From: Candidatus Methylomirabilis sp.
GTDB taxonomy: Bacteria; Methylomirabilota; Methylomirabilia; Methylomirabilales; Methylomirabilaceae
Direction of reading: 5' to 3'
Assembly: GCF_028716865.1 (NCBI RefSeq)
Contig: NZ_JAQUOY010000002.1
Span: 62,001-126,000 of the forward strand
Length of the DNA: 64,000 nucleotides
The position numbers were made by a program, and so were the translations under genes. Positions 1 to 64,000 of this stretch are shown here, one piece after another; position 1 is the first letter of the stretch, and every line of letters starts with the position of its first letter. Under the pieces are notes generated by a model, which was not told the origin of the DNA, did not search any database, and saw only the letters and a program-made list of their open reading frames with translations.

Positions 1-963
1 ATTGCGAGACCGGCTGAGAACGGGCTCAGCCTGACCGGCAGCGGGCAGCTCGAGACGCAGGCGGGCGTCGAAGCCGAGTTGGAGCGCCGCGTCCGAACCA
101 TGCTTGACGAGATCCTCGGTCCGAATAAGGCTACGGTGCGAGTCGCCGCTCAGATGGACTTTACCAGTGTGGAGCGGACAGAGGAACGATTCGACCCACA
201 CGGCGTGATCAAGAGCGAACAGCGGACGACGGAGACCCAAAACAGCTCTTCGACGACGCCGGCAGCGGTGACAGGGGCCGCCTCGAACGTCCCCGGTGAG
301 ATCGCTGCGCAGCCCACGTCGGGTCAAAACACCGCCAAGTCGACCAAGGAAGCTGAGACCGTCCAGTATGATGTCAGCAAGGTCTTTGAGCGGAAGGTCT
401 TCTCGCCGGGACAGTTGAAGCGGGTCTCAGTGGCGGTCATGGTGGACGGGCGAACCAAGGCTGTTGCGGACGGGAAGGGTGGCGAGCGGAAGGATTACGT
501 TTCCAGGAAGCCTGAAGAGCTTGAAAAGATCAAGGTGGCCGTGAAAAACGCTGTCGGATTCAACGCGTCTCGGGGGGACGAGGTTGAGGTGGTGGAATTT
601 CCCTTCGACACGTCGGCTATGGAAAAGGAACAGGCTCTTATGGAAGAGGCGGAGCGTAAAGCCTTCTGGTACTCATTGGCAACGCAGGCCCTGACGGCCA
701 TCGGTGTCCTCCTCGCCCTGCTCTTCGTCCTGCGTCCGCTGATCCGGGCGCTCAAGGGACGCCGTTCGCCCGCCATCGAGGCGCCGCAGGTGTTCTCGAT
801 GTCGCAGCCGAGTGCCACCGCCATCGGAGAATCACCTCAAGCTCCTGCCCTCGGTGCCGCCTCAGATGATCCGCTCAGGCAGGGGCTGATGGAACTGGCC
901 CGTACCAGACCGAATGATGTGGCTCAACTCGTCCGGGCCTGGGTGGTGAAGAAGCCGCTATGA
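1..963 (+). CDS. fliF: Flagellar MS-ring protein FliF, C-terminal part
   Basis: The frame is open from base 1, so the N-terminus and first membrane helix lie outside the window; about 320 residues remain. FliF forms the MS ring in the cytoplasmic membrane on which the C ring and export gate are built. The visible part holds the end of the periplasmic ring domain, a low-complexity Ser/Thr/Ala linker, a hydrophobic helix at about residues 225-252 (WYSLATQALTAIGVLLALLF), and the cytoplasmic tail. The tail ends in a motif of the type MELAR..P..VAQLVRAWV, which in the family binds the FliG N-terminus. The stop overlaps the fliG start (ATGA). The family assignment is firm. Confidence 0.95.
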   Translation: MARPAENGLSLTGSGQLETQAGVEAELERRVRTMLDEILGPNKATVRVAAQMDFTSVERTEERFDPHGVIKSEQRTTETQNSSSTTPAAVTGAASNVPGEIAAQPTSGQNTAKSTKEAETVQYDVSKVFERKVFSPGQLKRVSVAVMVDGRTKAVADGKGGERKDYVSRKPEELEKIKVAVKNAVGFNASRGDEVEVVEFPFDTSAMEKEQALMEEAERKAFWYSLATQALTAIGVLLALLFVLRPLIRALKGRRSPAIEAPQVFSMSQPSATAIGESPQAPALGAASDDPLRQGLMELARTRPNDVAQLVRAWVVKKPL

Positions 964-1982
964 CCACCTCCTTTGAGACACTGAGTGGCCCCCAGAAGGC
1001 CGCCGTGCTGCTGCTGACGCTCGGGGTCGAGTCCGCCGCCCAGATCTTTAAACAGCTCGAAGACGAGGAGATCGAGGCGATTACCAGCGAGATCACCCGA
1101 ATGAAGAGTGTCTCCGCGAAGGCCTCGGCCGCGGTGATCGAGGAGTTCCAGCAGATGGCTCGCGCGCAGGAGTACATGTCCACCGGCGGGATCCGCTATG
1201 CGCAGGATGTCCTTGAAAAGGCCCTCGGCAAGAATAAGGCCTCGGTGATCATCGAGCGCCTCCAGGGCCTGAAGGGGGCCACCTTTTTCACCACCCTCAA
1301 GAAGGTAGACCCCCGGTTCCTGCTGGACTCGGTCCGGCAGGAGCACCCGCAAACCATCGCTGTTGTTCTCTCCCACCTGGATCCGAAGGCGTCGGCCAGC
1401 GTGCTGGGAGGCCTGCCGCAGGAGGTCAGAACGGATGTAGTCATGCGGATTGCCAACATGGACAAGACGAACCCCGAGGTGATTGGCGAGATCGAGCAGA
1501 TTCTGGATCACCGTCTCTCCTCCGTGCTCAATCAGGAGGTCTCCATCAGCGGCGGGATCAAACAGGTGGCGGAGATCCTGAACTCCATGGACCGAAACAG
1601 CGAACGCGGTGTGTTTCAGGTCCTACAGGAGAGCGATCCCTCCATGGCGGACGAGATCCGTAAGCTGATGTTTACCTTCGATGATGTGGTGCTGGTGGAT
1701 GACCGTGGCATCCAGCGCGTCCTCAAGGAGGTGGAGCAGAAGGAGTTGGCCCTTGCGATGAAGGCCGCCGGCCAGGAGGTAGCGGAGAAGATCTTCAAGA
1801 ACATGTCGGAGCGGGCGGGCGCTCTGCTCAAGGAGGAGGTCGAGTATCTGGGGGCGGTCAAGCTCCGGGATGTGGAGTCGGCCCAGCAGAAGATTGTTGG
1901 GATCGTGCGCCGCCTCGAGGAGGCGGGCGAGATCATTGTCCAGGGGCGCGGTGGGGGTGCGGAGGAGGAGATCATTGTCTAA
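960..1982 (+). CDS. fliG: Flagellar motor switch protein FliG
   Basis: A 340-residue protein, the usual FliG length. FliG links the MS ring to the C ring and its C-terminal domain meets the stator to generate torque. The sequence shows the N-terminal FliF-binding domain (GPQKAAVLLLTLG), the middle-domain EHPQ motif (QEHPQTIAVVLSHL) and the C-terminal segment LMFTFDD followed by the charged torque helix. It starts inside the fliF stop and is followed directly by fliH, so it is translationally coupled within the cluster. Nothing unusual was seen. Confidence 0.97.
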   Translation: MTTSFETLSGPQKAAVLLLTLGVESAAQIFKQLEDEEIEAITSEITRMKSVSAKASAAVIEEFQQMARAQEYMSTGGIRYAQDVLEKALGKNKASVIIERLQGLKGATFFTTLKKVDPRFLLDSVRQEHPQTIAVVLSHLDPKASASVLGGLPQEVRTDVVMRIANMDKTNPEVIGEIEQILDHRLSSVLNQEVSISGGIKQVAEILNSMDRNSERGVFQVLQESDPSMADEIRKLMFTFDDVVLVDDRGIQRVLKEVEQKELALAMKAAGQEVAEKIFKNMSERAGALLKEEVEYLGAVKLRDVESAQQKIVGIVRRLEEAGEIIVQGRGGGAEEEIIV

Positions 1983-2664
1983 GATCGTCATGGCCGGAGA
2001 GGGTGGATGGGCGCCGGTCTCATTTGAAGAGTTGCCACAGGTGCCGCGCCAGGGAGCTCGAAGAGCGTCAGTGGTAGAGCGCTCCTCACTCGCATTGGGG
2101 CATGAATCGACCCGCGCGGCCGAGCGCGAGGCTGAGGCGATCTTGCTCACGGCTCGTGAGGTAGCGCAACAGATCGAACGAGAGGCCTACCGAGAGGGGC
2201 GCACGAAGGGTCAGCAAGAAGCGATGGCCGAGATGCGGCGTCGAATCGAGCCGCTGGAGGCGATGCTTCAGGAGACCTGCCGACAGGTTGAGTCTGCCCG
2301 CCAGACCGTCATCACGAATGCCGAAGGAGAGTTGATCGATCTCGCTATTGCGGTCGCGGAGCGGGTACTCCGGTCCGAGCTCGCGGCGCGTCCGGACGCG
2401 GCCGTCCCGATCGTCAGGGCCGCCTTGGAGGCTGCCGGGAGCCGGAAGGTCATGGCCGTCCGAGTCAACCCTAGCGACTACGAATTGCTGGCCGAGCATC
2501 GGGGGGAATTGCTGGGGTCGCTGGAGTCGGCCCGGCTTATCTCGGATCCCGCGATCGCGTCCGGGGGTTGCGTGGTAGAGGTCGAGAGCGGTCTCATTGA
2601 CGCGCGCCTGGAGAGCCAGCTCCAGGAGGCGGCTCACCTGCTCGGGAGGGACCAGATCTCATGA
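1975..2664 (+). CDS. fliH: Flagellar assembly protein FliH
   Basis: FliH is the peripheral stalk-like regulator of the export ATPase FliI. The protein has a long charged helical N-terminal half (RAAEREAEAILLTAREVAQQ) and the FliH/HrpE C-terminal domain (IDLAIAVAERVLRSEL; RLISDPAIASGGCVVE). I chose TTG at 1975, which overlaps the fliG end and sits behind GGAGGAGG. The ATG at 1990 is an alternative but has no visible ribosome site. The stop overlaps the start of fliI (ATGA), as expected for partners made together. Confidence 0.9.
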   Translation: MSKIVMAGEGGWAPVSFEELPQVPRQGARRASVVERSSLALGHESTRAAEREAEAILLTAREVAQQIEREAYREGRTKGQQEAMAEMRRRIEPLEAMLQETCRQVESARQTVITNAEGELIDLAIAVAERVLRSELAARPDAAVPIVRAALEAAGSRKVMAVRVNPSDYELLAEHRGELLGSLESARLISDPAIASGGCVVEVESGLIDARLESQLQEAAHLLGRDQIS

Positions 2665-4100
2665 GCGACGCTCGATTCGATTGGGGTCTTGAGCGTGCCC
2701 GCATGGCTAAGGCCGATCTCATTCGATCCCTTGGGAAGGTGACCAAGGTGGTCGGGCTGGTAGTGGAGGCGGTTGGGCAGGAGGCATTTATCGGTGAGTT
2801 GTGCCGCATTCGCTCGGCAGGGCGCTATGATGTCTGGGCGGAGGTGGTGGGTTTTCGCGCGGAGACCCTGCTTTTGATGCCGCTTGGTGAGATTCAGGGG
2901 ATCCGCCCAGGGAGCGAGGTGGTAGCGGTCGGTCGTCCGTTCGAGGTCCCGGTGGGACACTCAATGTTGGGTCGGGTAATCAACGGGTTGGGCCGCCCCA
3001 TCGACGCCAAGGCACCACTGGAGGTCGAGGCTCGTTGTTCCGTTCACCGTCATCCGCCTTCACCCATGACGCGCGCTCCTATCGCAGAGCCTCTGCCGAC
3101 GGGGATCCGGGTGATCGATGGGTTGCTTACATGCGGCAAGGGACAGCGCGTAGGCATCTTCGCCGGCAGCGGCGTTGGGAAGAGCACCCTTCTTGGCATG
3201 ATCGCTCGCTACACCGAGGCCGACGTCAATGTCATCGCCCTCGTGGGTGAGCGGGGACGTGAGGTCCGGGAGTTCATCACGAAGGAACTGGGGGAGGATG
3301 GACTGAAGCGCTCGGTCGTGGTGGTGGCTACCTCCAATGAGCCATCCCTGCTGCGCCGGCAGGCGGCGTATGTTGCGACGGCCATTGCCGAATATTTCCG
3401 GGATCAGGGGAAGCACGTGCTCCTGATGATGGATAGTCTTACGCGATTCGCGCTGGCTCAGCGGGAGATCGGCCTGTCGGTTGGAGAGCCCCCGACAACG
3501 CGAGGGTATCCGCCTTCGGCATTTGCCCTGTTGCCTGGGCTCCTGGAACGAGCTGGTACCGCCGATCATGGCGGGAGCATCACAGGACTCTATACGATTC
3601 TTGTCGAAGGGGACGACATGAACGAGCCGGTTGCCGATCATGCCCGGGCCATCCTGGATGGTCACATTGTTCTCACCAGGGAACTGGCCGAGCGGAATCA
3701 CTACCCACCGGTCGATTTCCTCGGGAGCGTCAGTCGGTTGATGCCGGTTGTGGCGTCACGGGAGGTGAGAAGCGCGGCTGCCAGGCTCAAGGAGTTGCTC
3801 GCGGCCCATCGGCAGGCTCAGGACCTGATCAATATCGGGGCATACGTCTCCGGCAGTAGTTCGAAGGTGGATGAAGCCTTACGGCACATGGCGCAGATCG
3901 AGGGGTTCCTCCGGCAATCGCCCGACGAACGCGCGGACTTCCCCAGGACGGTGGAGCAGTTGTTGACCCTGTTTGCGCCGGAGGTCGTCGCTGAGGAGAC
4001 GCCACGGCGTAAGCGGCCGGACCCCAGGTTGGAGGCGTCGTATCTGGCGGCTGCATCATTGGCTAAGACCGGATCTCCAGCGACCCAGGTGGTCGCATAG
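2661..4100 (+). CDS. fliI: Flagellum-specific export ATPase FliI
   Basis: A 479-residue F1-beta-like ATPase that energises type III export of flagellar subunits together with the proton motive force. Visible: a beta-barrel N-terminal domain, Walker A GSGVGKST near residue 170, the VGERGREVREF segment, Walker B-type LLMMDSLTRFA, and the typical GEPPTTRGYPPS loop. It overlaps fliH by 4 bases and precedes fliJ, giving the usual FliH-FliI-FliJ ATPase module. Confidence 0.97.
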   Translation: MSDARFDWGLERARMAKADLIRSLGKVTKVVGLVVEAVGQEAFIGELCRIRSAGRYDVWAEVVGFRAETLLLMPLGEIQGIRPGSEVVAVGRPFEVPVGHSMLGRVINGLGRPIDAKAPLEVEARCSVHRHPPSPMTRAPIAEPLPTGIRVIDGLLTCGKGQRVGIFAGSGVGKSTLLGMIARYTEADVNVIALVGERGREVREFITKELGEDGLKRSVVVVATSNEPSLLRRQAAYVATAIAEYFRDQGKHVLLMMDSLTRFALAQREIGLSVGEPPTTRGYPPSAFALLPGLLERAGTADHGGSITGLYTILVEGDDMNEPVADHARAILDGHIVLTRELAERNHYPPVDFLGSVSRLMPVVASREVRSAAARLKELLAAHRQAQDLINIGAYVSGSSSKVDEALRHMAQIEGFLRQSPDERADFPRTVEQLLTLFAPEVVAEETPRRKRPDPRLEASYLAAASLAKTGSPATQVVA

Positions 4101-4115
4101 CAGAGGACGGGCAGG

Positions 4116-4580
4116 ATGAAGCGATTTAGGTTTTCCCTTCAATCGGTTCTCGCCGTCAGGGAGGCGAAGGTGGATCAAGCGGAGGCCGAATTGGCAGAGC
4201 GGCAGCGGAGCTGCCGGGCGTTGCGCGAACGGCTGGCAAAGCTCAGAGAGGCCGAGGCGGAGGCGCTGGCTGAGTTGGCGGTGGGACAGAGCAACGCCCA
4301 ATCCGGACTATCAACGTTGCCGGTCCGCCGCGCCTACCTGCTGGGCATCGGGGAGCGGATCAAGGCGCTTGAGGCGACGCTTGTCACGGAAACTGCGGAG
4401 GCGGTCAGGCTTCGGCAGGTATTGCTGGAGCGCTCCAAAGAAGAACAGGCCATCGCACACCTCAAGAAGCGGAAGATGAAAGCGTTTCACGGTGAGATCG
4501 CCAGAGAGCAACAGGCCGAGATCGATGAGGCAGCGGGCGGACGGTGGGCGACGCATAGCGTCAGAGGGTCTGTCTCATGA
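4116..4580 (+). CDS. fliJ: Flagellar export protein FliJ
   Basis: A 154-residue, nearly all-helical charged protein (RFSLQSVLAVREAKVDQAEA at the start) with the length and composition of FliJ, the central stalk of the FliI hexamer and chaperone-escort factor. Start ATG 4116 follows GGGCAGG. FliJ sequences diverge strongly, so the name rests on length, coiled-coil character and position directly after fliI. The stop overlaps the next gene (ATGA). Confidence 0.85.
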   Translation: MKRFRFSLQSVLAVREAKVDQAEAELAERQRSCRALRERLAKLREAEAEALAELAVGQSNAQSGLSTLPVRRAYLLGIGERIKALEATLVTETAEAVRLRQVLLERSKEEQAIAHLKKRKMKAFHGEIAREQQAEIDEAAGGRWATHSVRGSVS

Positions 4581-5374
4581 AGGGTCGGATCGTACAGTAT
4601 GCCGGATACTTCGTGGCGATGCTGCTACTTTCCGCCTACCTCACCGGCGTCCTGCAGCATGGCATTCTCCCACGCTTCCGCCATCAGGAGGCTGTCTCTG
4701 AACATAATGAACAGTCAGCGATCAGCGATCAGCAGTCAGCTCCACAGGGGTCAGACCAGGCTCCGGCGACGGACCCCACGCCTGGAGGTCAGACTCCTTC
4801 CCCATCGCCGGAGGAGAAACCTTTGGTTCAGCCGGCGTCACAGAATCCTATGGTGAGCGTATCGAAGCCGTCAGAACAGACCGCTGTCTCGATGGGGCTG
4901 CCCTCACCGTCACCCCCAGGCGGTTCAGAGAAGCCTGTCCTAAACCGAGTTGAAGGATCGGCCGCCGCCGATCGGCAGGAGAAGCTGCTTGCAGAAAAGC
5001 GGGCGGAGTTGCTGCGGCTGGAGGAGCAGATCCGCAAGCGGAAGGAAGAGAACGCAGTCGAGGAGAAGTGGCTTGCAGAGCTGAAGGCCTCCGGCGCGAA
5101 GCTCGCAAAGGAGCGGAATGCCCGACGAGAAGCCGGGATCAAAAAGCTGGCCAAGCTATACGAGGGAATGGAACCAGAGGCTGCGGCGTCGATTTTGAGC
5201 AAGCTGGAGAAAAACATGGCGGTGGAAGTGCTCGCCTCGATGAAGGATCGACAGGCCTCGAGAGTGCTGACGGTGATGAACGGGCAAAAAGCAAGAGAAC
5301 TGAGTGAGCGTCTCCAGGAGGCCAGATTGGACCAGACCGCCGGCCAGGGAAAGGCTGGTGAGGAGACGCCATGA
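4577..5374 (+). CDS. MotE-like flagellar protein with MgtE-N-type domain
   Basis: A 265-residue protein with one N-terminal membrane helix (YFVAMLLLSAYLTGVL, about residues 10-25), a Pro/Ser-rich linker, a coiled coil (about 130-185) and a C-terminal MgtE-N-like domain (KLYEGMEPEAAASILSKLEK). This architecture is known from MotE-type proteins encoded between fliJ and fliK, where it is linked to stator or motility function. The linker carries two foreign-looking repeats, a heptamer array at 4712-4741 and a dispersed palindrome-type repeat at 4934-4956, both kept in frame. The precise role is inferred from position. Confidence 0.75.
   Translation: MKGRIVQYAGYFVAMLLLSAYLTGVLQHGILPRFRHQEAVSEHNEQSAISDQQSAPQGSDQAPATDPTPGGQTPSPSPEEKPLVQPASQNPMVSVSKPSEQTAVSMGLPSPSPPGGSEKPVLNRVEGSAAADRQEKLLAEKRAELLRLEEQIRKRKEENAVEEKWLAELKASGAKLAKERNARREAGIKKLAKLYEGMEPEAAASILSKLEKNMAVEVLASMKDRQASRVLTVMNGQKARELSERLQEARLDQTAGQGKAGEETP
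4712..4741. repeat. Heptamer tandem repeat inside the MotE-like gene
   Basis: Four 7-base units in a row (CAGTCAG, CGATCAG, CGATCAG, CAGTCAG). They encode part of the disordered linker (EQSAISDQQSA). The period and in-frame location match the other heptamer arrays of this window. Confidence 0.8.
4934..4956. repeat. Dispersed CCTGTCC..GAAGG-type repeat
   Basis: CCTGTCCTAAACCGAGTTGA plus AGG reads as a decayed member of the widespread bacterial repeat that translates as PVLxxVEG; here it gives PVLNRVEG. A related copy with the other typical reading lies at 54858-54883. Family membership is from memory of the motif, not from a search. Confidence 0.5.
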
Positions 5375-7488
5375 TACCGCTTGGGATCGCCGGTCAGGTT
5401 ACATCTGGCGTGTTTCAAGATATTCCGGCGGAAACTGCTTCTTCGCAGGGGGTATCAGATTTCCTGTTGTTATTCGAGCAAGCAATGGGGATCAGTGCTG
5501 TAGCTCAGGCGGTCGATGGGACCGTTTCAGAAGATCTCATCGGCGTGAGCGACGCTGCTGAAGCCGTGACGACTCGGACAGTGGACCAGGGGTTATCCGG
5601 CGTCAGCGATGGAAAGGACCAGGCGGACCGCAGTATCGACCCCGCCTTGGCTATTCTCATTGCCGCACTCGGCCGGCCTCAGCAGGAAACGCAGGTCTTA
5701 GCCGTCCCCGGTCTCGACCGCGTCGTGGACCTCCCCACCTCGACCATAGTCGCAACGCCTCCAGTCGAGACCACTCTGCAGGTTGCCGCGCTGTCACCTT
5801 CGCTCTCTCCCCAGGGAGCGCGCCAGACGCCTGAGCCTGCCGACAATCTTCCGAGTACGTTATTCAGGGTGGAGCAGCCAACCGACTCACCGGCAGCCAT
5901 CCCTGTCGAGATCGGGTCTCTTTTACGGATAGAAGCCGCCACCCAACAGGCTGAGGCTTCTGTCGTGACACTGCAGCCTCGGCCGTTGCCCTCAGGAACG
6001 CACGTGACGCTAGGGCCCGTCGACGCGGAGACCAGCGATCCTCGTACAGTGAGACAGCCGGTCACGCCGTTCAGAGGTGCTATGGAGGCCGTCCGGATCG
6101 AGCAGCCAGAAACCACTCCCAGCTCCGAGCCACGGGCTACCGTCGTACTGCCGCCTCCAGGAGCCAGCGTGACGCTAGGGCCCGTCGACGCGGAGACCAG
6201 CGATCCTCGTACAGTGAGACAGCCGGTCACGCCGTTCAGAGGTGCTATGGAGGCCATCCGGATCGAGCAGCCAGAAACCACTCCCAGCTCCGAGCCACGG
6301 GCTACCGTCGTACTGCCGCCTCCAGGAGCGCACGTGACGCAGGAGCCCACCGATGCCCCTTCAGATCAGCCGACCGACTCACCGACAACCATCCCCACCG
6401 AGATCGGGACGCGCCTACAGCCGGAAGAGGCTGCCATTACGGCTTCGCCCATCAAGTCGGATTCCCTCAAAGAGAACATCTCGACTCATGCGAAGCCGGA
6501 CCTCCCGGAGGAGGGGGCAACGTCGAGTGTCATGCCGGGACGGGTGAACCTTTCGCCACCTCCTCGCATGACCTCAGCAACGGGGGTTCAAGACGGCACC
6601 AGCCGCTCGAATGGAGATCGGGTAATAGAACAGGTCGGCGGCCTGCCACCGATGGTGACCTCGCTAGAAGGCCATGCGAGGGCTGTAGTCGCGTCATCCG
6701 AGGAGACCGCAGGTCGCTCGTCTCTCCCTCAACACGCAGGAGCTCTGTTCTCGACGCCATCCGATTCATCGGAGGTAGTTGGGTCTGAGGTGTTCGAGGG
6801 TGAGAGATCTCCCGAACGGGTACAGATGGGACGGGCGACCAGCGACCGAGCGGCACTGCCGCAAGGATCGCCGAGGATCGAGGCCACACAAGACATGCAG
6901 CAGGACGGGTCGACCTCTGACCCGGAGGGTGGGAGTCATTCGTCTGGTCACTCGTCGTCTCCGCCTGGCGACGGGCGACAGATCGGCGCCGATTTCACGC
7001 TCGTCGCCGGGCCGAGGGTGGAGGGGCCTCGTGCAGGATCTGCCGCACCGCCCATGCATACCGGATCGCTCGTCGATCAGGTGGCTGAGCAGGTGGCTGA
7101 GGCGGCCAGAATGAGCCTGCGAAACGAGGGAGGCCAGGTGCATCTCCACCTTCATCCCAAAGCGCTCGGCGAGCTGCTGATCGATATCTCGTGGAAGGAG
7201 GGAGGGATCGTAGCAGCCATCAAGGCCCAAAGTCATATTGCGGGTGATCTGTTGGCGAGCGATCTGGGTCGCCTCAGGACCGCCCTCGACAAGCAGGGGA
7301 TCCCCGTCTCCGGTCTGGGCGTCCAGGTCGGGTTGGACCTTCGCCATTGGAACTTTGAGGGGAACGGGTTTCGACCATCTCCCACCATTGAGTACGCGCG
7401 GGGGACAATCCCCTGGCGTGATCGAGGATCAGTACTGCCGAATGCTGTATCGATGAAAACGGATAGCTTGATCGATATCACTGTCTAG
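5371..7488 (+). CDS. fliK: Flagellar hook-length control protein FliK
   Basis: A 705-residue protein with a long, low-complexity Thr/Pro/Ser/Glu-rich N-terminal region and a C-terminal Flg_hook domain at about 570-665 (MSLRNEGGQVHLHLHPKALGELLIDISWKEGGIVAAI). FliK is the secreted ruler that ends hook growth and switches export to filament type. The N-terminal region holds a 165-bp (55-codon) tandem duplication at 6004-6333, which would lengthen the ruler. It ends in SLIDITV, close to the end of the small protein at 23761-24081. It overlaps the preceding gene by 4 bases. Confidence 0.88.
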   Translation: MIPLGIAGQVTSGVFQDIPAETASSQGVSDFLLLFEQAMGISAVAQAVDGTVSEDLIGVSDAAEAVTTRTVDQGLSGVSDGKDQADRSIDPALAILIAALGRPQQETQVLAVPGLDRVVDLPTSTIVATPPVETTLQVAALSPSLSPQGARQTPEPADNLPSTLFRVEQPTDSPAAIPVEIGSLLRIEAATQQAEASVVTLQPRPLPSGTHVTLGPVDAETSDPRTVRQPVTPFRGAMEAVRIEQPETTPSSEPRATVVLPPPGASVTLGPVDAETSDPRTVRQPVTPFRGAMEAIRIEQPETTPSSEPRATVVLPPPGAHVTQEPTDAPSDQPTDSPTTIPTEIGTRLQPEEAAITASPIKSDSLKENISTHAKPDLPEEGATSSVMPGRVNLSPPPRMTSATGVQDGTSRSNGDRVIEQVGGLPPMVTSLEGHARAVVASSEETAGRSSLPQHAGALFSTPSDSSEVVGSEVFEGERSPERVQMGRATSDRAALPQGSPRIEATQDMQQDGSTSDPEGGSHSSGHSSSPPGDGRQIGADFTLVAGPRVEGPRAGSAAPPMHTGSLVDQVAEQVAEAARMSLRNEGGQVHLHLHPKALGELLIDISWKEGGIVAAIKAQSHIAGDLLASDLGRLRTALDKQGIPVSGLGVQVGLDLRHWNFEGNGFRPSPTIEYARGTIPWRDRGSVLPNAVSMKTDSLIDITV
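6004..6333 (+). repeat. 165-bp tandem duplication inside fliK
   Basis: Two nearly identical 165-bp copies (6004-6168 and 6169-6333), both starting GTGACGCTAGGGCCCGTCGA, followed by the start of a third, diverged copy at 6334. The only clear differences are VRI versus IRI coding and the junction bases. 165 bases is 55 codons, so the frame is kept. The near identity shows a recent event. Confidence 0.95.
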
Positions 7489-7507
7489 GAGAAAGGGGGG
7501 AGCGAAG

Positions 7508-8263
7508 ATGATTCCCATCATTGCCGCAATGGGGATAAGCGTCCTCAGCACGCTGGCAGGGAAGGCCGTCACGGCGCTCATCGATCGGAACCTTGGTGGA
7601 AGTACGGCAGCCGATTCCGGAAAGAATTCATTCGATACGATTCTGGAGCGGAGCCAGGCCACGAAATCGGCGCGAGCGCACGCGAAGGGCCTCGACAGTC
7701 TCCCTCCCCAGGGGCTGGCGCCGACCTTTGCCGGCGGCCTTCCAAAGGATGCCTCCCTTGGTCTGCTGACGGCGCAGTTGACGAGAGAGCGATCGCTGGT
7801 CCCACTGACGGGCCTCCTCGCAACCCATCAGAGGCCGCTCAGCAACAGCGTGGCCGGGAACCAGATCGGTCGGAAGGTGTCGGCAAACGGCTCGCTTATC
7901 GACTTGCGCGGACCGGTCCCACCAACCCTTCAGTACCGCCTCCCCACCGCTGCCGCCTCGGTACAGGTCGAGGTGCGGGACCTCCAGGGAACAGTGATCA
8001 GGACGGTCCAACTCGGGCCGCAGTCCGGAGGCCTTCACCAACTTCCATTCGATGGGCGAGGGCTCGATTCCGGTCTCTACCTGTATAGGGTTATCGCCAC
8101 CGATGCGGGAGGTCTGCCGATCAGTCGCGTCAGTACCGCTTCCGGGCGTGTCAATGAGGTGCGATTCGAAGGGGGTCAGGCGTTCCTGGTCGTAGGCGGC
8201 TCGCTCGTTCCGCTCATGGGCGTCTACGAGGCAAGCGGCGATCAGCCACAAGCGTTAAGCTGA
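7508..8263 (+). CDS. FlgD-like hook-cap paralogue
   Basis: A 251-residue protein whose second half matches the FlgD Ig/Tudor-like region (GRKVSANGSLIDL; ATDAGGLPIS; VSTASGRVNEVRFEGGQAFLVVGGSLVPL) and closely resembles that of the neighbouring flgD. Its N-terminal part is different: it lacks the typical [14 protein letters not shown] capping motif and has a hydrophobic start (IIAAMGISVLSTLAG). It may be a divergent duplicate or a scaffold variant; function is unproven. SD-like GAAAGGGGGGAGCG precedes ATG 7508. Confidence 0.75.
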   Translation: MIPIIAAMGISVLSTLAGKAVTALIDRNLGGSTAADSGKNSFDTILERSQATKSARAHAKGLDSLPPQGLAPTFAGGLPKDASLGLLTAQLTRERSLVPLTGLLATHQRPLSNSVAGNQIGRKVSANGSLIDLRGPVPPTLQYRLPTAAASVQVEVRDLQGTVIRTVQLGPQSGGLHQLPFDGRGLDSGLYLYRVIATDAGGLPISRVSTASGRVNEVRFEGGQAFLVVGGSLVPLMGVYEASGDQPQALS

Positions 8264-8278
8264 TAGCTGATAGTTCAA
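8258..8278. repeat. Heptamer tandem repeat at the end of the FlgD-like gene
   Basis: AGCTGAT, AGCTGAT, AGTTCAA: three 7-base units. The array begins in the last codons and supplies the stop (TGA) of the FlgD-like gene, then runs into the short leader of flgD. Confidence 0.7.
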
Positions 8279-8298
8279 GAAGAAAGGAGGGATAATCG

Positions 8299-8997
8299 GT
8301 GGAGATAACCAACAGCCTCCCGAATACACAGAGCCCGCAGAGCGTAGGCGCCGCGACCAGCTCCCCGCTCGACAGAGGCCTTGGGAAGGATGCCTTCCTG
8401 AAGTTGCTGGTCGCCCAGTTACGCAATCAAGATCCGTTAAATCCGTTGAAGGGTGCCGACTTCATCGCGCAAACAGCCCAGTTCAGCTCACTGGAGCAGC
8501 TCCAGCAGATCAATACATCGCTTGCCAAGCTCTCGACTTCCTCCGCCGGAACCGACCGCGCGTCGCTGGATGCCGTCCTGGCCTCAAGCTATATCGGAAA
8601 AGTCGTTGCGGCGAACGGCGCCATCTTCGAGCAGACAGGGGCCGGCTCCGCTACGCTGCGTTATAGTCTGCCGAGTGATGCCGCGTCGGTCCAGATCCAG
8701 ATCCAGGACCTTCAGGGCAATCCGGTGAGAACCCTGAGCCTCGGACCGCAGCCGCAAGGGCAAGGGCAGGTGGCCTTTGATGGGCTTGGCGACGATGGGC
8801 GTCCGCTGCCGTCAGGTCGCTACCGCTACAAGGTAACGGCGACTGATGCTGCCGGCGGGAGCATCGCGGGCGTAAACACCGTCTCCGGGCAGGTGACAAG
8901 CATCAGCTTCGAGGGGACCGAGCCGTTGCTTATGGTGAACGGAAGCCTGATCCCCTTGAACGCCGTCTCCCAGGTGTCACTCGCCTCACAGGGGTAA
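8299..8997 (+). CDS. flgD: Flagellar hook assembly (cap) protein FlgD
   Basis: A 232-residue FlgD. It carries the conserved N-terminal motif [20 protein letters not shown] and [11 protein letters not shown], then the FlgD Tudor/FnIII-like region ([20 protein letters not shown]). FlgD caps the growing hook and guides FlgE polymerisation, and flgE follows directly. The start is GTG 8299 behind a strong AAAGGAGGGATAATC site. The tandem FlgD-like gene upstream appears to be a paralogue. Confidence 0.95.
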
Positions 8998-9035
8998 GTA
9001 CATTGTCGGGAATCTTAACACAGGAGGGATAATCG

Positions 9036-10268
9036 ATGAGCACATTCAGTACGGCTATCACCGGGTTAAAGGCCTATCAGACCGACTTGGGTGTCATCGG
9101 CAACAACATCGCGAACGCAAACACGACCGGCTATAAGGCAAGCCGGGCGCAATTTTCTGATCTGCTGGTTCAGACCCTCGAGGGGGCGTCGGCGCCGTCC
9201 GGGAACACCGGTGGGACCGATCCACTGCAGATCGGTGCGGGGGTCATCGTGGGCGGTGTCCAGAATATTCAGACGCAGGGGGCGATCGAGCCGACCGGTC
9301 GATCGTCCGACATCGCCATCCAGGGTGAGGGCTTCTACGTCCTGAGTAATGGGGAGAGCCAGATCTACACGCGGGTGGGTACCTTCGAGCTCGATGCCAA
9401 CGGCAATCTGGTCGATTCCGGGACCGGCTTTAAGGTCCAGGGGATCAATGGTGACATCTCGATCCCGTTGGGGAGCAACGCCGCAGCGGGGACCACACAG
9501 GTCGAGCTGGCCGGCAACCTCGATGCGAATGCCGCGAATGATCCTGTGACGCCAACCGACGAATCCGCCCTTGATACGAGCTTTTTCATCATCGACTCCC
9601 TGGGAGGTAAGCACCAGGTAAACGTCACATTCTCGCTGCCGGGGTCGGCCAACACGGGTGTATGGAATTACGCGGTGACGAGTACGGATGGCACCTTCAC
9701 CGGCGCCTCGGCGGGGACCGTTACCTTTGCCAGCGGCGGCAGTATTGATAGCTCCCTTACCACAGGACCCGCCTCCGCGGGAGGCATCTTTACCTTTGAC
9801 CCCGGGAACGCGGCGGCCTCCGGCCAGCAGTTTAGCATCGACTTCGGTGAACTCACCGGATTTGCGGCCCTGTCGAACGTCTCCATGAAGCGGCAGGACG
9901 GCGTGCCGCCAGGCAGCCTCAGCTCCTTTAATGTCGGCAGTGACGGCAAGGTCAATGGGATCTTCAGCAATGGGCTGGTGAAGGAGGTCGACACGCTGAA
10001 GCTCGCCAGTTTCTCGAACCCATCCGGCCTGCTGCGACTCGCCAACGGACAGTTCGCGGAGACCCCGAACTCCGGTGTGGCACAATTCGGCGCTGCCGGC
10101 ACCGGTGGGAGGGGGACGATTGTCGCAGGGGCCCTGGAGCAATCGAATGTTGACTTGGGGACCGAACTGGTCAATCTGATCATCGCCCAGCGAGGCTACG
10201 AAGCGAACGCCCAAGTGATCTCCATAGCCAATCAGATTCAACAGACGACTCTCAACCTGTTGCGGTAG
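9036..10268 (+). CDS. flgE: Flagellar hook protein FlgE
   Basis: A 410-residue hook protein. The N-terminal rod/hook motif (MSTFSTAITGLKAYQTDLGV, NNIANANTTGYKASRAQF) and the C-terminal heptad motif (EQSNVDLGTELVNLIIAQRG, ANAQVISIANQI) frame a variable middle. It forms the hook polymer outside the cell and is exported without a signal peptide. SD CAGGAGGGATAATCG precedes ATG 9036. Confidence 0.97.
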   Translation: MSTFSTAITGLKAYQTDLGVIGNNIANANTTGYKASRAQFSDLLVQTLEGASAPSGNTGGTDPLQIGAGVIVGGVQNIQTQGAIEPTGRSSDIAIQGEGFYVLSNGESQIYTRVGTFELDANGNLVDSGTGFKVQGINGDISIPLGSNAAAGTTQVELAGNLDANAANDPVTPTDESALDTSFFIIDSLGGKHQVNVTFSLPGSANTGVWNYAVTSTDGTFTGASAGTVTFASGGSIDSSLTTGPASAGGIFTFDPGNAAASGQQFSIDFGELTGFAALSNVSMKRQDGVPPGSLSSFNVGSDGKVNGIFSNGLVKEVDTLKLASFSNPSGLLRLANGQFAETPNSGVAQFGAAGTGGRGTIVAGALEQSNVDLGTELVNLIIAQRGYEANAQVISIANQIQQTTLNLLR

Positions 10269-10283
10269 TAGGGCGAAACGCAG

Positions 10284-10311
10284 GGTATAGGGTGTAGGGT
10301 ATAGGGTGTCG
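10284..10311. repeat. Heptamer tandem repeat before the glycosyltransferase gene
   Basis: Four 7-base units GGGTATA, GGGTGTA, GGGTATA, GGGTGTC directly abut the next start codon (ATG 10313), so they occupy the place of a ribosome binding site. Confidence 0.85.
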
Positions 10312-10312
10312 T

Positions 10313-11467
10313 ATGCCGCTGGTCACTGTTAGACGAGAAGTCCCGCCGGGGAGCCTCAGGGTCCTGTACCTGCTGGCCGATCAGACGGGGTGCGGGTGGT
10401 ATCGGTGCCTCATGCCTGGGATCTACCTGCGCAACCTCTACGGGGTCGATGCGAGGGCCGCCACCTCCTTGAGCGATGCGGTGAGGGCCTTCGCGTGGGA
10501 CGCCGATATCCTGGTATTTCAGCGGCAGCTCTCTGACAGTACGCTGGACTTCCTACATGAGCAGAAGGCGATGGGCAAGAAGATCGTCTATGAGCTCGAC
10601 GATGACTTCTGGCACCTTCCGGTCAAGAACCCGGCCTACCGGTATTATCAGGCCGATGGATTGGCGAGGCTTGCCAGATTTATCCGGGAGGCCGACGTGG
10701 TAACGGTCTCCACGGAACCGCTCCGACAAGTCGTCGGGGCGATGCATGACCGTGTCGTCGTACTCCCGAACGCGGTCGATCCCGATCTCGCTGAGACGAT
10801 CGCCGCATCACGTCGGCGAGACCAGGCCCGCACTACTGCGATGGTGAGGATCGGCTGGTCGGGATCGAATTTCCACGAGGGTGATCTCGACTGCGCGATC
10901 GACGCTCTCATCATGATGGCCAAGCGTCCCGATGTGCAATTGGTCTTTGCCGGATGGGTACCGGAGCGGGTCAGGCGTGAGGTCCCCGCAGGCCGGCTCG
11001 AGACGCATCCGTTCGTTCCCACCAACAACTACTACCATGGCTTAGCGGCCCTCCGGCTGGATATCGGTGTGGCGCCGCTCCGCGAGAATCGTTTCAATGA
11101 GGCAAAGAGCAACCTGAAATATCTCGAATACAGCATGTTCGGGGTGCCAACCGTGGCTTCTCCCATCTATCCATACGCCACCACCATCACCGATGGAGAG
11201 GACGGCGTCCTGGTCAAAAAGAATCGGTACCAAGAATGGCTGAGACAGTTGACGAGACTGGTGGAGGACAGAGCGGAGCGAGAGCGGCTGGCGCGCAACG
11301 CCTCTGCGACGGTCAGGGAGAGATTCCATCTCAAGACCTCCGTCCGAGGGTGGTTGGATCTTTACAGTAGTCTTCAGCGCGGATCGGTTAGCACGGCGTT
11401 CCTCACGCCTCGAGTGGCGGCGTCCATGAGCCACTCTTCTCAAGGCGCTCGATTAGCCGCGGTCTGA
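10313..11467 (+). CDS. Glycosyltransferase, GT-B fold
   Basis: A 384-residue protein with GT4/family 1-type features: the N-terminal Rossmann half (LRVLYLLADQTGCGWYRC; ELDDDFWHL), a middle NAVDP turn (VVVLPNAVDPD), RIGWSGSNFHEGD, and the C-terminal nucleotide-sugar site with the E-rich KYLEYSMFGVPTVAS region. The likely role is sugar transfer to flagellin or hook protein, inferred only from its place between flgE and flbD. No ribosome site is visible because a heptamer repeat abuts the start; a later start is possible. Confidence 0.8.
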   Translation: MPLVTVRREVPPGSLRVLYLLADQTGCGWYRCLMPGIYLRNLYGVDARAATSLSDAVRAFAWDADILVFQRQLSDSTLDFLHEQKAMGKKIVYELDDDFWHLPVKNPAYRYYQADGLARLARFIREADVVTVSTEPLRQVVGAMHDRVVVLPNAVDPDLAETIAASRRRDQARTTAMVRIGWSGSNFHEGDLDCAIDALIMMAKRPDVQLVFAGWVPERVRREVPAGRLETHPFVPTNNYYHGLAALRLDIGVAPLRENRFNEAKSNLKYLEYSMFGVPTVASPIYPYATTITDGEDGVLVKKNRYQEWLRQLTRLVEDRAERERLARNASATVRERFHLKTSVRGWLDLYSSLQRGSVSTAFLTPRVAASMSHSSQGARLAAV

Positions 11468-11508
11468 TGAGGGTTGAGCGGTTATGGATGAGGGATCGAC
11501 ACCTAGCA

Positions 11509-11700
11509 ATGGTCAAGCTGAGCAGAATTAATGGCGCAGAGGTAACGGTGAATGCCGAACTGATCGAAACCATTGAGGCGACCCCTGATACGATCGTCTC
11601 GCTGACCACCGGGAAAAAACTCATGGTTGTGGAAAGCGTCGACCATGTCATCGAGAAGGTCATGGCCTATCGGCGTGCACTCGCAACGCCCCTTCGTTGA
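11509..11700 (+). CDS. flbD: FlbD-family flagellar protein
   Basis: A small protein of about 63 residues, VKLSRINGAEVTVNAELIETIEATPDT followed by SLTTGKKLMVVESVDHVIEK (split here), which is the complete FlbD/SwrD family domain, found next to motility genes and linked to motor function in Bacillus. I chose ATG 11509 because homologues begin M-[IV]-KL-[TS]-R-LNG. An earlier ATG at 11467 overlaps the glycosyltransferase stop (TGATG) and would add 14 residues; translational coupling there is possible. It precedes fliL. Confidence 0.85.
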   Translation: MVKLSRINGAEVTVNAELIETIEATPDTIVSLTTGKKLMVVESVDHVIEKVMAYRRALATPLR

Positions 11701-11724
11701 TGCGGAGGACGGGAGAAGCAAAAA

Positions 11725-12276
11725 GTGGCTCAAGACGCGGAAATTGATATTCCAGAGATTGGAAAGCCGGAATCGTCCGGCGGGGAGGAAAAGAAAGCCT
11801 CGGCCGCAGGCGGCGGGAAGCTCAAGGCTATCGCCATTCAGGCAGGGATCTTCATGGCGCTGACCGGTGCCGCCTTCGGCGTCAACCTGTATGTGTTAAA
11901 GCCGATGCTGGTCGTGAGCGGGAAGGAACAGGCGAAGGAGCCGCCCGCCAAGCCCAAGACGGAGCGTCATGCGGGCAAGATCCTCCTCCTTGATCCCGCC
12001 ATTGTCAACATCGCCGGGACGAATGGACGTCGCTATCTGAAAGTCACCGTCCAGATCGAGATCCCGGAAGAAGAGAAGCTGGTCAAAGAGGTCGAAGCGC
12101 GCAAACCCCTCCTCAGCGATCGACTGATCCAGATACTCGCCCGCAAGCCGTTAGAAGAGGTGACGAGCGCGGGAAGTCTGGAGATCCTGAAACGACAGAT
12201 CGCGGATCAGTTCGGCAAGGAGCTGGGGGCCGATCGGCTGCAAGATGTCTACCTCACCGAGTTCGTGATCCAGTAG
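11725..12276 (+). CDS. fliL: Flagellar basal-body-associated protein FliL
   Basis: A 183-residue single-pass protein: cytoplasmic Gly/Lys-rich N-terminus, membrane helix at about 39-57 (IAIQAGIFMALTGAAFGV), and a periplasmic FliL domain (LDPAIVNIAGTNGRRYLKVTVQIEI; SLEILKRQIADQFGKELG). FliL sits around the stator. The start is GTG 11725 behind GGACGGGAGAAG. A hairpin and then a sigma-54 promoter follow, suggesting a transcript boundary between fliL and fliM. Confidence 0.92.
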   Translation: MAQDAEIDIPEIGKPESSGGEEKKASAAGGGKLKAIAIQAGIFMALTGAAFGVNLYVLKPMLVVSGKEQAKEPPAKPKTERHAGKILLLDPAIVNIAGTNGRRYLKVTVQIEIPEEEKLVKEVEARKPLLSDRLIQILARKPLEEVTSAGSLEILKRQIADQFGKELGADRLQDVYLTEFVIQ

Positions 12277-12390
12277 GGACTGTTTCCTCCTCGCAATACG
12301 TATTTCGCATCCCACGCTCTCTCGCCTCACTCGCCGGCGCGGCCAATTTCTTTCCATCCGGTCAAATTTCATCACCTCTGCTATCTCGTT

Positions 12391-12416
12391 GCCGGCGCGT
12401 GGTTCCAGGCGCCGGC
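12391..12416 (+). other. GC-rich hairpin in the fliL-fliM spacer
   Basis: GCCGGCGC (12391-12398) and GCGCCGGC (12409-12416) form an 8-bp stem with a 10-base loop. No T-run follows, so it is at most a weak or factor-dependent terminator of the upstream transcript. The rest of the 305-base spacer 12277-12581 holds only the sigma-54 site. Confidence 0.4.
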
Positions 12417-12525
12417 GCTATTTAGGTGGTGAGGTATTGGTCGGAGCGCGAGGTGAGAGAAGGCGCCGTTCCTCATCGGCCTGTCGAAAATCGCCCCATC
12501 TGCCATGAAATCGTTCCGTCGGTTC

Positions 12526-12541
12526 TGGCATCACACTTGCT
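12526..12541 (+). promoter_or_regulatory. Sigma-54 (RpoN) promoter of fliM
   Basis: TGGCATCACACTTGCT matches the -24/-12 consensus TGGCAC-N5-TTGCW with GG and GC spaced correctly. It lies 40 bases upstream of the fliM ATG in the only long spacer of the flagellar cluster. RpoN control of middle flagellar genes is well known, and FlbD/FleQ-type activators would be expected. Confidence 0.8.
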
Positions 12542-12581
12542 ACACATCTAATTCGTCTATTCATGATGAGGATGACTATCG

Positions 12582-13583
12582 ATGAATGAGATCCTGAGCC
12601 AAGAAGAAATCGATTCGTTGTTGTTAGCCGCGGCAAAGAGCGCTCCTCCGCCGGCCGCCTCGCCCTCCCAGATCAAACGTCAATACATCCGATACGATTT
12701 TCGCCGGCCCAATCGGATCTCCAAGGAGCAACTCCAGGCTCTTCAGATGCTTCACGACCGCTTCACGAAACAAATGGGGGTTTCTCTCACCCCTCTCTTG
12801 AGGACGTTTGTTGAAATCCGGCCTACCCTGGTGGAACAGATGACCTACGCGGAATATATCGCATCGGTTACCTATCCTGCCTGCCTGGGCATCTTCGGAA
12901 TGACGCCACTGAAGGGTGGGGCCGTCGTCGAGTTCCAGCCGCGCCTGATCTTTTATATTATCGATCGGATCCTCGGGGGCGCCGGACGTTCGCCCAATGT
13001 GGCGCGGGAATTCACCGAGATCGAGCGAGCGCTGGTCTCGAAGCTGCTCAAGCGCATCCTGGAGGACCTCCGGAGCGCCTGGACCCGCGTCAGCCCATTC
13101 CAGTTCGATCTGCTGAACCTGGAGGTCAACCCGGGCTTCCTCCAGCTCACGGCGCCGACCGACATGGTGATCTTCATCGGCTTCGACGTGAAGATTGGCG
13201 AGGTCGAAGGGACGATGAACCTCTGTTTCCCCTTCTCCACGCTGGAGCCAGTCATCCCGAATCTCTCGCTGAGACGATGGATCGCCGGGCACCGAGAGGA
13301 AGAGGATCAGAGTGGGTCTACTGAGATCACCCAGGCCATGCCGGCCATCGGTCTCAAAGTTCGGGCATTGCTCGGGTCGATCCCCCTGAGCATCCATGAA
13401 CTGAGTGCTCTCAAGCCGGGCGACATCATGCGCCTGGAGGTAGGATCTCATTCGCTCGGCGTGCTTGAAGTAGAGGGGGTGCCGAAATACGTAGTAAAGA
13501 TCGGTATGTCGCACAGGAAGAGGGCTGTGCAGATTGTGGCGGACCTATCAGAGGGGGGGTCGATTCATGCCGCACACCACTGA
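12582..13583 (+). CDS. fliM: Flagellar motor switch protein FliM
   Basis: A 333-residue C-ring protein. The N-terminal CheY-P binding motif is present ([12 protein letters not shown]), followed by the CheC-like middle domain ([18 protein letters not shown]) and the C-terminal SpoA domain ([21 protein letters not shown]). The presence of the EIDSLL peptide implies classical CheY control of rotation. The stop overlaps the start of fliN. Confidence 0.97.
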
Positions 13584-14541
13584 TCAGCGAGACTACGTGG
13601 CGTCTCCATCCGAAATGGGGAGAGTGTCTACGGCATTGGAGCAGCAGGGGGGGTTGCTCTTCGAGGCGGTCTCTAAGGTCTGCTCGGCGCTCTGCGGCCA
13701 GACAGTGCGGCTCACGCTCGATCGGATCGTCCAGGGATCGCCCTCGACGTTGCCCTCTCTTTTGCCTGGACCATGGGTCGGCATGGCGATGCAAGCCACC
13801 CAGGGTCTCTCCGGTACGCAGCTCTTAGTCTGGAAGGAGGCCGACGCTGTAGCCATCGCGCAACTCATCCTGGGAGAGCAGCCGGTGTTGCGGCCTGGAG
13901 TATCTCCCGATCAGCTCGACGCGCTCTCGGAAACCGCGAACCAGATCAGCGGCGCCATCGGCACCGCCATGCGGGCTGCGTGGGGGAAACCGGTAGGCTT
14001 CGGAGAGGGGATCGTGTCGGCGCTGGCCGACGCAGAGGCATGCCGCGCGATGTTTCGCGAGGAGGCGCCGGCCCCGTTTCTCTGTGTGGCCAATGTGATG
14101 CGTGAAGGGGCGACGCCAAGCCAGGTGGCGCTGGTCGTCTGCCCCTCTCTGCTCGCGGGATTGGAAAAATCCCAGCCCGACAACAACGCTTCGGTTGCGA
14201 AGGAGGATACAGTGTCTGCAACATCTGCCTCAGTTCACGTGCCGTTCGTTCCCCTGACCGGAGGGGAACGGACCGGCTCCAGCAACGGCATCGACATGCT
14301 GCTCGATGTGAATCTTCAGGTGAGCGTAGAACTCGGCCGGACCAGGCTTCAGATTCGAGACATTCTCCAGCTCGGTCCGGGATCGATCGTGGAACTGGAT
14401 AAACAGGCCGGTGAAGCGGTGGACATCCTTGTGAACGATAAGCCGATCGCCAAGGGTGAGGTGATCATCATCGACGAGAATTTTGGGGTGAGGCTCACCA
14501 GCATTACGAGTGTGGCCGATCGGATCAAGAACCTGCGGTAA
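13567..14541 (+). CDS. fliN: Motor switch protein FliN, FliY-type long form
   Basis: A 324-residue protein. The C-terminal SpoA/FliN domain ([47 protein letters not shown]) is preceded by a CheC/FliM-like domain of about 200 residues ([17 protein letters not shown]). Classical FliN is only about 130 residues, so this is the FliY-like architecture of Bacillus, Leptospira and others. No CheY-P phosphatase residues can be assigned with certainty. Start ATG 13567 follows AGAGGGGGG and overlaps fliM by 17 bases. Confidence 0.9.
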
Positions 14542-14586
14542 AAAGGGACAGGGTCCAACATGGGTTCTCACGGAAGGGAGCGGACG

Positions 14587-15186
14587 ATGCTCAAGGCAGG
14601 TCTATGGGCGGCGACAGTGCTCTGGCTCATTGCGGTGACGCCATGCGGCGGGAGCGCCGAGCCCACGCAGGGGGTGGGAGTGACCGAGCCGGCGCCGGCC
14701 TCCTCCTCACAGCAGCTCGATCTGTCGAGCTATAGCGATCCTCAAAGCCCGCTGCCGGGCGCCGGCATCACCTCGCAAATCTTTACGGCGCTCGGGGCCG
14801 TGCTGGGTCTGATGGCCCTTGGGGTCTACCTGTATAAACGGGTCACGCTGCGTGGGCCGCGCGGCGCCCACCAGAACGGGACCATCCGGGTCCTGAGCCG
14901 AACCTATCTAGGCCCGAAGGAGTCGCTCTGCCTCGTGCAGGTGGGGAACGACGTCTTACTCCTTGGCCAAACCAGCTCGGGGATCACACTGCTCCATACG
15001 CTGGAGCCGATTACTGCTGCTACCGCCTCGGGTACGAGGGATGGTGAGGAGGCGATCGGCTCGCTGGGACAGCCCGAGCATCGCCGGCCGTCCGGATTTG
15101 CGCGGGAGCGTTCAACGGCGTTGGCCGGACTCGAGAGCCGCCTGAGGCGGCTGAACAAGCTCTGGGGAACGGAGGTCTCGGACTAA
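14587..15186 (+). CDS. fliO: Flagellar biosynthetic protein FliO
   Basis: About 199 residues, with a signal-like first helix (LWAATVLWLIAVTPCGG), a second helix (ALGAVLGLMALGVYLYKRV) and the FliO domain (IRVLSRTYLGPKESLCLVQV; VLLLGQTSSGITLLHTLE). FliO helps assemble the FliP ring of the export gate. Start ATG 14587 follows GGAAGGGAGCGG. It ends TAATG with fliP. Confidence 0.88.
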   Translation: MLKAGLWAATVLWLIAVTPCGGSAEPTQGVGVTEPAPASSSQQLDLSSYSDPQSPLPGAGITSQIFTALGAVLGLMALGVYLYKRVTLRGPRGAHQNGTIRVLSRTYLGPKESLCLVQVGNDVLLLGQTSSGITLLHTLEPITAATASGTRDGEEAIGSLGQPEHRRPSGFARERSTALAGLESRLRRLNKLWGTEVSD

Positions 15187-15914
15187 TGGGGATCGGACTG
15201 CTTGTCGCGTCGCCGCTGCTTGCCGCAGGGCCCTCGTTTGTTCCCCTCCCGCAGCTTCCATTGGTCTCGGGTATCGCGGGGGGCGCCGAGCCTACTACGG
15301 CCGTACAGATCGTCATCCTGCTGACCCTGCTGGCCATGGCGCCTGCGCTGGTCATCATGCTGACCTCCTTCTCCAGGATCATTATCGTCCTCTCCTTCCT
15401 GCGGACGGCCATGGGAACCCAGCAGATGCCGCCCAACCAGGTTCTGGTCGGGTTGACGCTGTTTCTCACCTTTTTCGTCATGGCGCCGGTGGGTGGACAG
15501 ATCAACCGGGAGGCCCTCCAGCCATACCTCAGCCGGCAGCTTTCCCAGGAGACGGCCCTCGAGCGAGCGCTGCAGCCGCTTCGAGAGTTCATGTTCAAGC
15601 AGACGCGTGAGCGGGACCTGGCCCTTATGGTCCACTTGGCGCGGATGGAGCGCCCGAAGGACCGTGCGGCAGTCCCGACGCACGTCTTGGTTCCGGCCTA
15701 TGCCATCAGCGAGCTTCGGACCGCCTTCCAGATTGGGTTCGTCCTGTTTATTCCGTTCCTGGTCATCGACATGGTCGTCTCAAGCGTCCTTATCTCGATG
15801 GGGATGCTGTTCCTGCCCCCGCCGGTTATTTCGTTTCCATTCAAACTCCTGCTGTTTGTCCTCGCCGATGGGTGGCACCTGGTGGTGCGCTCGCTGGTGA
15901 TGGGATTTCAGTGA
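15186..15914 (+). CDS. fliP: Flagellar export gate protein FliP
   Basis: A 242-residue membrane protein of the FliP/SpaP family: an N-terminal signal-like segment, then the conserved motif LTSFSRIIIVLSFLRTAMGT with QMPPNQVLVGLTLF, and the C-terminal VPAYAISELRTAFQIGF and MGMLFLPPPVISFPFKLLLF. It forms the core of the export gate with FliQ and FliR, encoded next. Confidence 0.97.
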   Translation: MGIGLLVASPLLAAGPSFVPLPQLPLVSGIAGGAEPTTAVQIVILLTLLAMAPALVIMLTSFSRIIIVLSFLRTAMGTQQMPPNQVLVGLTLFLTFFVMAPVGGQINREALQPYLSRQLSQETALERALQPLREFMFKQTRERDLALMVHLARMERPKDRAAVPTHVLVPAYAISELRTAFQIGFVLFIPFLVIDMVVSSVLISMGMLFLPPPVISFPFKLLLFVLADGWHLVVRSLVMGFQ

Positions 15915-15954
15915 GGCGGCAAGTGAGGAGCATTCACCGCACACGGAGGATCGG

Positions 15955-16224
15955 ATGAATACGCAGGTGGTACTCGATCTGGGCTCTCAGGCCCTTCAGC
16001 TCATCCTACTCCTGTCGGCGCCCATCCTCGTTGCCGGTCTTGTCGTGGGGCTGCTGGTGAGCGTTCTGCAGGCCGTCACCTCGATCCAGGAGGCGACGCT
16101 CGCCTTTGTCCCGAAGATCGTGGTGGTCTTCGTGGCCCTGATTATCTTTTTACCCTGGATGATAAAGACGATGCTTTCGTTTACCACGTCGCTGCTCATC
16201 AATCTGCCGCTGTATGGGCGATAG
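15955..16224 (+). CDS. fliQ: Flagellar export gate protein FliQ
   Basis: An 89-residue two-helix protein with the FliQ signature (LLSAPILVAGLVVGLLVSVL; QEATLAFVPKI). ATG 15955 lies behind CGGAGGATCGG. It occupies the conserved fliP-fliQ-fliR order. Confidence 0.96.
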   Translation: MNTQVVLDLGSQALQLILLLSAPILVAGLVVGLLVSVLQAVTSIQEATLAFVPKIVVVFVALIIFLPWMIKTMLSFTTSLLINLPLYGR

Positions 16225-16266
16225 GAAACCCATGGATTGGGCTCAGCGGTGCGTGGCCTCAGGAGC

Positions 16267-17100
16267 ATGACCGTGGATTCGGTGCTGTTGTCCACCTGGA
16301 ATCTGCCGTTGTTTCTGCTGATCCTCTTTCGCCTTGGAGGGCTTCTGCTCTCAGCGCCGATCTTTGGGGGTAGCCATCTCCCCATCCCCTTCAAGGTCGG
16401 CATAGCTCTCACCCTCGCCCTGAGCCTCTACCCATTGCTCCGGACGAGCGCGCTCCCCGGGCACCTGTCTCCACACGTCTCCAGCGGGCAGGGGATAGAG
16501 CCGTTTTCGCTGTTCCTGAGCATCGTGGGGGAGGTGACGGTGGGGGTGGTGATCGGGCTCGCAGCGCGCTTCCTATTCGTGGGGGTCAGCCTCGCGGGGG
16601 AACTGAGCGGGATACAGATGGGCCTCGGCATCGCGAACGTCGTCGATCCGCAGTTCCCGCAGCATGCCTCTGTGGTGGCGCAGTTCATGGAGATCATCAC
16701 CGTTCTCACCTTCCTGATGCTCCAGGGGCACCATGCCCTCCTGGAGGCCATCTGGGCGAGCTTCGAGTCGATCCCCCCCGGGACGTTCTCCGGGGCGGCG
16801 GCCGCGGGGGCCGCCTCGGTCTTGGTCTCGCTCTTCGGCAAAAGCCTGGTCCTGGCCGTCAAACTTTCTTCACCGATCATGGTGGCCGTGCTCCTGACGA
16901 ACGTTGCCATCGGCCTGTTGGCGCGGGTGGTGCCGCAATTGAATTTCTTCGCCTTTGGCCTCTCCTTCACCCTCGTCGTCGGCCTCATGGCCTTGCTCGT
17001 TTCTCTACCGCTGCTCACGCACCTGATCGAGGTGAGCACCGGCCAGGTCCGTCTGGAACTGTTCACACTGTTGCGGAGTCTCTCCCATGCCGTCAGGTGA
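16267..17100 (+). CDS. fliR: Flagellar export gate protein FliR
   Basis: A polytopic protein of about 277 residues with FliR motifs (FRLGGLLLSAPIFGG, GELSGIQMGLGIANVVDPQF, ARVVPQLNFFAFGLSFTLVVG). FliR completes the FliPQR gate. The start is uncertain by a few codons: ATG 16267 or GTG 16273, the latter better spaced from AGGAG. The end overlaps flhB by 14 bases. Confidence 0.93.
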   Translation: MTVDSVLLSTWNLPLFLLILFRLGGLLLSAPIFGGSHLPIPFKVGIALTLALSLYPLLRTSALPGHLSPHVSSGQGIEPFSLFLSIVGEVTVGVVIGLAARFLFVGVSLAGELSGIQMGLGIANVVDPQFPQHASVVAQFMEIITVLTFLMLQGHHALLEAIWASFESIPPGTFSGAAAAGAASVLVSLFGKSLVLAVKLSSPIMVAVLLTNVAIGLLARVVPQLNFFAFGLSFTLVVGLMALLVSLPLLTHLIEVSTGQVRLELFTLLRSLSHAVR

Positions 17101-18163
17101 TGCCACGGAACGGACCGAATCGGCGACGAGTAAACGGCGCCAGGAGGCGAGGCAGCGGGGCCAGGTTGCCCGCAGCCAGGAGGTGAACTCAGCCCTTCTG
17201 TTGCTCAGCGGCACCCTGGTCTTCTATCTGCTCGGCGGCCCGTTGCTCAGCGGCCTGGTGGAGCTTATGCGTCTTCATCTCGGGCATCTCGGCGGGGAGT
17301 TTACACCCACACAGGTCCATCGCGTTATCCTTGCTACGTCGCTTCGCACGGGGATGATGCTTGCGCCCTTCATGGGCGCGCTGGTCCTGGTCGCGTACGT
17401 GTCGAACGTTGCGCAGGTCGGCTTTATGACGAATTCGACGGCCTTGTCGTTCAAGTGGGAACGGTTGAACCCGGCGACAGGCATGAAGCGACTCTTCGCG
17501 CCGGGGCGGATGCTCACGGAAACAGTCAAGTCTCTTCTCAAGTTCGCCCTTGTCGGCTTCCTCGTTTATCGGACGATCAGCGCCCACCTGTCGGAGATCC
17601 CTCTGCTTGTGGATATGACGCCGATCCAGACGATGACCTGGGTCGGGCAGCTCTGCTTTCAGCTTGCGCTCCGGGTCAGTCTGGCTTTTCTCACGTTGGC
17701 CGCCCTGGACTATGGCTACCAGCGATGGCAGTTCGAAAAATCCCTCAGAATGACGCGGGGAGAGGTGAAGGATGAGATGAAACAGGCTGAGGGCGACCCC
17801 GCCATCAAGGGGCGGATCAAGAGTATGGCGCGACAGGCGGCCATGCACCGGATGATGGCGGACGTCCCAAAGGCGGATGTGGTAGTGATCAACCCGATCC
17901 ACTTCGCCGTCGCGATGCGGTACGATTCGACTTCGATGGAGGCCCCGACCGTGGTGGCGAAGGGCGCCAGGCTGGTAGCCGAACGGATTGTGGCGACGGC
18001 CAAGGCCCACGGGGTCCCGATCGTTGAGGATGTCCCATTGGCCCGCGCGCTCTATAAGGGCGTGTCGATCGGCCAGCAAATCCCGATTCACCTGTACAAG
18101 GTGGTGGCGGAGATCCTGGCCTACGTCTATCAGATGAGCGGGACGCGAAAGGCGGCTCAATGA
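17087..18163 (+). CDS. flhB: Flagellar export switch protein FlhB
   Basis: A 358-residue protein with a basic N-terminus (TSKRRQEARQRGQVARSQEV), four membrane helices and a cytoplasmic FlhB-C domain. The autocleavage motif near residue 268 reads N-P-I-H instead of the usual N-P-T-H (VVINPIHFAVAMRY). Asn and Pro of the scissile bond are kept. FlhB switches substrate class when FliK signals hook completion. It starts inside fliR and its stop overlaps flhA. Confidence 0.95.
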   Translation: MPSGDATERTESATSKRRQEARQRGQVARSQEVNSALLLLSGTLVFYLLGGPLLSGLVELMRLHLGHLGGEFTPTQVHRVILATSLRTGMMLAPFMGALVLVAYVSNVAQVGFMTNSTALSFKWERLNPATGMKRLFAPGRMLTETVKSLLKFALVGFLVYRTISAHLSEIPLLVDMTPIQTMTWVGQLCFQLALRVSLAFLTLAALDYGYQRWQFEKSLRMTRGEVKDEMKQAEGDPAIKGRIKSMARQAAMHRMMADVPKADVVVINPIHFAVAMRYDSTSMEAPTVVAKGARLVAERIVATAKAHGVPIVEDVPLARALYKGVSIGQQIPIHLYKVVAEILAYVYQMSGTRKAAQ

Positions 18164-20253
18164 ATAAGGTGCAGGCTGCGCGTCCTTCACCGCTCTTGCA
18201 GGGCGATGTTGTGGTGGCCCTGGCCAGCATCGGCGTTCTCTTGGCGATGCTGGTCCCGATTCCCCCGCTTCTCCTCGACCTCTTGCTCGCTCTCAATATT
18301 ACGCTCGCGCTGCTGATCTTCGTCATCTCGCTGTACATCCTCCGCCCCCTTGACCTATCGGTCTTTCCGTCGCTCCTGCTGGTTCTGACGCTGTTCCGAC
18401 TTTCGTTGAATGTCGCCTCAACGCGCCTCGTCTTACTGCACGGCAGCGAAGGCCCAAGCGCCGCAGGCCGCATCATCAATGCCTTCGGGAGCTTCGTGGT
18501 GGGCGGCAGCTACATCGTGGGGGCCGTCGTATTCGCCATCCTGGCGGTGATTCAGTTTATGGTAATCACAAAGGGCGCGGGGCGGATCGCTGAGGTGGCC
18601 GCTCGCTTCACCCTCGACGCCATGCCGGGGAAGCAGTTGTCGATCGACGCCGAGCTGAATGCCGGCTTGGTCAGCGAGCCGGAGGCCAGAGCTCGCAGAT
18701 TGGAGATCTCGCGGGAGGCCGACTTCTATGGGGCCATGGACGGCGCCAGTAAGTTCGTCCGAGGGGATGCGATCGCCAGCATAATCATCATTACCATCAA
18801 CATTCTGGGGGGCCTCGCCATCGGCATCCTGCAGAATGGGATGGATCTGATGGGGGCGCTACAGACCTACACGCTGCTCACCGTTGGTGACGGCCTAGTG
18901 ACGCAGATTCCTGCTCTGGCTATCTCTACCGCTGCGGGCATCGTCATGACGCGTGCCGCATCGGAGGTAGAGCTCAGTTCTACGCTGGGCCGTCAGATGC
19001 TTTTCTACCCGAAACCGCTCGGTATTACGGCGGGCGTGCTCTTGTTCGTTGGCTTGATTCCTGGGATGCCGTTCTTTCCGTTCTTCGCGGTAGCGGCCCT
19101 CATGGGCACAATGGCCTATTCCAGGGTGAAGGCACCGCCGTCGGCGCCTGGGCGGAGAGCCGGGGAGGGCGGAGAGGAGGCCCCTGCTGCGGCCTCAGGT
19201 CCAGAAAAGGTGGAGCAGCTCTTACCGCTGGACTTGCTGACGCTGGAGGTGGGGTACGGGTTGATTCCGTTGGTAGATGCGAGCCAGGGAGGGGACCTTC
19301 TGGACCGGGTCAAACTGATCCGACGCCAATTCGCCCTCGACATGGGGTTCGTCGTCCCGCCCATCAGGATCCGGGACAATCTCTCGCTTCGGCCTAACGG
19401 CTACAGCGTCAAGATGAAAGGATTGGAGGTTGCCCAGGGGGAGGTCATGGTCGGACATTTCCTCGCGATGGATCCTGGAACGGCCCAGGAGCCTGTGGAG
19501 GGGCTCGAGACGCGGGAGCCGACCTTCGGTCTACCGGCTAGGTGGATCAGCACCGCGCTCAAGGAGCGCGCTCAGATCCTTGGGTACACGGTCGTCGACC
19601 CCTCGTCGGTTGTGGCTACCCATCTGTCGGAGGTGATCCGGCAGGAGGCCCGAGAACTGCTGGGTCGACAGGAGGTGCAGGCGCTTCTGGATCACCTGAA
19701 GCAGAGCCATCCGGCCCTGGTGGATGGCGTCATCCCCGCCCAACTCTCGCTGGGCGCGGTGCAGCGGGTCTTGCAAGGACTACTGACGGAGGGGGCCTCG
19801 ATCCGGGACCTTCCGACGATTATTGAGGCGCTCGCCGATTACGCTCCATTCACGAAAGACCCGATCCTGCTGACCGAGCATGCGCGGCAGGCCCTGGCAA
19901 AATCAATCTGCCGATCGCTCGTCGCGCCTGACGGAACCTTGGCGGTACTCACGCTCGGGCCATCCATGGAACAGACAATGTCCGAGGCGGTCATCCAGAA
20001 TGAGCAGGAGAGCTATCTGGCCTTGGAGCCAAGGCTTGCGCAGAAGGTCGTCGAGGCGATTGCTCAGGGGGTGGAGCGGTGCCTCCCGCTCCAGGGACAG
20101 CCGGTCTTCCTCTGCACCGCCGCGGTTCGCCCGCATCTGCGGCGTCTGATCGAACGGTATCTGCCTCAGGTGGTGGTGTTGTCATATAACGAGATCGGAC
20201 CTCGCGTCTCGGTTAAGGTCTTGAGGACGGTGGAGCTCAGCGATGCATCTTAA
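18160..20253 (+). CDS. flhA: Flagellar export protein FlhA
   Basis: A 697-residue protein, normal length. An N-terminal membrane domain of about eight helices carries the FHIPEP signature (NVASTRLVLLHG; GKQLSIDAELNAGLVSEPEA), followed by a large cytoplasmic chaperone-docking domain (LELGYGLIPLVDA-like LEVGYGLIPLVDASQGG). It forms the nonameric export ring. It starts ATGA inside the flhB stop and overlaps flhF by 11 bases. Confidence 0.97.
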   Translation: MNKVQAARPSPLLQGDVVVALASIGVLLAMLVPIPPLLLDLLLALNITLALLIFVISLYILRPLDLSVFPSLLLVLTLFRLSLNVASTRLVLLHGSEGPSAAGRIINAFGSFVVGGSYIVGAVVFAILAVIQFMVITKGAGRIAEVAARFTLDAMPGKQLSIDAELNAGLVSEPEARARRLEISREADFYGAMDGASKFVRGDAIASIIIITINILGGLAIGILQNGMDLMGALQTYTLLTVGDGLVTQIPALAISTAAGIVMTRAASEVELSSTLGRQMLFYPKPLGITAGVLLFVGLIPGMPFFPFFAVAALMGTMAYSRVKAPPSAPGRRAGEGGEEAPAAASGPEKVEQLLPLDLLTLEVGYGLIPLVDASQGGDLLDRVKLIRRQFALDMGFVVPPIRIRDNLSLRPNGYSVKMKGLEVAQGEVMVGHFLAMDPGTAQEPVEGLETREPTFGLPARWISTALKERAQILGYTVVDPSSVVATHLSEVIRQEARELLGRQEVQALLDHLKQSHPALVDGVIPAQLSLGAVQRVLQGLLTEGASIRDLPTIIEALADYAPFTKDPILLTEHARQALAKSICRSLVAPDGTLAVLTLGPSMEQTMSEAVIQNEQESYLALEPRLAQKVVEAIAQGVERCLPLQGQPVFLCTAAVRPHLRRLIERYLPQVVVLSYNEIGPRVSVKVLRTVELSDAS

Positions 20254-21457
20254 GCGATTCCGCGCAGCCACGATGGACGAGGCCCTGCGACAGGTCCGAG
20301 AGGAGTTGGGCCCAGAGGCCGTGATCCTCCATACCAAGAGCATTCCGCGGGACGGGCTGACGCCGTTCGGCAAGTATCAGACTGTGGAGGTGGTCGCCGC
20401 CCTCGACGACGATCCGCCAGGCCAAGGGCCAAGGGCCAAGGGCCAAGGGCGAGGCGCGAGGTACGCCCCCCCATCCATCCCTCCCACGCACCCGGAGGGT
20501 ACCCGGGGGGAGGGGCAGGGAGGGGGTGCGAAGGGCGTAGGGCCCATGCCCACTGGAGGCGCCCTGGAGCCTGCCACGCTGCATAGGGAGATCGCCCAGC
20601 TCAAGGCGATGGTGTCCGGTCTGCTCGGACGGGGGCACCTGCCACCTGATCTGCCCGACGCGCTCGGTCAGATATACTGGTCGCTACTGGCCCAGGAGGT
20701 GGATGAGGGCGTAGCCCGTCGATGGATCGTCTGTGTGCGGGACAAGCTGCGAGCCCAGGCGTCAGCCGCCACGACATCATCGTCAGCCTCGCTCGCAGAG
20801 GTCCTGGCCCAGGAGATCATGCGGGCATGGACCCCACGGATGGGCAATGGGCAGCGGCGGGTAGTGGCGCTTGTCGGGCCGACGGGCGTCGGCAAGACTA
20901 CTACCATCGCTAAACTGGCGGCGGGATGCCACTTCCGTGAGGGAAAAAAGGTCTCACTGATTACGACCGATACCTATCGGATCGCCGGAGCCCAGCAACT
21001 CAAGAACTATGCCGACCTGATCGGACTGCCCTATTGCGTGGCGCCGCTTCCGGATGACCTTTCCCGGGCGCTTGCGGCGGAGCGGGACGCCGATGTGGTC
21101 TTCGTCGATACCGTCGGGAGGAGCGCGCGGCGGCAGGACCAACTGGAGGAACTGGCGGCCTACGTCCGTGGGTACGACGGCTGCGAGGTGCACCTGGTCT
21201 TGAGCGCCACCACGAAACGGGCCGATCTCTTACAGGCCATCGAGGGGTACAGGCCCCTCAGTTTCAGCTCCATTATTGCGACCAAGATCGACGAAACATC
21301 TACCGTAGGGCCGGTACTCGAGGCTGCGCTGGTAGCGGCCACCCCCATTTCCTATCTCACGACGGGGCAGGAGGTGCCGGACGACATCGAGGAGGCCAAC
21401 CCGTTACGGCTGGCGTGGCGTCTCGTCGGGGCGCCGGAGGGCGGAAGGGAGGGATGA
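20243..21457 (+). CDS. flhF: SRP-family GTPase FlhF
   Basis: A 404-residue SRP-type GTPase that determines flagellar position and number. Visible: the N-terminal B region (MHLKRFRAATMDEALRQVRE), an N domain, then the G domain with P-loop GPTGVGKTT near residue 212, DTYRIAGAQQL, DTVGRS and TKIDET. The B-N linker contains four perfect GGCCAAG heptamers and a GC-rich palindromic stretch (20420-20540), giving a Gly/Pro/Arg-rich insert. The frame is intact, so function is probably preserved. Confidence 0.95.
   Translation: MHLKRFRAATMDEALRQVREELGPEAVILHTKSIPRDGLTPFGKYQTVEVVAALDDDPPGQGPRAKGQGRGARYAPPSIPPTHPEGTRGEGQGGGAKGVGPMPTGGALEPATLHREIAQLKAMVSGLLGRGHLPPDLPDALGQIYWSLLAQEVDEGVARRWIVCVRDKLRAQASAATTSSSASLAEVLAQEIMRAWTPRMGNGQRRVVALVGPTGVGKTTTIAKLAAGCHFREGKKVSLITTDTYRIAGAQQLKNYADLIGLPYCVAPLPDDLSRALAAERDADVVFVDTVGRSARRQDQLEELAAYVRGYDGCEVHLVLSATTKRADLLQAIEGYRPLSFSSIIATKIDETSTVGPVLEAALVAATPISYLTTGQEVPDDIEEANPLRLAWRLVGAPEGGREG
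20420..20453. repeat. Heptamer tandem repeat inside flhF
   Basis: Four perfect GGCCAAG units (20420-20447) and a partial fifth. The array lies in frame in the flexible linker between the B and NG domains. A GC-rich segment with CCCTCCC and GGGAGGGG arms follows to about 20530 and may belong to the same insertion. Confidence 0.88.
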
Positions 21458-22314
21458 GGCAGGTGCAGGATCAGGCGTCGAAGCTTCGCCACGCAGCGGC
21501 CACAACCACGAACGGATTCCGGACGATTGCGATTACGAGCGGAAAGGGGGGTGTGGGGAAGACATCCTTGGCTGTGAATCTCGGCCTGTTGATGGCGGGA
21601 AATGGTCAGCGGGTGGCCCTTCTCGATGGCGATATGGGCCTTGCGAACGTTGATGTGCTGCTGGGGATGACGCCGAAGTTTACGCTCCGCCATGTCGTCG
21701 AGGGACAAAAGGAGCTCACCGAGATCATGCTCCGTGGGCCGAATGGCCTGTATGTGATCCCGGCGAGCCGGGGGGTCGAGGCGATGGCCCACCTCCCTGT
21801 GGCAGGGCGGGCCAGGCTTCTTGGGCGGCTCGAACAACTGGAGGGATTGATCGATATCCTCCTGATCGACACCGCGGCGGGGATCTCGCCCAACGTCCTC
21901 AGCCTGATCCTGGCGGCCGACGAGGCGATCGTCGTGACCGTCCCAGAACCTACCGCCATCACCGATGCGTACGCGATCATCAAGGTCCTGTCGCGCCATC
22001 GCGCCGATCTGCGCGCGGGTATCCTGATGAATATGGTGGAGGGAGTCTCCCAGGCCGAGGAGGTATTTGATCAGTTGCGGCGGATCATCCGGCACTTTCT
22101 CAAGCTGGAGGTCCGATTCACGGGCCATGTCCTTCGAGACGAATGCGTCGGACGAGCGGTCTGTGAGCAGAAGCCGTTCTCGGTCTGCTTCCCCTACGCG
22201 AGAGCCTCACGCTCGCTGCACGAGCTGGCTAAGTCGCTCGCAGCGCCGAGTCAGTTCGCGCCACACCCGGAACCCTTTTGGGGTCGGATGATTCACTTGG
22301 CGGCGCAGTTGTGA
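21454..22314 (+). CDS. flhG: MinD-like ATPase FlhG
   Basis: A 286-residue MinD/ParA-family ATPase with a deviant Walker A at residues 29-37 (SGKGGVGKT), LLDGDMGLANVDVLLG, and Walker B-type DILLIDTAAGIS. FlhG (YlxH/FleN) stimulates FlhF GTPase and limits flagellar number. A DQxxxLR-like N-terminal activating motif may be present (DQASKLR). Start ATG 21454 overlaps the flhF stop and sits behind GGAAGGGAGGG. Confidence 0.95.
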   Translation: MRQVQDQASKLRHAAATTTNGFRTIAITSGKGGVGKTSLAVNLGLLMAGNGQRVALLDGDMGLANVDVLLGMTPKFTLRHVVEGQKELTEIMLRGPNGLYVIPASRGVEAMAHLPVAGRARLLGRLEQLEGLIDILLIDTAAGISPNVLSLILAADEAIVVTVPEPTAITDAYAIIKVLSRHRADLRAGILMNMVEGVSQAEEVFDQLRRIIRHFLKLEVRFTGHVLRDECVGRAVCEQKPFSVCFPYARASRSLHELAKSLAAPSQFAPHPEPFWGRMIHLAAQL

Positions 22315-22352
22315 GGCGTCCTCTGCGCCCCACCGAAAGAGTGGACGGATCA

Positions 22353-23720
22353 ATGGAGATTACGCGGGAACACTGGAGAGAATACCGGCGTACGAAAGAT
22401 CCCCGGCTGAGAGATCTGCTGGTTACGGCGAACATCTCCCTTGTGCGTCAGGTCGCCGGGCGGCTGTCACTGCAACTACCGTCGTGTGTTGAGGTTGGCG
22501 AGCTGGAGAGCGCCGGCGCGATCGGTCTCTTGAGTGCCGTCGAGCATTATGACCCGGAACAGCCGGCGGAGTTTGCCACCTATGCCCAGCACCGAATCCG
22601 TGGGGCCATCCTGGACGATCTCCGGTCACAGGATTTTGCTCCCCGCTCACTTCGGATGAAGGCACGGGAAATTGAACAGACGCTGTCTCAATTGGAGGCC
22701 ACCCTTGGACGAGAGCCGACAGATAGTGAGGTGGCGAGCGCGCTCGGAATTGAGCGGGACGCCTACTGGCGGCAACTCGGCGAGATCCGGGGCATGGTCC
22801 TGGTGTCTCTCGATGAACCGGGCACAGAGGCGGACGGATCAGAGTCCAATCGACTCATGCGGGAACTCCCGGACCCGACGCCTCGAGATCCCTTCATTGC
22901 GGCAGCCTCCAAGGAGCGGGTGCGGCTCCTGGGCGAGATCATTGAGGGGCTACCGACTCAGGAGCGGATGGTTCTGACCCTGTACTATGTTGAGGAACTG
23001 ACCATGAAAGAGATCGGACGGGTACTCGAGGTGTCGGAATCGCGCGTCTCACAGATCCACACCTCCGCTATTCTCCGGATGCGGGCCAGGCTCCTTCGGG
23101 TCAAGCTCAAGCGGGATGACCTGATCACGGAGGAGAGCGCGGCCTTCACCCTGCGAGAGTTGGTGCTGGCCATCTTCTTGAGCCTGGGTTTACTGGTTGG
23201 AGGATGCGCGGCGCCGGCCGGCAGACCACCGCTCCAACCGGTCGTCATTCCCCGAGAGGGTCGGACCGTTGTCGTGCCGGCGCTGGCGCCCATGGAGGAT
23301 CGTCCGTTGGTCGAGGCGGTTGCCAGACTGTTTGTCCTCGAGCTCTCACACTCCGGAATTGACGTCCGAGGACCGGACTGGTTGCGGGAGGAGGCTCGCG
23401 CCCGTGGATGGGATACGTCCCTTTCGTCCATCGGGGAAGGGGTATTCCTCCGGGATGGAGACGCGAAATCCCCGGTACTCGATTGGGACGCCTTGGGGGT
23501 GAGGCGGGCCCTAGTCGTCAATCTGTATGGCGTTGATCAGCATTGGGAGGGAACGACCAGGGTGACGAGAGTCGGGGTGGAGGCCAGGCTCATCGCCCTG
23601 CCGTCCGGAGTTCTGCTGTGGGCCGGGAAGATCGCGCCGGGAAGCGCGGGGACGGCCGGATGGTCGTTCGAGCACGCGACCCGTATCGCGGTGCGGAGGC
23701 TGGCCGAGAGTCTACGGTGA
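22353..23720 (+). CDS. fliA: FliA (sigma-28) with in-frame lipoprotein-like C-terminal extension
   Basis: The first ~253 residues are a complete FliA flagellar sigma factor: region 2 (VGELESAGAIGLLSAVEHYD; FATYAQHRIRGAILDDLRSQ), region 3 and region 4 (LTMKEIGRVLEVSESRVSQI). Normal FliA stops here at about 240-260 residues. This frame continues through LRELVLAIFLSLGLLVGGC, a signal peptide with lipobox Cys near residue 285, and about 170 more residues with a CsgG/FlgO-like alternating pattern. Possible explanations are a true fusion, an internal start (TTG 23160 or GTG 23163, both without a good ribosome site), or a lost stop. An alternative start GTG 22311 overlaps the flhG stop (GTGA). Confidence 0.85.
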   Translation: MEITREHWREYRRTKDPRLRDLLVTANISLVRQVAGRLSLQLPSCVEVGELESAGAIGLLSAVEHYDPEQPAEFATYAQHRIRGAILDDLRSQDFAPRSLRMKAREIEQTLSQLEATLGREPTDSEVASALGIERDAYWRQLGEIRGMVLVSLDEPGTEADGSESNRLMRELPDPTPRDPFIAAASKERVRLLGEIIEGLPTQERMVLTLYYVEELTMKEIGRVLEVSESRVSQIHTSAILRMRARLLRVKLKRDDLITEESAAFTLRELVLAIFLSLGLLVGGCAAPAGRPPLQPVVIPREGRTVVVPALAPMEDRPLVEAVARLFVLELSHSGIDVRGPDWLREEARARGWDTSLSSIGEGVFLRDGDAKSPVLDWDALGVRRALVVNLYGVDQHWEGTTRVTRVGVEARLIALPSGVLLWAGKIAPGSAGTAGWSFEHATRIAVRRLAESLR

Positions 23721-23760
23721 CCTGTCTGCGTGTAACGCCCAGGCAGGGACGGGGTAGGTG

Positions 23761-24081
23761 ATGGACGGTCTGTCGAAGGTCAGCGAGCCGTTGCCGGATG
23801 TCGCTGTGGCGGAGCAGGCAAGAGAAGGACGCTGGCAGGCCAGTAGCCGGCCGAAAGGGGCTGCGCGGCGCAGACCGAAAAAGGGAGAGCCGGGGTGGGG
23901 GACGGCATCAGACGACAGGAGGGACTCTCACGCGGAAGAGGACGGCGGTTCGCCGCCGCAAACCGACCCCGATAAGGAGACTCCGGCCGACCAGGAGGTA
24001 TCTGGAGCGTGCTATGGGCGGGACAAAGCCATCGCGCCGACCCTGCCGTCAAAGGGTCGGCTTATTGATATCGCGGTCTGA
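23761..24081 (+). CDS. Small hypothetical protein in flagellar cluster
   Basis: About 106 residues, highly charged, low complexity (Arg, Lys, Pro, Glu) and probably disordered. It has no recognisable domain. Its end, GRLIDIAV, resembles the end of FliK (DSLIDITV), which argues that it is a real flagellum-linked protein. It starts at ATG 23761 (or GTG 23758) after GGACGGGG and is followed by the next gene after 22 bases. Confidence 0.55.
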   Translation: MDGLSKVSEPLPDVAVAEQAREGRWQASSRPKGAARRRPKKGEPGWGTASDDRRDSHAEEDGGSPPQTDPDKETPADQEVSGACYGRDKAIAPTLPSKGRLIDIAV

Positions 24082-24103
24082 ATGGTGATGAGAGGAGGGG
24101 GAG

Positions 24104-24664
24104 ATGATCGAATGGGGTGTATCTGCTGTGAAGGACTTGGATACCTACTTCGCCACTCTCGGGACGCAGGAGGCGGCCATCATCGGTTCGCTGATCGTGT
24201 CTCTGGCAAGCCTCTGCCTGCTGCTTGTACTGCTGCGGCGACGATCAAAGGGGACGACTGTTAAGCCGGCGGTGAGCGATGTGGAACCACCCGAAGGAGG
24301 CCCGCAGGCCGTAAGCGAGGTGACCGCTGCTCAGGGGGAACTCCGTGAGATGATCCGGGAGTTTTCCACGCTGGCAGAGCAGGTACTGCGGGTGCTCGAC
24401 CGAGAACAGGTGGCGGCAAGGCTGCCCGCTGCGGGAGGAACCGCTCTTCAGCTTCTCGATCTTGGGCTTACGCCGACTGAAGCGGCTCGGGCGACCGGGA
24501 TGAGTGTGGGAGAGGTGGCGTTGTTGATGAACCTGCATCGGATGAAAGCTGCAAAGGATGGCCTCACGGTGATGCCGACCTGCGACGCAGGGGACCTGCC
24601 GAATCACGTTCGAGAAGGAAATGGGGGGTCCGGCCATGGGAAGGTCGAGGTAGCTCACACATGA
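24104..24664 (+). CDS. Single-pass membrane protein, SwrB/DUF2802-like
   Basis: 186 residues: a membrane helix at about 23-45 (AIIGSLIVSLASLCLLLVLL), a coiled-coil part, and a C-terminal helix-turn-helix-like segment (LGLTPTEAARATGMSVGEVA). This matches the architecture of the small proteins found after the fliA/sigD gene in many flagellated bacteria (SwrB in Bacillus; DUF2802-type in proteobacteria). Its exact function is not known; a role in basal-body maturation is inferred by analogy. The 3' end overlaps the peptidase gene by 4 bases. Confidence 0.6.
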   Translation: MIEWGVSAVKDLDTYFATLGTQEAAIIGSLIVSLASLCLLLVLLRRRSKGTTVKPAVSDVEPPEGGPQAVSEVTAAQGELREMIREFSTLAEQVLRVLDREQVAARLPAAGGTALQLLDLGLTPTEAARATGMSVGEVALLMNLHRMKAAKDGLTVMPTCDAGDLPNHVREGNGGSGHGKVEVAHT

Positions 24665-25503
24665 GAGTAGAGGAGCGAAAACAGGTCGACGCGACAGCGG
24701 TGTCGAATCCTGGGGGCGCCGGTCCGGATGTGGGATGGCCGAGGCCGACCTTTTCGCGCGTACTGGCCGAGGCCGATGATCGGTGGCGCGTTTCCGGATC
24801 CGCTGCGGGCATCACGAGTCCGGGAGGACGACGGACCGTCCGCGCAGTCCGCCAAGGGGATACTCTCTCACAGATCGTCGAAGGGGTCTTGCGGCAGGCC
24901 GGTATCCGTGTCAGTCCTCCTGCCATCTATCGAGCGGTCGAGGAGGTAGCCAGGGTCAATCGAATTACGAATCCGGATCGCATCCGTCCTGGCCAGGCGA
25001 TCGATCTGTCCGCCCTCACCCCCAGCGCGAATCCGAACGAGCGGGATGTCGGGCTCAGTGACGATGGAGCGGCGGCGGAGGCGGGCGTATCCGCCGGCAG
25101 TATCGTGCACGGCCTGAAGGCCTTCATGCAATCTCTTGCGGGCCGAGTTACGTCCTCGTTCGGCCACAGGGCTGATCCGATGACCGGATCGAGAGCCTTC
25201 CACGCCGGCGTGGATATCAAGTTGCCGACCGGCTCCTTCATCTATCCGGCCTTGCCGGGCCGGGTCATCTTCAGCGGTCAGACTCTCGGCTACGGTAACC
25301 TGGTTATCCTGGCGCATGCGGGCGGATTCACGACATCCTATGGCCATAACTCCTCTAACCTGATTCCTGCCGGGGTAGTCGTGGAGAAGGAGGTGCCGAT
25401 CGCCATCGTAGGGGCGACCGGGAGGGCGACAGGACCGCATCTTCATTTTGAAGTGCGAAGGGAAGGGCAGCCGATCAATCCGGCAACATTGACGTCCGAG
25501 TAG
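24661..25503 (+). CDS. LysM domain / M23 peptidase
   Basis: A 280-residue cell-wall-directed protein. A LysM-like domain at about 60-115 (VRQGDTLSQIVEGVL...INPDRIRPGQAIDLSA pattern) precedes an M23 lysostaphin-like metallopeptidase at about 160-275 with HAGVDIK, YGHNS and HLHFEVR, so the zinc ligands appear intact. No clear signal peptide is visible; like FlgJ it could be exported with the flagellar machine. Its place in the cluster suggests peptidoglycan remodelling for flagellar assembly (inference). Confidence 0.85.
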   Translation: MRVEERKQVDATAVSNPGGAGPDVGWPRPTFSRVLAEADDRWRVSGSAAGITSPGGRRTVRAVRQGDTLSQIVEGVLRQAGIRVSPPAIYRAVEEVARVNRITNPDRIRPGQAIDLSALTPSANPNERDVGLSDDGAAAEAGVSAGSIVHGLKAFMQSLAGRVTSSFGHRADPMTGSRAFHAGVDIKLPTGSFIYPALPGRVIFSGQTLGYGNLVILAHAGGFTTSYGHNSSNLIPAGVVVEKEVPIAIVGATGRATGPHLHFEVRREGQPINPATLTSE

Positions 25504-25512
25504 GGGGTTTCG

Positions 25513-26151
25513 ATGCGGGAGAGAATCAGGAAGGGTCTTAAGGTGACGATCGACTTCGCCGACTGCCCCGTCTCGATGGTCGGCACGATTCTGCACGTCG
25601 ATGTGCAGACGCTGGTCGTATCTCTGGCGTCTGAGGAGAACCAGGGCAAGTCGGCGGGATCCTTGACCACAGCACGGGACGTGCGCGTGTCGGCGACAGT
25701 GGAAGATGCCATCTATCGATTTACCTCCACGCTTCTCCGCTCGTCAGGCCTTCTCTTCTACCTTACCCCTCCTGGCGAGGTGCAAAGGCATCAGCGGAGA
25801 GAGCACGTCAGACAGCCGTGCCTACTCGATGTAGAGTTCGTCATGTCAAGAGGCAATGGTGCTCAGGCGCCGCGCAAGCGAGCGACGGCAGTGAACATCA
25901 GTTGTGGCGGTTTGCTCTTGGTGTGCGAGGGGCGAATGGAGGTCGGGGATGCCGTCGATGTCTCGGTAATATTCTCTCGCGACGAGCCTCCCCTGCAGAC
26001 CGCCGTACAGGTCGTCCGGACAGAGCAATCTGTCCGATCCGGACGGGATTTACGCAGGGTCGCGCTCCGTGTGACTGATCTGAAGCGAGCCGACGAGAAG
26101 CGGCTGACTCAGTTCATCACGAAGTTGCAGACAAAGCGACGACTGGTATAG
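25513..26151 (+). CDS. PilZ-domain c-di-GMP receptor, YcgR-like
   Basis: A 212-residue protein. The N-terminal half resembles the YcgR-N/FlbZ-type beta domain; the C-terminal half is a PilZ domain with the c-di-GMP motif R96-x3-R100 and N128-x-S130-x-x-G133 (AVNISCGG). Both binding motifs are complete. Such proteins brake the flagellar motor or modulate motility in response to c-di-GMP. It is the last + strand gene of the cluster. Confidence 0.88.
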   Translation: MRERIRKGLKVTIDFADCPVSMVGTILHVDVQTLVVSLASEENQGKSAGSLTTARDVRVSATVEDAIYRFTSTLLRSSGLLFYLTPPGEVQRHQRREHVRQPCLLDVEFVMSRGNGAQAPRKRATAVNISCGGLLLVCEGRMEVGDAVDVSVIFSRDEPPLQTAVQVVRTEQSVRSGRDLRRVALRVTDLKRADEKRLTQFITKLQTKRRLV

Positions 26152-26175
26152 TCCCGATGGGGTGCTACTGCAGGT

Positions 26176-26194
26176 CTCTCTCTGAGTGAGAGAG
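26176..26194 (+). terminator. Possible weak terminator after the flagellar cluster
   Basis: CTCTCTC (26176-26182) and GAGAGAG (26188-26194) form a 7-bp stem followed by CCATCTTTCC. The hairpin lies in the convergent spacer between the PilZ gene and fhlB. The T-run is poor, so this is tentative. Confidence 0.3.
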
Positions 26195-26274
26195 CCATCT
26201 TTCCTCAGCCGCACGACTGCACACATCACTGCATAATCAGCCGTGACATTGTCTTGAACTACCTCGGGCGGCGC

Positions 26275-26562
26275 TTATGGGCGGGAGGACTGACCGGGAC
26301 CACTGGACAGTCGCTTCTTGGCGTTGACCCGGTAGACGAAGGCCAGCACCTCGGCCACGACGGCGTAGAGCTCAGGCGGGATTGCTTCGCCGATGTCGAG
26401 CCTGGAGAGGACCTCCACCAGGTCAGGATCCTGTTTGATGTAGATGCCGTGCGCTTTGGCGAGTTCGATGATCTTCTCAGCGACTTGCCCGCGGCCCGAG
26501 GCGATCACCTCTGGCGCCGAGTCCTTGGGCGGTTCGTACTTCAGGGCAACGGCCTTCTGCAC
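26275..26562 (-). CDS. FlhB C-terminal homologue (FhlB/YlqH-type)
   Basis: 95 residues beginning MQKAVALKYEPPKD and containing AHGIYIKQDPDLVEVLSRLD and YAVVAEVLAFVYRVN, i.e. only the cytoplasmic FlhB-C fold without membrane helices and without an NPTH motif. Free-standing FhlB proteins are known beside fliK genes and can partly replace FlhB-C. The start is GTG 26562 behind AGGGGGG; it follows the FliK-like gene by 10 bases in the same orientation. Confidence 0.85.
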   Translation of the reverse strand: MQKAVALKYEPPKDSAPEVIASGRGQVAEKIIELAKAHGIYIKQDPDLVEVLSRLDIGEAIPPELYAVVAEVLAFVYRVNAKKRLSSGPGQSSRP

Positions 26563-26572
26563 GGCAGCCCCC

Positions 26573-28288
26573 CTAGACCTGGATGTCGATCTTGAAGAGA
26601 GGTGGCATGGGCTCTCGGTTCGATCGCGTATTGAGTCTGGTGGCAATGAGGGCGCGAATGGAATCCACAGTGTAACCGGAAATGTGAAGGCGCTCCCGCA
26701 ACTCGAGCGAGGACTCCTGAAACAGGCCAATCGTCTCGTCGTTCGAGCATTCAATGCGGCACCGCAGGTGCTTCCGGTACAGATCCACGTGGACATCGAC
26801 CGGTCCAAGGTGACTCATCTGTAACAGAAAGGCGAGGTGCGCGTTTTCCGGGTCTACCCGCTTTGTGTGGCCTCGTCGCTGGTAGTAGATCCGGACCTCG
26901 GCGGTGTCGGTCGTATCTTGACCAGCAGCGGCTATCGGCAGATTGAAGACGTAGTACCCCTGGGGCTGGGTAGGCGGTGGCATACCGGCATTACTCAACT
27001 GTTCCGCCTCCACCATCGTGATCATCTCGTGGATGGCTCCGCCGAGTTCTCGGAGCAGGGGTGCGAGACGATGGTGGGCGGGCAGCTCATCTGAGGCCTG
27101 AGTCAATACGTCGTTCATCGAGGCGAGCTGCTGGCGGAAGTCGGAGGCTATTTCTGAAGGGTGCTGCCGCCTCAACGCGGGTGACGCCTGGTGCGGCTCC
27201 TCCGAAAGAAGCCTTGCAGGGGGAGCGGGAGCGGTCGCTTCCTGTTCCAATACAAGAGAATGGGTCGATTGAGGGGATTCTGCGGTGAGAAGCGCCTCTC
27301 CAGCAGGAAGGTCGGCGGTGGAGGTCATAGTCTTAACCGGATCTGGCCGTAGATCGAGCGGCGCCAGATCAGGGCCTTCGTTTGAGGGTAGCCTTGATAG
27401 CTCAATGATGATTTCCTCTTTGGCTGGTGCAGTGGATGGCTGCACCGCCTGCTCTCTCAGGGTATGCATACTTTCTTCGAGGAGCCGCGCGAGGCGGTTC
27501 TCCGTTGGCATAGCGATCTGATTGAGTACCTGTTTGACCAGCGCGGCAAAAGCCTGACCCTGGACTTGGTCTGGTACGAGGAGAGGCAGCTCATGAAGGA
27601 GTTGGCACGCAAGGGCCAGCATATCCCTGGGCAGTATGGCAGCCTCACCGCCTGGCTCTATCTGTTCTGCATGTAGCAGCAACTCTACTAACTGAGTCAC
27701 GAGAGCCTGCACTCGGGCGCCAAGGTTATTCGGTTGCAGCAGTGCGCCCTTTGCCAGCTCCATGCTCTCGTGTGTGACGGGCAACTCTTTGAGCATGAGG
27801 AAGATTGCCGCCTCGATGTCGTCTGCTTGAGGCGCCTCAATGAACGGGAGCGCGTTGCGTGCCGCCGATACGATCGTATTCGTGATGGGGAGCGAATTGC
27901 GGAGAAGCGCGCGAGCGATCAGCAGGTTCGTGCGGTCGGGGAGAAGGTGCTGTGTGGACAGCAAATCACTCAGCTCCTGATCGGCGATACGGCGGAGTCC
28001 CGGCGCCTCCTCTTCAATCTTTGAGGCCACATGCAAAGCGACTCGGTCAGGTCGGACTTCGCGTACCACAAGGTTCAAGACCTGCCCGACCTGTAGCGGC
28101 AGGAGGCTTTCTGCTGCGATCTGCTCCCCCAGCATGGAGATTACTACCTGACTGCCACGTACCGCGAGTACGCGCCCCTGAAGCGCCTGATCCAGGTTGA
28201 GTCGCTTCAGTAAGGAACTGCCCTGGTTCAGGGGCGGAGTGAGAGTCGGGATATGAGCAAGCAGCGATGAGCCAATCCTAGCGGTCAC
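26573..28288 (-). CDS. Second FliK-like protein (Flg_hook domain)
   Basis: A 571-residue protein. The N-terminal part contains a small beta domain (GRVLAVRGSQVVISMLGEQI); the centre is long and acidic; the C-terminal ~120 residues resemble the FliK C-terminal domain (GPVDVHVDLYRKHLRCRIEC; LFQESSLELRERLHISGYTV). This differs clearly from FliK at 5371-7488. Pairing with FhlB is a known arrangement. The start is GTG 28288 behind AAGGAG. A candidate FliA promoter lies about 110 bases upstream, which would make it a late gene. Confidence 0.75.
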   Translation of the reverse strand: MTARIGSSLLAHIPTLTPPLNQGSSLLKRLNLDQALQGRVLAVRGSQVVISMLGEQIAAESLLPLQVGQVLNLVVREVRPDRVALHVASKIEEEAPGLRRIADQELSDLLSTQHLLPDRTNLLIARALLRNSLPITNTIVSAARNALPFIEAPQADDIEAAIFLMLKELPVTHESMELAKGALLQPNNLGARVQALVTQLVELLLHAEQIEPGGEAAILPRDMLALACQLLHELPLLVPDQVQGQAFAALVKQVLNQIAMPTENRLARLLEESMHTLREQAVQPSTAPAKEEIIIELSRLPSNEGPDLAPLDLRPDPVKTMTSTADLPAGEALLTAESPQSTHSLVLEQEATAPAPPARLLSEEPHQASPALRRQHPSEIASDFRQQLASMNDVLTQASDELPAHHRLAPLLRELGGAIHEMITMVEAEQLSNAGMPPPTQPQGYYVFNLPIAAAGQDTTDTAEVRIYYQRRGHTKRVDPENAHLAFLLQMSHLGPVDVHVDLYRKHLRCRIECSNDETIGLFQESSLELRERLHISGYTVDSIRALIATRLNTRSNREPMPPLFKIDIQV

Positions 28289-28788
28289 GCAGGCTCCTTC
28301 TGGGTAAGTCCCGCGAGGGCGTGAAAACGAGCGGGTAGCAGCCCTTGCGCTGCTAAGCGTAATGGGTCGCTAGGCCGCCCCGATATGCCGTATATTCGTT
28401 ATCGGCAAGGCATGGCTCAACTTGAAGGAAAAGTACAGTGCAAAGCAGAGAGCGAAGAGCGCTTGCGCAAAGCTATTGCTTTAGCAGAAGGCTATGGTGA
28501 TTGTGATGTTTTTGTGCTAGAAGTATACAATGTCATAGGGCAAAGCCGGTATTGACGATAGTAGAGCTTAACTTGAAAGTGTCAGTAATCGCGGGTTGTC
28601 TCTGCTATCATGCTATATGGAGTTTCTCGTGCCAAAGGTCTACGAAACCTTTATTCGGTCCGCCCGCCGCCTCCACCATGTCGGATACTTGTTCTGGATT
28701 GTGATCATGTCACTCACAACGGCCGTCGAGTGCGCGTTGGTTAAGCCGCCGGTTCGCGGCGGACAATAGCGAAGGAAGGGGATGGCGC
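28289..28788. other. 500-base spacer with two tiny ORFs
   Basis: Besides the FliA-like promoter, this stretch holds a hairpin (AGCAGC-N6-GCTGCT near 28335) and two small + strand ORFs. One runs 28385-28555 (56 residues, MPYIRYRQGMAQLEGKVQCK...), has AT-richer codons than its neighbours and overlaps the promoter on the other strand. The other runs 28617-28769 (50 residues, one hydrophobic stretch YLFWIVIMSL). Neither has a convincing ribosome site or a family I recognise. Remnants are as likely as genes. Confidence 0.35.
28399..28425 (-). promoter_or_regulatory. Candidate FliA (sigma-28) promoter
   Basis: On the - strand: TCAAGTTG, 11 bases, GCCGATAA. The -10 element equals the sigma-28 consensus in 8 of 8 bases and the -35 in 6 of 8 (TAAAGTTT). 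It points to the FliK-like/FhlB pair. GCCGATAA also occurs by chance inside carB and pyrB, so spacing and position carry the argument. Confidence 0.5.
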
Positions 28789-29058
28789 GTGGCGAAGCGC
28801 ATCAAGGTCCAGATCGGCACTGAGGCTGTTGACGGGGTCGATCTCGATTTTCGGACACTGCGCGAGGAGTGGAATGAGTACGAGACCGAGGACGGTAGCC
28901 GGATCCGTGTGAAGCTGGTGGTCAGTGAGATCATCCGCACGGACCAATACGATACCCAGACAGATCAGCCGCTCTATGTTGTCCGGTCCGGGAACATCGT
29001 GGTCACGAAAGCCCCTGACGAGTTGAAAGAGAAGCTACGCCGGCGCCAGTCCGGATAG
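28789..29058 (+). CDS. Small hypothetical protein
   Basis: 89 residues (starting MAKRIKVQIGTEAVDGVDLD), rich in charged beta-type segments (DGSRIRVKLVVSEIIRTDQY; PLYVVRSGNIVVT). The start is GTG 28789 behind GGAAGGGGA, a good ribosome site. No membrane segment or signal peptide. I do not recognise the family. The tRNA-Leu gene starts 15 bases after its stop. Confidence 0.65.
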   Translation: MAKRIKVQIGTEAVDGVDLDFRTLREEWNEYETEDGSRIRVKLVVSEIIRTDQYDTQTDQPLYVVRSGNIVVTKAPDELKEKLRRRQSG

Positions 29059-29073
29059 CGCGGGAACGACCTT

Positions 29074-29160
29074 GCCGGGGTGGCGGAACTGGGAGACGCT
29101 CGGGACTTAAAATCCTGCGGGCTTCGGCCTATGCGGGTTCGACTCCCGCCCCCGGCACCA
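29074..29160 (+). tRNA. tRNA-Leu (anticodon TAA)
   Basis: An 87-base cloverleaf: acceptor GCCGGGG pairs with CCCCGGC, anticodon stem CGGGA/TCCTG with loop CTTAAAA (anticodon TAA at 29108-29110), a long variable arm (GCGGGCTTCGGCCTATGC region), T-arm GCGGGTTCGACTCCCGC, and an encoded CCA end. The long variable arm fits leucine class II tRNA. Confidence 0.97.
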
Positions 29161-29244
29161 ACGATTTCAATGGATTGCACAGTTCCTCCCATGTGACCCC
29201 CATTACCTAGTTTTGTTCGATGCCAGTAAGTTGTCACCATGTAA

Positions 29245-29994
29245 TTACCTCCGTTTTCCTCCGGTCGAGGGTTTTATGATCAGAGACATGGATAATAGCC
29301 CGAAGAGACCCAGCAGGGCTGGAGTGAAAAGAATCAGAAACCCTGGCCCCATTCGCCATTTTCCTGTGATTGGGTCGTATTCAAAGCAGCGGAAAATAGT
29401 TTCTTTTCCGGGAAGGGGATAGGAGGGAATAAATTCTCCCTGCATTTCTCTCAGCACCTCTGCAAGCCTTGCAGTCTTCTGAAAACCTACAAGAATTCTC
29501 AGGACATATCCATTCCGATCAATACCGGCAACCATCGCCGGATGATCAAATCCTCCGATTTCTTTGCGCCATTCAAAGTGAAATCCCATACTGTCGGCAA
29601 GGGCTGCTATATCTTTCGTCACGCCAAACATCCAGTTGTCTGGTCGGGGTACATCCAGGATCTTCCCCAATCTCACCATATCCTCTACAGTATCCCGAGG
29701 ATCAAGGTTGAGGACCAGAACGCGATATCCATCTATCTGAATTTTTTGCAGTTCCTTCTGCAGATATTGGAGATACGGGTAGCAAATGGTCGGACATCTG
29801 GTGTAGACGAAAGTGAGAAGCACAGGGTTTCTCGTGTAAATCTCAGAAAGATGGATCTCCTCATGAGCGGTCTTTATCAGGGCATTCGGCATCTTGCGAA
29901 AGACATATCGATTCTCTTCGGGCAGTTCCGGTTGCGCAAAGGCGGAAGCCGCTAAAAGAGGTATGAGAATCAGCGAGAAAAGGCTCTGGCGCAT
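29245..29994 (-). CDS. Sco1/SenC-family copper chaperone
   Basis: About 249 residues: a signal peptide (LFSLILIPLLAASAFA), a thioredoxin-like Sco domain with the copper motif C-P-T-I-C (YTRCPTICYPYLQ) and the distal His (FDHPAM), and an unusual C-terminal membrane helix (GFLILFTPALLGLFGLLSMSLII). Sco proteins deliver copper to the CuA site of subunit II; the linked subunit II has a complete CuA motif. I chose ATG 29994, which overlaps the end of the subunit I gene by 25 bases and gives a clean signal peptide. Confidence 0.9.
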   Translation of the reverse strand: MRQSLFSLILIPLLAASAFAQPELPEENRYVFRKMPNALIKTAHEEIHLSEIYTRNPVLLTFVYTRCPTICYPYLQYLQKELQKIQIDGYRVLVLNLDPRDTVEDMVRLGKILDVPRPDNWMFGVTKDIAALADSMGFHFEWRKEIGGFDHPAMVAGIDRNGYVLRILVGFQKTARLAEVLREMQGEFIPSYPLPGKETIFRCFEYDPITGKWRMGPGFLILFTPALLGLFGLLSMSLIIKPSTGGKRR

Positions 29995-31394
29995 CGCTTT
30001 GACGCTCCGAAGAAAAAGAAGGCTATCCCCAGTAAATACAGTACAGCGAAGCCCGCGGCAGCTTTCGCCAGTGTTGTGCCCATGGACAGATCGGGCGGAT
30101 AGAGATTGAATCTTCTGGGGATGGAGAACGTTCCCGAAAGATAAAACATGCTCACAAATCCCCAACCTCCCAATAAGAGCAACGCAAAGATGCTCCTCGA
30201 TAATCCGACAGAGAAGGGTGTACCGGACACCTTCTCAGCGAACCAGACGACAAAGGCGAGATTGAAGAAGATCTGACCCAGCAGGTTATAGGTATGAAAG
30301 TGGGCGGGAACCCACTGGGTATTGTGAAGAACAAAATTGTTGACGATCGTCGCATCTAATACGGCTGCCACCCCCCCTATCGCCCAACCGAGTACGCCAT
30401 AAAAGTAGAGGAGAGAGGCCAGATTCCATTTCATCGAGTTCCGGTAGGTGTAGGCGAGTACGCTGAAGATCGTGATCACAGCCGCAGGGATAGGCGCAAG
30501 GAACGAGGCGATCTGACCGATGAATTGAAATCCGGTCGGCTGGACAAAATCCATATACAAATGGTGAAAGTAGGCGAACATCACGATAAGAAAGGTTGCA
30601 TTCCAGGATAATGCCACATACCATGTGGTCTTCCATTTCGCGCGATGGCCGAATTCCGGATAGAGCTCGTATAGCACCGCTACCGCCAAATACAGCATTT
30701 CATTCACCAGCGTATGTCCAAATATAAACGTCAAATTCTTCATCAGGAGTGCATCGTTTTTGAACCACCCCAGATACTCACCAAAGTACAGGCTCAGCAG
30801 GGTCACCCCGGCAAGCAGGCAAATAAAAATACCGATCAGCGTCGCGGTGAGAACGACAATGAACGGTGGGACCTCCGGTTCTTTTCTCCCGCGGAGGTAA
30901 TGCCAGGCCAGAGCCTGGGGCAATGAATATTTCCGCAAGATGCCGATCAGCATGGAAATGGTCCAGACCAGCCACCCAACCCCCAGTACCCCGATGCTGA
31001 CGAGAAAGAGCGGCGTTGCCCAGCTCTCCCATGTCTTGTAAAAGGGAAGGGGATAGAGGAAATACCATCCGGCAGCAAATTTCCCGATGAAGGTCGCAAT
31101 GATCAGCAAGACCACCCCTATCAGTGTCAGGATATAGGCGATGATGTTTCCGACCAACGGTGAAGCCGAGTGTTTGTTCAGTAGGTAGTTGTTGCTTGCC
31201 ATGCCAAAAACGAACCAGAGACCCGCCATACCCAGGCCATGGAGGGTGAGAAATGAGAAAAAACGGTCCGCCGGTACGGTAATCACCCCTCCCTGATTGG
31301 CACGCATGAAGATTCCGAGGAGGATCAGAATGGGAAATAAAGTGAGACCGGTATAGATCCACAAGGCGGTCATGCGAGAATTTGCTTGCTCCAT
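29970..31394 (-). CDS. Heme-copper oxidase superfamily subunit I, probably NO-reductase type
   Basis: A 474-residue polytopic protein with about 12 helices. Heme and CuB ligands are all present: H52 (low-spin heme), H227 (FGHTLVNE), H277-H278 (FAYFHHLY), H365 and H367 (PAHFHTYN). In oxygen reductases of families A and B the CuB His is followed four residues later by the cross-linked Tyr; here that position is N231. Loss of this Tyr is typical of NO reductases of the superfamily (such as the sNOR-type described as relatives of B-family oxidases). The operon is subunit II, subunit I, Sco. Oxygen reduction with another proton/electron donor cannot be excluded. Confidence 0.8.
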   Translation of the reverse strand: MEQANSRMTALWIYTGLTLFPILILLGIFMRANQGGVITVPADRFFSFLTLHGLGMAGLWFVFGMASNNYLLNKHSASPLVGNIIAYILTLIGVVLLIIATFIGKFAAGWYFLYPLPFYKTWESWATPLFLVSIGVLGVGWLVWTISMLIGILRKYSLPQALAWHYLRGRKEPEVPPFIVVLTATLIGIFICLLAGVTLLSLYFGEYLGWFKNDALLMKNLTFIFGHTLVNEMLYLAVAVLYELYPEFGHRAKWKTTWYVALSWNATFLIVMFAYFHHLYMDFVQPTGFQFIGQIASFLAPIPAAVITIFSVLAYTYRNSMKWNLASLLYFYGVLGWAIGGVAAVLDATIVNNFVLHNTQWVPAHFHTYNLLGQIFFNLAFVVWFAEKVSGTPFSVGLSRSIFALLLLGGWGFVSMFYLSGTFSIPRRFNLYPPDLSMGTTLAKAAAGFAVLYLLGIAFFFFGASKRCARAFSR

Positions 31395-31406
31395 TTCGTC
31401 TTCTCC

Positions 31407-31964
31407 TTATCGTACCTCAAAACTCGTGCGCATAATAAAATGGGCGATACCGCAGTATTCCAGGCAAAGGACATTGTATGTACCAGGCTTTTCAAACCGG
31501 ATACGCAAGCGGTTGACGTAACCCGGCATCGCCTGAACCTGAGCGATGATGGTATGTTCCGGGTCGTAAATGCCAAAGCCATGATTCACATCCCGGCTGG
31601 TGACTCGGAACTCTACCAAGGCCCCTGCAGGTAGAACGGTGCCGCCTGAAGCTTCGGCGGAGGTCTTTTCCCTGTCGAGCGATTCATCCGAAAGGGTAAA
31701 CGCGAACTGCTGTGCCGTCACAACGATGATTTTTTCCGGCCGTTCCTGGACAAAAAGCAGATAGGGAGAGCGTGGAAGGGTGAAAAAGAACACCACACCA
31801 AGAATAATACCAAGCATGAGAAACCAGAGACCCCGATAGCGATTGACCCGCGCAGGTGCAATGTCGTTCGTTTTTTTTGTGCTGAAAAACACCATCTGAA
31901 AGACCAGCACAAGTGCACCGCTCACAATCAGAAAGCTGATCAAAACAAGGACCTGCTGCGTCAT
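31407..31964 (-). CDS. CuA-containing oxidase/reductase subunit II
   Basis: 185 residues with two N-terminal membrane helices (about 5-27 and 46-63) and a cupredoxin domain. CuA ligands are complete: H128 (VNHGF) and C167-x-E-x-C171-x3-H175-x2-M178 (CLEYCGIAHFIM). It therefore can accept electrons from a soluble donor such as cytochrome c. It is the first gene of the operon; subunit I follows after 12 bases. Confidence 0.9.
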   Translation of the reverse strand: MTQQVLVLISFLIVSGALVLVFQMVFFSTKKTNDIAPARVNRYRGLWFLMLGIILGVVFFFTLPRSPYLLFVQERPEKIIVVTAQQFAFTLSDESLDREKTSAEASGGTVLPAGALVEFRVTSRDVNHGFGIYDPEHTIIAQVQAMPGYVNRLRIRFEKPGTYNVLCLEYCGIAHFIMRTSFEVR

Positions 31965-32167
31965 ACCTGTCTCCTGGCGTGGAACAATGTTAGAGGCCGT
32001 CTCAACAGTTGCTTTCCCTCATGGGCGGAGACTTGATACCTTCGGGTAGGAAGGTTAGCAGTGCTCACAACAACCCCGCGCACAGAAAGTGCCCGCTTCA
32101 TAAAAAGGGTAATCCGAATCACCGCACAGGGCAAGGTGAAAAAGCTGGGCCTAAATCGCATTTCTCC

Positions 32168-32196
32168 TTGACAGTGGGATCAAAGCACGGTATCAC
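32168..32196 (+). promoter_or_regulatory. Putative sigma-70 promoter of egtD
   Basis: TTGACA (32168-32173), 17 bases, TATCAC (32191-32196), ending 26 bases before the egtD ATG. The -35 is perfect and the -10 moderate. The rest of the 258-base divergent spacer 31965-32222 shows no other clear signal, including none that I could recognise for the oppositely directed reductase operon. Confidence 0.5.
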
Positions 32197-32222
32197 GCGA
32201 ACAGTGGACTTGAGGCAACGTC

Positions 32223-33194
32223 ATGGACGATGAACGATATATCTGCATTGCGCTAAGGAATGCTCAGGACACGCTGGCCGACGATATTCGGCAGGCGCTG
32301 ACCGCTCCCAGGAAGTGGCTTCCCTGCAAGTACTTCTACGATCCCGCCGGGAACGCCCTATTCGAGCAGATCTGTGAGCTGCCCGAGTACTACCTGACGC
32401 GGGCGGAGACCGCTATTCTCAACAGCCATGCCGCGACAATCATCGAACGCTGCCCCTCGGACCTCACGCTGGTCGAACTGGGCAGCGGCAGTTCCACGAA
32501 GAGCCGATATCTGATCGAGTCATGCCTGGCTCGGCAGCAGGATCTCACCTACTATGCGGTTGATATCTCACCCACTGGATTGGAGAATGGAACGCGACAG
32601 CTATTGGACAACTACGCGCGTCTGAGGGTTGTGGGGGTGGCGGCCGAATTTGCCGATGGGCTTGGCTATCTTACCACACACGCAAGCGGACCTCGATTGG
32701 TCGCGTTTCTGGGATCCACCATCGGCAACTTCACGGAAGAAGAGATCGCCTGGTTTTTCACGATGCTCCGTTGCCATCTTCGCCCAATGGACCGGCTCCT
32801 GCTTGGCGTTGACCTGATCAAAGACCTTGCCGTCCTGGAAGCGGCCTACGATGATGCCCAGGGCGTGACCGCACAGTTTAATCTCAACATTCTGGTACGA
32901 CTCAACCGGGAGTTGTCCGCCGATTTCGATTTGGCCGCATTTCAGCATCGGGCGGTATGGAATCACGAACGCAGCCGAATAGAGATGAACCTGGTCAGTA
33001 TGCGCAATCAACGCGTCAGAATCGCCGACCTGAACCTTGACATCGATTTTCGCCAGGGCGAAACGATCCACACAGAAAACTGCTACAAGTACTCCAAGTC
33101 GGGAATGGAATCGCTGCTTACGCGCCACGGATTTCAGATTCTTGGTCGTTTTACCGATCCTCGGGATCAATTTTGTCTTTTCCTGGCCTCTTGA
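32223..33194 (+). CDS. egtD: L-histidine N-alpha-methyltransferase EgtD (hercynine synthase)
   Basis: A 323-residue SAM-dependent enzyme that trimethylates histidine to hercynine, the first step to ergothioneine. Visible: the N-terminal YFYDPAGNALFEQICELPEY with LTRAETAIL, the SAM loop LVELGSGSSTKSRYLI, and the FLGSTIGNF segment, all typical of the EgtD/DUF2260 family. No egtB, egtC or egtE is adjacent. The next two genes encode an ABC transporter of the quaternary-amine type, which fits a role with betaine-like products. Confidence 0.9.
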   Translation: MDDERYICIALRNAQDTLADDIRQALTAPRKWLPCKYFYDPAGNALFEQICELPEYYLTRAETAILNSHAATIIERCPSDLTLVELGSGSSTKSRYLIESCLARQQDLTYYAVDISPTGLENGTRQLLDNYARLRVVGVAAEFADGLGYLTTHASGPRLVAFLGSTIGNFTEEEIAWFFTMLRCHLRPMDRLLLGVDLIKDLAVLEAAYDDAQGVTAQFNLNILVRLNRELSADFDLAAFQHRAVWNHERSRIEMNLVSMRNQRVRIADLNLDIDFRQGETIHTENCYKYSKSGMESLLTRHGFQILGRFTDPRDQFCLFLAS

Positions 33195-33237
33195 TTATCC
33201 CCCACACGATGGTTCCGACCCCTTTTTCCTCCCAGCC

Positions 33238-34005
33238 ATGAACGACCTGGTCGCGATTGAGTTTGACCACGTGTACTACCGAGCCCCCGGCGGCGCGGTC
33301 ATTCTTGATGATGTCAGCTTCAGCGTGAAGCGCGGCGAGGTGCTCGTTCTTGTGGGCCGTAGCGGCGTCGGCAAGACAACTATTCTGCGGCTGATCAATC
33401 GCCTTCTCGTGCCGAGCGCGGGTGAGGTCCGGGTCGAGGGTCGGGCGACACCCGAGTGGGACCCGATCGCCTTGCGCCGCCGGACCGGCTATGTACTGCA
33501 GGAGGTCGGCCTGTTCCTGCACATGACGATCGGCCGCAACATCGGGGTCGTCCCACGCCTGAACGGGTGGCCGGAGCCCCGCATCCATGCGCGCTGCCAG
33601 GAACTGCTGGAGCTTGTTGGGCTTGATCCATCAACCTTTGAAGGACGGTTTCCCCACGAGCTCTCAGGCGGACAACGCCAACGAGTAGGGTTCGCGAGGG
33701 CGCTGGCCGCTGATCCCCCCATAATCCTGATGGACGAGCCGTTCGGTGCGCTCGATCCGCTCACGCGAGCCGAGCTGCATCACGAGTTCCACCGCATTCA
33801 GGATCAGCTCCGCAAGACCGTCGTCATGGTATCGCACGACATGGGTGAAGCCTTTGCACTCGCCACCAAGCTGGGGGTCCTGGATCAGGGGCGCCTCGTG
33901 GCGCTTGATACTCCGGAGGCCATCGCCCGCGCCGCCGATCCGAGGATCCGGTTGTTCCTCAACGCCATGCCGCCAGTACCGGTCATCGCCCGTGATACTG
34001 ATTAA
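33238..34005 (+). CDS. ABC transporter ATP-binding protein, Opu/EgtV type
   Basis: About 255 residues with Walker A GRSGVGKTT, signature LSGGQRQRVG, Walker B IILMDEPFGALD and the His switch VSHDMGEA. It resembles OpuCA-type ATPases of betaine and ergothioneine uptake systems but has no CBS domains after the ATPase core. ATG 33238 follows egtD by 43 bases; its end overlaps the permease gene by 14 bases. Confidence 0.88.
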   Translation: MNDLVAIEFDHVYYRAPGGAVILDDVSFSVKRGEVLVLVGRSGVGKTTILRLINRLLVPSAGEVRVEGRATPEWDPIALRRRTGYVLQEVGLFLHMTIGRNIGVVPRLNGWPEPRIHARCQELLELVGLDPSTFEGRFPHELSGGQRQRVGFARALAADPPIILMDEPFGALDPLTRAELHHEFHRIQDQLRKTVVMVSHDMGEAFALATKLGVLDQGRLVALDTPEAIARAADPRIRLFLNAMPPVPVIARDTD

Positions 34006-35545
34006 CTTCTGGATCGCCCATCGGGCCGACATGCTGGGCGCGATTGCTCAGCATCTGCTGCTTACGCTGGTTGCGACCGTCGCGGCGATCGCTATCGCGG
34101 TCCCGCTCGGGATCGTGGCGGCGCGACGCCCTCGACTGGGCGCGGTGCTGCTGACTTTCGCCAATATCGCTCAGACGGTGCCCAGTCTCGCTATGTTCGG
34201 ATTCCTGGTGGCGCTGCCGCTGATTGGGGGAGTCGGCGCCCGCAGTGCCCTCATCGTGCTTATCCTCTATGCGCTACTGCCGGTCATGCGCAACACGGTC
34301 GCCGGTATCCAGGGGATCGATCGGGCGGCTCGGGATGCGGGTGTGGCTCTTGGGATGACACCGCAACAGTTGCTGCTGCAGGTCGAGTTGCCGCTGGCGA
34401 TGCCGACGATGGTAGCGGGGGTGCGGGTGGCCGCGGTGGTCGGCGTGGGCGCCGCCACGATTGCCGCCGCCATCGGCGCCGGAGGGCTCGGCGACTATAT
34501 CTTCCGGGGTCTCTCCATGACCGAGCCGACCCTGATCCTGGCGGGCGCGGTGCCGGCTGCGCTCCTCGCCCTTACGGTGGACGCCTCACTCGGATGGCTC
34601 GAGCGCGCCATGACACCGGGGGCTGCCCAATCGCGGCGCGTGACGGCCCGGGCCCTGACAGCCGTCGGGATCGTCCTGGCACTGATCGTGACGGGTAGCT
34701 TCGCCATCTCTGGGCGCTGGGGCTCTCGAGTCATCATCGGGTCGAAAAATTTTTCCGAACAGGTCATCCTCGGCGAGCTCTTGGCCCAGGTGATCGAGCG
34801 GACAACCGATCTCAGGGTTGAGCGTCGTCTCAATCTCGGCGGCACGTTCATCGCCGATCAGGCGCTCCGCTCCGGCGCCATCGACGCCTACGTCGAGTAC
34901 ACGGGAACGGCTCTGACCGCGATCTTTCATCAACCGGTGGCTCGGGATCATGCGGATGTGCTCGCGCGCGTCACTGCAGCGTATACGGAGACCGGTCGCA
35001 CAGTCCTGTCGCCCCTCGGCTTCAATAATACCTTCGCGATCCTCATTCGAGCCGCCGAGGCGCGGCGACTCAACCTCAAAACAATCAGCGATGCGGCGCC
35101 GCATACGCCAAGCTGGAAGGCCGCCTTCGGATACGAATTCCTGGAACGCGAGGACGGCTACAAAGGACTGGTACAGACCTACAGGCTGCGATTTAGTGAG
35201 ACGCCGCATGTGATGGATCTGACGCTGAGCTACCGCGCGCTTGCCGGCGGCTCTGTCGATCTGATCGCCGGCGAGGCGACCAGTGGGCTGATCAAGGGGC
35301 TCGATCTGTACATGCTCGAGGATGACCGGCACTATTTCCCGCCCTACCACGCCATTCCCGTCGTCCGAACAGAAACGCTGGCAGCTCACCCGGAGCTTCG
35401 AACGGCAATCGAGCGATTAGCAGGACGGATCTCGGAGAAGGTGATGCGACAGATGAACTACGATGTGGATGTCGGCCACCGCGATGCCGCAGTCGTCGCG
35501 CGGGAGTTCCTTGACCGACTTGGGTTACAATCGCCGGCCCGGTGA
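33992..35545 (+). CDS. Fused ABC permease and substrate-binding protein, EgtU/OpuB-type
   Basis: A 517-residue fusion: a BPD-transport permease (about 1-215; GVGAATIAAAIGAGGLGDYI), a linking helix, and a periplasmic OpuAC-like binding domain from about 240 (VIIGSKNFSEQVILGELLAQ; DAYVEYTGTALTAIF; LGFNNTFAILIR). The same permease-SBD fusion is found in EgtU, the ergothioneine importer, and in OpuB relatives. The location directly after egtD and the ATPase suggests transport of ergothioneine or hercynine, but the ligand is inferred. The start is GTG 33992. Confidence 0.88.
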   Translation: MILINFWIAHRADMLGAIAQHLLLTLVATVAAIAIAVPLGIVAARRPRLGAVLLTFANIAQTVPSLAMFGFLVALPLIGGVGARSALIVLILYALLPVMRNTVAGIQGIDRAARDAGVALGMTPQQLLLQVELPLAMPTMVAGVRVAAVVGVGAATIAAAIGAGGLGDYIFRGLSMTEPTLILAGAVPAALLALTVDASLGWLERAMTPGAAQSRRVTARALTAVGIVLALIVTGSFAISGRWGSRVIIGSKNFSEQVILGELLAQVIERTTDLRVERRLNLGGTFIADQALRSGAIDAYVEYTGTALTAIFHQPVARDHADVLARVTAAYTETGRTVLSPLGFNNTFAILIRAAEARRLNLKTISDAAPHTPSWKAAFGYEFLEREDGYKGLVQTYRLRFSETPHVMDLTLSYRALAGGSVDLIAGEATSGLIKGLDLYMLEDDRHYFPPYHAIPVVRTETLAAHPELRTAIERLAGRISEKVMRQMNYDVDVGHRDAAVVAREFLDRLGLQSPAR

Positions 35546-35638
35546 GGAATAGGTCTCGGCACCATCGATGCCGATCTCCGTTCTCTCCTGTAACCCGAGA
35601 CGGTGGTTCGCGCAGTCATCTTCCTTTGAAAAAATAGG

Positions 35639-36313
35639 TCATGTGGTTTTGTCCGGCCAGGGGCAGAGGTGGCGGACTGGGCAGTGGGGGCAGTCGGGTC
35701 GCTTGGCGGTGCAGACGGCCCGGCCGTGGAAGACGAGCAGGTGGGTGAGGAGGGTCCACTTCTCCTTTGGGATGATCCGGCAGAGCTGAGCTTCGATCTC
35801 ATCCGGCTTGTCGCTGGCGGCCAGGCCGAGGCGGTTGGCTACCCGCGTGACATGGGTGTCCACCGCAATCCCCTCGGTAATGCCGAAGGCGTTGCCCAGA
35901 ACGATGTTGGCGGTCTTGCGCCACACGCCTGACAGCGTAATCAACTCATTCATCGTCTGCGGCACCTGCCCGCCGAACTCCTCGACCAGCTTCTTGCAGC
36001 AGCCAATGATATTCCTGGCCTTGTTGCGGTAAAAGCCCGTCGATCGGATCGCCTCCTCCAGCTCCACCGGCTCGGCATCGGCAAACGACTTCGGCGTTGG
36101 ATACTGTTTAAACAGCCCCTTCGTGACTTGATTGACACGCTCGTCGGTACATTGGGCGGCCAGGATCGTGGCGATCAACAATTGAAACGGATTCTTGAAA
36201 TCCAGCGTCACGTGGGAACCAGGGTAGGTTTGCTCAAGGACGACCACGATCTGCTTGGCTTTGGCGGGGGTAGCAGTACGGATATCGCTTTTTTGCGGCT
36301 TCGACTTGATCAC
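35639..36313 (-). CDS. nth: Endonuclease III
   Basis: A 224-residue base-excision-repair glycosylase/AP lyase. The helix-hairpin-helix reads LSGVWRKTANIVL with the catalytic Lys retained but Trp in place of a usual Gly; the catalytic Asp is in AVDTHV; the [4Fe-4S] cluster motif C-x6-C-x2-C-x5-C is complete at the C-terminus. Its ATG overlaps the stop of pyrD, so it is the last gene of the pyrimidine operon. Confidence 0.95.
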   Translation of the reverse strand: MIKSKPQKSDIRTATPAKAKQIVVVLEQTYPGSHVTLDFKNPFQLLIATILAAQCTDERVNQVTKGLFKQYPTPKSFADAEPVELEEAIRSTGFYRNKARNIIGCCKKLVEEFGGQVPQTMNELITLSGVWRKTANIVLGNAFGITEGIAVDTHVTRVANRLGLAASDKPDEIEAQLCRIIPKEKWTLLTHLLVFHGRAVCTAKRPDCPHCPVRHLCPWPDKTT

Positions 36314-37272
36314 CCTGCTGTCTCCCGAGGAGTGCCGCTGAGATCCAAGGACCCGATCAGATCAGTGACGCGGCTAACCTTGTGGCGGACGAGATACGCC
36401 TCGATGCCATCGATGATTCGCTCGGCGCTGCTCGGCGAGGTGAAGTTGGCGGTCCCGACTGCGACGGCGGTCGCACCGGCGATCAGGAACTCCAGCGCAT
36501 CGTCGGCCGTCATGATCCCGCCCATCCCGATCAGCGGCAGCTTGACCGTTCGGGCGACCTCCCACACCATTCGGACAGCGATTGGCCGGATGGCGGGGCC
36601 GGAGAGCCCGCCGGTCACATTGCCGAGCTTCGGCCGCCGACTTCGCACGTCGATGGCCATACCGATCAGCGTGTTGATGAGGGAGAACGCATCAGCCCCG
36701 CCATCCGCCAGTGCCCTTGCCATCTCAGCAACATCAGTGACGTTCGGGGAGAGCTTCGGAATAAGTGGGAGTCGAGTGGCCTGTCGCACACACGCGACCA
36801 GCTTGTTGGCCAGTATGGCATTGCAGCCGAAGACCAGGCCGTCGGCTACATTGGGGCATGAGATGTTCAACTCGATCCCGCTGATTCCCTCCTGATCGCT
36901 CAGCCTCTTCGCCAGTTCAACGTAGTCCTCGATCGACTCGCCGGCGATATTAACGATGATCGGGGGGCCCAACTTCCTGAGGTAGGGCAGTTTCTCCTCG
37001 ATGAAGGCTTGCAGACCAACGTTCTGAAGACCAATGGCATTGAGCATCCCGGCCGGGGTCTCGACGATCCGTGGAGGCTGGGCCCCGGCTCGTGGACGCA
37101 GCGTGATGGTCTTGACGACGATGGCCCCCAGACGTGAGAGGTCCAGGAAAGGCTCAAACTCCTGAGCATAGCCAAACGTCCCGGAGGCAGTCATCACCGG
37201 ATTTTGCATCGCAATTCCCGCGACGGTCACGCTCAGATCCGGCTGTTTGGCGCGGCTCACCACAGATTTCAC
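36310..37272 (-). CDS. pyrD: Dihydroorotate dehydrogenase, class 1B catalytic subunit
   Basis: A 320-residue FMN enzyme that oxidises dihydroorotate to orotate. Visible: NPVMTASGTFGYAQEF, ISGIELNISCPNV, the catalytic-type NISCPN loop, and the FMN phosphate region IGMGGIMTADDALEFL. Class 1B pairs with the Fe-S flavoprotein PyrK, encoded three genes upstream in the same operon. Confidence 0.95.
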   Translation of the reverse strand: MKSVVSRAKQPDLSVTVAGIAMQNPVMTASGTFGYAQEFEPFLDLSRLGAIVVKTITLRPRAGAQPPRIVETPAGMLNAIGLQNVGLQAFIEEKLPYLRKLGPPIIVNIAGESIEDYVELAKRLSDQEGISGIELNISCPNVADGLVFGCNAILANKLVACVRQATRLPLIPKLSPNVTDVAEMARALADGGADAFSLINTLIGMAIDVRSRRPKLGNVTGGLSGPAIRPIAVRMVWEVARTVKLPLIGMGGIMTADDALEFLIAGATAVAVGTANFTSPSSAERIIDGIEAYLVRHKVSRVTDLIGSLDLSGTPRETAG

Positions 37273-37276
37273 GGTT

Positions 37277-38185
37277 TCATGCCCCGCACGGGCGCACGCA
37301 GTGCGCCCCTACATGCGCCCGCGTCCGTTCCTTTTCGACGGCTGCCCGGTAGCATTTTTGGAGATGTTGCGTCACAGGGCCAGGACTGCCGGTACTGATC
37401 TTGCTGCCATCAACGAAGATAAGCGGCATGATCTCCTTCAGGGAACCGGTCAGGAACGCTTCGTCAGTCACGAGGAGATCGTTGAGATGAACCGGGGCTT
37501 CGCTGACCCTCAGACCATCTTTCTTAGCCAGCTCGATAATCACATCCCGGGTAATTCCTGGCAAGAGTCCAGAGCTTAAAGGAGGGGTTGTCAATACCCC
37601 TTTCGAGAATGAGAACAGGTTACTCGTGGCTCCCTCGACGACGCAGTCATCGTGATCGACAAACAGGGCCTCCTGAGCCCCTTCACGGCGCGCTTGGGCC
37701 ATTGCCAGCATGTTATAGAGGTAGTCGAGCGACTTGATCTGAAGCGGGTTGAATGGGCTTCCCCAGTGAACCGTGATCACGCCGATTCCGACCTGTTGAC
37801 GTTCGGCGATTCCCGCGTCCAGGGGCCTGGCAACCAGCAGCAATGTGGGCGAGGAGGGGGCATCAGAAGGCAGGAGGGAACCGAGCACGTCCGGGCCTCT
37901 CGTCACCGTCAGCCGCAAAGAGGCATCAACAGCCTGAAGGCGATTGCGCCGGAGCAGCTTACTCATCACCTGCCGCCACTCACCCACGTCACCTTTGAAC
38001 GGAATCCCGATCTGATCGGCGCCCTTCTTGAGGCGAGCAAGGTGGCATTCGAGGCTAAAGACCCACCCGGCATATGCTCGAATCGTTTCGAAGAGGCCGT
38101 CGCCATACGAGAACCCTCGGTCGAACGCTGACACCTTTGCCCGCTCAGCCTGCACGTAGCGCCCGTTCAGATAGACAACGGCCAT
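37277..38185 (-). CDS. pabC: Aminotransferase class IV, probably aminodeoxychorismate lyase
   Basis: A 302-residue fold-type IV PLP enzyme (FDRGFSYGDGLFETIRAYAG; PLP Lys in IKSLDYLYNM; EGATSNLFSF; GLLPGITRDVIIELA). It directly follows pabB in the operon, so 4-amino-4-deoxychorismate to p-aminobenzoate is the most likely reaction; branched-chain or D-amino acid transamination is possible. The last ~12 residues (AHVGAHCVRPCGA) are encoded by a dispersed palindromic repeat, so the original C-terminus has been replaced or extended. Confidence 0.82.
   Translation of the reverse strand: MAVVYLNGRYVQAERAKVSAFDRGFSYGDGLFETIRAYAGWVFSLECHLARLKKGADQIGIPFKGDVGEWRQVMSKLLRRNRLQAVDASLRLTVTRGPDVLGSLLPSDAPSSPTLLLVARPLDAGIAERQQVGIGVITVHWGSPFNPLQIKSLDYLYNMLAMAQARREGAQEALFVDHDDCVVEGATSNLFSFSKGVLTTPPLSSGLLPGITRDVIIELAKKDGLRVSEAPVHLNDLLVTDEAFLTGSLKEIMPLIFVDGSKISTGSPGPVTQHLQKCYRAAVEKERTRAHVGAHCVRPCGA
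37290..37308. repeat. Palindromic dispersed repeat at the pabC 3' end
   Basis: GGGCGCAC-GCA-GTGCGCCC, an 8-bp perfect stem with 3-base loop, flanked by CACGGG and CCCTAC in the style of the widespread GTAGGGGC...GCCC bacterial repeats. It codes the C-terminal residues of pabC. A relative lies at 40591-40617. Confidence 0.7.
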
Positions 38186-38194
38186 CCGCTTCCT

Positions 38195-39658
38195 TTACCT
38201 CCCAAAGCCAGCGCCGACGCCGAGGGTCCGAAAGAAGGTTTCGGCCTTTAATAACGTCTCCTCGTACTCCCGTGCCGGTGAGGAATCAGCCACGATTCCG
38301 CCGCCGGTCTGGAAATAGATCCGTCCGCCTGTTACGATGGCCGTTCGAATAGCGATGTTCAACTCCATCGCGCCGGAGAACCCGATGAACCCGATCGCCC
38401 CGGTGTAGAGGCCACGAGCCGTCGGCTCCACCTCGTCGATCACCTCCATCGCGCGGATCTTGGGGGCTCCGGTGATAGAGCCGCCAGGAAATGTGGCCCG
38501 CAGACAGTCGATCGGATCTGTCCCCTCCTCGAGGATGCCTGCCACGGTTGAGACCATATGGTGGAGGGTGTGATAGGTTTCGATCGTCTCGAATTGCTCC
38601 ACATGCACGGAACCGACCTGACATATCCTGCCCAGATCGTTCCGCTCTAAGTCCACGATCATGACATGCTCGGCGCGCTCCTTGGGATCGCGGCGCAATT
38701 GACCAATGATGCGCGCATCCTCCTCTACCGTCATCCCGCGAGGGCGTGTCCCCTTGATTGGACAAGTCGAGATCCGGTTCCCTTCCACCAGCAGGAACCG
38801 TTCCGGGGAGTTGGACAGCACCTGAAAGGGACCACAGTGCAGATACGCCCCAAAGGACGCAGGGAAGCGGCTCCGCAGGCGCCGGTAGAGGGCCCAGGGG
38901 TCACCCGAGAAGTAAGCGGCGAAGCGCTGCGAGATGTTGGCCTGATAGATGTCGCCCGCCGCGATGTACTCTAGCACCGCCTCCAGCGCCTTGAAGTAGT
39001 GCGTCTTTGACATGTTGCTTTCAAGGGGGGCCTCGGTATGCGGTAACTCGGGCGGCACGCTACCGGCGAGCCGGGCCCGTCGAATCAGGTCAAGGCCTTC
39101 CTGTAACCGCTTCCGAGCCCTTTGCTCCCGCTCGGCGCCTGGGGGGAGCGGTAAGCCGGATGAGGTGACGAGAAGCTGGCCCGTTCCCGGTTCGAACCAG
39201 AAGAGGAGGTCGTAAAAATGGATCACGCAGTCCGGCAGCCCAAGGTCGTCCACCGCCACAGCCGGCACTGTTTCGAGATGGTGTCGGAGATCGTACCCAA
39301 AGTAGCCGATGGCGCCGGCGCCTGGAAATTCCCGGATAGGCGCGGTGTCACCAAATTGCTGGAGAAGCGTCTGAAGGTGCCGGAAGGGATCACCGGTGAG
39401 TCGGCGTAGCTCACCCTGGAGCGAGATGGTAATTTCCTGTCCTTTCGCCGAGAAGGTAAGGAACGGATCATAGCCGAAGCACGTAGCCCGCCAGCGATTG
39501 ACAGCCCAAGGGTCAGCATCCAGGAGGCTGGAGCCTGGCCGGGCGGCGACCAGACCGAAAAGATCCGTGAGGACCGGCGGATTCGGAACTTCCTCTGTGA
39601 GGAGGTCGAAAGAGTGGTGTGGAACGCGAGGAGCGGGAATAGAAGACGACGGGGTCAT
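38195..39658 (-). CDS. pabB: Aminodeoxychorismate synthase component I
   Basis: A 487-residue chorismate-utilising enzyme. The motif PIKGTRPRG contains the nucleophilic Lys that marks PabB (anthranilate synthases have PIAGT). Also seen are FPGGSITGAPKIRAMEVIDE and the end motif QTGGGIVADSSPAREYEETL. It forms aminodeoxychorismate for folate, with PabC downstream. No pabA glutaminase is in the window. Confidence 0.95.
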   Translation of the reverse strand: MTPSSSIPAPRVPHHSFDLLTEEVPNPPVLTDLFGLVAARPGSSLLDADPWAVNRWRATCFGYDPFLTFSAKGQEITISLQGELRRLTGDPFRHLQTLLQQFGDTAPIREFPGAGAIGYFGYDLRHHLETVPAVAVDDLGLPDCVIHFYDLLFWFEPGTGQLLVTSSGLPLPPGAEREQRARKRLQEGLDLIRRARLAGSVPPELPHTEAPLESNMSKTHYFKALEAVLEYIAAGDIYQANISQRFAAYFSGDPWALYRRLRSRFPASFGAYLHCGPFQVLSNSPERFLLVEGNRISTCPIKGTRPRGMTVEEDARIIGQLRRDPKERAEHVMIVDLERNDLGRICQVGSVHVEQFETIETYHTLHHMVSTVAGILEEGTDPIDCLRATFPGGSITGAPKIRAMEVIDEVEPTARGLYTGAIGFIGFSGAMELNIAIRTAIVTGGRIYFQTGGGIVADSSPAREYEETLLKAETFFRTLGVGAGFGR

Positions 39659-39663
39659 AGGGG

Positions 39664-40551
39664 TTATCTCTGATGGGACCAGAGGATGTCACGGGCGTCG
39701 AAGACCGGTCCGTCCTTGCAGACGAGGCGGTAGGTCCGATCTTGTCCGCCCCCCTTCACCGGTACGACGCAGCCCATGCAGGCTCCGAAGCCGCAGGCCA
39801 TGCTCGCTTCCAGGGAAGCCTGGTATGGCAGCTCATATTTTTCGGCAAGCGACGCAAGGGCCGCCAGCATAGGATACGGGCCGCAGGCATAAATACTGGT
39901 GTCGGGTGTCGGGTGTCGGGTGTGAAGATACTGCTCCAGCAGCTCGGTCACCAACCCTTTCTGACCCGCACTGCCGTCTTCTGTGGTCACGTGAATCTTT
40001 GCGCCGGCCCGCCTAAAATCGGCGGTACACAGCAGATCAGCCTTCGATCTCCCGCCGAGAAAGACGGTCATCTTCGTTCCGCGTGATGTCCGGCGCGCAG
40101 CCAGCGCCTCGGCAAGGGCAGCGATGGGAGGGGCGCCGATTCCACCGGCAATCAAGAAAATGTCTGTGACGGAACGTGGAACCTCAAAGCCGTTCCCCAG
40201 GGGCCCGAGGACGCGGAGCGACCTCCCTGGCCGCATCGCCGCCAAGAGTGTCGTCCCGCGACCACACACCTTGTAGAGGATCTCCACCTGGGCTGTGCCC
40301 AGTTTTGGGTTCGCGAAAGAGCCTTTTTGAACTTGAAACTTTACACCTTGAACTTTGAACTGGCTTGCGCACCTGATACTCATCGGCCGAGGCAGCAGCG
40401 GATCGCGTCCATCGGGCCATCCGAGCATGAGAAATTGACCAGGGCGGAATCGAGCCAGGTGTCGAGGGCCAACCAGACGCATCGAAAAGTACTCCGGCGC
40501 GATCTGCCGATTGGCTACCACCTCAACTTGGACCTCAGATGCCGCCGCCAT
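39664..40551 (-). CDS. pyrK: Dihydroorotate dehydrogenase electron-transfer subunit
   Basis: A 295-residue FAD/[2Fe-2S] protein: the FAD motif RPMSI, the NAD loop IAGGIGAPPIAALA, and Fe-S ligands CGFGACMGC with a distant Cys (LVCKDG). It passes electrons from PyrD to NAD. Two heptamer arrays lie in frame in the coding sequence: 40327-40361 encodes the odd stretch FKVQGVKFQVQKG after the FAD motif, and 39901-39921 encodes HTRHPTPDTS. ATG 40551 behind GAGAGG was preferred to GTG 40560. Confidence 0.92.
   Translation of the reverse strand: MAAASEVQVEVVANRQIAPEYFSMRLVGPRHLARFRPGQFLMLGWPDGRDPLLPRPMSIRCASQFKVQGVKFQVQKGSFANPKLGTAQVEILYKVCGRGTTLLAAMRPGRSLRVLGPLGNGFEVPRSVTDIFLIAGGIGAPPIAALAEALAARRTSRGTKMTVFLGGRSKADLLCTADFRRAGAKIHVTTEDGSAGQKGLVTELLEQYLHTRHPTPDTSIYACGPYPMLAALASLAEKYELPYQASLEASMACGFGACMGCVVPVKGGGQDRTYRLVCKDGPVFDARDILWSHQR
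39901..39921. repeat. Heptamer tandem repeat in pyrK (distal)
   Basis: Three perfect GTCGGGT units (extended slightly on both sides). It encodes HTRHPTPDT in a surface loop before the YACGPYPM motif, in frame. Confidence 0.85.
40327..40361. repeat. Heptamer tandem repeat in pyrK (proximal)
   Basis: Five 7-base units: TTGAACT, TGAAACT, TTACACC, TTGAACT, TTGAACT. They are inserted just after the RPMSI FAD-binding motif, where homologues have no such residues, and 35 bases plus flanks keep the frame. Confidence 0.85.
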
Positions 40552-40590
40552 TCCCCGCACCTCTCAACATCGGACCCCACACTCCCCACC

Positions 40591-40614
40591 TAGGGCAGCC
40601 GCAAGGGGCTGCCC

Positions 40615-40617
<3 letters not shown>
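40591..40617. repeat. Palindromic dispersed repeat at the carB stop
   Basis: TAGGGCAGCC-GCAAGG-GGCTGCCCCTA: an 8-bp stem GGGCAGCC/GGCTGCCC with TAGG/CCTA ends. The carB stop codon (CTA on the + strand at 40615-40617) lies inside it. Same style as the 37290 repeat. Confidence 0.75.
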
Positions 40618-43893
<3,276 letters not shown>

Positions 43894-44553
43894 CTACGTC
43901 ACCTTTACGCCGTAGGCAAGGCCGTCGCCTACTGGGAGGATCTGAGCGAGAAACTGGGGATGGTGGACGAAGTAGTCATTAAAATCGCGAAGCGCCTCGG
44001 TTGATCGACGATACTGTTCGGCGACCAAGCGGCCGCTCGCGACCTGTCCTCTCCAGAGAACATTATCACAGACAACGATCCCGCCGGTCCTCATCAACGG
44101 TAAGGCCAGATCCAGATAGTCCCGGTACTCCTCCTTCACCGCATCAAGGTAGACGAGGTCGAATGGCCCCTCAAGTGTCGAGATGACCGTCAGCGCCGGC
44201 CCCTTATGAAACTCCACTTGGTTCTCCAGGCCGGCGCGCTTCACATACGCTTTCGCCTTCACGATCATCTCAGCGTTGGTGTCGATGGTCACCACCCTGC
44301 CGTGAGACGATATGGCTCGCGCCATAAAGATGTCGGCATACCCAATGGCGGTGCCGACCTCCAGAACCCGCTCTGCCCGGATGGTCCGGACCGTAATCTC
44401 CAGAAACGTCGCAACCTCCGGATCGGCAATCGGAATGTCATGCTCGCCTGCAAAGCGTTCCATCTCTTGCAGCAGCAGATCCCTCTCGGGGAGCAGCCGC
44501 CCGAGATACTCCTCCTGCTCCCGATGAATGATGAGTCCAACCCCCGCCTTCAT
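43894..44553 (-). CDS. SAM-dependent O-methyltransferase, TrmR/YrrM-like
   Basis: A 219-residue class I methyltransferase with the SAM motif [47 protein letters not shown] and the C-terminal [14 protein letters not shown]. The pattern resembles Bacillus TrmR, which methylates 5-hydroxyuridine in tRNA; catechol-type O-methyltransferase is the alternative. It is wedged between carA and carB with 4-base overlap to carA (ATGA), so it is surely co-transcribed with pyrimidine genes. Confidence 0.8.
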
Positions 44554-45752
44554 TGGCCTGCACGCGCCTTCGCCATCACATCTACGAAGCGCTGAAAGAG
44601 GTAGCCGGCGTCGTGGGGACCAGGGGAGGCTTCCGGGTGGTACTGCACCGAAAAGATCGGGAGGCGACGGTGCCGCATCCCCTCGGCGGTGTGGTCGTTG
44701 AGGTTGATGTGGGTCAGCTCGATCTCTTTATCAGGGATCGAGGCGATGTCTACGGCAAAGCCGTGGTTCTGAGTGGTGATCTCCACCTTCCCGGTCGTCA
44801 GATCCTTGACAGGCTGGTTGCCGCCATGATGCCCGAACTTCAGTTTGTAGGTCCGCCCCCCGAACGCGAGGCCCAGGATCTGATGCCCCAGGCAGATGCC
44901 AAAGATCGGCTTGATGCCAATCAGCTTTTGTACGTTGTCAATCAGATACGGCACACCCTCCGGGTCGCCTGGACCATTACTCAAGAAGATCCCATCCGGG
45001 GCCAGATCCAGGACCGTGGACGCGGGGGTGTCCGGCGGGACCACCGTCACGTCGCACCCTGCCTCCACCAACTTCCGCAGGATGTTCCACTTGATCCCGC
45101 AATCGTAGACTACCACGCGGTAGGGTGTAGGGGTTAGGGTAGAGGGTTTAGGAAAGAGATTCAGTTGCAGCCTCTGCTCTGTTCCCTGACCCCCAACCCC
45201 TAGCTCCTGCTCTTCATACCTCTTTCCCAATTGCCATGTCCCTTGTCGCCAGGTGTAAGATTCTTTACAGGCGACTTCTATCACTAGGTCGCGACCGATC
45301 AGGCCAGGCGAGGACTTGGCCTTGGCAGCAAGGCTCTCTGGATCCAGATCCTGAGTTGAGATCACCCCTTCCATCGCCCCATGATCCCTCAGATGCCTGG
45401 TGAGCGCTCGGGTATCGATTCCCTGAATTCCCACGACGCCCTGCTCTTGAAGGTAGCTGTCAAGGGTCCGAGTGCTGCGCCAGTTGCTCGGGTAGGGGCT
45501 CGCCTCCTTCACAATGAATCCTTCCACGGCCGGCGCTGTTGACTCCACGTCCTCAGGGTTGATGCCATAGTTGCCGATCAGGGGGTAGGTCATCACGACC
45601 ATCTGGCCCTTATACGAGGGGTCCGTCAGGACCTCCTGGTATCCGGTCATGCTGGTGTTGAAGACCACCTCGCCGACGGTTTCCCCCTCTGCGCCAAAGG
45701 ACGACCCCTCGAAGAGGGTGCCATCGGCCAGCACCAACAACGCCTGTTTCAC
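44550..45752 (-). CDS. carA: Carbamoyl-phosphate synthase small subunit
   Basis: A 400-residue glutaminase subunit: the N-terminal CarA domain ([40 protein letters not shown]), then a class I GATase domain with nucleophile Cys in [15 protein letters not shown] and the catalytic HxE in YHPEASPG. Between the two domains lies a ~30-residue insert ([20 protein letters not shown]...) coded by an element with inverted heptamer arms (45121-45210). The frame and catalytic residues are kept. Confidence 0.96.
45121..45210. repeat. Element with inverted heptamer-repeat arms inside carA
   Basis: Left arm 45121-45152 is TAGGGTG, TAGGGGT, TAGGGTA, GAGGGTT, TAGG. Right arm 45183-45210 is TCCCTGA, CCCCCAA, CCCCTAG, CTCCTGC, roughly the reverse complement. 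The 30-base centre is unrelated. The whole is 90 bases (30 codons), in frame in the interdomain linker. Confidence 0.8.
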
Positions 45753-45765
45753 AAACGTCCCCTCA

Positions 45766-47109
45766 TCATGCCTCCCACACCACCTTGCCGGCTACCAGCG
45801 TCGCTACCGCTCCCCCCTTCAACCGCCACCCATCAAAAGGTGTATTCCGACTCTTGGAGGCAAAGGCAGAAGGCTCCACCGTCCAGTCACGGTTTGGATC
45901 AAAGATCGTCAGATCGGCGTCGGCGCCTTCGGCGATCTGTCCCTTTGGAAGCTTCAGGATACGCGCGGGCTCGCTGCTCAGTTTCGCAATCGCCTCCGAT
46001 AGACTCAGTACTCCCGGGTGCACCATGGTTGTCAGCGTCACGGCAAGCGCCGTCTCCAAGCCGATCACCCCGAAGGGGGTCAGATCGAACTCCTGCTCCT
46101 TCTCCTGGACCGTGTGAGGGGCATGATCCGTTGCGATCACGTCGATGGTGCCGTCTCGCAGCCCCTCGAGCAGGGCCTGTCGGTCGGTCTCAGACCGAAG
46201 CGGCGGATTCATTTTGGCGTGAGCACTGAAGCCACGGACAGCTTCTTCTGTGAGCGCAATATGATGCGGGGTTGCCTCGCAACTCACCCGGACCCCGCGG
46301 GCCTTGGCCGCACGAATCAGGCGCACCGATTCGGCTGCGCTTACGTGCGCAATGTGGAGTTTCGCGCCGGTCAGCTCCGCCAGGAGGATATCCCGCGCGA
46401 CCATCACTGCCTCCGAGGCCGAGGGGATGCCGCGAAACCCGAGCTCGGTCGAGACGAACCCCTCATGGGCGACACCCCTGCCGCTCAGGTGCAAATCCTC
46501 GCTATGCTGGATGACCGGCAGATCAAACATTGCCGCATACTCCATGGCTCGACGCATCAGTTCGGCGTTCATGACCGGCCGACCATCGTCGGAGATTGCG
46601 ACGCAGCCGGCTTCGAACAGCTCTCCGATCTCGGCCAGCTCCTCCCCTTTCAGCCCCTTCGTGATAGCGCCAACGGGATACACCTGAACGGCACCCTCGC
46701 GCTTGGCCACGTCAAGGATGAACTCGGTAACAGAGCGCGTATCGTTGACCGGGGCGGTGTTCGGCATACAGCAGACCGCCGTAAAGCCACCCCGCGCTGC
46801 GGCCATCGTCCCGCTCGCAATAGTCTCTTTATCCTCACGCCCTGGCTGGCGCAGGTGGACATGCATGTCGATCAATCCAGGGCAGACCACCAGTCCCGTC
46901 GCATCCATCATCCGATCAATGGGGCCTATCTCATTTGTCTGGGACTTTGAACCTCTGGAAGATTTCTCTCTTCCCGTTGAGTTGAGCATGTATCCAGCTA
47001 AATTCCAGTCTAACTGGACGATCTTGTCATCTTCTATAAGAACGTCCAGAACGTCATCGACCGCATTTGCAGGATCGATGACGCGTCCGCCCTTAATCAG
47101 TATCCTCAT
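45766..47109 (-). CDS. pyrC: Dihydroorotase
   Basis: About 447 residues, class I (PyrC/AllB type) dihydroorotase: metal motif [27 protein letters not shown], and the catalytic Asp in IATDHAPHT. It closes carbamoyl-aspartate to dihydroorotate. Between about residues 45 and 70 there is an extra, less GC-rich segment ([20 protein letters not shown]) absent from typical homologues; it may be an old insertion. ATG 47109 was chosen over the upstream start because [13 protein letters not shown] is the family start. Confidence 0.95.
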
Positions 47110-47128
47110 GATCGCTCCATCTCCCGAA

Positions 47129-48058
47129 CTATCCTGTCTGGCCGCCGCCGGCAAGGAGGTAGAGCAAGGCCATTCGCACGGCCAGGCCATTTTCGACCTG
47201 ATTGAGGATCAGCGAATAGGGCCCGTCGGCAACGTCCGGCGCAATCTCCACGCCCCGATTGATCGGGCCGGGGTGCATGATCAGGACATTGGACTTTGCG
47301 GCCTTCAGCCGCTCTCCGCTGAGACCGAACAGGCGCGAGTACTCTCGCAGCGAGGGGAACAGCCCGGCCTGTTGACGCTCGGTCTGAAGTCGCAGCATCA
47401 TGATGACATCGACCTCGGCGATGGCTCGATCGAGGTTCGTAAAGACCTCAACGCCGAGCCGCTCGATAAAGCGGGGGAGCATCGTCCGTGGCCCTGCGAC
47501 CCGTACCTCCATCCCCATCTTCTGCATCCCGTAAATGTTGCTCCTGGCGACCCGACTGTGGGCGATGTCGCCGATAATGGCTGCCTTGAGCCCCTCCAGT
47601 CGCCCCAACTTCTCTCTGATGGTGAAGAGGTCGAGCAGGGCCTGGCTGGGATGCTCGTGAGCGCCATCTCCGGCGTTAATGATCGACGCCGCAATCCGCC
47701 TGGCCAGGAATTCCGCCGCTCCAGCGGACGGATGGCGGATGACGACGATGTCCGGGTGCATCGCTTGCAGTGTGAGACCCGTGTCCTTCAGACTTTCTCC
47801 CTTGGCCACCGAACTGGACGAGATGGAGATGTTGATGACGTCGGCGCTCAGCCACTTGCCTGCGATCTCAAAGGATGTCCGGGTCCGCGTGCTAGGCTCG
47901 TAGAAGAGATTGATCAGGGTCTTGCCACGCAGAGCCGGCACCTTCTTGATGTCGCGGCGAGCCACCTCCTTCATCGACTCGGCAGTGTCCAAGATCAGCC
48001 GGATCTCGTCGACCGTCAGCTCCCGCATGCTCAACAGATCTTTGCCTGCCAGGCCCAT
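47129..48058 (-). CDS. pyrB: Aspartate carbamoyltransferase catalytic subunit
   Basis: A 309-residue enzyme with the carbamoyl-phosphate motif [10 protein letters not shown] and [12 protein letters not shown], and [15 protein letters not shown] at the C-terminal side. It commits carbamoyl phosphate to pyrimidines. No pyrI regulatory subunit is seen, consistent with control by PyrR attenuation instead. Confidence 0.97.
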
Positions 48059-48069
48059 CGCGTCCTCTT

Positions 48070-48618
48070 CTACCCCTTCACGATGACGATCTTGTCCTCC
48101 CCATCTTCCTCAGTGAGCAGGACCTGAATCTGCTCCTGCCGTGAGGTGGGGACATTCTTGCCGACATAATCGGCCCGGATCGGCAGTTCGCGGTGACCTC
48201 GATCGACGAGGACGGCAAGCTGAATCAGGCGGGGCCGACCAAGATCGATCAGTCCGTCCAGGGCGGCCCGGATAGTCCGGCCGGTATACAGGACATCATC
48301 CACCAACACCACCCGCTTCTCGTTGATCGAGAACGGGATCTCGGTTGTTCGGACCACCGGCTGCGGCCCGACCTTGTCCAGATCGTCGCGATACAGGGTC
48401 ACATCCAGGGCTCCAACCGGAGTATCAGTCCCAGCAATAAACTTCAACTCCCTGGCGATCCGCCTGGCCAAATCTACCCCTCGACTACGGAGGCCGATCA
48501 GGACGAGGTCCTCCGTCCCGTTATTTCGCTCCGTGATCTCGTGGGCAATCCTGGTTACAGCCCGCTGGATGCCGGCCTGTTCCAGAATCAGGGCTCTTTC
48601 GTTCAATTCAGCAGCCAT
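48070..48618 (-). CDS. pyrR: Bifunctional regulator/uracil phosphoribosyltransferase PyrR
   Basis: A 182-residue PRT-fold protein with the PRPP motif [19 protein letters not shown] and R-rich RNA-binding face ([17 protein letters not shown]). PyrR binds pyr mRNA in the presence of UMP and favours termination. ATG 48618 was chosen because homologues start close to the [13 protein letters not shown] segment, and because it lies just past the leader terminator. First gene of the pyr operon. Confidence 0.95.
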
Positions 48619-48632
48619 GAAGTTCAGGGCAC

Positions 48633-48663
48633 AAAAAAACCCCCTCACCATCCGGCGAGGAGG
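48633..48663 (-). terminator. Attenuator terminator in the pyr leader
   Basis: On the - strand: CCTCCTCGCC-GGAT-GGTGAGGGGG, a 10-bp stem with a 4-base loop, then seven T. It lies between the promoter and the pyrR start codon, so it must be conditional. Confidence 0.9.
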
Positions 48664-48711
48664 TCGCTCGATGCACAATATCTAGAATGACTTGCGAAGT
48701 CCCCACAACAT

Positions 48712-48738
48712 CTCCTTTTCGAACCTCTCTGAGTTCGA
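48712..48738 (-). promoter_or_regulatory. PyrR-binding loop (anti-antiterminator)
   Basis: The - strand leader contains GAACTCAGAGAGGTTCGAAA AGGAG, sharing CAGAGAGG and the following AAGGA with the PyrR binding loop known from Bacillus pyr leaders. It is followed about 50 bases later by the intrinsic terminator, the expected order. Confidence 0.75.
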
Positions 48739-48753
48739 TTAAAAGGTTAATTT

Positions 48754-48781
48754 ACTATACCAAAATGCGGCTGATTGTCAA
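48754..48781 (-). promoter_or_regulatory. Sigma-70 promoter of the pyr operon
   Basis: On the - strand: TTGACA (48776-48781), 16 bases, TATAGT (48754-48759). Transcription would start near 48747 and give a leader of about 130 bases before pyrR. Confidence 0.85.
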
Positions 48782-48818
48782 GCTAAATCTTCACATCTTA
48801 CCAAAAAGAAACAAGGAG

Positions 48819-49571
48819 TTATGTGAAAGACCTGGCGCAACGGAACCCGAGGTCGTGCTCTGCAGAGGTCGGGGCAACGTTGCTACGGAAGGTACACCGA
48901 TAGATGTCGAGTGGACCGAGACTCCCGGAGCCGCCACGCACGAGCCGAGAGGTTCCGCTCGAGGGTGGATCGACGTTGCCCTGTTTGTACCGCTCGTAGG
49001 CGCCATCGTCGTGCCAATCTGCGCACCATTCCCAGATATTCCCGGCCATCTGGTAGAGCCCCCAGGGACTGCACCCGTCCGGATGGTTCCAAATACTGCA
49101 GGTCGTCGTTTGACCCCGGTCCTGGTGCCACCGGCACCAACGCCCCCCTTCCCAGTCGTTTCCCCAGGGATAGGTCCGGCCATCGTTCCCTCTCGCCCCC
49201 TTCTCCCATTCGAGCTCTGTCGGTAGGCGCAGGCCAGCCCACTCGCAATAGGCTTGGGCATCCGCCCAGTTTACGCAGACCACGGGATCATCGGCCTTCT
49301 CCGGGGGGAACTCCTGGCCATGCCAAGTCGGCTGGCCCCACGTTGCCTGGTCCGGCGGCCGGTGACCTGTAGCCTCGACGAACCGCTTGTACTGGGCATT
49401 GGTCACCGGATGGAGCCCAAGATAGTAGGCCGGCAGACGAACCGGAAATCGCGCATCACCCGCCAAAAACTCTCCCTCAGGGATCAGGACCAAGAGCGTC
49501 CCATCCCGCTCGTTCTCGATCAACAGATCGAGGTCAGCATCAATCAGTCCGTGAGATCTCTGCATCTTCAC
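48819..49571 (-). CDS. Formylglycine-generating-enzyme-like (FGE-sulfatase) protein
   Basis: A 250-residue protein made almost entirely of the FGE/C-type-lectin-like fold: [77 protein letters not shown]. The two catalytic Cys of true FGE cannot be assigned with confidence. It lacks the DinB domain of EgtB, so it is not a plain EgtB despite egtD elsewhere in the window. It overlaps the HEAT-repeat gene (ATGA) and is probably a functional partner. Confidence 0.85.
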
Positions 49572-51097
49572 TCCTCGATCTCAATGGCCGGTTCAAGAAT
49601 CTCGACAGTCATCTGTGCATCCACCGCGACGGTCTGCTGCAGCCGGTGACGGGCAAGGGCCTCAATCAGCCGACCGTATGCCCAGCGCCCGTTCTTCCGG
49701 TCTCCTCCCGGTGCCAATGCCGCCTGCAGCGCGTCCAGTTGGTCCGCGCTAAGACTGACGGCACGCCTTCGGTATAGTGCTCTATCGAGCACTGCCGGCG
49801 CCAGGCGTTCGATCCAGATCCTCCCGCCGCCGCGGCCGGATGGCGTTTCGGAGAAGACGAATTGCGTGGCGATCTCGCAGAGTGCCAGACCGGCCAGGCG
49901 CACCAGCCAGTGGCGATGTGTACGTACTTTCTCGATGTCGCCCGTGGGGAACTTGCCGCTGCTCACCAATGCGGCCAGTGCGGCTACCGCATCAGGCGGG
50001 GAGCTCCGGAGCAGAGTCTTTCGCAAGGTGTCCGGAGATTGACCTGCAAATTCTGCGCTGCGGCCTCGTTCGATCCATCGGATGAGCGCTGCGCCGAAGG
50101 CGACCCCGGGCGCCGGGGCTCTCTCGGGAATTTCGGCAATGGCCGAGCGAAGTTCGATCAATTCATCAAGCAGAGCTGCCTCGGCAGGGCTCTCAGGTCG
50201 CCAACCCGATTGTCCCAGTCGATCAAGCCCCACAACGGCACTCACCAGAGGGATCTGAAACAGCAAGGCGAAGATCTCAGCCCACTGTTGATTCCGAGCG
50301 TACACGTCGATGACAGTAGCGGTCTCCTGCTCTGTCAGTTCGCTCGCGAGCTGACGTCGGCGGCTCTCGCGGAAGAGCCCCATCAGCCTGGTATCGCCGC
50401 TACCGCGAATCAGCGAGCTGATTCGCCTGCGCAGTTCCTTATCGCCGACCCGGTATTCCGCACGGAGATGCTGAAATTCCGGATCGAGGTCGAGGTAGCG
50501 CTGGAACTGCTTGGTCAGCAGGAACAGCACACAGCGCCGACCGACGCTTTGCGGCAGATACCCTGCCTCCTTGACAAGGGCTGCTATGGCTCCTGCCGGA
50601 TCAGCGATGGCGAGCTCACAGAGGGCATCCACGGCGGCCGCATTCGTGAGCCGGTTCAGGGCCGCCTTCGCGCATTTCGCTATCTCCTGATCCCGATCGT
50701 CCTGGGCATCCACAAGGGGCTTGACTGCAGCCTCGCTCTCGCCCGCCACCTCAGGCCGGTTCGCTTTCAAGGCCGACAGTACGCGCAACTCAACCGGCTT
50801 GATGGCGACGTAACCACACTCGGCGACGATACGGCCCAACTGCTCGTCACGCTCCTTCGACCACAGGGCGCACAAGGCATCCACGGCGGCCGCGTCTTTG
50901 AGCGCGCGGAGGGCGGCGGCGGCCGTCGAGCGTACCTCCGCGTCGTCCGAACGGAGAGCCTGAACCAGATACCGTACAGCGCCTGGCGAGGAGTCCTCGG
51001 CCAGTTTTCGGCACGCCTCCCGACGCAACCGAGGACCCAGCAGCGGAATCCTGGAGTCCAACTGGCCGGCGTATTTTGCGAGGTCTTGCTCGTTCAA
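49568..51097 (-). CDS. HEAT-repeat protein
   Basis: A 509-residue, largely alpha-helical protein. HEAT/PBS-lyase-like repeats occupy about 20-180 ([38 protein letters not shown]). The remainder is helical without a family I can name; no enzymatic motif, signal peptide or membrane segment is visible. It is the first of the translationally coupled HEAT/FGE-like pair and probably acts as a protein-binding scaffold for it. Its function is unknown. Confidence 0.75.
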
Positions 51098-51111
51098 GAC
51101 GTTACTCCTTG

Positions 51112-51549
51112 TTATAGCTTCTTCTGACTGTAATCCCAGGTCACGACCTTTTTGGGAACGACCTTCATCAGCAGCGGATCAGGACCGCTGACGAGGTACT
51201 TATAGCCTGGATGTTCCGCGGTGCCAAAGTAGCGCTGCGCCATCGCATCACGAAATCGCTGGAGCATCCGCTTATCGTTGACGAACTCTACTATTCCCTG
51301 AATCATGATCCCTTTATAATGCTCGAAACTGTCACCCGCATCGATTACGAGGGCCACCTTCTGATTGGCCTGCAGGTTCCGGCCCTTTTTGGATCGTGGT
51401 GAGGTCTCAACGTAGAGTTCGCCATCCAGTAGTATGTGCCAGACAGGAACCACGTGCGGTTGGCCTTGACGATCTACCGTAGCCAGTCGGCAGACCTTCT
51501 GTTGTCCCAAGAATACGTCTATGGCCTGTTGGTTCATCGTCTTCCCCAT
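51112..51549 (-). CDS. PNPOx-like flavin-binding protein
   Basis: About 145 residues with the pyridoxamine-5'-phosphate-oxidase-like split barrel: CRLATVDRQGQPHVVPVWHI, YVETSPRSKKGRNLQANQKV. Small proteins of this type bind FMN or F420/heme and are general oxidoreductases; substrate unknown. ATG 51549 follows GGAGAAGAGCG. It sits between a small unknown gene and the HEAT gene on the same strand. Confidence 0.82.
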   Translation of the reverse strand: MGKTMNQQAIDVFLGQQKVCRLATVDRQGQPHVVPVWHILLDGELYVETSPRSKKGRNLQANQKVALVIDAGDSFEHYKGIMIQGIVEFVNDKRMLQRFRDAMAQRYFGTAEHPGYKYLVSGPDPLLMKVVPKKVVTWDYSQKKL

Positions 51550-51559
51550 CGCTCTTCTC

Positions 51560-51853
51560 CTATGCTGCAGGCCGTGCGGCCCGTCGCGTTTCAATCAATT
51601 CACGGACAGCCGGAACCAGGTAGACTGTGGAAAGGTCGAACCGTGATAGGCAATCGGCCAGGACCCGTATTCGATCGCCCGGCGTCAGGCGATAATCGAT
51701 GATCGCCACAAGTTGTCCTCGCAGCATGCAGGTTCCGCTCTTCACGACGAATTCCTGCTGATCTAAGCCCTCGTAGAGGACCTTGACGCCAAGCCGCTCT
51801 GCCAGCTCTTCAAGCTGTTGCAGAAGTATAGCTTCGATCATCGCGCTCGCCAA
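51560..51853 (-). CDS. Small hypothetical protein
   Basis: 97 residues (or 93 if the start is the internal ATG at 51841). It contains LAERLGVKVLYEGLDQQEFV and SGTCMLRGQLVAIID, predicted alpha/beta; the pattern recalls small proteins found beside metalloproteins but I cannot name a family. It lies 10 bases before the PNPOx-like gene, so both are co-transcribed. Confidence 0.65.
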   Translation of the reverse strand: MASAMIEAILLQQLEELAERLGVKVLYEGLDQQEFVVKSGTCMLRGQLVAIIDYRLTPGDRIRVLADCLSRFDLSTVYLVPAVRELIETRRAARPAA

Positions 51854-51932
51854 CGTGGGTGATCATCATCTATAAAAGCCACCCTACAGAAGAAGCCCGC
51901 AAATGTCAAGGTGACGAACAGGGTACACGAAC

Positions 51933-51981
51933 AGATAAGAAAACCGCTGAGGGACTCACCAAACAGTCAGTCCCTCAGCGG
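51933..51981 (-). terminator. Intrinsic terminator of the small secreted-protein gene
   Basis: On the - strand: CCGCTGAGGGACT, 12-base loop, AGTCCCTCAGCGG (perfect 13-bp stem at 51944-51981), then TTTTCTTATCT. It ends the transcript of the gene at 52022-52279. Confidence 0.9.
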
Positions 51982-52021
51982 TCGGAGGGAGGGGGAGGAG
52001 GTCAGGCAGAGCTGGAGGCGT

Positions 52022-52279
52022 TTACCGCCAATGGCCAGGAACCCAGGCGCCCCATCGGTTGAAATGTCCGGGCATCCAGATAGGTTGATACGCGACAGGC
52101 ATAGGTCGCGCGTACCATCCTGGAGCCGGCATTACAACAGGGGCTCTGGCGACGACAACCGGGTATGGGACCCCGACGTTGATTCCAACCCTCACCCATG
52201 CATGAGCCGGCCGAGTGACGGCAACCAATCCCACGATAACGAGAGCCATTACTACCAGTTTCGACAGATACTGTTTCAT
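52022..52279 (-). CDS. Small secreted protein with PGHW-type repeats
   Basis: 85 residues: signal peptide (SKLVVMALVIVGLVAVTRPAHA) and a short mature part rich in Pro, Trp, Tyr, Val with MPGHFNRWGAWVPGHWR, typical of small exported YXWxPGHW-type proteins of unknown function. SD AGGAGGAAACG precedes the ATG. It has its own strong terminator, so it is a monocistronic gene. Confidence 0.8.
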   Translation of the reverse strand: MKQYLSKLVVMALVIVGLVAVTRPAHAWVRVGINVGVPYPVVVARAPVVMPAPGWYARPMPVAYQPIWMPGHFNRWGAWVPGHWR

Positions 52280-52371
52280 GATCGTTTCCTCCTGTTGTGA
52301 CTGTTTGCCTGATTAGACAGCCAACCTCGACAAGAGTTTAAGGACCGAATTACCTTGCCTCACCTAAGAAT

Positions 52372-52400
52372 TTCTGCTACCAATAGGCGGAATATATAAT
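52372..52400 (+). promoter_or_regulatory. Possible promoter of ligA
   Basis: A perfect -10 TATAAT at 52395-52400 in an AT-rich stretch, with only a weak -35 (TTTCTG-like) upstream. It ends 52 bases before ligA. Confidence 0.35.
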
Positions 52401-52452
52401 CGGTGAATGCCTGTATTTATAAATAGTTAGACTGATTGCCACGTGGAGAATC

Positions 52453-54501
52453 ATGCCAGATATCTCTCAGCTTCGCGAACAGGCTGAGGAACTCCGACGG
52501 CTTATTCGACGCCATGAGTATCTCTATTATGTACAGGACCGGCCAGAGATCACCGACGCAGAGTTCGATACGCTCTTTCAGCGTCTGCAACAGCTTGAAG
52601 CAAAGCATCCCGAACTGATCACGCCCGACTCTCCGACCCAGCGCGTTGGCGGCCAGCCTGTCGAAGGGTTTGCCTCGGTGCAGCACAAGGTAGCGATGCT
52701 GTCCCTGGATAACGCCTACAGCGCTGATGAACTCCGGGAGTTTGAGGCCCGTATGAAGCGAGCGCTGCCTGGCGAGCAGTTTACCTACGTGACCGAACCG
52801 AAGGTCGACGGGTTGAGCGTAGCCCTGGTGTATGAGCACGGCCGGCTCGAACGGGGCGCCACCAGGGGTGATGGCCGATACGGGGAGGATGTGACGCACA
52901 ACCTGATGACGGTCAGGGGCATTCCGCGTCGCCTGCGCGAGCCGTTAACCGAGCTTACTGCCTTGGAGGTGCGCGGTGAGATCTTCATGTGGCGTCAAGC
53001 GTTTGACAAGTTGAATCGGGGGCTGGAGGCGGAAGGAGACGAGCCGTTCGCCAATCCCAGAAACGCCGCGGCCGGTTCAGTCCGCCAGAAAGACTCGCGG
53101 ATTACCGCAAGCCGTCCCCTCGATATCTTCGTCTACGGCGTCAGCTATGCTGAGCCGGATCTGTTCAGAGGCCACTCACAGGCCATGGAGCAGTTGCTTG
53201 AGTCCGGATTCCTTCTCGATCCCAAAGATCGTAAGCACACGCTGGAGCGATATCGGCAGCGCTGCGCCGATATCGAGGAAGCCATTGCCGCCTGCCATGA
53301 GGTCGAGGCCGTCCGTGACGAGATCGGGTGCGACTGCGACGGGGTGGTGATAAAGGTCGATGCGATCGAGCAGCAACGTAGGCTCGGCTCGACCACTCAC
53401 CATCCTAGGTGGGCCATCGCCTACAAGTTCCCAGCGCGGCAGGCAGCCAGTGTTATCAGGAAGATCGATATCAACGTGGGGCGAACGGGGGCGCTTACGC
53501 CGACCGCCCTGCTCGATCCCGTCAAGATTGCCGGCGCTACGATCAGTCGAGCGACGCTACATAACGCTGACGAGATCGAACGTCTTGATACCCGCGAGGG
53601 AGACACCGTCCTGATCGAGCGGGCAGGGGACGTGATTCCGCACATCCTGCGAGTGATTCAAGAAAAGCGGCCCCCTGACAGTACACCATTTCGCTTTCCC
53701 ACCCGATGCCCGATCTGTGGCGCCGAGGCCTTCCGACCAGAAGGCGAGGTCGTCAGCCGCTGCACCAACTCCGCCTGCTTGGCCCGGCTGAAGGAGTCGC
53801 TGCTGCACTTTGGCGTGAGAAGGGCGATGGACATCGAGCACCTGGGCGAGGCTGTGGTGGAGCAACTTGTTGATCGGAAACTGGTTAGGGGGTTCGCCGA
53901 TCTGTACCAACTTGATGTGATCACCCTCGCCGAGTTGGAACGTCTGGCTGAGAAGTCGGCGACGAACCTGTACAACGCGATCCAAGGCAGCAAGGGTCGC
54001 GGGCTGAGTCGCTTGCTGTTCGCGCTAGGCATTCGGTATGTGGGCGAGCACATCGCCACGATCCTGGCCCAGCATTACGGCTCAATGGAGAAGCTGGAGC
54101 AGGCGCCGGAGGAAGAACTGGCTGAGATCTATGGGATTGGCTCCAGGATCGCGCAGAGCGTGGCGCTCTATTTCCGCCAACCGGAGAATCGCTGCCAGAT
54201 CGAGCAGTTGCGAGAAGTGGGCGTTAGTATGAAGGAAGAAGGCGTTATGGCGGAACCGCGCTCCCTGGTCGGCAAGACGTTAGCTCTAACCGGCGGGCTG
54301 GAGAGCTTGACCCGCGACGAGGCCAAGGAGCTGATCGTGCGGCAGGGCGGGCGCGTGACTTCAACGGTTAGCAAGAAGACTGACTACGTTGTCGTCGGCA
54401 AAGATCCCGGCAGTAAGTTCGACGATGCCAAGCGCCTCGGCGTCCCCACCCTCGACGAAGCCGGTTTCAAGAAGCTCATCGGCAAAGGGAGAACGCTATG
54501 A
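52453..54501 (+). CDS. ligA: NAD-dependent DNA ligase
   Basis: A 682-residue LigA of standard length: the Ia domain, the adenylation motif TEPKVDGLSVALVYEHG with the AMP-accepting Lys near residue 117, GRTGALTPTALL in the OB part, a four-Cys zinc finger (CPICG...C..SACLARLK), helix-hairpin-helix repeats and a C-terminal BRCT domain (SLVGKTLALTGGLESLTRDE). It seals nicks in replication and repair. The stop overlaps the start of the broken antitoxin-like gene. Confidence 0.97.
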   Translation: MPDISQLREQAEELRRLIRRHEYLYYVQDRPEITDAEFDTLFQRLQQLEAKHPELITPDSPTQRVGGQPVEGFASVQHKVAMLSLDNAYSADELREFEARMKRALPGEQFTYVTEPKVDGLSVALVYEHGRLERGATRGDGRYGEDVTHNLMTVRGIPRRLREPLTELTALEVRGEIFMWRQAFDKLNRGLEAEGDEPFANPRNAAAGSVRQKDSRITASRPLDIFVYGVSYAEPDLFRGHSQAMEQLLESGFLLDPKDRKHTLERYRQRCADIEEAIAACHEVEAVRDEIGCDCDGVVIKVDAIEQQRRLGSTTHHPRWAIAYKFPARQAASVIRKIDINVGRTGALTPTALLDPVKIAGATISRATLHNADEIERLDTREGDTVLIERAGDVIPHILRVIQEKRPPDSTPFRFPTRCPICGAEAFRPEGEVVSRCTNSACLARLKESLLHFGVRRAMDIEHLGEAVVEQLVDRKLVRGFADLYQLDVITLAELERLAEKSATNLYNAIQGSKGRGLSRLLFALGIRYVGEHIATILAQHYGSMEKLEQAPEEELAEIYGIGSRIAQSVALYFRQPENRCQIEQLREVGVSMKEEGVMAEPRSLVGKTLALTGGLESLTRDEAKELIVRQGGRVTSTVSKKTDYVVVGKDPGSKFDDAKRLGVPTLDEAGFKKLIGKGRTL

Positions 54502-54775
54502 AGGCTTCGAAAATGAAGAACCCACCTCATCCGGGATTGTCGGTCGCTCGTCCGGCAATGTATACCGAGATCTCGGATTCTCTCCCGAGGAGGCCGAAAA
54601 CCTTCGAGCCCGGTCCGACCTCATGATCGAGCTGACGAAAATCATCAAGGCTCGTCGACTGACCCAGGCTGCTACCGCAAAGCTGCTGGGCGTGACACAA
54701 CCACGAATCAGCGATCTCACGCGCGGCAGGATCGACCGTTCCAGCATCGACAGTCAGATATGCGCGTCGGCTTAA
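54498..54775 (+). pseudogene. Broken XRE/HigA-type antitoxin remnant
   Basis: ATG 54498 (ATGA with the ligA stop) opens MKASKMKNPPHPGLSV, the usual N-terminus of HigA-type antitoxins, but this frame stops after about 42 residues. In another frame the sequence reads VYRDLGFSPEEAENLRARSD and a clear Xre helix-turn-helix (LTQAATAKLLGVTQPRISDL), with no start codon of its own after ligA and a shortened C-terminus (RIDRSSIDSQICASA). It looks like two antitoxin pieces joined and frameshifted. No toxin gene is adjacent. Confidence 0.65.
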
Positions 54776-54857
54776 CTCTGAAGCCTCGCAGGAAGGTTGC
54801 CTAGTGGGGTAGCGACTGAGTCGCTGACCTTAGCCGGTTCTCAAAGCCTCATATTTA

Positions 54858-54883
54858 CCCTTCGACTGGCTCAGGGCGAACGG
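54858..54883. repeat. Dispersed CCCTTCGAC..GGGCGAACGG repeat
   Basis: CCCTTCGACTGGCTCAGGGC then GAACGG. This is a common intergenic repeat of many bacterial genomes, whose minus-strand translation is VRPEPVEG; that peptide appears in a spurious ORF here. Confidence 0.75.
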
Positions 54884-54908
54884 TACGGGCATTGAGAGAT
54901 CGAGCCAG

Positions 54909-54938
54909 CCAGCCCAAGCCTGAGTGGGCTTGGGCTGG
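54909..54938. repeat. Perfect 12-bp palindrome
   Basis: CCAGCCCAAGCC-N6-GGCTTGGGCTGG. There is no T-run on either side. It may be a bidirectional transcription barrier between the antitoxin remnant and the convergent ACT gene, or part of the repeat cluster at 54858. Confidence 0.7.
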
Positions 54939-55005
54939 TACAGTCTGATGCCGGACGCCCACGTCATCCCATCCACCTCCTGCGCTAGACTGATACTGAA
55001 ATGCG

Positions 55006-55419
55006 TCAGGCGGCACCGAGTATTTTTGCGGCGCGCCTGAGGTCGGGTGCCTTGACCCAGAGAATGGCGCCGTACCGATTCTTGCCGGCAGAGACGGCAG
55101 TGATGGCGGTGACGTTGATCTTCGCATCTGCCAGCTTACTCAGGACGTTGGCGACAGCGCCAATGCGGTCCTCGCCCTGGATGAGAAAGCCGCTCTTCTT
55201 CTTGCTGAGCGTACACCCGGCTTTCTTGGCGCATTTTGCAAAGGCTGCCGAATCGGCGGGGATGAAATCCAACTGGGCTCGCCGACCCTTGGGAAACCCG
55301 GAGAAGGCCAGCAGGTTATGCCCTGCCTCCTTGATTGCGGTGAGCGCGCGCGCCGCCTCTCCCGGCTTGTTGGGGGTCTCGATGTAGAAGTAATCCACAC
55401 GCTTGATCGTTTCAGCCAT
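55006..55419 (-). CDS. ACT-domain protein
   Basis: 137 residues consisting of two ACT-like beta-alpha-beta units (VDYFYIETPNKPGEAARALT; SGFLIQGEDRIGAVANVLSK). Stand-alone ACT proteins bind small ligands, usually amino acids. No catalytic domain is attached. A good promoter lies about 80 bases upstream. The ligand is unknown; it stands divergently from the 5-oxoproline genes. Confidence 0.8.
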   Translation of the reverse strand: MAETIKRVDYFYIETPNKPGEAARALTAIKEAGHNLLAFSGFPKGRRAQLDFIPADSAAFAKCAKKAGCTLSKKKSGFLIQGEDRIGAVANVLSKLADAKINVTAITAVSAGKNRYGAILWVKAPDLRRAAKILGAA

Positions 55420-55505
55420 GACCGCCTCCTTTGAGTGTGAGCTGTGTCAACAACCGCTGCCGCTGACCGAAAAACTTATTCCACGAACCGCTTCAAGCTA
55501 TTGCC

Positions 55506-55534
55506 ACAATAGTGTACAATCCACATCGTGTCAA
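55506..55534 (-). promoter_or_regulatory. Sigma-70 promoter of the ACT-domain gene
   Basis: On the - strand: TTGACA (55529-55534), 17 bases, TATTGT (55506-55511). It lies in the divergent spacer 55420-55601; an opposite TACAAT at 55515-55520 may serve pxpA but has a poor -35. Confidence 0.65.
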
Positions 55535-55601
55535 CTTTCCTGACGAGAGAGCAAGTGCGCTCTAAGGATGCTACCTCTGACCTCCATGAGCCAACGACAC
55601 C

Positions 55602-56387
55602 ATGACCGGGAAGAAGATTGATCTGAACAGCGATGTCGGCGAGAGCTTTGGCGCGTGGACGATGGGGGCCGACGAGGCGCTGATGCCGTATATCACCTCG
55701 GCGAGCATCGCATGCGGGTGGCATGGTGGCGATCCACAGGTGATGCGACGCACCGTCAGGCTCGCGAGGACGCATGGGGTCAGGGTCGGAGCGCACCCGG
55801 GCTACCCGGATCTGCTGGGCTTCGGTCGTCGGCCGATGCAGCTTTCGCCCGCGGAGGCGAGGGACTATCTCCTGTACCAGATCGGCGCGCTGTACGCCTT
55901 CGCCAAGGCTGAGGGGATGCGGCTTCAGCACGTCAAGCCTCACGGGGCCCTGTATCACGTAGCCGCCAACGATCGATTGCTATCCGAATCCGTTGCAGGG
56001 GCGATTGTCGAAGTTGACCCCACCCTGATTCTGGTTGGGCCGCCGGGGTCTGCGTTGTTGTCGGCCGGCCGGGCGGCTGGGCTGAGGGTGGCGGCGGAAG
56101 GGTTCGGCGATCGCGCCTACAACGAAGACGGAAGCCTGGTTTTCCGATCGGCGCCTGGCGCGATTCTCACCGATGCCGATGCGGTGGCTGCTCAGGTGCT
56201 GTTGATGGTCGAAGGAAAGGTGCGGGCCATCACCGGTCGGATGATCCCCATCGCGGTAGATACCGTCTGCCTGCATGGCGATACCCCCGGTGCGCCGGCC
56301 ATTGCGAAGCGGCTTCAAGAGCGACTGGCGCTGGCGGGGATCACGACCATGCCGTTGGAGGAACTCCTTGTCGGTCAGGTTGCTTGA
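55602..56387 (+). CDS. pxpA: 5-oxoprolinase subunit A
   Basis: A 261-residue LamB/YcsF-family protein (IDLNSDVGESFGAWTMG; ASIACGWHGGDPQVMRRTVR; VGAHPGYPDLLGFGRR; QHVKPHGALYH). With PxpB and PxpC it hydrolyses 5-oxoproline (pyroglutamate) to glutamate with ATP. Its end overlaps pxpB by 20 bases. The product, glutamate, links it to the nearby gln genes. Confidence 0.95.
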   Translation: MTGKKIDLNSDVGESFGAWTMGADEALMPYITSASIACGWHGGDPQVMRRTVRLARTHGVRVGAHPGYPDLLGFGRRPMQLSPAEARDYLLYQIGALYAFAKAEGMRLQHVKPHGALYHVAANDRLLSESVAGAIVEVDPTLILVGPPGSALLSAGRAAGLRVAAEGFGDRAYNEDGSLVFRSAPGAILTDADAVAAQVLLMVEGKVRAITGRMIPIAVDTVCLHGDTPGAPAIAKRLQERLALAGITTMPLEELLVGQVA

Positions 56388-57054
56388 CGGTGGAGAGTGC
56401 TGCCTCGTGGTCGAGCTGGGCGAGGCGATTGATCTTGCCGTGAACCGGCACGTCCGGGCCCTGGGCCTGGCTTTGGAACAGGCAAGGGGAAACGGGGTGC
56501 TGGAAGCCGTGCCCACCTATCGATCGCTTGCGATCTACTACGACCCGATGACGATCGACCGTGACGCGTTGGGGCAGCAGATCGGTATGCTGTACGACTC
56601 ATTAGGGGACCAAGACGACCAGACGCCCAGAGTGATAGAGATCCCCACCGTCTATGGCGGGGCATACGGTCCCGACCTCGAGTTCGTCGCTCGCCACAGC
56701 GGCCTTTCACCGGATGAGGTGATCCGTCTGCATACCGAGCCGCTCTACCATGTCTATATGCTGGGTTTCATGGCGGGATTCCCCTACCTTGGTGACCTCG
56801 CGGAACGACTTGCGATCCCCCGGCTGTCTACGCCCCGCCTCAAGGTGCCGGCCGGCTCCGTAGGGATCGGTGGGAGGCAGACGGGCATCTATTCCATTGA
56901 GAGCCCTGGGGGGTGGCGAATCATCGGTCGTACGTTCCTTCGTCTCTTCGATCCGTCCGCCGAGGTACCGACTCCAATGCTTCCGGGCGACAAGGTCCGA
57001 TTCGTGCGAATAGAACCGCACGAGTACGAAAGCGAACAGCGTGGACGCCTTTGA
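56368..57054 (+). CDS. pxpB: 5-oxoprolinase subunit B (KipI-like)
   Basis: 228 residues of the AHS1/KipI family (TYRSLAIYYDPMTIDRDALG; EVIRLHTEPLYHVYMLGFMAG; GGRQTGIYSIESPGGWRIIG). I chose TTG 56368 because GGAGG ends exactly 6 bases before it and the family N-terminus starts there; no ATG fits. It overlaps both neighbours. Confidence 0.92.
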   Translation: MSVRLLDGGECCLVVELGEAIDLAVNRHVRALGLALEQARGNGVLEAVPTYRSLAIYYDPMTIDRDALGQQIGMLYDSLGDQDDQTPRVIEIPTVYGGAYGPDLEFVARHSGLSPDEVIRLHTEPLYHVYMLGFMAGFPYLGDLAERLAIPRLSTPRLKVPAGSVGIGGRQTGIYSIESPGGWRIIGRTFLRLFDPSAEVPTPMLPGDKVRFVRIEPHEYESEQRGRL

Positions 57055-58129
57055 GGTGATCCAACCGGGGCTGTTGACCACGGTTCAGGACCTTGGTCGA
57101 ATCGGGTATCAGAAATATGGCGTGCCGACGTCCGGCGCAATGGATCAAACCGCGCTGCGAGCCGCCAACTTACTGCTTGATAACGAGGAAGGACTTGCGG
57201 GCTTGGAGGCGACGGCAGAAGGGCCGACACTTCGCGCACTCCTCGATCTGGTTGTGGCGATCGTTGGGGCGGACATGCAGCCGCTTGTGGACGGAAAGCC
57301 GGTTGAGTGCGGGACGGCCATCGGCATTCGAAGCGGCCAGATCCTTGAGCTCCAGCGCGCCCGGCGAGGGTTGCGCGGCTATCTGGCTATTGCCGGAGGG
57401 ATTGATGTTCCGGTTATGCTCGGGAGTCGCTCCACCTGCCTCCCTGCCGCATTCGGCGGCGTTCATGGTCGGGCCTTGTGCTCAGGTGATCGCCTGCCGA
57501 TCGGTCCGGTCGGGCGACGGCCTATGGCTCTCAGCGGTCGCCGACTGCCGGAAGGCTGGGTGGAGCCGATCAGTGAGGTCCTCACGGTGCGTGTGATCCT
57601 TGGGCCGCAAGAGGAGCGATTTACCCCTGAAGGGATTCGTACATTTTTGAGCGGATCATACCGCCTCACACCACAGATGGATCGGATGGGTGCCAGGCTC
57701 CACGGACCGCCGATCGCCCACCAGTCGGGCGCAGATATCATCTCTGACTCGACCCCGCTGGGGGCAGTGCAGGTGCCGCCTGACGGCCAGCCAATGATCT
57801 TATTGGCCGATCGCCAGACGACGGGTGGCTACGCGAAGATTGCGGTTGTCGTACAAGAAGACATCTTTCGATTGTGCCAGGCCACGCCGGGGCAGGTGAT
57901 TCGGTTCTGCCGGATCTCCATGCCCGAGGCGTGTGCTGCCATACGGGCTTACAAGGGAAGATTTGACGCATTGCGACAGGCATGGCAGAGTCTACCGGGG
58001 AAGCGGGATAGCTACAGGCTAAGCCTTGGGGCCAGATCGTATCGAGTCGATGTGGAAGGAGAGAAGGGGACGTACCGGGTGAGTCTTGAGGGGATGGAGA
58101 GGAAATCTGAGGATGCTGAAGAGCAATAA
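57041..58129 (+). CDS. pxpC: 5-oxoprolinase subunit C (KipA-like)
   Basis: 362 residues, AHS2/KipA family (EVIQPGLLTTVQDLGRIGYQ; GVPTSGAMDQTALRAANLLL; LGAVQVPPDGQPMILLADRQ with TTGGYAKI). The start is GTG 57041, inside pxpB. The last gene of the pxp operon; the following lipoprotein gene overlaps its end by 17 bases. Confidence 0.95.
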   Translation: MDAFEVIQPGLLTTVQDLGRIGYQKYGVPTSGAMDQTALRAANLLLDNEEGLAGLEATAEGPTLRALLDLVVAIVGADMQPLVDGKPVECGTAIGIRSGQILELQRARRGLRGYLAIAGGIDVPVMLGSRSTCLPAAFGGVHGRALCSGDRLPIGPVGRRPMALSGRRLPEGWVEPISEVLTVRVILGPQEERFTPEGIRTFLSGSYRLTPQMDRMGARLHGPPIAHQSGADIISDSTPLGAVQVPPDGQPMILLADRQTTGGYAKIAVVVQEDIFRLCQATPGQVIRFCRISMPEACAAIRAYKGRFDALRQAWQSLPGKRDSYRLSLGARSYRVDVEGEKGTYRVSLEGMERKSEDAEEQ

Positions 58130-58571
58130 CGGACCGTTGGGGTGGAGTGTGGTCAAGCGGGTGCTGCTGGTGGGGGTCCTGGCCTTGGGGTTTTCAGCCT
58201 GTGCAAGTTGGCGAAACAAGCCGACCTTGGTAGGACCGGGCGTACCGTTCATCTCCAATCTCCAGGTCGAGCCTGGGAAGGTGAGAGTCGGAGAAGAGGT
58301 GAGAATCACCTTTGACTTTGAGGACACCGACGCTGACGTTGTGGAAGCTCGCATCTTTCCCTCTGAGGTTCGGGAATGGATCTACAGACCAGCCTTTACA
58401 CCGAAGGTCCTGAACCTGAAAACTGAGAAGTATGGCCTGGCCATCGGGCATGTCGAAACAAGCCTCAAGTGGGAGAGCGAGGGGATCAGGTTCTTAGAAG
58501 TCGTTGTAGTGGATGAACAGAATCATACGAGCAACGCATTGCGAGCACGTGTCGCGGTCACCCGCTGGTGA
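58113..58571 (+). CDS. Small lipoprotein
   Basis: About 152 residues with a lipoprotein signal (KRVLLVGVLALGFSAC, Cys near residue 30) and a beta-sandwich-like mature domain (PFISNLQVEPGKVRVGEEVR; HVETSLKWESEGIRFLEVVV) recalling Ig-like domains. No family name can be given. It starts within pxpC behind GAGG, so it may be co-transcribed with it, but a metabolic link is not obvious. Confidence 0.75.
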   Translation: MLKSNNGPLGWSVVKRVLLVGVLALGFSACASWRNKPTLVGPGVPFISNLQVEPGKVRVGEEVRITFDFEDTDADVVEARIFPSEVREWIYRPAFTPKVLNLKTEKYGLAIGHVETSLKWESEGIRFLEVVVVDEQNHTSNALRARVAVTRW

Positions 58572-58704
58572 GCGTCAGATGTTTCAGAGAAATGGTGACG
58601 CTTGCTGCTTTCAGCGCCTACCCATTGACATTCCCATGCGCGTGATTTACTGTTAGACGCTTTTCAAGCGAGGGTATCTCGGGATAAAGGAGGAAATCAA
58701 CCGG

Positions 58705-59703
58705 ATGCCGCAGCTCCGCAAGGATCCGATCACATCGCGATGGGTCATTATTTCGACAGAGCGAGGGAAGCGTCCCTCGGACTTTTCCGCCGCTCCGCCG
58801 CCAAGACAATTGGGGTTTTGCCCATTCTGCCCTGGGAATGAGGACAAAACGCCTCCTGAGATCATCGCCTATCGGAAGGACGGTAACCGGCCTGATCGCA
58901 AGGAGTGGAGCCTTCGTGTTGTGCCCAATAAGTTCCCCGCACTTCAGATCGAAGGAGACCTGGATCGGGCAGGCGAAGGGATCTACGACAAGATGCACGG
59001 ATTGGGTGCTCACGAGGTGATCATCGAATCCCCCAATCACAATGACGTGCTCTCCGCCATGCCGGATGAACGGGTAGAGGATGTCCTGTGGGCCTACCGA
59101 GACCGAATACTCGATCTCAAGAAAGACGACCGATTTCGCTACATCTTGATCTTCAAGAACCGCGGTGAGCAGGCCGGCGCCTCCTTGGAGCATCCTCATT
59201 CTCAGCTCATTGCTACCCCTATCGTTCCGAAGCGGGCTCGAGAAGAGGTTGATGGCGCCAAGGCCTACTTCGATTATAAGGATCGGTGCATCTTCTGCGA
59301 CATTATCCGCCAGGAACTGCAGCAAGAGCTTAGGGTCATCGCGCAGAATGATGAGTTTGTCGCGATCGCGCCCTTTGCCTCGCGCTTTCCTTTCGAAACC
59401 TGGATCCTGCCTAAGAGCCATGAGCCGTTCTTCCAGGATACGCAGAAGCAGGATATGGTGAGTTGCTCCAGGATATTGAAGGAAGTCCTTGGCAAAATGG
59501 ATCGGGTTCTCCTTAACCCTCCCTATAATTATCTGATTCATAGTTCGCCGCTCCAGGAGACCGAGGTGGACCATTATCACTGGCATATTGAGATTATGCC
59601 GACCCTCGTCAAGGTTGCAGGTTTCGAGTGGGGGACCGGGTTTTACATCAATCCTGTCCTGCCTGAGGACGCGGCCAAGTATCTTCGTGAGGCTCGGCTC
59701 TAG
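58705..59703 (+). CDS. galT: Galactose-1-phosphate uridylyltransferase
   Basis: 332 residues of the HIT superfamily GalT family: RKDPITSRWVIISTERGKRP, zinc Cys pair FCPFCPG, and the active-site His motif ASLEHPHSQL, plus a second half CIFCDI and HYHWHIEIMPT. It swaps UMP between UDP-glucose and galactose-1-phosphate; ADP-glucose phosphorylase is a related alternative. SD AAAGGAGGAAATC precedes the ATG. No gal neighbours are visible. Confidence 0.9.
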   Translation: MPQLRKDPITSRWVIISTERGKRPSDFSAAPPPRQLGFCPFCPGNEDKTPPEIIAYRKDGNRPDRKEWSLRVVPNKFPALQIEGDLDRAGEGIYDKMHGLGAHEVIIESPNHNDVLSAMPDERVEDVLWAYRDRILDLKKDDRFRYILIFKNRGEQAGASLEHPHSQLIATPIVPKRAREEVDGAKAYFDYKDRCIFCDIIRQELQQELRVIAQNDEFVAIAPFASRFPFETWILPKSHEPFFQDTQKQDMVSCSRILKEVLGKMDRVLLNPPYNYLIHSSPLQETEVDHYHWHIEIMPTLVKVAGFEWGTGFYINPVLPEDAAKYLREARL

Positions 59704-59724
59704 CTGCATAAAAAGTAGTCATGG

Positions 59725-59742
59725 TGGGCAGAGGAGTGCCCA
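59725..59742. promoter_or_regulatory. Inverted repeat upstream of the glnB promoter
   Basis: TGGGCA-N6-TGCCCA, 115 bases before the sigma-54 site: a position and symmetry suitable for an activator (NtrC-like) site, though the sequence differs from the enteric NtrC consensus. It also follows the galT stop closely, so a terminator-related role is possible. No T-run. Confidence 0.35.
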
Positions 59743-59857
59743 AGATATTGGCAGAGCCGGAGGCATATGGAGCGAGGAATTGACTGGAGAGGTCTCAAGA
59801 TTGCGGGTTTGGTGGGCCGACAGAGCGATAGCGCAGCGCTTAAGTTGTCGGCAGTTT

Positions 59858-59873
59858 TGGCATACGACTTGCT
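59858..59873 (+). promoter_or_regulatory. Sigma-54 (RpoN) promoter of glnB-glnA
   Basis: TGGCATACGACTTGCT matches TGGCAC-N5-TTGCW with correct GG/GC spacing, 100 bases before glnB. The same form (TGGCAT..TTGCT) occurs before fliM. NtrC/RpoN control of glnB and glnA is well established in proteobacteria. Confidence 0.85.
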
Positions 59874-59900
59874 CTTTCAAGCGACAGGTGTAAAGGCTGA

Positions 59901-60311
<411 letters not shown>

Positions 60312-60395
60312 GGGTGCGCAGCGAAGCAGGACTAAGCGCTCCATGAACTGTTCAACGGCGAATTGTTCGACCCGAGAAGGAGGAAAGGCGGTCCT

Positions 60396-61811
60396 ATGAC
60401 ACCGAAGGACGTTATCAAGCTGGCGAACGAGCGAGGCGTGAAGATCATCGACCTCAGATTCATCGATCTGCCTGGTCTGTGGCAGCATTTCTCCATGTCC
60501 AGCCGAGAGTTGACGGAAGATCTGTTCACGGACGGGGTTGGGTTCGACGGATCATCCATTCGAGGCTTTCAGGCGATCCATGAATCGGACATGCTCCTGA
60601 TGCCCGATCCGGCGACGGCGATCATCGATCCCTTTATGGCCGTTCCCACCCTGGTCCTGATCTGCAATATCATCGATCCGGTCACAAGGCAGCTCTACAG
60701 TCGAGACCCGCGCTATATTGCGCAAAAGGCCGAGGCGTACCTGACGTCAACAGCGATTGCGGATACGTCCTATTTCGGTCCTGAGGCGGAGTTCTTTGTC
60801 TTTGATGACGTTCGGTTCGATCAGAGCTACCAGCACGGCTATTATTTTATCGACTCGGAGGAGGGGTTTTGGAACGCCGGAAAGGAAGAGAAGCCGAACC
60901 TGGGCTACAAGCCCCGTTACAAACAGGGCTATTTCCCCGTGCCGCCGATGGACAAGCTGCAAGACCTTCGGTCGGAGATGGTGTTGGCGTTGGAGTCTGT
61001 CGGCGTCCAGATCGAGGTCCATCACCATGAGGTGGCGACGGCCGGTCAGTGTGAGATCGACATGCGGTTCGACACGCTGACCAGGATGGCCGATAAGGTC
61101 CAGTGGTATAAGTACTGCGTGAAAAATACTGCCCGTAAGCACGGCAAGACGGCAACCTTCATGCCCAAGCCGATCTTCCAGGACAACGGATCAGGGATGC
61201 ACGTCCACCAGAGTCTCTGGAGGGGCGGCAAGAATACCTTCTGGGAGCTTGGAGGCTATGGGGATCTGTCCGCGACGGCCCGCTACTACATCGGCGGATT
61301 GCTCAAGCATGCGCCAGCGCTCTGCGCCTTCATCGCTCCGACGACGAATTCGTACCGGCGACTCGTGCCCGGTTACGAGGCGCCGATCAACCTCGTGTAC
61401 AGCCAACGGAACCGATCGGCTGCCGCCAGGATCCCCCTCTATTCAAAGAGCGAGCGGGCAAAGCGGATCGAGTTCCGAACACCCGACCCCAGTTGCAACG
61501 CCTACCTGGCCTTCAGCGCCATGCTCATGGCCGGCATTGACGGCATCCAGAAAAAGATCGACCCCGGACAGCCGATCGACAAAGACCTGTACGAGCTCGA
61601 GCCGGAGGAGGCGAAGGACATCAAGCAGTTGCCTGGTAGCCTGGGGGAGGTTCTGGACGCCCTGGAGGCCGATCACGAGTTCTTGCTGAAGGGCGATGTC
61701 TTTACCCCGGATCTCATCGACACCTGGATCGACTATAAGCGGAAGAACGAGGTCGATCCGATCCGCCTCCGCCCTCACCCCTGGGAGTTCGCCCTTTACT
61801 TCGATATCTAA
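60396..61811 (+). CDS. glnA: Glutamine synthetase type I
   Basis: A 471-residue GSI-beta-like enzyme: [66 protein letters not shown], and the adenylylation site DLYELEPEE with Tyr399. The Tyr and the neighbouring glnE agree with control by adenylylation. ATG 60396 follows AGAAGGAGGAAAGG. A strong terminator follows. Confidence 0.98.
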
Positions 61812-61835
61812 GCATTCTCGATTTCTTATACTGCA

Positions 61836-61876
61836 AACGGCTCCGGATGAATATCCGGAGCCGTTCTGTTTTTTCT
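61836..61876 (+). terminator. Intrinsic terminator of glnB-glnA
   Basis: AACGGCTCCGGAT-GAAT-ATCCGGAGCCGTT, a perfect 13-bp stem with a 4-base loop, followed by CTGTTTTTTCT. Confidence 0.97.
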
Positions 61877-62014
61877 CTGGCCTAAGGAAAATTTCTGTCT
61901 GTCCCATCCATGGGCTTCTCCGCAACTTGCGAGGTCTAGAGCCGCCGTGCTAGTATTCCGATATTGGCAGTAAATCTCACTTCAGTCCTAAATTGGGAGA
62001 GGAGGATAGAAGAG

Positions 62015-62443
62015 ATGAAGCGTGCGGGTGCTTGGCTTGTCATGCTTACCTTTGCAATCGCGGTTACGGGCTGCGCGACGACGGAGTCGCGGCCCGGCTA
62101 CTACGCCTATCCGCAGCGCGGACAGACTGCAGAGCAGTTGAGTCGCGATCAGTACGAGTGTCAAATGTGGGCGAAACAGCAGAGTGGGTTCGATCCGGCT
62201 GCGGAGACGGCCAGGGGCGCAGGGGTTGGAGGAGTGCTCGGCGCACTAGGGGGCGCCGCGGCAGGCGCGGCCATCGGCGCGGCGACCGGCGGTGGCGCAG
62301 GCAGGGGTGCGGCCATCGGCGCGGCGACCGGCGGAATCGGCGGTATCATCCTCGGTGGGAGCGGTGCCTACGCACAAAACAAAGATGGCTACGACAGAGC
62401 CTACGCCGCCTGCATGACCGGACGCGGGTACGTGGTGAGATAG
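62015..62443 (+). CDS. Glycine-zipper lipoprotein
   Basis: 142 residues. Lipoprotein signal with lipobox VTGC near residue 20, a short YYAYPQRGQ-rich stretch, then a glycine-zipper of two near repeats (GAAAGAAIGAATGGGAGRGAAI, longer motif split here; each with AIGAATGG) and a C-terminal DRAYAACMTGRGY. Such proteins sit in the outer membrane or cell envelope. ATG 62015 lies behind GGAGAGGAGG. It has its own terminator. Confidence 0.8.
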   Translation: MKRAGAWLVMLTFAIAVTGCATTESRPGYYAYPQRGQTAEQLSRDQYECQMWAKQQSGFDPAAETARGAGVGGVLGALGGAAAGAAIGAATGGGAGRGAAIGAATGGIGGIILGGSGAYAQNKDGYDRAYAACMTGRGYVVR

Positions 62444-62477
62444 CCTGAGCGCTTAGAGTAAATTTACAAGTAGCAGA

Positions 62478-62517
62478 CGAGCGGGGAGAGTAGTTGCATC
62501 CCCGCTCGCTCCTTTTT
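62478..62517 (+). terminator. Intrinsic terminator of the glycine-zipper gene
   Basis: CGAGCGGGGA-N11-TCCCCGCTCG, a 10-bp stem, followed by CTCCTTTTT. Confidence 0.9.
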
Positions 62518-62669
62518 CGAGCGATCGAGCCTGTCGAGCCATTAGAACTTTACTTACTCCAGGGAGTGTGCTACCAAAATCGTGTGATACCCCTGATTCG
62601 AGATAAGTATCCTCTCCGTGTTAGGCGTGGACGAGGAGTTGTCATCTCGCACCTTCGGCCGCAAGGCAT

Positions 62670-64000
62670 ATGCCGATGAAGGAACCATTCCCACCTGGGG
62701 TTGAGGCGCTGGCGGCTGCCGGCTGTCGATACCCGGAACAAGCCCGGCAGAATCTGCAACACCTGGCCGGATCCTCACACCTGACCTCGGTCCAATCGAT
62801 TCTACCACTGCTCCTGGATCGCCTGAGAAATCTAGCCGACCCGGATATGGCACTCAATAACCTGGAGCGCTACGCCGAGGTGGTCATTGATCGGGGATTC
62901 TTGTTTTCTCACCTCCGAGACAGTCCTAAGTCGCTTGATCTTCTGCTGACGCTCTTCGGAAGTTCGCAGCATCTGTCCGATATCCTGATCCGTTTCCCGC
63001 AGGATTTTCATTGGCTGTTGCAGCCCGGCCTGCTCCGGCGGACCAGGTCTAAGGAGGAGCTGGTCGAAGATCTCAACGAGTTCCTCTCGAGAGCGAAGAG
63101 CCAGGAGCGAGCATGGACAGCGCTGCGTCGATTCAAGATGCGGGAAATCTTGCGAATCGGGATTCAGGATCTTCTTGACAACCTGGATCTGACCGGTGTG
63201 ACGCAGCAACTGTCCCTGATGGCTGATGTGGTGCTGCATCGGGCCTATGAGATCTGCCGCGCTGAGCTCGTGCGTCGGTACGGCGAGCCACGATGCGTGG
63301 GACCCTCAGGCGACAAGGTGTGCGGATTTGTGGTGATCGGGATGGGGAAGCTCGGCGGCGAGGAGTTGAATTTCAGCTCGGATATCGATCTGCTGTTCAT
63401 CTACGAAGGAGAAGGTGAGACGGCAGGGCTCACCAGCCCGTCTGGCGCCCTCATCGGCAGAGTGAGCAATCATGAGTTTTTCACGCGCCTGGGGGAGGGC
63501 GTGATCAAAGCGATCGGTGAGCTGACATCGGAGGGGCGCGTCTTCCGAGTTGATATGCGGCTTCGGCCAGAGGGACGGGCGGGTGCGCTGGTCTATTCGC
63601 TCAGGGGATATGAGCTCTATTATGAATCATGGGGACAGACGTGGGAGCGCATGGCGCTGATCAAAGCGAGGCCGGTGGCCGGTGATCCGGCGCTGGGGGA
63701 AGCATTCCTTAAGTTGGTGGAACCGTTTGCCTATCGCAGATCACTTGACTACGGTGCTATCGGGGAGATCCGGGCCATGAAGGATCGGATCAATGCGAAG
63801 GTTGGACGGGACCAGGAGACTTTCCGCCACGTCAAACTGGGCTACGGGGGGATCCGCGAGATCGAGTTTATCGTGCAGACCTTTCAGCTTCTGTACGGGG
63901 CAAGCGACCCGTGGATCCGCGAGCCGAATACGCTCCGTGCGTTGCAGCGATTAGCTGACCGTGGGCATGTTACCGTCGATGAGCACGCGACATTGGCCAA
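62670..64000 (+). CDS. glnE: Glutamate-ammonia-ligase adenylyltransferase, 5' part
   Basis: The frame runs from ATG 62670 (or 62676) to the window end, about 443 residues of an enzyme that is usually 900-1000 long. The deadenylylase (N-terminal) nucleotidyltransferase domain shows GMGKLGGEELNFSSDIDLLF with the metal DxD, followed by VDMRLRPEGRAGALVYSLRG and IREIEFIVQTFQLLYG. GlnE adds and removes AMP on the glnA Tyr under PII control, which completes a glnB-glnA-glnE regulatory set. The upstream spacer shows no clear promoter. Confidence 0.95.
   Translation, partial: MPMKEPFPPGVEALAAAGCRYPEQARQNLQHLAGSSHLTSVQSILPLLLDRLRNLADPDMALNNLERYAEVVIDRGFLFSHLRDSPKSLDLLLTLFGSSQHLSDILIRFPQDFHWLLQPGLLRRTRSKEELVEDLNEFLSRAKSQERAWTALRRFKMREILRIGIQDLLDNLDLTGVTQQLSLMADVVLHRAYEICRAELVRRYGEPRCVGPSGDKVCGFVVIGMGKLGGEELNFSSDIDLLFIYEGEGETAGLTSPSGALIGRVSNHEFFTRLGEGVIKAIGELTSEGRVFRVDMRLRPEGRAGALVYSLRGYELYYESWGQTWERMALIKARPVAGDPALGEAFLKLVEPFAYRRSLDYGAIGEIRAMKDRINAKVGRDQETFRHVKLGYGGIREIEFIVQTFQLLYGASDPWIREPNTLRALQRLADRGHVTVDEHATLA

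Follow-up and report, generated by a model that had tools for sequence, protein, structure and literature searches.

Some sigma factors are known to be continuous with membrane segments. In the ECF48, ECF52 and ECF53 groups, of which SCO4117 of Streptomyces coelicolor is an example, the sigma factor and the membrane segment belong to one chain, and release by proteolysis has been proposed (PMC8999054, PMC5826349). The locus studied here shares the general plan of these proteins, in that a sigma factor continues at its C-terminal end into a membrane segment and a domain outside the cytoplasm, but the parts are different ones: the ECF48/52/53 proteins come from Actinobacteria and combine an ECF sigma factor with a zinc-finger anti-sigma domain, whereas here the sigma factor is the flagellar sigma-28 and the membrane segment is a lipoprotein signal. 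Unlike ECF52 and ECF53, which have regions 2 and 4 only, the present protein also has region 3 and gives no zinc-finger match. Its extension carries no recognised anti-sigma domain, again unlike the ECF48/52/53 proteins, and the anti-sigma factor FlgM is encoded separately.

A different kind of precedent is FbcH of Bradyrhizobium (cytochrome b/c1), a polyprotein that is split by signal peptidase I at an internal signal. As in FbcH, an upstream protein is here fused to an exported one with the signal peptide in the middle; in FbcH, however, the upstream part is a membrane protein, while here a soluble transcription factor precedes the lipobox. Lipoprotein signals normally stand at the N-terminus of the chain, and the C-terminus of FliA ordinarily lies near residue 250-260. 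The present chain, unlike an ordinary FliA, runs about 200 residues further and takes in a domain that has its own signal for export. Our literature search turned up no account of FliA fused to a lipoprotein, none of FliA in Methylomirabilis, and no case in which a flagellar sigma factor is linked to a domain that is exported.

The window, a stretch of 64,000 nucleotides from Candidatus Methylomirabilis sp., a methane-oxidising bacterium, holds the gene at positions 22353-23720 of the plus strand. Translation confirms the initial annotation in its central reading, that the fliA frame continues without a stop through a lipoprotein signal and roughly 170 further residues: the frame comprises 455 codons and a stop, with zero internal stops, and is laid out as a sigma-28 match (residues 5-251), a linker with the lipoprotein signal (259-284) and a lipoprotein domain (285-455). 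Profile matches and the ends of unfused FliA proteins delimit the sigma-28 half to residues 1-258 (22353-23126). Residues 5-251 score 239.5 bits on the FliA_WhiG profile TIGR02479, whose cut-off is 189.6, and the Pfam sigma-70 regions 2, 3 and 4 are all matched, so that the half is full-length in the manner of FliA/WhiG proteins. Unfused FliA in two further genomes (G020 and G029) terminates at GRQDLM, the same point as RDDLI in the window protein and thus the normal FliA C-terminus. At the start of fliA a ribosome-binding-like site, GGACGGA (22343-22349, plus strand), is present in all four species that carry the fusion, with pairing energies of -5.5 to -7.9 kcal/mol and spacers of 2-4.

Beyond the sigma half, residues 259-269 (TEESAAFTLRE, 23127-23159) make up the linker together with the n-region of the signal and are conserved at the protein level; the h-region and lipobox follow at residues 270-285 (23160-23207), reading LVLAIFLSLGLLVGG followed by the cysteine. 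This last segment, LVLAIFLSLGLLVGGC, is the peak of hydrophobicity of the whole protein, with a hydropathy of 2.55 over 15 residues in the h-region and the lipobox at its end. The lipobox is LVGGC, and cleavage by LspA is predicted before Cys285 (23205-23207). In all four fusions the core of the signal stays hydrophobic, Arg268 does not vary and the lipobox keeps its GGC. The gene stands in a flagellar cluster of the order flhA-flhF-flhG-fliA, as is typical of FliA, with flhA at 18160-20253, the SRP54-type GTPase gene flhF at 20243-21457 and the MinD/ParA-type gene flhG at 21415-22314, all on the plus strand. Downstream of the fusion lie a gene for a DUF2802-like protein with one hydrophobic segment (24104-24664, plus strand) and then an M23 peptidase gene. 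Between the fusion and the DUF2802-like gene there is also a candidate ORF of 107 codons (23758-24081), where frames overlap on both strands.

How widespread is this arrangement? Of the 15 genomes of the genus that we surveyed, four carry the fusion at full length: the window genome, G005 (a single-contig genome of 2.75 Mb), G008 and G012. The other three proteins are 75-77% identical to the window protein over residues 1-455, and the whole frame is stop-free and collinear in each. FlhA is carried by exactly the same four of the 15 genomes, and every flagellated member of the genus in this set therefore has the fusion. The fusion is thus genuine and conserved within the genus. In the 11 remaining genomes neither FlhA nor sigma-28 was found, so that flagella are patchy within the genus.

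Outside the genus the picture changes. A search for the lipoprotein in 95 genomes of the phylum gave strong matches in six only, namely the four fusions and G034 (another family of the same order) and G050 (another family of the same class). In these two genomes the lipoprotein has a gene of its own, in a different frame, whose ATG overlaps the fliA stop by 14 bases and 1 base respectively; the signal is N-terminal there, whereas in the fused species the cysteine is residue 285 of 455 and the signal is internal. Their lipoproteins are 28-30% identical to the C-terminal half of the window protein and have the GC of the lipobox in common with it. The neighbouring genes are of the same type as at the fusion locus: flhG stands in the same order in G034, and a gene similar to the DUF2802-like one follows the lipoprotein gene in both. 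Since gene order is unchanged in G034 and G050 while fliA and the lipoprotein gene are two overlapping genes there, the fusion appears to have arisen from coupled neighbours; on the simplest history, two genes with coupled translation were joined in the common ancestor of the genus. The initial annotation had named relatives with a stop after RLLRVKLKR and a separate lipoprotein gene as a finding that would refute the fusion. The three close relatives have neither, and that two-gene state does occur in G034 and G050, but in other families, where it is best read as ancestral, so that the fusion in the genus stands. In G020 and G029 fliA ends where expected and a related lipoprotein was not found. 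The same 95-genome search gave a weak lipoprotein match adjoining fliA in G059, where a fliA-lipoprotein pair (L009, about 2260-2930) has an in-frame stop between its two parts; the lipoprotein frame there seems to be interrupted by a frameshift, which may be a sequencing error.

Our best explanation, which we hold to be reasonably probable, is that the fusion is made as one chain and split by LspA into a lipoprotein and a sigma factor that transiently carries a membrane tail. In this scheme fliA and the overlapping lipoprotein gene of the ancestor became one frame, from which the ribosome makes a single sigma-28-lipoprotein chain. The sigma part would remain cytoplasmic, while the internal lipoprotein signal would insert in the membrane with its N-side in and the C-terminal domain would be exported. 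Lgt and signal peptidase II (LspA) would then modify the chain and cut it at Cys285, yielding an anchored lipoprotein, with an envelope role like that of its unfused relatives, and a FliA with a hydrophobic C-terminal tail. This tailed sigma factor would be tethered until the remnant of the signal is trimmed, probably by a site-2 (RseP-type, M50) protease, or alternatively would work from the membrane, and the hook checkpoint would still be provided by FlgM. Genes for the LspA enzyme are present in three of the four fusion genomes (missing only from a genome that is 80% complete), and M50 protease genes are present in all four. We infer membrane insertion, cleavage, trimming or release and any regulatory role from sequence. 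The locus offers a natural test of how a cytosolic transcription factor can be synthesised ahead of an exported lipoprotein in one chain, of whether signal peptidase II can work on a signal inside the chain and of whether sigma-28 is retained at the membrane; the two-gene relatives, as the pre-fusion state, make function and evolution directly comparable.

Is the sigma half of such a protein still a working sigma factor? As with other FliA proteins, FlgM is encoded in the genome (in all four fusion genomes). Candidate sigma-28-like promoters precede cheY and motA. In G005 and G008 such a site is found 103-104 bases upstream of the first long ORF that contains cheY. The window genome (G000) has one immediately upstream of motA and another at a distance of 111 bases from a gene with a FliK-type domain; the latter site, TCAAG-N-GCCGATAA, is at 28399-28425 of the window and its ORF at 26573-28288, both on the minus strand. 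Genome-wide, sigma-28 sites with one mismatch are no commoner than in non-flagellated relatives, and because the counts are similar the argument for sigma activity comes only from where a few of the sites lie. The E. coli-type consensus TAAA-N-GCCGATA gives about as many matches as its control. From FlgM in all four genomes and the sigma-28-type promoters before cheY, motA and the fliK-like gene, we conclude that the sigma half is probably active.

The alternative that fares best is a regulated tether, in which the uncut fusion would hold sigma-28 at the membrane until cleavage, triggered by envelope state or by the state of flagellar assembly, frees the active sigma factor. The retention of the fusion in every flagellated species of the genus is consistent with such a role, as are the presence of M50 proteases and a topology like that of the membrane-fused ECF sigma factors, release being likewise proposed for ECF52/53. 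The retention of FlgM, however, leaves no gap in control for a tether to fill, the signal resembles those of ordinary lipoproteins, for which constitutive cutting is usual, and the Pfam search recognised no sensor domain. We therefore regard a regulated tether as unlikely, if worth keeping in mind. The same low expectation applies to the broader idea that sigma-28 here is a membrane-tethered pro-protein, through which lipoprotein maturation and then intramembrane proteolysis tie expression of the late flagellar genes to envelope export; if this doubtful idea were true, release of the pro-sigma-28 would be a second checkpoint beside FlgM. The proposal that came with the initial annotation, a new mode of sigma control at the hook checkpoint, finds no support: FlgM occurs in all four genomes, which leads us to reject the fusion as a substitute for FlgM and to regard the canonical checkpoint as probably intact, and constitutive splitting needs no such control.

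A second alternative is that translation also starts internally, at codon 243, 258 or 270-272, so that a separate lipoprotein is made too and the fusion is a minor or tolerated product. The purine-rich run GGAGGAG at 23129-23135 favours this, as do the two overlapping genes translated in related genomes and an ATG at codon 258 in G008 (L004), found in that species alone, which has a strong ribosome site (-10.3 kcal/mol, spacer 4) and from which a separate lipoprotein could also be made. The GGAGGAG run qualifies the earlier statement that the second part lacks a ribosome site, since such a run is present, although there is no start codon at a workable spacing after it. The codons that had been suggested as starts, TTG 23160 and GTG 23163, are 24 and 27 bases downstream of the run, and neither codon is conserved across the four species: the TTG is CTG in the other three, and the GTG is GTA in G008. 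Starts at 270-272 would moreover give a signal without a positive n-region. The sole in-frame start shared by all four is the ATG at codon 243, with pairing of only -1.1 to -1.7 kcal/mol and no ribosome site. Between region 4 and the lipobox we found no start with a ribosome site common to the four species, and thus no candidate that is both conserved and equipped with one.

The junction itself evolves as coding sequence. Over residues 256-273 the amino acid is kept in all four species at 14 of 18 codons, with synonymous changes in 10 of those 14 (R268, for instance, is CGA, CGC or CGT, and L267 is CTG or CTT), and over codons 249-268 dN (0.14-0.28) is below dS (0.48-0.84) in every pair of the four. 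This pattern shows that the whole junction is translated in the fusion frame, already ahead of the starts suggested earlier. Stops in the alternative frames near the junction differ among the four species, with none common to all, and a conserved programmed frameshift that would end FliA is rejected on this ground. With the fliA part lacking a stop and the four species sharing none in an alternative frame, the fusion is made whatever else is made. The open frame in four species and protein-level selection at the junction thus bear out the earlier view of a single polypeptide, and we give internal initiation a rather small chance of being the main account.

A third possibility is that the protein is never cut, the hydrophobic segment being a plain anchor and the whole fusion a bitopic protein that acts in the manner of ToxR. 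An N-in orientation, a single span, a periplasmic domain and the marked hydropathy of the segment all suit this reading. Yet a transmembrane helix would normally be longer than this segment, and the cysteine of the lipobox is invariant in six of six proteins, unfused relatives included, as is the glycine before it, which makes an uncut anchor very improbable. Finally, one could suppose that this genome alone is misassembled or has recently lost a stop. That was initially conceivable from a single sequence and was raised as such in the initial annotation, but the same stop-free frame in the three other species, one of them a single-contig assembly, excludes it for practical purposes.

The preferred reading, cleavage into two products, leaves the nature of the exported part to be considered. 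The domain, residues 285-455 (23205-23717, plus strand), has a conserved TRVG motif and matches no Pfam family above its cut-off. It had been described as CsgG/FlgO-like, and a Pfam search with E up to 1 gave no match to either FlgO or CsgG. The nearest match is to the GNA1162 lipoproteins (PF05643, PDB 4hrv), with which it shares a similar stretch, ARLV..S/NG..LW.G; over about 60 residues this match is below significance (E 0.015-0.19 in Pfam and 0.04 in PDB), and PF05643 scores 11.8 bits on the window protein against a gathering cut-off of 25.9. Structure predictions from two input sequences are of low confidence (pLDDT 47.9 for the lipoprotein half and 43.4 for the whole fusion), and Foldseek with this low-confidence model of the lipoprotein half returned no match with E up to 0.001. 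Within the domain, residues of about 351-378 (23403-23486) form a hypervariable loop, with dN of 0.47-1.04 and a length that differs among the four species.

Follow-up and report, generated by a model that had tools for sequence, protein, structure and literature searches.

Candidatus Methylomirabilis comprises NO-dismutating methanotrophs. For two of its species, M. oxyfera and M. lanthanidiphila, the NO reductases qNOR, gNOR and sNOR were given in 2018, the sNOR loci being Damo_0801-0802 and mela_2378-2377, which are 87% and 82% identical (PMC6094997). N2O measurements on M. oxyfera gave only small amounts (PMC6094997), a point against the NO reductase reading of sNOR. A report of 2022 gives sNOR in the genus, with norSY both present and transcribed in the Candidatus M. 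tolerans MAG (PMC8906906). Judged by likeness, the closest characterized case is the CuA NO reductase purified from B. azotoformans, which combines a Tyr-to-Asn change with a CuA-bearing subunit II and a linked SenC gene (PMC3475470).

In the current study, a three-gene cassette was analysed within a 64,000-nucleotide stretch (the window) of a further Candidatus Methylomirabilis genome (2.54 Mb in 53 contigs, 99.98% complete), which was compared with the 14 other genomes of its GTDB genus. As sNOR of the same genus is already in print, the cassette is a further copy of a described enzyme; it is not new, and the window adds one more genome. What the window contributes is a record of residue and cassette conservation over 82 loci (the best 80 of 240 relatives plus two), and a hint that the genus has sNOR of two separate lineages.

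Layout and annotation of the cassette

Three minus-strand genes fill positions 29245-31964: subunit II, then subunit I, then Sco. The features are as follows.

31407..31964, minus strand: NorS-like subunit II, with a CuA domain and two N-terminal hydrophobic segments; 185 aa, Pfam COX2 8.8e-09
29970..31394, minus strand: NorY-like haem-copper subunit I, with Asn231 where the cross-linked Tyr would be; ATG start, 474 aa, Pfam COX1 2.9e-44
29245..29994, minus strand: Sco/SenC copper chaperone; 249 aa, Pfam SCO1-SenC 2.2e-07
29074..29160, plus strand: tRNA-Leu beside the 3' end of the cassette; context, and a possible insertion landmark

Both gene linkages that define sNOR loci are present: the gene for the CuA subunit II lies directly upstream of that for subunit I, and a senC/Sco gene is linked to the latter, with an overlap of about 25 bases. 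The hydrophobic segments of subunit II span residues 4-22 and 45-63, and the protein matches the NCBIfam model CoxB at 5.3e-22, which is below the CoxB cut-off. Its CuA ligand set is complete (H128, C167, E169, C171, H175 and M178), so that the full CuA site of the original prediction stands. The Sco chaperone that had been placed in the same operon was likewise recovered by its Pfam match and carries the copper motif, a CxxxC (C67/C71) plus H151. Its start is likely to be the ATG at 29994, the mechanical ORF start (TTG at 30165) being less fitting. Hydrophobic segments occur at the N terminus (5-23) and the C terminus (222-240), in a prediction numbering that counts one extra residue; the first is probably a signal peptide and the second is a predicted membrane anchor.

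The expectation that such an enzyme would be missed by norB searches was borne out. Pfam returns the generic COX1 family for subunit I, and NCBIfam only oxidase models far below their cut-offs. Relatives in the plasmid collection are annotated 'cbb3-type cytochrome c oxidase subunit I', and KEGG labels sNOR coxA (PMC11388526). The cassette would represent a putative N2O source fed by cytochrome c, which goes under the name of cytochrome oxidase in standard annotation, a point already in print.

Active site and placement of subunit I

All six haem and CuB histidines of subunit I are present (His52, 227, 277, 278, 365 and 367). Asn231 lies four residues past the first CuB His, where oxygen reductases have the cross-linked Tyr. 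The gene coordinates, the six His and Asn231 are as originally described, and these residues are invariant in a 58-sequence alignment. Relatives were collected by scanning contigs of named genomes with an alignment of 11 sequences from the genus; 337 stretches matched, 240 of these encode a relative, and the best 80 were kept. With two sequences of the plasmid collection added, those of Ruegeria pomeroyi and Thermomicrobium roseum, Asn occupies the Tyr position in 82/82 subunit I sequences (best 80 of 240 plus two), a count that leaves out the Parasedimentitalea locus (L104), which has no readable subunit I. The two patterns used in the scan span YFHHLYM and the FLYP region, and the Asn position is outside both. 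An assembly error or one-off change at Asn231 is ruled out by the same 82/82 (best 80 of 240 plus two).

In the reference alignment, Asn is found in all 36 rows of the sNOR clade (a chosen subset of the 82 together with the genus sequences), as against Tyr in 16/16 B-type and 3/3 A-type rows. The replacement of this Tyr argues against O2 splitting. A Tyr at HH-6, which we take to be the place of the C-family Tyr, is also ruled out, the 36 clade rows having V in 29, I in six and F in one. Among the other tyrosines, Tyr275 (32/36 clade rows) and Tyr280 (35/36) are not universal; Tyr235, Tyr242 and Tyr369 are. Tyr235, one helix turn below Asn231, is Leu or Met in the A and B rows. Y242 and T308 occupy columns of the B-type K-path and are kept in subunit I; their counterparts in ba3 are presumably Y248 and T312.

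These residues were compared with those of the described families. In the published residue table (Table A4), the active-site residue is N for sNOR and likewise for the Bacillus CuA NO reductase; in the same table, eNOR has Gln at the Tyr position, and cNOR and qNOR have Glu with a c-haem or quinol subunit, where the window cassette has Asn with CuA (PMC8756737). The gNOR group is marked by Asp at this position and by its own clade; subunit I has Asn, and the gNOR-like rows (L140-L142) form a separate clade. Neither the Tyr at H+4 of B-family O2 reductases nor the HPEVY/HPAVY motif of the A family was found in subunit I, which falls outside both clades.

In a maximum-likelihood tree of 58 rows, the 36 sNOR rows form a single clade (99/98). 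Outside it lie 15 B-type rows (100/100) and three of A type, as well as a single cbb3 subunit and the qNOR and NO dismutases (NOD) of the window genome. A 64-row tree, to which three gNOR-like and three A rows were added, keeps the clade (SH-aLRT 99), as does removal of the long rows L102 and L103 (99). In the 64-row tree gNOR is a weak sister of the sNOR clade (85); in the 58-row tree the joining of A, B and sNOR is weakly supported (81/46). An earlier tree with few B rows, in which B grouped with A at 82, was superseded by the 58-row tree. B-type labels denote similarity to Thermus thermophilus ba3, and the trees were built without labelled bNOR, eNOR, nNOR or Nitrosomonas NorY. The clade includes proteins called sNOR in print, namely the M. 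oxyfera orthologue and that of Ruegeria pomeroyi; Silicibacter, the genus named in the published residue table, is presumably the older name of the latter. The qNOR of the window genome (L096) is distant from the window subunit I in both trees. Placement in the B family, which would have spoken against an NO reductase, is not what was seen, since subunit I lies outside the sampled B clade and has Val, Ile or Phe at HH-6 among its clade rows. The phylogeny separates sNOR from the sampled A, B, C and qNOR/NOD sequences (99/98) and from gNOR (SH-aLRT 99).

Structural comparison places subunit I in the superfamily. An AlphaFold model has 12 main helices (pTM 0.90) and is weak around the metal site, with pLDDT <50 at 350-364. 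The family profile matches solved O2 reductases, A types first, with no NO reductase among the 60 chains listed. Fold searches likewise resolve the superfamily only, and the matches listed are mostly A-type oxidases. The 50 VIA rows end with the Roseobacter NOR (Z 31.9) and cbb3 (31.8 and 31.7); ba3 is absent from these 50 rows and present in the Foldseek list.

Conservation, genomic site and lineages

Profile searches found subunit II in 79/82 loci (best 80 of 240 plus two), with the CuA motif in 78, and Sco in 79/82. The CuA-subunit I-Sco arrangement is the norm of the family. The C-terminal membrane anchor of Sco, regarded as unusual in the original prediction, proved to be nothing of the kind: a hydrophobic segment close to the C terminus is present in 76 of the 79 neighbouring Sco ORFs, an approximate count from stop-to-stop ORFs and a hydropathy rule, and such an anchor is therefore the rule for sNOR-linked Sco.

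The flanks were surveyed at 83 loci, L104 being added to the 82. Genes for Rrf2-family regulators occur at 12 of them (L102, L104, L017-L022, L024, L056, L067 and L080) and genes of the formate/nitrite-transporter family (FNT) at 14, both being raw counts; these neighbours give hints of NO or nitrite biology. A 'cytc' query that matched 80/83 loci was discounted, as it drew in the subunit II proteins themselves. At L057 and L083 a CxxCH motif precedes the CuA domain, and subunit II ORFs of 330-380 aa occur there and at other loci; the motif suggests that a cytochrome c may be fused to some sNOR subunits II. A separate observation concerns JAHFTY010000003.1 (L016), assigned to Acidobacteria bacterium nzgw67, which encodes a subunit I 81% identical to that of the window, a CuA subunit II and a Sco ORF. 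This is either a recent transfer or a mis-binned contig.

The window subunit I is 92% identical to its orthologue in genome G005 and 87% identical to that in G013. These two orthologues, which are 86% identical to each other in subunit I (478 columns) and 81% in subunit II, appear on their sequence identities to match the published M. oxyfera and M. lanthanidiphila sNOR. The same gene is found, again at 92% identity, in NSJM01000048.1 (Candidatus Methylomirabilis sp. Ru_enrich_MO2).

Among stretches of its size in the window, the cassette has the lowest GC content (0.503 vs 0.601 overall; 1/613 windows as low or lower), and 84 bases separate its end from the tRNA-Leu. None of nine flanking genes looked for was found around the cassettes of G005, G013, G007 and G014 (12-20 kb each). 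Further ORFs occupy a gap of about 1.0-1.7 kb between the subunit I and Sco genes of G005 and G007, as opposed to the overlapping genes of the window, and no Sco was found in 12 kb around the G013 cassette. The differing flanks and subunit I-Sco spacing suggest independent placement or movement of the cassette. The gap in G007 holds an ORF for a small membrane-anchored protein and, on impression, a cupin-like ORF, the first of these also occurring in G005 (L151:9209-10501, L149:6162-6821).

Five of the 15 genus genomes carry sNOR of the window type (lineage 1, 87-100% identity). A second lineage, with a subunit I about 39% identical, is present in six (loci L007-L012, in G001, G003, G004, G008, G010 and G012) and has HTLAN and CuA. 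Both lineages share HTL[V/A]N and CuA. They were found together in 0/15 genomes; four of the 15 have neither, two of these being 80-81% complete. No Sco was matched in the lineage 2 stretches examined. Lineage 2 was not found set apart in a non-exhaustive search of the literature on the genus.

Proposed function and comparison with known systems

The window genome also has pmoA and encodes a cytochrome d1 protein that resembles NirS, two proteins that resemble NO dismutases and carry an SHN motif, a qNOR and an A-type oxidase with HPEVY (L095); the NOD, NirS and qNOR labels rest on motifs, family matches and the genus literature. With the Sec-type model TIGR04246, NosZ was found in 0/15 genus genomes; control genomes also fell below the cut-off, and Tat-type NosZ is outside the scope of this model. 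A gNOR-like subunit I with the motif WGLDLIAD is present in the sister genomes G013, G007 and G005 (L140-L142), and the seven PF00115 matches in the window genome include no such protein. Two weak COX1 matches in this genome (L100 and L101, contigs C1 and C11) look, we assume, like NnrS-type haem-copper membrane proteins.

We consider it very likely that the window cassette is norSY-senC, encoding the sNOR of a Candidatus Methylomirabilis species, an enzyme that would convert NO to N2O. The putative sNOR identity put forward originally agrees with all sequence tests run and with the published annotation of the orthologues. This reading builds on the ligands and the Asn, on membership of the clade and on conservation of the cassette, and takes electron donor, substrate, product and role from knowledge of the family; NO reductase activity is inferred by analogy. 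Reduced cytochrome c, the presumed donor, would deliver electrons to CuA of subunit II, from which they would pass to the low-spin haem of subunit I and on to the haem-CuB site, where two NO would be converted to N2O. Sco would load copper into CuA. Protons may be supplied by the remnant of the B-type path (Y242/T308) and the sNOR-specific Tyr235, as their column conservation suggests. With NirS making NO, sNOR could work alongside the NO dismutases to relieve the cell of NO. An N2O side branch in an NO-dismutating organism bears on the cleanness of nitrite-dependent methane oxidation, as is already in print.

An alternative is that the cassette encodes a cytochrome-c-fed, high-affinity O2 reductase, which would respire part of the O2 formed by NO dismutation. 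In Nitrosomonas europaea, norSY and senC are up 2.7- to 10.8-fold when O2 is limiting, and a function as an oxidase was suggested in that study (PMC6967387). The fold and profile matches listed are mostly O2 reductases, and the B-type K-path columns Y242 and T308 are retained. Set against this, the cross-linked Tyr is Asn in 82/82 sequences (best 80 of 240 plus two) and the C-family place is without a Tyr; the window genome already has an A-type oxidase; and the CuA NO reductase purified from B. azotoformans also has Asn for this Tyr (PMC3475470). An O2 reductase therefore seems unlikely here. It is quite improbable that the enzyme is a true dual NO/O2 reductase, with Tyr235 partly standing in for the missing cross-linked Tyr. 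If it were, sNOR would be a switchable safety valve for NO and O2 alike, in cells whose O2 is made from NO, and the genus would have taken up two distinct lineages of it, never both per genome.

Asn and CuA alone cannot tell sNOR from bNOR (PMC8756737), which counts against the sNOR reading, and a bNOR (CuANOR) would share its chemistry and differ in family; bNOR also has the linked SenC (PMC8756737, PMC3475470). That the window encodes bNOR is nevertheless scarcely credible: the qCuANOR cluster has 13 subunit I helices, one in subunit II and an extra 46-aa peptide (PMC3475470), compared with 12 main helices in the AlphaFold model and two hydrophobic segments in subunit II here; reports of bNOR are limited to Bacillota; and the orthologues are called sNOR in print (PMC6094997).

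As an sNOR, the window cassette is most like that of M. oxyfera and M. lanthanidiphila, from the same genus and with the same Asn and CuA, and differs from it in genomic site. The Nitrosomonas norSY-senC locus, a proposed sNOR, has the same two subunits and senC, as compared by description (PMC6967387). Of the Bacillus enzymes, type I (qCuANOR) shares the Tyr-to-Asn change, CuA and SenC and differs in its helix numbers and extra peptide, whereas type II, again compared by description, resembles the window in having 12 helices and two in subunit II (PMC3475470). T. thermophilus ba3 and other B-family O2 reductases share the six His and the Y242/T308 columns, but have Tyr for Asn and form a separate clade. 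The NO dismutases and qNOR of the same genome have the superfamily and presumed substrate in common with the window enzyme, but are single-chain, quinol-type proteins of a distant clade.
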